DNA from: Gallicola sp. | GTDB taxonomy: Bacteria; Bacillota; Clostridia; Tissierellales; Peptoniphilaceae | Direction of reading: 5' to 3' | NCBI GenBank assembly: GCA_012798975.1 | Contig: JAAZME010000249.1 | Coordinates: 1 to 9,082, forward strand | Length of the DNA: 9,082 nt | Part shown: positions 1 through 9,082 of the stretch, piece by piece | Layout: every line of letters begins with the position of its first letter | How positions within the stretch are numbered: position 1 is the first letter of the stretch | Position numbers and translations under genes: made by a program | The notes under the pieces: model-generated | The model's database searches: none | Told to the model about the DNA's origin: nothing | What the model saw: only the letters and a program-made list of their open reading frames with translations

Positions 1-1
1 A

Positions 2-46
2 GACCCGGTTGCTTATACAAACTCCATCTGGAAATTAATGAAATAA
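2..46 (+). CDS. Possible 3' end of an upstream gene (partial)
   Basis: The frame starting at base 2 is open from the window edge and ends at a TAA at 44-46, giving a 14-residue tail (DPVAYTNSIWKLMK). The stop lies 35 bases before a strong + strand terminator, which is the spacing expected for the last gene of a transcription unit. Frame 1 is also open, up to the TAA at 91-93, but that stop sits inside the terminator loop, so it is less likely. The family cannot be recognised from so few residues. Confidence 0.25.
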   Translation, partial: DPVAYTNSIWKLMK

Positions 47-81
47 CAAGTTTCCCTTCATCTATTGTGAAACACACTCCC

Positions 82-122
82 GACCAGAGCTAAGGATACC
101 ATCCGGCTCTGGTCTTTTAATT
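82..122 (+). terminator. Strong intrinsic terminator of the upstream unit
   Basis: A perfect 9-bp stem, GACCAGAGC (82-90) with GCTCTGGTC (106-114), encloses an inner 4-bp helix, GGAT (94-97) with ATCC (101-104), and is followed directly by TTTTAATT (115-122). The T-run exists only on the + strand side, so it ends transcription arriving from the left. Its last bases run into the -35 box of the next promoter, so the two transcription units are packed with no spare sequence. Confidence 0.85.
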
Positions 123-149
123 GACAAATAACTTTCTTATTACTAATAT
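121..149 (+). promoter_or_regulatory. Sigma-A-type promoter of the trk operon
   Basis: A perfect -35 box, TTGACA (121-126), is separated by 17 bases from a -10 box TAATAT (144-149, 4 of 6 matches to TATAAT). Transcription would start near 156 and leave an untranslated leader of roughly 45 bases before the first trkH. The reading frame of trkH is open back to this TTG, but the TTG is better explained as the -35 element than as a start codon. No potassium or c-di-AMP riboswitch fits in so short a leader. Confidence 0.65.
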
Positions 150-191
150 AGGATTAATGCGGGTTATAAATACCTGTGAATTCAATAAAAT

Positions 192-196
192 AGGAG
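192..196 (+). promoter_or_regulatory. Ribosome-binding site that sets the trkH start
   Basis: AGGAG lies 5 bases before the ATG at 202. No comparable site precedes the in-frame TTG at 121 or the ATG at 157. The choice is confirmed by the second trkH, which begins at the same residue and has the same length. Confidence 0.75.
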
Positions 197-201
197 TTTC
201 T

Positions 202-1653
202 ATGAACATTAAATTAGTTCTTAATATGCTCGGCAAAATATTTACATTGGAAGCTTTATTTATGATACTTCCTCTTATCGTAGCCCTTTATTACAGGGAA
301 AGCTATCTGAATATCTTTTCGATTCTTTTTGTTATCGGTATTTTATTAGTACTAGGTCTCGCTGCTAATTTTATCGATAATAGAGATATGGTATTTGGCG
401 TGAAGGAAGGATTTGCTGTTGTAACCTTCTCTTGGCTAGGAATGTCTTTTTTCGGCGGTCTGCCCTTCGTAATAAACGGACAGATTCCAAGCCTTATCGA
501 TGCTGTTTTCGAGATGGCCTCCGGCTTTACTACAACGGGAGCCAGTATTTTAACGGATGTAGAATCCCTTTCTCAGTCCATGCTTTTTTGGAGAAGCTTT
601 TCGCATTTCATCGGTGGAATGGGTATTCTTGTTTTCGCTTTGGCTGTTCTTCCGAAAGATGTCAGAGGTACCGTCAACGTAATGAAAGCAGAGGTCCCTG
701 GTCCCAGCTTCGGAAAACTTGTCAGCAAATTAGATATTACTGCTAAAATCCTTTATAAAATTTATGTAGCCATGACCCTTGTTTTAATCCTGGTTTTGAT
801 TATAGCCGGTATGTCTCCCTTTGACTCTATGATTCACGCTTTTGGAGCTGCCGGAACTGGAGGTTTCAGCAACAAAGCTGCCAGTGTAGGCTATTATAAC
901 AGCGCTCTTATAGACTATATATTGGGGATTGGGATGATCGTATTTGGTATTAACTTCAACCTTTATTATATGATTTTAATCGGACGGGTACGAGATGTAT
1001 TTCACAGCGAAGAATTAAAAGTTTATCTGTTTATTATCATCGGTGCAGTGGCCCTTATTTGTTTTAATCTCCGAGACCTCTATGGCAGTTTTTCGGAATT
1101 ATTGCGTCATGTGTTTTTCACCGTTTCATCTATTATAACAACCACAGGGTATGCTACCGTAGATTTCGACTTATGGCATCCCTTTTCTAGAACTATACTT
1201 TTAATGCTGATGTTTATCGGTTCTTGTGCCGGATCGACAGCTGGAGGACTGAAAGTTTCCCGAATTGTGATATTAGTAAAATCAGCGATCAACGAAGTGC
1301 GAAAAGCCATCCAGCCTCGAAGAGTTTTTCTGATTACTGAAACGGAAAAAAAACTTCCGGGAAATATCATTCGCAGCACCCAAAACTATTTCTTTATCTA
1401 TATGCTGGTCTTTGCAACGTTTCTTTTGGCAGTTTCCTTTGATGCCAATAATTTCCTGACGGCCTTCAGCTCTGTTGCAGCAACCTTAAACAATATCGGG
1501 CCAGGAATGTCTGCAGTAGGTCCTACGGGAAATTTTGCTTTTTACAGACCTTTCGTTAAAATCATGCTGACGATAGCGATGATCGTAGGCCGTCTGGAAA
1601 TTATACCGATCCTTGTACTGTTTATGCCGAGTACATGGAAAAAACGAACTTAA
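202..1653 (+). CDS. trkH: TrkH-type potassium channel subunit, copy 1
   Basis: This 483-residue polytopic membrane protein belongs to the TrkH/KtrB/HKT superfamily, which forms the K+ pore of Trk uptake systems. The fold consists of repeated helix, pore-loop, helix units. The four filter loops are visible: TTTGAS (G113), GTGGFS (G220), TTTGYA (G316) and NNIGPG (G433). All four keep the conserved glycine. The hydrophilic signature SCAGSTAGG follows loop 3. The C-terminal IGRLE motif has R464 in the position of the pore-facing gating arginine of the family. The start at 202 is chosen from the AGGAG site and the match to copy 2; an extension to 121 would run through the promoter. It is the first gene of trkH-trkA-trkH, 64 bases before trkA. 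As family knowledge, TrkH works as a dimer on a TrkA ring gated by nucleotides. By its filter this copy should be a normal K+ conduit. The family assignment is very secure. Confidence 0.96.
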   Translation: MNIKLVLNMLGKIFTLEALFMILPLIVALYYRESYLNIFSILFVIGILLVLGLAANFIDNRDMVFGVKEGFAVVTFSWLGMSFFGGLPFVINGQIPSLIDAVFEMASGFTTTGASILTDVESLSQSMLFWRSFSHFIGGMGILVFALAVLPKDVRGTVNVMKAEVPGPSFGKLVSKLDITAKILYKIYVAMTLVLILVLIIAGMSPFDSMIHAFGAAGTGGFSNKAASVGYYNSALIDYILGIGMIVFGINFNLYYMILIGRVRDVFHSEELKVYLFIIIGAVALICFNLRDLYGSFSELLRHVFFTVSSIITTTGYATVDFDLWHPFSRTILLMLMFIGSCAGSTAGGLKVSRIVILVKSAINEVRKAIQPRRVFLITETEKKLPGNIIRSTQNYFFIYMLVFATFLLAVSFDANNFLTAFSSVAATLNNIGPGMSAVGPTGNFAFYRPFVKIMLTIAMIVGRLEIIPILVLFMPSTWKKRT

Positions 1654-1681
1654 TACAAAACAAACCGTTTCATTATAAATC

Positions 1682-1690
1682 TGCTATGAT
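1682..1690 (+). promoter_or_regulatory. Possible extended -10 promoter for trkA
   Basis: TGC followed by TATGAT (5 of 6 matches to TATAAT) forms an extended -10 element in the 64-base gap before trkA. No good -35 box is seen 16-18 bases upstream, so it rests on the TGn extension alone. It would allow trkA and the second trkH to be expressed without the first trkH. Confidence 0.3.
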
Positions 1691-1717
1691 AGGATGAATG
1701 ACTAAATTGGAGGAATT

Positions 1718-3073
1718 ATGAAAATTGTAATTGTTGGCGGCGGAAAAGTAGGCAATGCCATCTGCAGAGAATTAGAAGAATATTGCGATATCGTTTTAAT
1801 CGATATCGATCCGAATGTTGTCGAGATGCTTTTTTCACAATACGATATCCAAGCCGTTGTCGGAAACGGCGCCGATGTAAATATTCAAAAGGAGGCAACT
1901 GTGGAAGATGCAGATATCTTTCTTGCAGTTACCACCTCTGACGAACTGAATATGGTCTCTTGTATTGTGGCAAAGGAACTAGGAGTAAAGCACATTATCG
2001 CCCGGGTTCGAAATCCGGAATATCGAAATAGTGTGGATTTTATAAAGAGCCGTCTGGGAATTACTGCCATGATCAACCCCGAAGAAGAAGCAGCAAAGAA
2101 AATCTCCCAGATTCTTCAGTTCCCTACAGCTATAGGTGTTGAAACCTTTGCAGAAGAAAAAGTCCATATGGTATCCGTCCTTATCGAAGAAAATACCTTC
2201 TTAAAGGATGTGACATTAAAAGAATTCGACGAGTCTTTCGATGGAAAGCTCTTGATATGTATTGTAGAAAGAGATGGTGAAGCTTTCATACCGAAAGGCG
2301 CCACACGTATATTGGAAGGGGATATTGTTCATCTGACAGGAAGCCACGATGACCTGAATAAATTTTATCGAAATTTCAAAGAATTCAACTCCCCCATCGA
2401 TTCTACTTTGATTATCGGCGGCGGAAAAATGGGATACTATCTCCTCCGAGAATTGACAAACAAAAAGATGGAGATCAAACTCATCGAGATAAAACCAGAA
2501 ACAACAGAATTCCTTTCTGAAACGTTCCCGGATATTTCCGTAATACATGCCGATGGAACAGATCAGGATATTTTAGACAGCGAAGGAATTTCAGCTTATG
2601 ACAGCTGCATCGCTTTAACAGGAATTGATGAAGAAAATATTATTATTTCTATTTTTTCAAAATACAGAAATGTAAGAAAATCCATCGCCAAGGTAAATCG
2701 TACTTCCATGTTGAAGCTTATCGGTCATACAGAACTGGATACTATTATCACTCCTCAAAGAATCATAGCCGATAAAATCGTCCGTTTTGTCCGCTCCTTA
2801 AATGCTACTGGGGATACTGCTATAGAAAACCTTCATACATTAGCCGATCACAAAGTCGAAGCTTTAGAATTCATAGCCAACGAACATTCAAAGGGAATCG
2901 GTATCCCTTTAATGGAGTTGGAACTCTTAGACAACACTATGGTAGCCTTTATCTTTAGAGACGGCGAACTACTCTTCCCAAGCGGTAAAGATTCAATATT
3001 GGCAGGAGATCGTGTTGTTATTGTCACGACTCATAACAACATTGACGAATTAGACGACCTTCTTGTGAAATAG
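1718..3073 (+). CDS. trkA: TrkA, NAD-binding regulator of TrkH channels
   Basis: This 451-residue cytoplasmic protein contains two full RCK units, as in classic TrkA (KtrA-type regulators have one). The first Rossmann fold begins at residue 3 with GGGKVG (7-12) and an acidic residue at the end of the second strand (D29). It is followed by a TrkA_C-like segment around 140-220. The second Rossmann fold repeats the pattern with GGGKMG (234-239) and E257, followed by a second TrkA_C-like domain in roughly the last 80 residues. In the family TrkA assembles as a ring under the TrkH dimer and gates it in response to adenine nucleotides or NAD(H). A good GGAGG lies 4 bases before the ATG. It stops 8 bases before the second trkH, and that gene's ribosome-binding site overlaps its stop codon. 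One TrkA thus sits between two channel genes and probably serves both. Nothing in it looks damaged. Confidence 0.95.
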   Translation: MKIVIVGGGKVGNAICRELEEYCDIVLIDIDPNVVEMLFSQYDIQAVVGNGADVNIQKEATVEDADIFLAVTTSDELNMVSCIVAKELGVKHIIARVRNPEYRNSVDFIKSRLGITAMINPEEEAAKKISQILQFPTAIGVETFAEEKVHMVSVLIEENTFLKDVTLKEFDESFDGKLLICIVERDGEAFIPKGATRILEGDIVHLTGSHDDLNKFYRNFKEFNSPIDSTLIIGGGKMGYYLLRELTNKKMEIKLIEIKPETTEFLSETFPDISVIHADGTDQDILDSEGISAYDSCIALTGIDEENIIISIFSKYRNVRKSIAKVNRTSMLKLIGHTELDTIITPQRIIADKIVRFVRSLNATGDTAIENLHTLADHKVEALEFIANEHSKGIGIPLMELELLDNTMVAFIFRDGELLFPSGKDSILAGDRVVIVTTHNNIDELDDLLVK

Positions 3074-3078
3074 GTGAG
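3072..3078 (+). promoter_or_regulatory. Ribosome-binding site overlapping the trkA stop codon
   Basis: AGGTGAG begins inside the TAG stop codon of trkA (3071-3073) and sits 3 bases before the ATG at 3082. Ribosomes finishing trkA would therefore clear or reuse the site of the second trkH, which suggests translational coupling of TrkA with the second channel rather than with the first. Confidence 0.6.
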
Positions 3079-3081
3079 AAT

Positions 3082-4533
3082 ATGAATTATCGTTTAATCC
3101 TAAGTATGTTGGGAAGGATCTTGACTTTAGAAGCACTTTTCATGGCAGCGCCGCTTATTGTGGCCCTTGTTTATAGAGAAAGTTTATTAAATATCTTCTC
3201 CATACTTGTCGTAATCGCAATACTTCTAGCGATAGGCTTTTTATCCAGCACCATCGACCTTGCCCATATGCATTTTGGCGTAAAAGAAGGTTTCGTCGCT
3301 GTTACTCTAACCTGGATATTAATGTCATTATTCGGCTGTCTGCCTCTTTTAATCAATGGACAGATCCCGGACTTCATCGATGCTTTTTTCGAAATCGCAT
3401 CCGGTTTTACTACAACCGGGGCAAGTGTCCTGCCGGCAGGAGAATATTTATCGAAATCGATGATGTTTTGGAGAAGCTTTACCCACTTTATAGGAGGAAT
3501 GGGAATCCTCGTTTTCGCTTTAGCTGTGTTTCCAAAAAAAGTAGATGGAACCGTTTATGTAATGAAAGCTGAAATGCCCGGCCCCTCTTTCGGCAAACTT
3601 GTATCTAAAGCAGATATCACCGCTAAAATCCTATATAAAATCTACATAACAATGACGATAGCACTGATAATTATCTTGATCTTCGCTGGAATGGATCCAT
3701 ACGATTCTATGATTCACGCTTTTGGAACTGCAGGAACAGGAGGATTCAGCAATAAAGCACTGAGTATTGCCGAATTCAACAATCCTCTTATCGATTATAT
3801 CTTGGCAATATTTATGTATGCCTTCAGCATTAATTTTTATATATATTATTTAATTTTGATCGGCCGGGGAAAAGAAGCCTTTCGAAGCGAGGAACTAAAA
3901 GCCTATTTTATGATTCTTATTGCGGCGGTTTTACTAATTTCTTTTAATGTAAAAGATATGTATCAGTCCTTTTCCGAAATGTTTCGGCACGTATTTTTTA
4001 CCGTAACGTCGCTTATGTCTACCACCGGATTTGCCAACACCGATTTCACTGCTTGGCCGGAATTTTCTCATTTTGTTTTAAATATCCTTATCTTCATCGG
4101 ATCCTGTGCCGGGTCGACTGGAGGAGGTCTTAAAGTATCCAGGATTATTATCCTTATTAAAGCAGGACTTAACGAAATCAAACAATCTATCAGCCCAAGA
4201 AGAGTTTTAACGATAACAGAAGACGCCAGACGGGTTCCAGACAATATTATAAAAAGCGCTCTCGTCTACTTCTTTATTTATGTTATAACTTTTATCACCC
4301 TCCTGTTTTTTGTCTCTCTCGATAACGTAGACAGCACCACCGCTTTTAATGCAGTATCCGCTACCTTAAATACAAACGCTCCCGGTGTAGAAATCGTGGG
4401 CCTCGACGGAACCTATTCTTTCTTCAGTCCTTTAAGCAAAATCTTTTTAACGATGGCTATGATTATAGGAAGACTTGAAATCATCCCCATACTAGTACTC
4501 TTTATGCCTAGAACCTGGAAGACGAAATATTGA
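3082..4533 (+). CDS. trkH: TrkH-type cation channel subunit, copy 2, with altered filter
   Basis: This is a paralogue of the first trkH with the same length (483 residues) and no visible offset. Hand comparison of the first 117 residues gives about two thirds identity. Filter loops 1-3 are conserved: TTTGAS (G113), GTGGFS (G220) and STTGFA (G316). In loop 4 the expected N-x-G-P-G reads N-T-N-A-P-G (430-435): A433 (codon GCT, 4378-4380) replaces the filter glycine that copy 1 has as GGG. The loop-3 signature also differs, SCAGSTGGG against SCAGSTAGG. The IGRLE motif with R464 is intact and the gene has no frameshift or stop, so it looks functional. In the superfamily, replacing filter glycines (as Ser does in Na+-transporting HKT proteins) weakens K+ selectivity. 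By inference this copy may pass Na+ more readily, have lower K+ affinity, or act mainly as a partner of copy 1. It is coupled to trkA by an 8-base gap. Confidence 0.95.
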   Translation: MNYRLILSMLGRILTLEALFMAAPLIVALVYRESLLNIFSILVVIAILLAIGFLSSTIDLAHMHFGVKEGFVAVTLTWILMSLFGCLPLLINGQIPDFIDAFFEIASGFTTTGASVLPAGEYLSKSMMFWRSFTHFIGGMGILVFALAVFPKKVDGTVYVMKAEMPGPSFGKLVSKADITAKILYKIYITMTIALIIILIFAGMDPYDSMIHAFGTAGTGGFSNKALSIAEFNNPLIDYILAIFMYAFSINFYIYYLILIGRGKEAFRSEELKAYFMILIAAVLLISFNVKDMYQSFSEMFRHVFFTVTSLMSTTGFANTDFTAWPEFSHFVLNILIFIGSCAGSTGGGLKVSRIIILIKAGLNEIKQSISPRRVLTITEDARRVPDNIIKSALVYFFIYVITFITLLFFVSLDNVDSTTAFNAVSATLNTNAPGVEIVGLDGTYSFFSPLSKIFLTMAMIIGRLEIIPILVLFMPRTWKTKY

Positions 4534-4555
4534 TTGAAAAGAGGAAGAGATAGGC

Positions 4556-4624
4556 GGGATTGCTTTGCAACCCAGGCAGGATGCCTTTGGCACCTAGGCA
4601 CTAGGCGGCACACCTACGGTGGCT
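4556..4624 (+). repeat. Three isostructural bulged hairpins
   Basis: Hairpin 1 is 4556-4573: GGG, bulged A, TTGC, loop TTT, GCAA, CCC. Hairpin 2 is 4578-4595: AGG, bulged A, TGCC, loop TTT, GGCA, CCT. Hairpin 3 is 4607-4624: GGC, bulged A, CACC, loop TAC, GGTG, GCT, with one G.U pair at the base. The sequences differ but the plan (3 bp, A bulge, 4 bp, 3-base loop) is the same, as expected for diverged copies kept or spread by structure. Confidence 0.6.
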
Positions 4625-4640
4625 AGGAGAAGAAAGGGCG

Positions 4641-4668
4641 TAGGTGATAGGGACTAGCGAGTAGGGAT
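4641..4668 (+). repeat. Four tandem TAGgGan heptamers
   Basis: Four consecutive 7-base units start at 4641, 4648, 4655 and 4662, each beginning with TAG and most with TAGG. A further tandem pair starts at 4595 and 4602, and single units start at 4551 and 4624. The 7-base period does not maintain a reading frame with any plausible protein. Confidence 0.55.
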
Positions 4669-4671
4669 GGT

Positions 4672-4692
4672 AGAAAATGCAGAGCATTTTCT
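4672..4692. repeat. Perfect 9-bp hairpin with AGA loop
   Basis: AGAAAATGC (4672-4680) pairs perfectly with GCATTTTCT (4684-4692) across a 3-base loop. No T-run follows, so it is not a terminator. It is one unit of the hairpin array. Confidence 0.6.
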
Positions 4693-4705
4693 TCGCATAT
4701 AAAAA

Positions 4706-4743
4706 GGCGTCGTTAGACGCTCCCCTGCTTCTAAGCGTTGGGG
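4706..4743 (+). repeat. Two adjacent hairpins in the array
   Basis: The first pairs GCGTC (4707-4711) with GACGC (4716-4720) around a GTTA tetraloop, extended by a G.U pair at 4706/4721. The second starts at the next base: CCCC (4722-4725) pairs with GGGG (4740-4743), and GCT (4727-4729) pairs with AGC (4734-4736) around a TCTA loop, with a U.G pair at 4726/4737 and two unpaired T. The lack of spacing between them suggests coaxial stacking in an RNA. Confidence 0.5.
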
Positions 4744-4759
4744 GTGTAAAAGGAGGGGG

Positions 4760-4810
4760 TCTGGGGGAGGATATGAGGTCGAATCGCAACGCCCTTCATC
4801 CTCCCCCAGA
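4760..4810. repeat. 13-bp inverted repeat closing the array
   Basis: TCTGGGGGAGGAT (4760-4772) is perfectly complementary to ATCCTCCCCCAGA (4798-4810). The 25-base loop can form a small inner helix (4775-4778 with 4793-4796). It is the longest perfect inverted repeat I see in the window, and no T-run follows. Confidence 0.7.
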
Positions 4811-4862
4811 GCTGGAAACTGAGACCTTTCGTATACCGTATAAGCAACGAAAAACCATAACC

Positions 4863-4880
4863 AAAAGCTTAAGCTTTTTT
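4863..4880 (+). terminator. Weak intrinsic terminator of the trk operon
   Basis: AAAAGC (4863-4868) pairs with GCTTTT (4873-4878) around a TTAA loop, and T4875-4880 forms a six-T run. The stem is AT-rich, so it may be inefficient. It is the first terminator-like element after the second trkH, which leaves the hairpin array inside the predicted transcript. Confidence 0.5.
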
Positions 4881-4908
4881 AGAAGAAAAGAATATAATAT
4901 TAATTTAT

Positions 4909-4946
4909 AAAACACAAAAGACAATCCCCTTCGGAATTGTCTTTTG
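4909..4946 (-). terminator. Terminator between convergent units (SRAP gene end)
   Basis: CAAAAGACAAT (4915-4925) pairs with ATTGTCTTTTG (4936-4946). On the - strand the helix continues through a U.G pair and two C-G pairs to a GAAG loop (about 14 bp), followed by TGTTTTAT. On the + strand one pair becomes a C.A mismatch, although the loop can form a TTCG tetraloop and a GGTTTTAT tail follows. It therefore fits the - strand best, 3 bases after the SRAP stop codon, but may act in both directions. Confidence 0.8.
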
Positions 4947-4949
4947 GTT

Positions 4950-5519
4950 TTATAGAAAGTTTAATTGTTCTGGGTCTTTTTGGCGAAAGAAGAAATCTGG
5001 TTTTTTCTCTATAAGTTTTTGATAAAGATTTTCATGATTTTCTTCTAAAAAGAAATCTCCTTCCTCCGGGTTTAAAACTACCGGCATTCTGTGATGAATG
5101 CTCCCCATTTCTCCGAAAGAATCTAACGTTAAAATCGAAATCTCTTTTTTTCCTTCTTCGTTATAACGGTATAATCCGCCTAAATAAAAATATGATTCTT
5201 CTTGTATTCCGATTTCGTATCGGGTATTCGCTTTACCGCTTTTTTTCCATTCGAAAAAGAAGGAAGCTGGAATGATACAGCGCCGCTCTTTATAATCTTC
5301 TAAAAAGAAACCGGAAGGATATAGCTTGTCGATTCGGCTGTTGATAATCGGTCGATTTAGAAAATCTACCCGAATTCCCCACAAGTCCTTTTGAAAACCA
5401 GAACCTTTCTCTCGATAATAAATATCCATACCGGGAGAATATTCTTTTTTCTTAACGGGATTTAGAACATCCCAGGATTCTCTTAGATCTTCCGGATCGA
5501 AATAAAATCTGCCGCACAT
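4950..5519 (-). CDS. SRAP-domain protein (YedK/HMCES family)
   Basis: This 189-residue protein of the SOS-response-associated peptidase family forms covalent crosslinks to abasic sites in single-stranded DNA and so shields them from strand breakage. The key residues are present: C2 directly after the initiator Met (MCGRF), N60 in INSR, E90 in IPASFFFEW, and H142 in HHRMP. C2 must be freed by Met removal to form the thiazolidine link, which fixes the start at 5519. It is somewhat shorter than E. coli YedK (about 222 residues), and the usual NARxET motif reads NSRIDK. The ATG overlaps the transketolase TAA by one base (TAATG), and no Shine-Dalgarno sequence is seen upstream, so translation probably depends on termination-reinitiation after transketolase. 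The pairing of DNA-damage tolerance with a pentose-phosphate enzyme has no obvious functional logic. A terminator follows directly. Confidence 0.93.
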   Translation of the reverse strand: MCGRFYFDPEDLRESWDVLNPVKKKEYSPGMDIYYREKGSGFQKDLWGIRVDFLNRPIINSRIDKLYPSGFFLEDYKERRCIIPASFFFEWKKSGKANTRYEIGIQEESYFYLGGLYRYNEEGKKEISILTLDSFGEMGSIHHRMPVVLNPEEGDFFLEENHENLYQKLIEKKPDFFFRQKDPEQLNFL

Positions 5520-7495
5520 TATTCGCTTAAGAGAGATAATGCATCTTCTAGAACGCGCTCAACGGTAAAACCGAACTCTTCAAAAAGTGTCGCTGCAGGA
5601 GCAGAAGCACCGAAATGATCGATTCCGATTGCATTGCCGTCAAGACCTACATATCGTTCCCATCCGAAAGTAGATCCTGCTTCTACAGATATTCTCTTTC
5701 TCACTTCTTTTGGAAGTACTCTTTCTTTATATTCTTCATCTTGTTCTTCAAAGACATCCATACTCGGCATAGAAACTACACGGACACCATATCCCTGCTG
5801 CTCCAGCTTTTCAGCTGCTTTGTAGATCAAAGAAACTTCTGATCCGGATGCCATTAAGATAATATCCATTTTCTCGCCGAAATCTCGAAGTACATAAGCT
5901 CCTTTTAAAGCGTCTTTCCCTGTTTCTTTAAGATTTTCAAGTTTTTGTCTTGTTAAGGCAATCGCAGTAGGACCTGTTTTATGTCGTAGTCCATAGCTGT
6001 AGGCAGCTGCTGTTTCCTTAGCATCGCAAGGTCTGAAAAGAGTCATGTTAGGAGTGGATCTTAACATCGCAAGCTGTTCGATCGGCTCATGAGTCGGTCC
6101 GTCTTCTCCTACACCGATACTATCGTGAGTTAACACATAAAGAAGTCTTAACTTCATAATAGAAGCAAGTCTCATCGGCGGTTTCATATAATCTGCAAAG
6201 ACAAAGAAAGTTGAGCAGTATGGAACAAATCCTCCATGAAGAGCAATACCGTTTGTAATAGCTGTCATCGCCAATTCCCGAACACCAAACTGAATATTTC
6301 TACCTTCCCGATTATCCTTTGAATAATTGGAAGTATTTTTCATATTCGACTTGTTTGATGGCGCCAAGTCAGCAGATCCGCCGATTAAGTTTGTCATCTT
6401 TTCAGCTAGTTTGTTTAAAACAACGCCAGAATGAGATCTTGTTGCATCGTCTTTTTCAAACTCATAGAATTCGTCGCTGTCTAAATACTCTTCTGGTATC
6501 TCGCCATTTAACGAATTTTCTAATTCTTCCCCTAATTCAGGAAAGGCTTTTTGATATTCAGAATAAAGGGCATCCCATTCTTCGTTTAACTTCTTTGATC
6601 TATTTTTAGATTCTTCCACTAAAGATCTTACTTCCTCTGGAACATAGAACTCTTCTTCATATTCCCATTGGAATTTTTCTTTTAGTTTTACCACATTTTC
6701 TTCTCCAAGAGGTGCTCCATGAGACTTCTCGGAATCTTCTAGTACAGATCCATAGCCGATCTTTGTTTTAATCTCAATGATAGAAGGCTTGTCTGTTTTT
6801 TTAGCTTCCTCTATTGTAGAAGCTATTTTTTCTAAATCATTTCCATCTTCTACGAAAAATGTACTCCATCCCAATGCATCATATCTTTTTAATACATCTT
6901 CAGAGAATGTATTGTCTGTTCTTCCTTCAATACTGATATTATTGGAATCGTATAAAACGATCAGCTTTTCAAGTCCCATAGAGCCGGCAAAAGAAGCTGC
7001 CTCGTTTGTGATGCCTTCCATCATACATCCGTCGCTGGATAAAACATAAGTATAATGGTCGATGATATTAAAATTATCTTTGTTAAAACGTGCTGCAAGA
7101 TTCGATTCGGCAAGTGCCATACCGACTCCCATTGCAAACCCTTGTCCTAAAGGACCTGTAGTTGCTTCTACTCCCACAGTGTCTCCGTATTCAGGATGAC
7201 CTGGCGTATTGCTGCCCCATTGTCTGAAGCTTTGAAGATCTTCTTTTGTAACACCGTATCCGAAAATATGAAGCAAAGAATACAGCAGCATGGATCCATG
7301 ACCTGCCGATAATATAAAGCGGTCTCTGTTGATCCAGTTTGGATTTTCCGGATTATGATTCATACAATCATTCCATAACGAAAAAGCCATTGGCGCAGCC
7401 CCTAAAGGTAGTCCCGGATGACCGGAGTTCGCTTTTTGAACACCTTCAGCGGATAAAATACGAATCGTATTGACTGCCAAGTTTTTTATACTCAT
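5519..7495 (-). CDS. tkt: Transketolase
   Basis: This 658-residue cytoplasmic, thiamine-diphosphate- and divalent-metal-dependent enzyme moves two-carbon ketol units between sugar phosphates in the non-oxidative pentose phosphate pathway. It is full length (E. coli TktA has 663 residues), not the split form found in some bacteria. The N-terminal ThDP domain carries H26 (NSGHPG), H66 (SAGHG), H100 (TPGHP) and the metal/diphosphate motif from D155 (SDGCMMEG) to N185 (YDSNN). The pyrimidine domain has GVRE with the glutamate that activates the cofactor, and the [14 protein letters not shown] segment. The C-terminal domain ends with [15 protein letters not shown]. The first glycine of the usual GDG is serine (S154), which does not touch the metal ligand. 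AAGGTGG (7503-7509) lies 7 bases before the ATG. The SRAP gene is coupled at its 3' end. Confidence 0.97.
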
Positions 7496-7502
7496 GTGTT
7501 GT

Positions 7503-7509
7503 CCACCTT
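7503..7509 (-). promoter_or_regulatory. Ribosome-binding site of tkt
   Basis: On the - strand AAGGTGG ends 7 bases before the ATG at 7495, a near-ideal spacing. It is the only strong Shine-Dalgarno for the tkt-SRAP pair. Confidence 0.75.
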
Positions 7510-7522
7510 TCTTATTTTAGAT

Positions 7523-7537
7523 ATCTAATTATTAGAT
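7523..7537. promoter_or_regulatory. Perfect 15-base palindrome upstream of tkt, possible operator
   Basis: ATCTAAT (7523-7529) and ATTAGAT (7531-7537) are perfect inverted repeats around one central base. The site lies 14 bases upstream of the tkt ribosome-binding site and overlaps the best -10 candidate. As an AT-rich dyad at a promoter it could bind a dimeric repressor. A hairpin function is less likely, because a one-base loop would force the inner pairs open. Confidence 0.4.
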
Positions 7538-7562
7538 TATCATTTTTACCTACCCAATGCAA
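7536..7562 (-). promoter_or_regulatory. Tentative tkt promoter
   Basis: On the - strand GATAAT (7541-7536) matches the -10 consensus in 5 of 6 positions. The nearest -35-like sequence is TTGCAT (7562-7557), at a short spacing of 15 bases with only the TTG matched. A promoter is expected here because the ABC terminator lies just upstream, but the exact boxes are uncertain. Confidence 0.35.
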
Positions 7563-7580
7563 GATGAGAGATCCTTTGGG

Positions 7581-7607
7581 AATTAAAAGAGCCAAGATAC
7601 CTGCTCT
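7581..7607 (-). terminator. Intrinsic terminator after the ABC transporter
   Basis: On the - strand AGAGC (7607-7603) pairs with GCTCT (7592-7588). The helix can continue with AGG against CTT (one G.U pair, one bulged G) to a TAT loop, and TTTTAATT follows. It starts 7 bases after the ABC stop codon and separates the transporter from the tkt-SRAP unit. Confidence 0.65.
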
Positions 7608-7613
7608 CGATTC

Positions 7614-8354
7614 TTATGCCGTTATGCTGCTATTGGTTTTTGCTATTTTTTCGATCTTTCCCTCTTTTATTTCTACTATTTCATCATAGAGGCTCTTGTC
7701 TTCCTGACTCAGCTTATGGGTAATACAGATACAGGTCTTGTCTTTCAGCTGCAGGATCTGTTTTAAAATTTCTTTTGAGGTGCCTCTGTCCAAGGAAGAG
7801 GTCGCTTCATCTAAAATAAGTATCGGACTTTCCCTCATCAGCATTCTAGCAATAGCTATCCGCTGTTTTTCTCCTCCGGATAAATTATGTCCGCATTCAA
7901 AGATATAATCGTCTAGTCCAAGCCGCTTATCCTGCATGACCTGATACAGCCCCGAGCATCGCAGCACCTCCTGGATCTTTTCTTCATCGATTTCTTTAAA
8001 TAAAGTGATGTTCTCTCTAATAGTACCGTCAAACAAAAAAATATCCTGATGAATTGAGGAGATTACCATACTAAGAGCGTCTTCCGACAAATCCTTGTAT
8101 TCTTTTCCATCTATCTTAAGTTTGCCTTTATAATGATCGAAATAATTTAGAATCAATTTGCAGATTGTACTTTTCCCAGCTCCGCTTTCGCCAGTTATGG
8201 CATACTTTTTCCCTTTTTGAAAACACATATTAGCGCCTTTTAGAATTTTCTTATCCTGAAATGAAAATTCAAGGTTTTCCAATACAATTTCTTTTTGAAA
8301 TTCTTTAATTTCAGCGATTCCTTTCGAAACCTTCTTCGATTCTATAAAGGCCAA
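7614..8354 (-). CDS. ABC exporter ATPase domain, separated from its membrane domain by an in-frame TAG
   Basis: This 246-residue piece is a complete ABC-type ATPase domain of exporter type. Numbered from the TTG codon as Met 1 it shows Walker A GESGAGKST (55-63), the Q-loop around Q103, the signature LSGGE (158-162), Walker B ILILDE (178-183), D-loop SSLD (186-189) and switch H213. Nothing is missing from the fold. It lies in the same frame as the preceding membrane domain and is separated from it only by TAG, GAG and CAG. TTG at 8354 is the only sensible start: the next ATG (M43) would remove the first strands and the A-loop region. AGGAG precedes the TTG by 3 bases, closer than usual. Either it is translated as its own subunit by reinitiation, or the pair is a single exporter gene broken by a nonsense mutation. 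The substrate cannot be inferred. A terminator follows. Confidence 0.85.
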   Translation of the reverse strand: MAFIESKKVSKGIAEIKEFQKEIVLENLEFSFQDKKILKGANMCFQKGKKYAITGESGAGKSTICKLILNYFDHYKGKLKIDGKEYKDLSEDALSMVISSIHQDIFLFDGTIRENITLFKEIDEEKIQEVLRCSGLYQVMQDKRLGLDDYIFECGHNLSGGEKQRIAIARMLMRESPILILDEATSSLDRGTSKEILKQILQLKDKTCICITHKLSQEDKSLYDEIVEIKEGKIEKIAKTNSSITA

Positions 8355-8357
8355 CTG

Positions 8358-8363
8358 CTCCTA
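8358..8363 (-). promoter_or_regulatory. In-frame TAG that doubles as part of a Shine-Dalgarno
   Basis: On the - strand the sequence reads TAGGAG: the stop codon TAG (8363-8361) supplies the first bases of AGGAG (8362-8358), 3 bases before the TTG at 8354. Most codons other than TAG at this place would weaken the AGGAG, so stop and potential ribosome-binding site are one element. Confidence 0.5.
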
Positions 8364-9082
8364 TAAAAGTTCTTTTGAAGAGTTCCGCTCGTTTATTATT
8401 TCGTTCAGTCCGCCGATTGGATTAATCAAAGACGACATCAGCTGGGCTATCGCTACCAATTCTCCTATTCTAATTTCATCTCTTATCACAAGAATCGAAA
8501 CAATAGATATAATTGCAATAATAAGCCCTTCTCCCAAAATAAGATTATAAGAATTGATATTTGATATTTTAACCGAAAAAACCCTCTTTTTCTCAAGCAG
8601 CTCCTCTTTCGATTGATTAAAAGAATGGTCGGCAAAAGATTCTAGTTTATTATTTCGAATAATTTCAAAGGCAGATAGCAGCTCTTTTATCTTTATCACA
8701 TTTTTGCCTATTTCATCATAATAACTGTTTTTATAGCCTGATAGTTTTTCTCCCAATTTCCCTGAAATAAGAAGATATAATATTCCCACTCCCAGCGAGA
8801 GGACTATCATTCGAATATCAATATATATCAGCGACACTAGGGCAAAAAGAACGGCAGACACCATCTGCACTATATCATAAATCCCTGCTATATAAGAATC
8901 CACCACATCTTCTGTATTATTTGTCAGAAGAGACAAGTATCTTCCCTCCGGCTCCTGATAATATTTTCGAAGGGGCTGTTTTAATATCCCCTGATACAGG
9001 TCCCTCCGATAATAAGATTCCGTTTTTTTTATATACATCCCTTTTAGATAGTTATTTGTGCTGTTTAACATGATTTGGACCA
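8361..9082 (-). CDS. ABC exporter membrane domain (5' end outside the window)
   Basis: This is most of an ABC-exporter transmembrane domain. The frame is open to the window edge, so the ATG at 9071 is probably internal. Exporters of this type normally have about 60-80 more residues carrying TM1 and TM2. Counting from 9071, the cytoplasmic segment KTESYYRRDLYQGILKQP (first coupling region) comes first, then TM helices at about 63-84 and 86-104, a long cytoplasmic part with the second coupling helix (SAFEIIRNNKLESF, about 133-146), and TM helices at about 175-196 and 203-222. It ends with NERNSSKELL at a TAG, where related proteins continue through a short linker into the ATPase. After the TAG the same frame runs into the ATPase domain. 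With read-through the protein would have the usual exporter length of about 550 residues. The substrate is unknown; no peptide, modification or immunity gene is visible beside it. Confidence 0.8.
   Translation of the reverse strand, partial: VQIMLNSTNNYLKGMYIKKTESYYRRDLYQGILKQPLRKYYQEPEGRYLSLLTNNTEDVVDSYIAGIYDIVQMVSAVLFALVSLIYIDIRMIVLSLGVGILYLLISGKLGEKLSGYKNSYYDEIGKNVIKIKELLSAFEIIRNNKLESFADHSFNQSKEELLEKKRVFSVKISNINSYNLILGEGLIIAIISIVSILVIRDEIRIGELVAIAQLMSSLINPIGGLNEIINERNSSKELL

What the first reader, a model, noticed from the sequence alone, without database searches (positions are those of the whole stretch)
4551..4810. Dense hairpin-plus-heptamer array in the trk 3' region
Seven hairpins and at least eight TAGGnnn heptamers are packed into about 260 bases with little sequence left over. 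The block has no coding potential and its G-rich composition differs from its surroundings. No terminator separates it from the second trkH, so it may be a structured 3' UTR, a stand-alone ncRNA, or a non-autonomous repeat that spreads by hairpin recognition (as REP elements do with RayT transposases). Three wobble pairs that are G.U only on the + strand favour a + strand RNA.
Basis: partly seen in the sequence, partly recalled or inferred. Interest (0 to 1): 0.75.

Follow-up and report, generated by a model that had tools for sequence, protein, structure and literature searches.

The report
Mosaic hairpin repeats behind bacterial genes
The block is one of about thirty scattered copies of a mosaic of small hairpins that often sit directly behind genes in this bacterium; one of its hairpins recurs in many related bacteria, where another mobile element inserts into it, and the mosaic itself is likely a non-autonomous mobile repeat of the kind known as REP/BIME in E. 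coli.

Summary
In detail: hairpins and 7 TAGG motifs are packed into 4551-4810, and folding is stronger than in shuffles. It is not a single-locus RNA: the window's own genome holds 36 BLAST matches (the window's included), merged by me into 30 entries, built from reshuffled modules. The 5' hairpin units, hairpin P1 and the long hairpin P2 (4760-4810) show compensatory change. P2, with octaloop AATCGNAA and a CGTT..GGG linker, is in 61 of 249 genomes of the order, all 61 in one family, and more rarely in other families of the class and phylum. No Rfam family reaches its threshold on it. In relatives P2 occurs singly, in inverted pairs and in alternating arrays; in this genome 14 of 30 entries start at or just behind a stop codon and none lies between divergent genes. 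In a related genus 12 of 14 places of an IS3-family IS end abut P2 or a P2-like hairpin. This is BIME-like, yet no Y1/RayT gene was found in this genome (82% complete) or in 16 other carriers. Best reading: a REP/BIME-like mosaic repeat family with an unidentified mobilising enzyme.

The parts
3082..4533 (+). second trkH; the repeat's first AGGC starts 18 nt behind its TGA stop
   Evidence: ORF; Pfam TrkH 1e-45; distance
4551..4627 (+). 5' module: three AGGC-flanked hairpin units, each 3 bp, a bulged A, 4 bp, 3-nt loop (4556-4573, 4578-4595, 4607-4624)
   Evidence: sequence; unit survey in the window and 27 own-genome loci (selected on pairing); inner-stem test without pairing selection: 12 of 19 distinct units fully paired, 3.2 after shuffling, maximum 9 in 2000 shuffles
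4624..4672 (+). purine-rich stretch with TAGGnnn heptamers
   Evidence: TAGG positions and shuffle test for the whole block; length varies between copies
4673..4691 (+). A/T-rich hairpin GAAAATGC-AGA-GCATTTTC, overlapping a GTAG here; other copies have GTGG or other letters
   Evidence: sequence
4707..4720 (+). hairpin P1, GCGTC-GTTA-GACGC
   Evidence: P1 in relatives: 17 of 22 distinct cases, picked on the loop motif near a P2, pair at all 7 flanking positions (G.T allowed); mean 6.3 against 3.9 shuffled. The window's own P1 pairs at 5 of 7
4733..4759 (+). G-rich linker with AAGCGTT..GGGGT, conserved in other genera
   Evidence: alignments A1 and A2
4760..4810 (+). long hairpin P2 with octaloop AATCGCAA at 4782-4789
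   Evidence: inverted repeat; 19-pair covariation test; models R1 and R2 and their searches
4824..4853 (+). tail with a predicted weak hairpin P3
   Evidence: seen by eye in this and other own-genome copies; not tested statistically
4910..4951 (.). terminator-like inverted repeat behind the repeat, between convergent genes
   Evidence: arms 4910-4928 and 4933-4951, 84% complementary

Best explanation
The block is one copy of a dispersed mosaic repeat family whose hairpin modules keep their pairing while their sequence changes, and it likely spreads as a non-autonomous REP/BIME-like element that an unidentified enzyme would recognise in folded, single-stranded form. Shown: many own-genome copies with reshuffled modules; compensatory changes; singles, inverted pairs and alternating arrays in relatives; one module nested in another at an orthologous site; a bias to gene 3' ends in the window's genome; and insertion of an IS3-family element into P2 in a related genus. 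Inferred: that the family moves or moved by transposition or copying; that the conserved AATCGNAA loop is a protein contact; that copies directly at stop codons are tolerated because the 5' end brings its own TAG stops. In the window the block would be transcribed as part of the trkH 3' UTR, upstream of the terminator; any effect on the mRNA is untested.
For: Copies: 36 own-genome matches, the window's included, 30 entries after merging. Covariation: P2, 33 chosen sequences, 90.4% of cells paired against 73.9% shuffled, 121 two-sided changes against 42, covariation score 0.486 against 0.198, 0 of 500 shuffles as high on these three, and every slid version lower; units; P1. Spread: 61 of 249 genomes of the order. 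Arrangement: inverted pairs and a + - + - array in L104. Context: 14 of 30 own-genome entries start -21 to +17 nt from the stop of a same-strand ORF; 0 of the 25 with both neighbours called lie between divergent genes. Modular differences at one orthologous site in four species. IS targeting: 14 IS places, 10 abutting canonical P2 and 2 a P2-like hairpin. Known REPs share these habits: TAG stops supplied by GTAG REPs, convergent and unidirectional placement (PMC3733652, passages); IS3-family IS in REPs (PMC1525189, passages).
Against: No clean empty site or target duplication for the repeat itself was found; the genomes offered held no second member of the window's genus. No mobilising gene was found: Y1 is absent from 17 of 61 P2-bearing genomes and RVT_1 from 26 of 61; yet both are commoner in P2-bearing genomes (p 0.0013 and 0.0025). 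The GTRG foot of canonical REPs is not at the 5' units or P2. The conserved linker and loop across families could also mean a functional RNA. In relatives, crude ORF calls put 6 of 46 P2 entries between divergent genes. TAG enrichment at the abutting stops is not significant (9 of 16 against 11 of 39, p 0.067), and one of those 16 is probably a chance motif match 33 nt away.
Confidence: 0.65

Rival explanations
1. P1-linker-P2 is a structured RNA that acts in cis in 3' UTRs, for example as an mRNA 3'-end stabiliser or protein-binding site, and copies are kept for that function.
For: Compensatory pairs and a conserved loop and linker over several families; 3'-end bias and no divergent placement in the window's genome; terminator-like hairpins seen by eye behind several copies; G.U pairs twice as frequent on the + strand.
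Against: Clustering of nearby ORFs showed no recurrent partner that would explain the element; P2 forms inverted pairs and arrays; copies are truncated at different points; folding energy does not favour one strand; there are no transcription data.
Confidence: 0.2
2. The family is classical REP moved by a RayT (TnpA-REP) that was missed because the genome is incomplete.
For: REP-like habits; GTAG or GTGG at the A/T-rich hairpin in several copies; genome only 81.8% complete; Y1 genes are commoner in P2-bearing genomes.
Against: No PF01797 match in the window's genome nor in G007, G043, G008 and G092, 98-99% complete with 14-16 scored P2 matches each; P2 bears no GTRG foot.
Confidence: 0.08
3. 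The copies spread by homologous recombination or template switching between purine-rich TAGG tracts and hairpins, with no dedicated enzyme.
For: 5' ends often at stop codons and variable 3' ends; in four cases the stop is the TAG of the repeat's TAGGCGG; nested module.
Against: Does not explain why the P2 loop and linker stay so conserved across families.
Confidence: 0.07

Closest known systems
REP sequences and BIMEs (GTAG super-family; E. coli palindromic units)
   Same: short palindromes in many copies, inverted pairs and alternating arrays, gene 3' ends, TAG stops supplied to neighbours, IS3-family insertions (PMC3733652, PMC2817692, PMC1525189: passages read)
   Different: no GTRG foot on the 5' units or P2, no Y1 gene found in 17 of 61 carriers of P2, a longer composite, a conserved octaloop
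CGTC-tagged repeats (PMC3733652, passages read)
   Same: palindromic repeats for which no dedicated transposase is known
   Different: no CGTC foot with CCA tail was noticed by eye (no formal search); different architecture
IS1397/ISKpn1 and their REP targets (PMC1525189, passages read)
   Same: IS3-family IS inserting in a palindromic repeat
   Different: a different IS and repeat; here in relatives of the window, in the P2 stem or loop
G-rich heptamer repeats of Xanthomonas and Nostoc (PMC4692102, passages read)
   Same: intergenic G-rich heptameric units
   Different: GGGAATC and GGGGA(T/C)T types there; TAGGnnn inside a hairpin mosaic here; quadruplex formation not tested

Membership tests
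REP/BIME | dispersed palindromic copies in one genome | tested here: met
   36 matches in the window's genome, its own included
REP/BIME | stems that keep pairing while the sequence changes | tested here: met
REP/BIME | inverted pairs or alternating arrays | tested here: met
   in relatives only; no inverted P2 pair stood out among the 8 matches in the window's genome
REP/BIME | GTRG tetranucleotide at the hairpin foot | tested here: not met
   5' units carry AGGC and P2 a G-rich linker; only the A/T-rich hairpin has GTAG or GTGG in some copies
REP/BIME | cognate Y1 transposase (RayT) in the genome | tested here: not met
   none in the window's genome, 81.8% complete; none in 17 of 61 P2-bearing genomes, G000 included
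REP/BIME | extragenic, rarely between divergent genes | tested here: met
   0 of 25 in the window's genome; 6 of 46 entries in relatives by crude ORF calls
Rfam RNA family | score above a family's gathering threshold | tested here: not met
   none in the window; only sub-threshold matches on the element; none on the element at E up to 0.01 in 8 further loci
MITE | terminal inverted repeats with target-site duplication | tested here: inconclusive
   inverted pairs seen in relatives, but no empty site with duplication found

The most novel reading that the evidence does not exclude
A mobile-repeat class of Bacillota built on an AATCGNAA-octaloop hairpin with a CGTT..GGG linker, moved by an enzyme outside the known RayT and reverse-transcriptase routes that places copies at the stop codons of genes in sense orientation.
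Probability: 0.2. Interest if true: 0.75.

Novelty: new variant of a known kind. Interest (0 to 1): 0.5.

Why it matters
Tagged REPs are described mainly in Proteobacteria, with some in Cyanobacteria and other phyla, and the GTAG kind is tied to RayT (PMC3733652, passages). A covarying, IS-targeted mosaic family that hugs stop codons, in a Bacillota lineage where many carriers have no detectable Y1 gene, gives a second system in which to ask what copies such repeats and what they do to mRNA 3' ends. The conserved octaloop gives a handle for finding the protein that binds it.

Tried and rejected
Single-locus ncRNA: rejected by the own-genome copies. Known Rfam family: none reaches threshold on the element; the one match is an S10 leader elsewhere in L221. 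RayT dependence: negative; one search leaves 17 exceptions. A reverse-transcriptase (SINE-like) route: PF00078 absent from 26 of 61 carriers. A recurrent gene neighbour: clustering 201 ORFs within 900 nt of 109 elements gave families that look by eye like surface, transporter and housekeeping proteins, several confined to genus g3, plus the IS orfA; they were not domain-searched. Viral and plasmid carriage: the loop pattern is in 2 viral contigs, one of them inside a 507-aa ORF and so likely chance, the other (L203) not examined; no exact match of a degenerate 5'-unit pattern in viral contigs; no plasmid match. Naming relatives through trkH in genome contigs gave 8 loci at 32-46% identity. Model R2 has only 12 pairs because the automatic alignment split the outer stem; alignment A3 was made and not used.

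Literature: ten searches, nine by words on repeats of this kind or these taxa and one by four sequence strings (none found). Six papers were opened for passages only (PMC3733652, PMC1525189, PMC2817692, PMC4692102, PMC12306157, PMC6006769). Supplements could not be read; a large microbiome RNA-candidate study (PMC8040213, listing only) may hold the motif.

Rows dropped before counts: I listed the 30 entries by hand from the matches, leaving out one 31-nt match at a contig end (L032), and ORFs under 150 aa that overlap an entry were ignored. In one search the 46 P2 entries were picked by hand.

Full report
What was checked. The window carries a trkH-like gene (ORF 121-1653), a trkA-like gene (1718-3073) and a second trkH (3082-4533; Pfam TrkH), then the block, then genes on the other strand beginning with an SRAP protein (4950-5519). 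The names of the first two rest on sequence likeness by eye, not on a search. In 4551-4810 TAGG occurs 7 times against 2.6 expected; the fold beats shuffles on both strands; G+C and GC skew stand out from the flanks. The nearest terminator-like inverted repeat lies behind the block, at 4910-4951. No Rfam family reaches its threshold in the window.

It is a repeat family. The window's genome (G000, 1.70 Mb, 375 contigs, 81.8% complete) holds 36 BLAST matches to 4530-4870 at E up to 0.001, the window itself included; 40 of 45 candidates were scored. Reading the better ones side by side shows one modular order: AGGC-flanked hairpin units, a TAGGnnn purine stretch, an A/T-rich hairpin, hairpin P1, a G-rich linker, the long hairpin P2 and a tail. 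Copies stop at different modules; some hold only the 3' part. The window copy is among the most complete.

Structure is kept while sequence changes. Selecting 5' units by their flanks only, 12 of 19 distinct units have a perfect inner 4-bp stem, against 3.2 on average and at most 9 in 2000 shuffles. For P1, picked on its loop motif near a P2, 17 of 22 distinct cases pair at all 7 flanking positions; the mean is 6.3 against 3.9 shuffled; the window's own P1 pairs at 5 of 7. For P2, on 33 chosen sequences, 90.4% of cells pair against 73.9% in shuffles, and 14 of 19 pairs have two-sided changes (shuffled mean 11.4; 11 of 500 shuffles as high). The number of further pair types was reached by 16 of 500 shuffles; the other three measures by none. 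The structure came from the same alignment, so the slid controls are partly favourable by construction.

Spread of P2. The loop pattern, with up to 1 mismatch, is in 33 of 130 family genomes, 11 of 39 genera; the backward control gave one match in all. Model R1 finds P2 in 61 of 249 genomes of the order, all 61 in the window's family, 15 of 92 genera; up to 16 candidates a genome were scored, so copy numbers are lower bounds. In a draw from the class, 15 of 391 genomes match, 10 in the family and 5 in three other families. I fetched all 10 places in those 5: each keeps an ATCGNAA loop in a long stem of different sequence, behind a CGT..GGGG linker. A draw from the phylum with model R2 gave 3 of 398 genomes, one of them (G672) outside the class; its ATATCGAAAAT loop and G-rich linker are seen by eye, while its inner stem, which has a bulge, failed my automatic stem filter. 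Over all loci held, 79 distinct hairpins have a perfect 6-bp inner stem around xATCGxAA; closing stems alternate among GGGCG/CGCCC, GGGAG/CTCCC, GGGGA/TCCCC, GGGAA/TTCCC and others.

The window's family. By transketolase the nearest named relatives are Miniphocaeibacter (68% identity), which NCBI places in Peptoniphilaceae. The G108 contig length equals that of a Mediannikoviicoccus vaginalis record; NCBI files that genus in Peptostreptococcaceae, while the held genome set puts G108 in the window's family. So 'Peptoniphilaceae' is an inference.

Arrangement and context. In genus g3, P2 often sits in inverted pairs about 280 bp apart with 5' parts facing; in G007 pairs face the other way. Contig L104 of G092 carries alternating + and - copies, the - copies scoring lower. 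In the window's genome, 14 of 30 entries start -21 to +17 nt from the stop codon of a same-strand ORF; none of 25 with two called neighbours lies between divergent genes. Of 16 ORF ends with a unit motif within 40 nt, 9 end in TAG, against 11 of 39 other ORF ends (p 0.067); in four the stop is the TAG of the repeat's own TAGGCGG. The uracil phosphoribosyltransferase in L024 (Pfam) ends GDRLFGTK; that this is its usual C-terminus is recalled, not tested. In other genera the bias is weaker: of 46 P2 entries 18 convergent, 20 tandem, 6 divergent, 2 without a left neighbour.

Movement. At the ArsC-like/NAPRTase locus (Pfam), G045 has an inverted pair, G047 the pair with a 109-bp module between linker and P2 of one half, G044 that module plus about 3.4 kb (with an ABC ATPase and a DUF169 protein) between the halves, and G041 a single half. 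Beside the NAPRTase gene, G042 and G002 show no element in the stretch I read; for G043 I displayed the wrong side; G046 had no match. This shows modular change at one site, not a clean whole-element insertion.

IS landing. In g3, a search for the end of an IS made without reference to P2 gave 14 places in 5 of 8 genomes. Eight are full 1254-bp copies, one is a diverged 1363-bp copy, and five show one end only. The IS has an IS3-type orfA (PF01527) and an rve transposase. Ten places abut canonical P2, two a P2-like hairpin without the octaloop, two (L213, L218) neither. Only in L214 do both flanks fit one P2, with GGGC duplicated; in other full copies the two flanks come from different or inverted P2 halves, which I read as recombination. 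A second rve-type IS in L089 sits in P2 with GCAG on both sides. REP-targeting IS3 elements are known (PMC1525189, passages).

What does not fit or is missing. No Y1 gene in the window's genome; 74 of 130 family genomes have one, and 17 of 61 P2-bearing genomes lack it; RVT_1 is missing in 26 of 61. Both are nevertheless commoner among P2-bearing genomes, 44 of 61 against 30 of 69 and 35 of 61 against 21 of 69, which I read as shared mobile-element load. No gene neighbour suggests a mobiliser. No transcription data exist here; G.U usage leans to the + strand (59 against 30) without an energy difference.

Verdict. It works like REP/BIME, and is filed beside it rather than in it, because the GTRG foot and the RayT were tested and not met. 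A cis-acting 3' UTR RNA remains the main rival. PMC3733652 (passages) reports that GTAG REPs often supply TAG stops and prefer convergent and unidirectional spacers, so the stop-codon habit is not new in kind. By the word counts, PMC3733652, PMC1525189 and PMC2817692 do not use the word Firmicutes; the one passage of PMC12306157 with the word Bacillota lists three species, none of this family. That the family is undescribed rests on these passages and the ten searches only.

Noticed in passing
window 7614-9071 (- strand): An ABC-transporter-like gene appears as two ORFs, 8361-9071 and 7614-8354, which by eye are one frame parted by an in-frame stop; described only, left as it is.
   Followed up: no
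window 121-4533: Two trkH-like genes flank one trkA-like gene.
   Followed up: no
L087:6376-9880: About 3.4 kb with an ABC ATPase and a DUF169 protein lie between the two halves of an inverted P2 pair in G044, where G045 and G047 have only a short centre: the pair may be an insertion hotspot.
   Followed up: partly
L177-L183 (G108), L090-L091 (G012): P2 copies cluster in one chromosomal stretch: 13 of the 15 listed G108 places lie within about 116 kb, and all 7 listed G012 places within about 19 kb; no reason found.
   Followed up: no
L100:4509-4617, L087 about 6340-6450, L089 about 12300-12410: A separate 109-bp module with two hairpins is nested between linker and P2 at several g3 sites: a second small repeat family.
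   Followed up: partly
L009:1-170 (- strand), L017, L012: The TAGG stretch in some copies is expanded as tandem units of about 10 (GATAGGAAAA) and 7 bases (TAGGTTA type).
   Followed up: no
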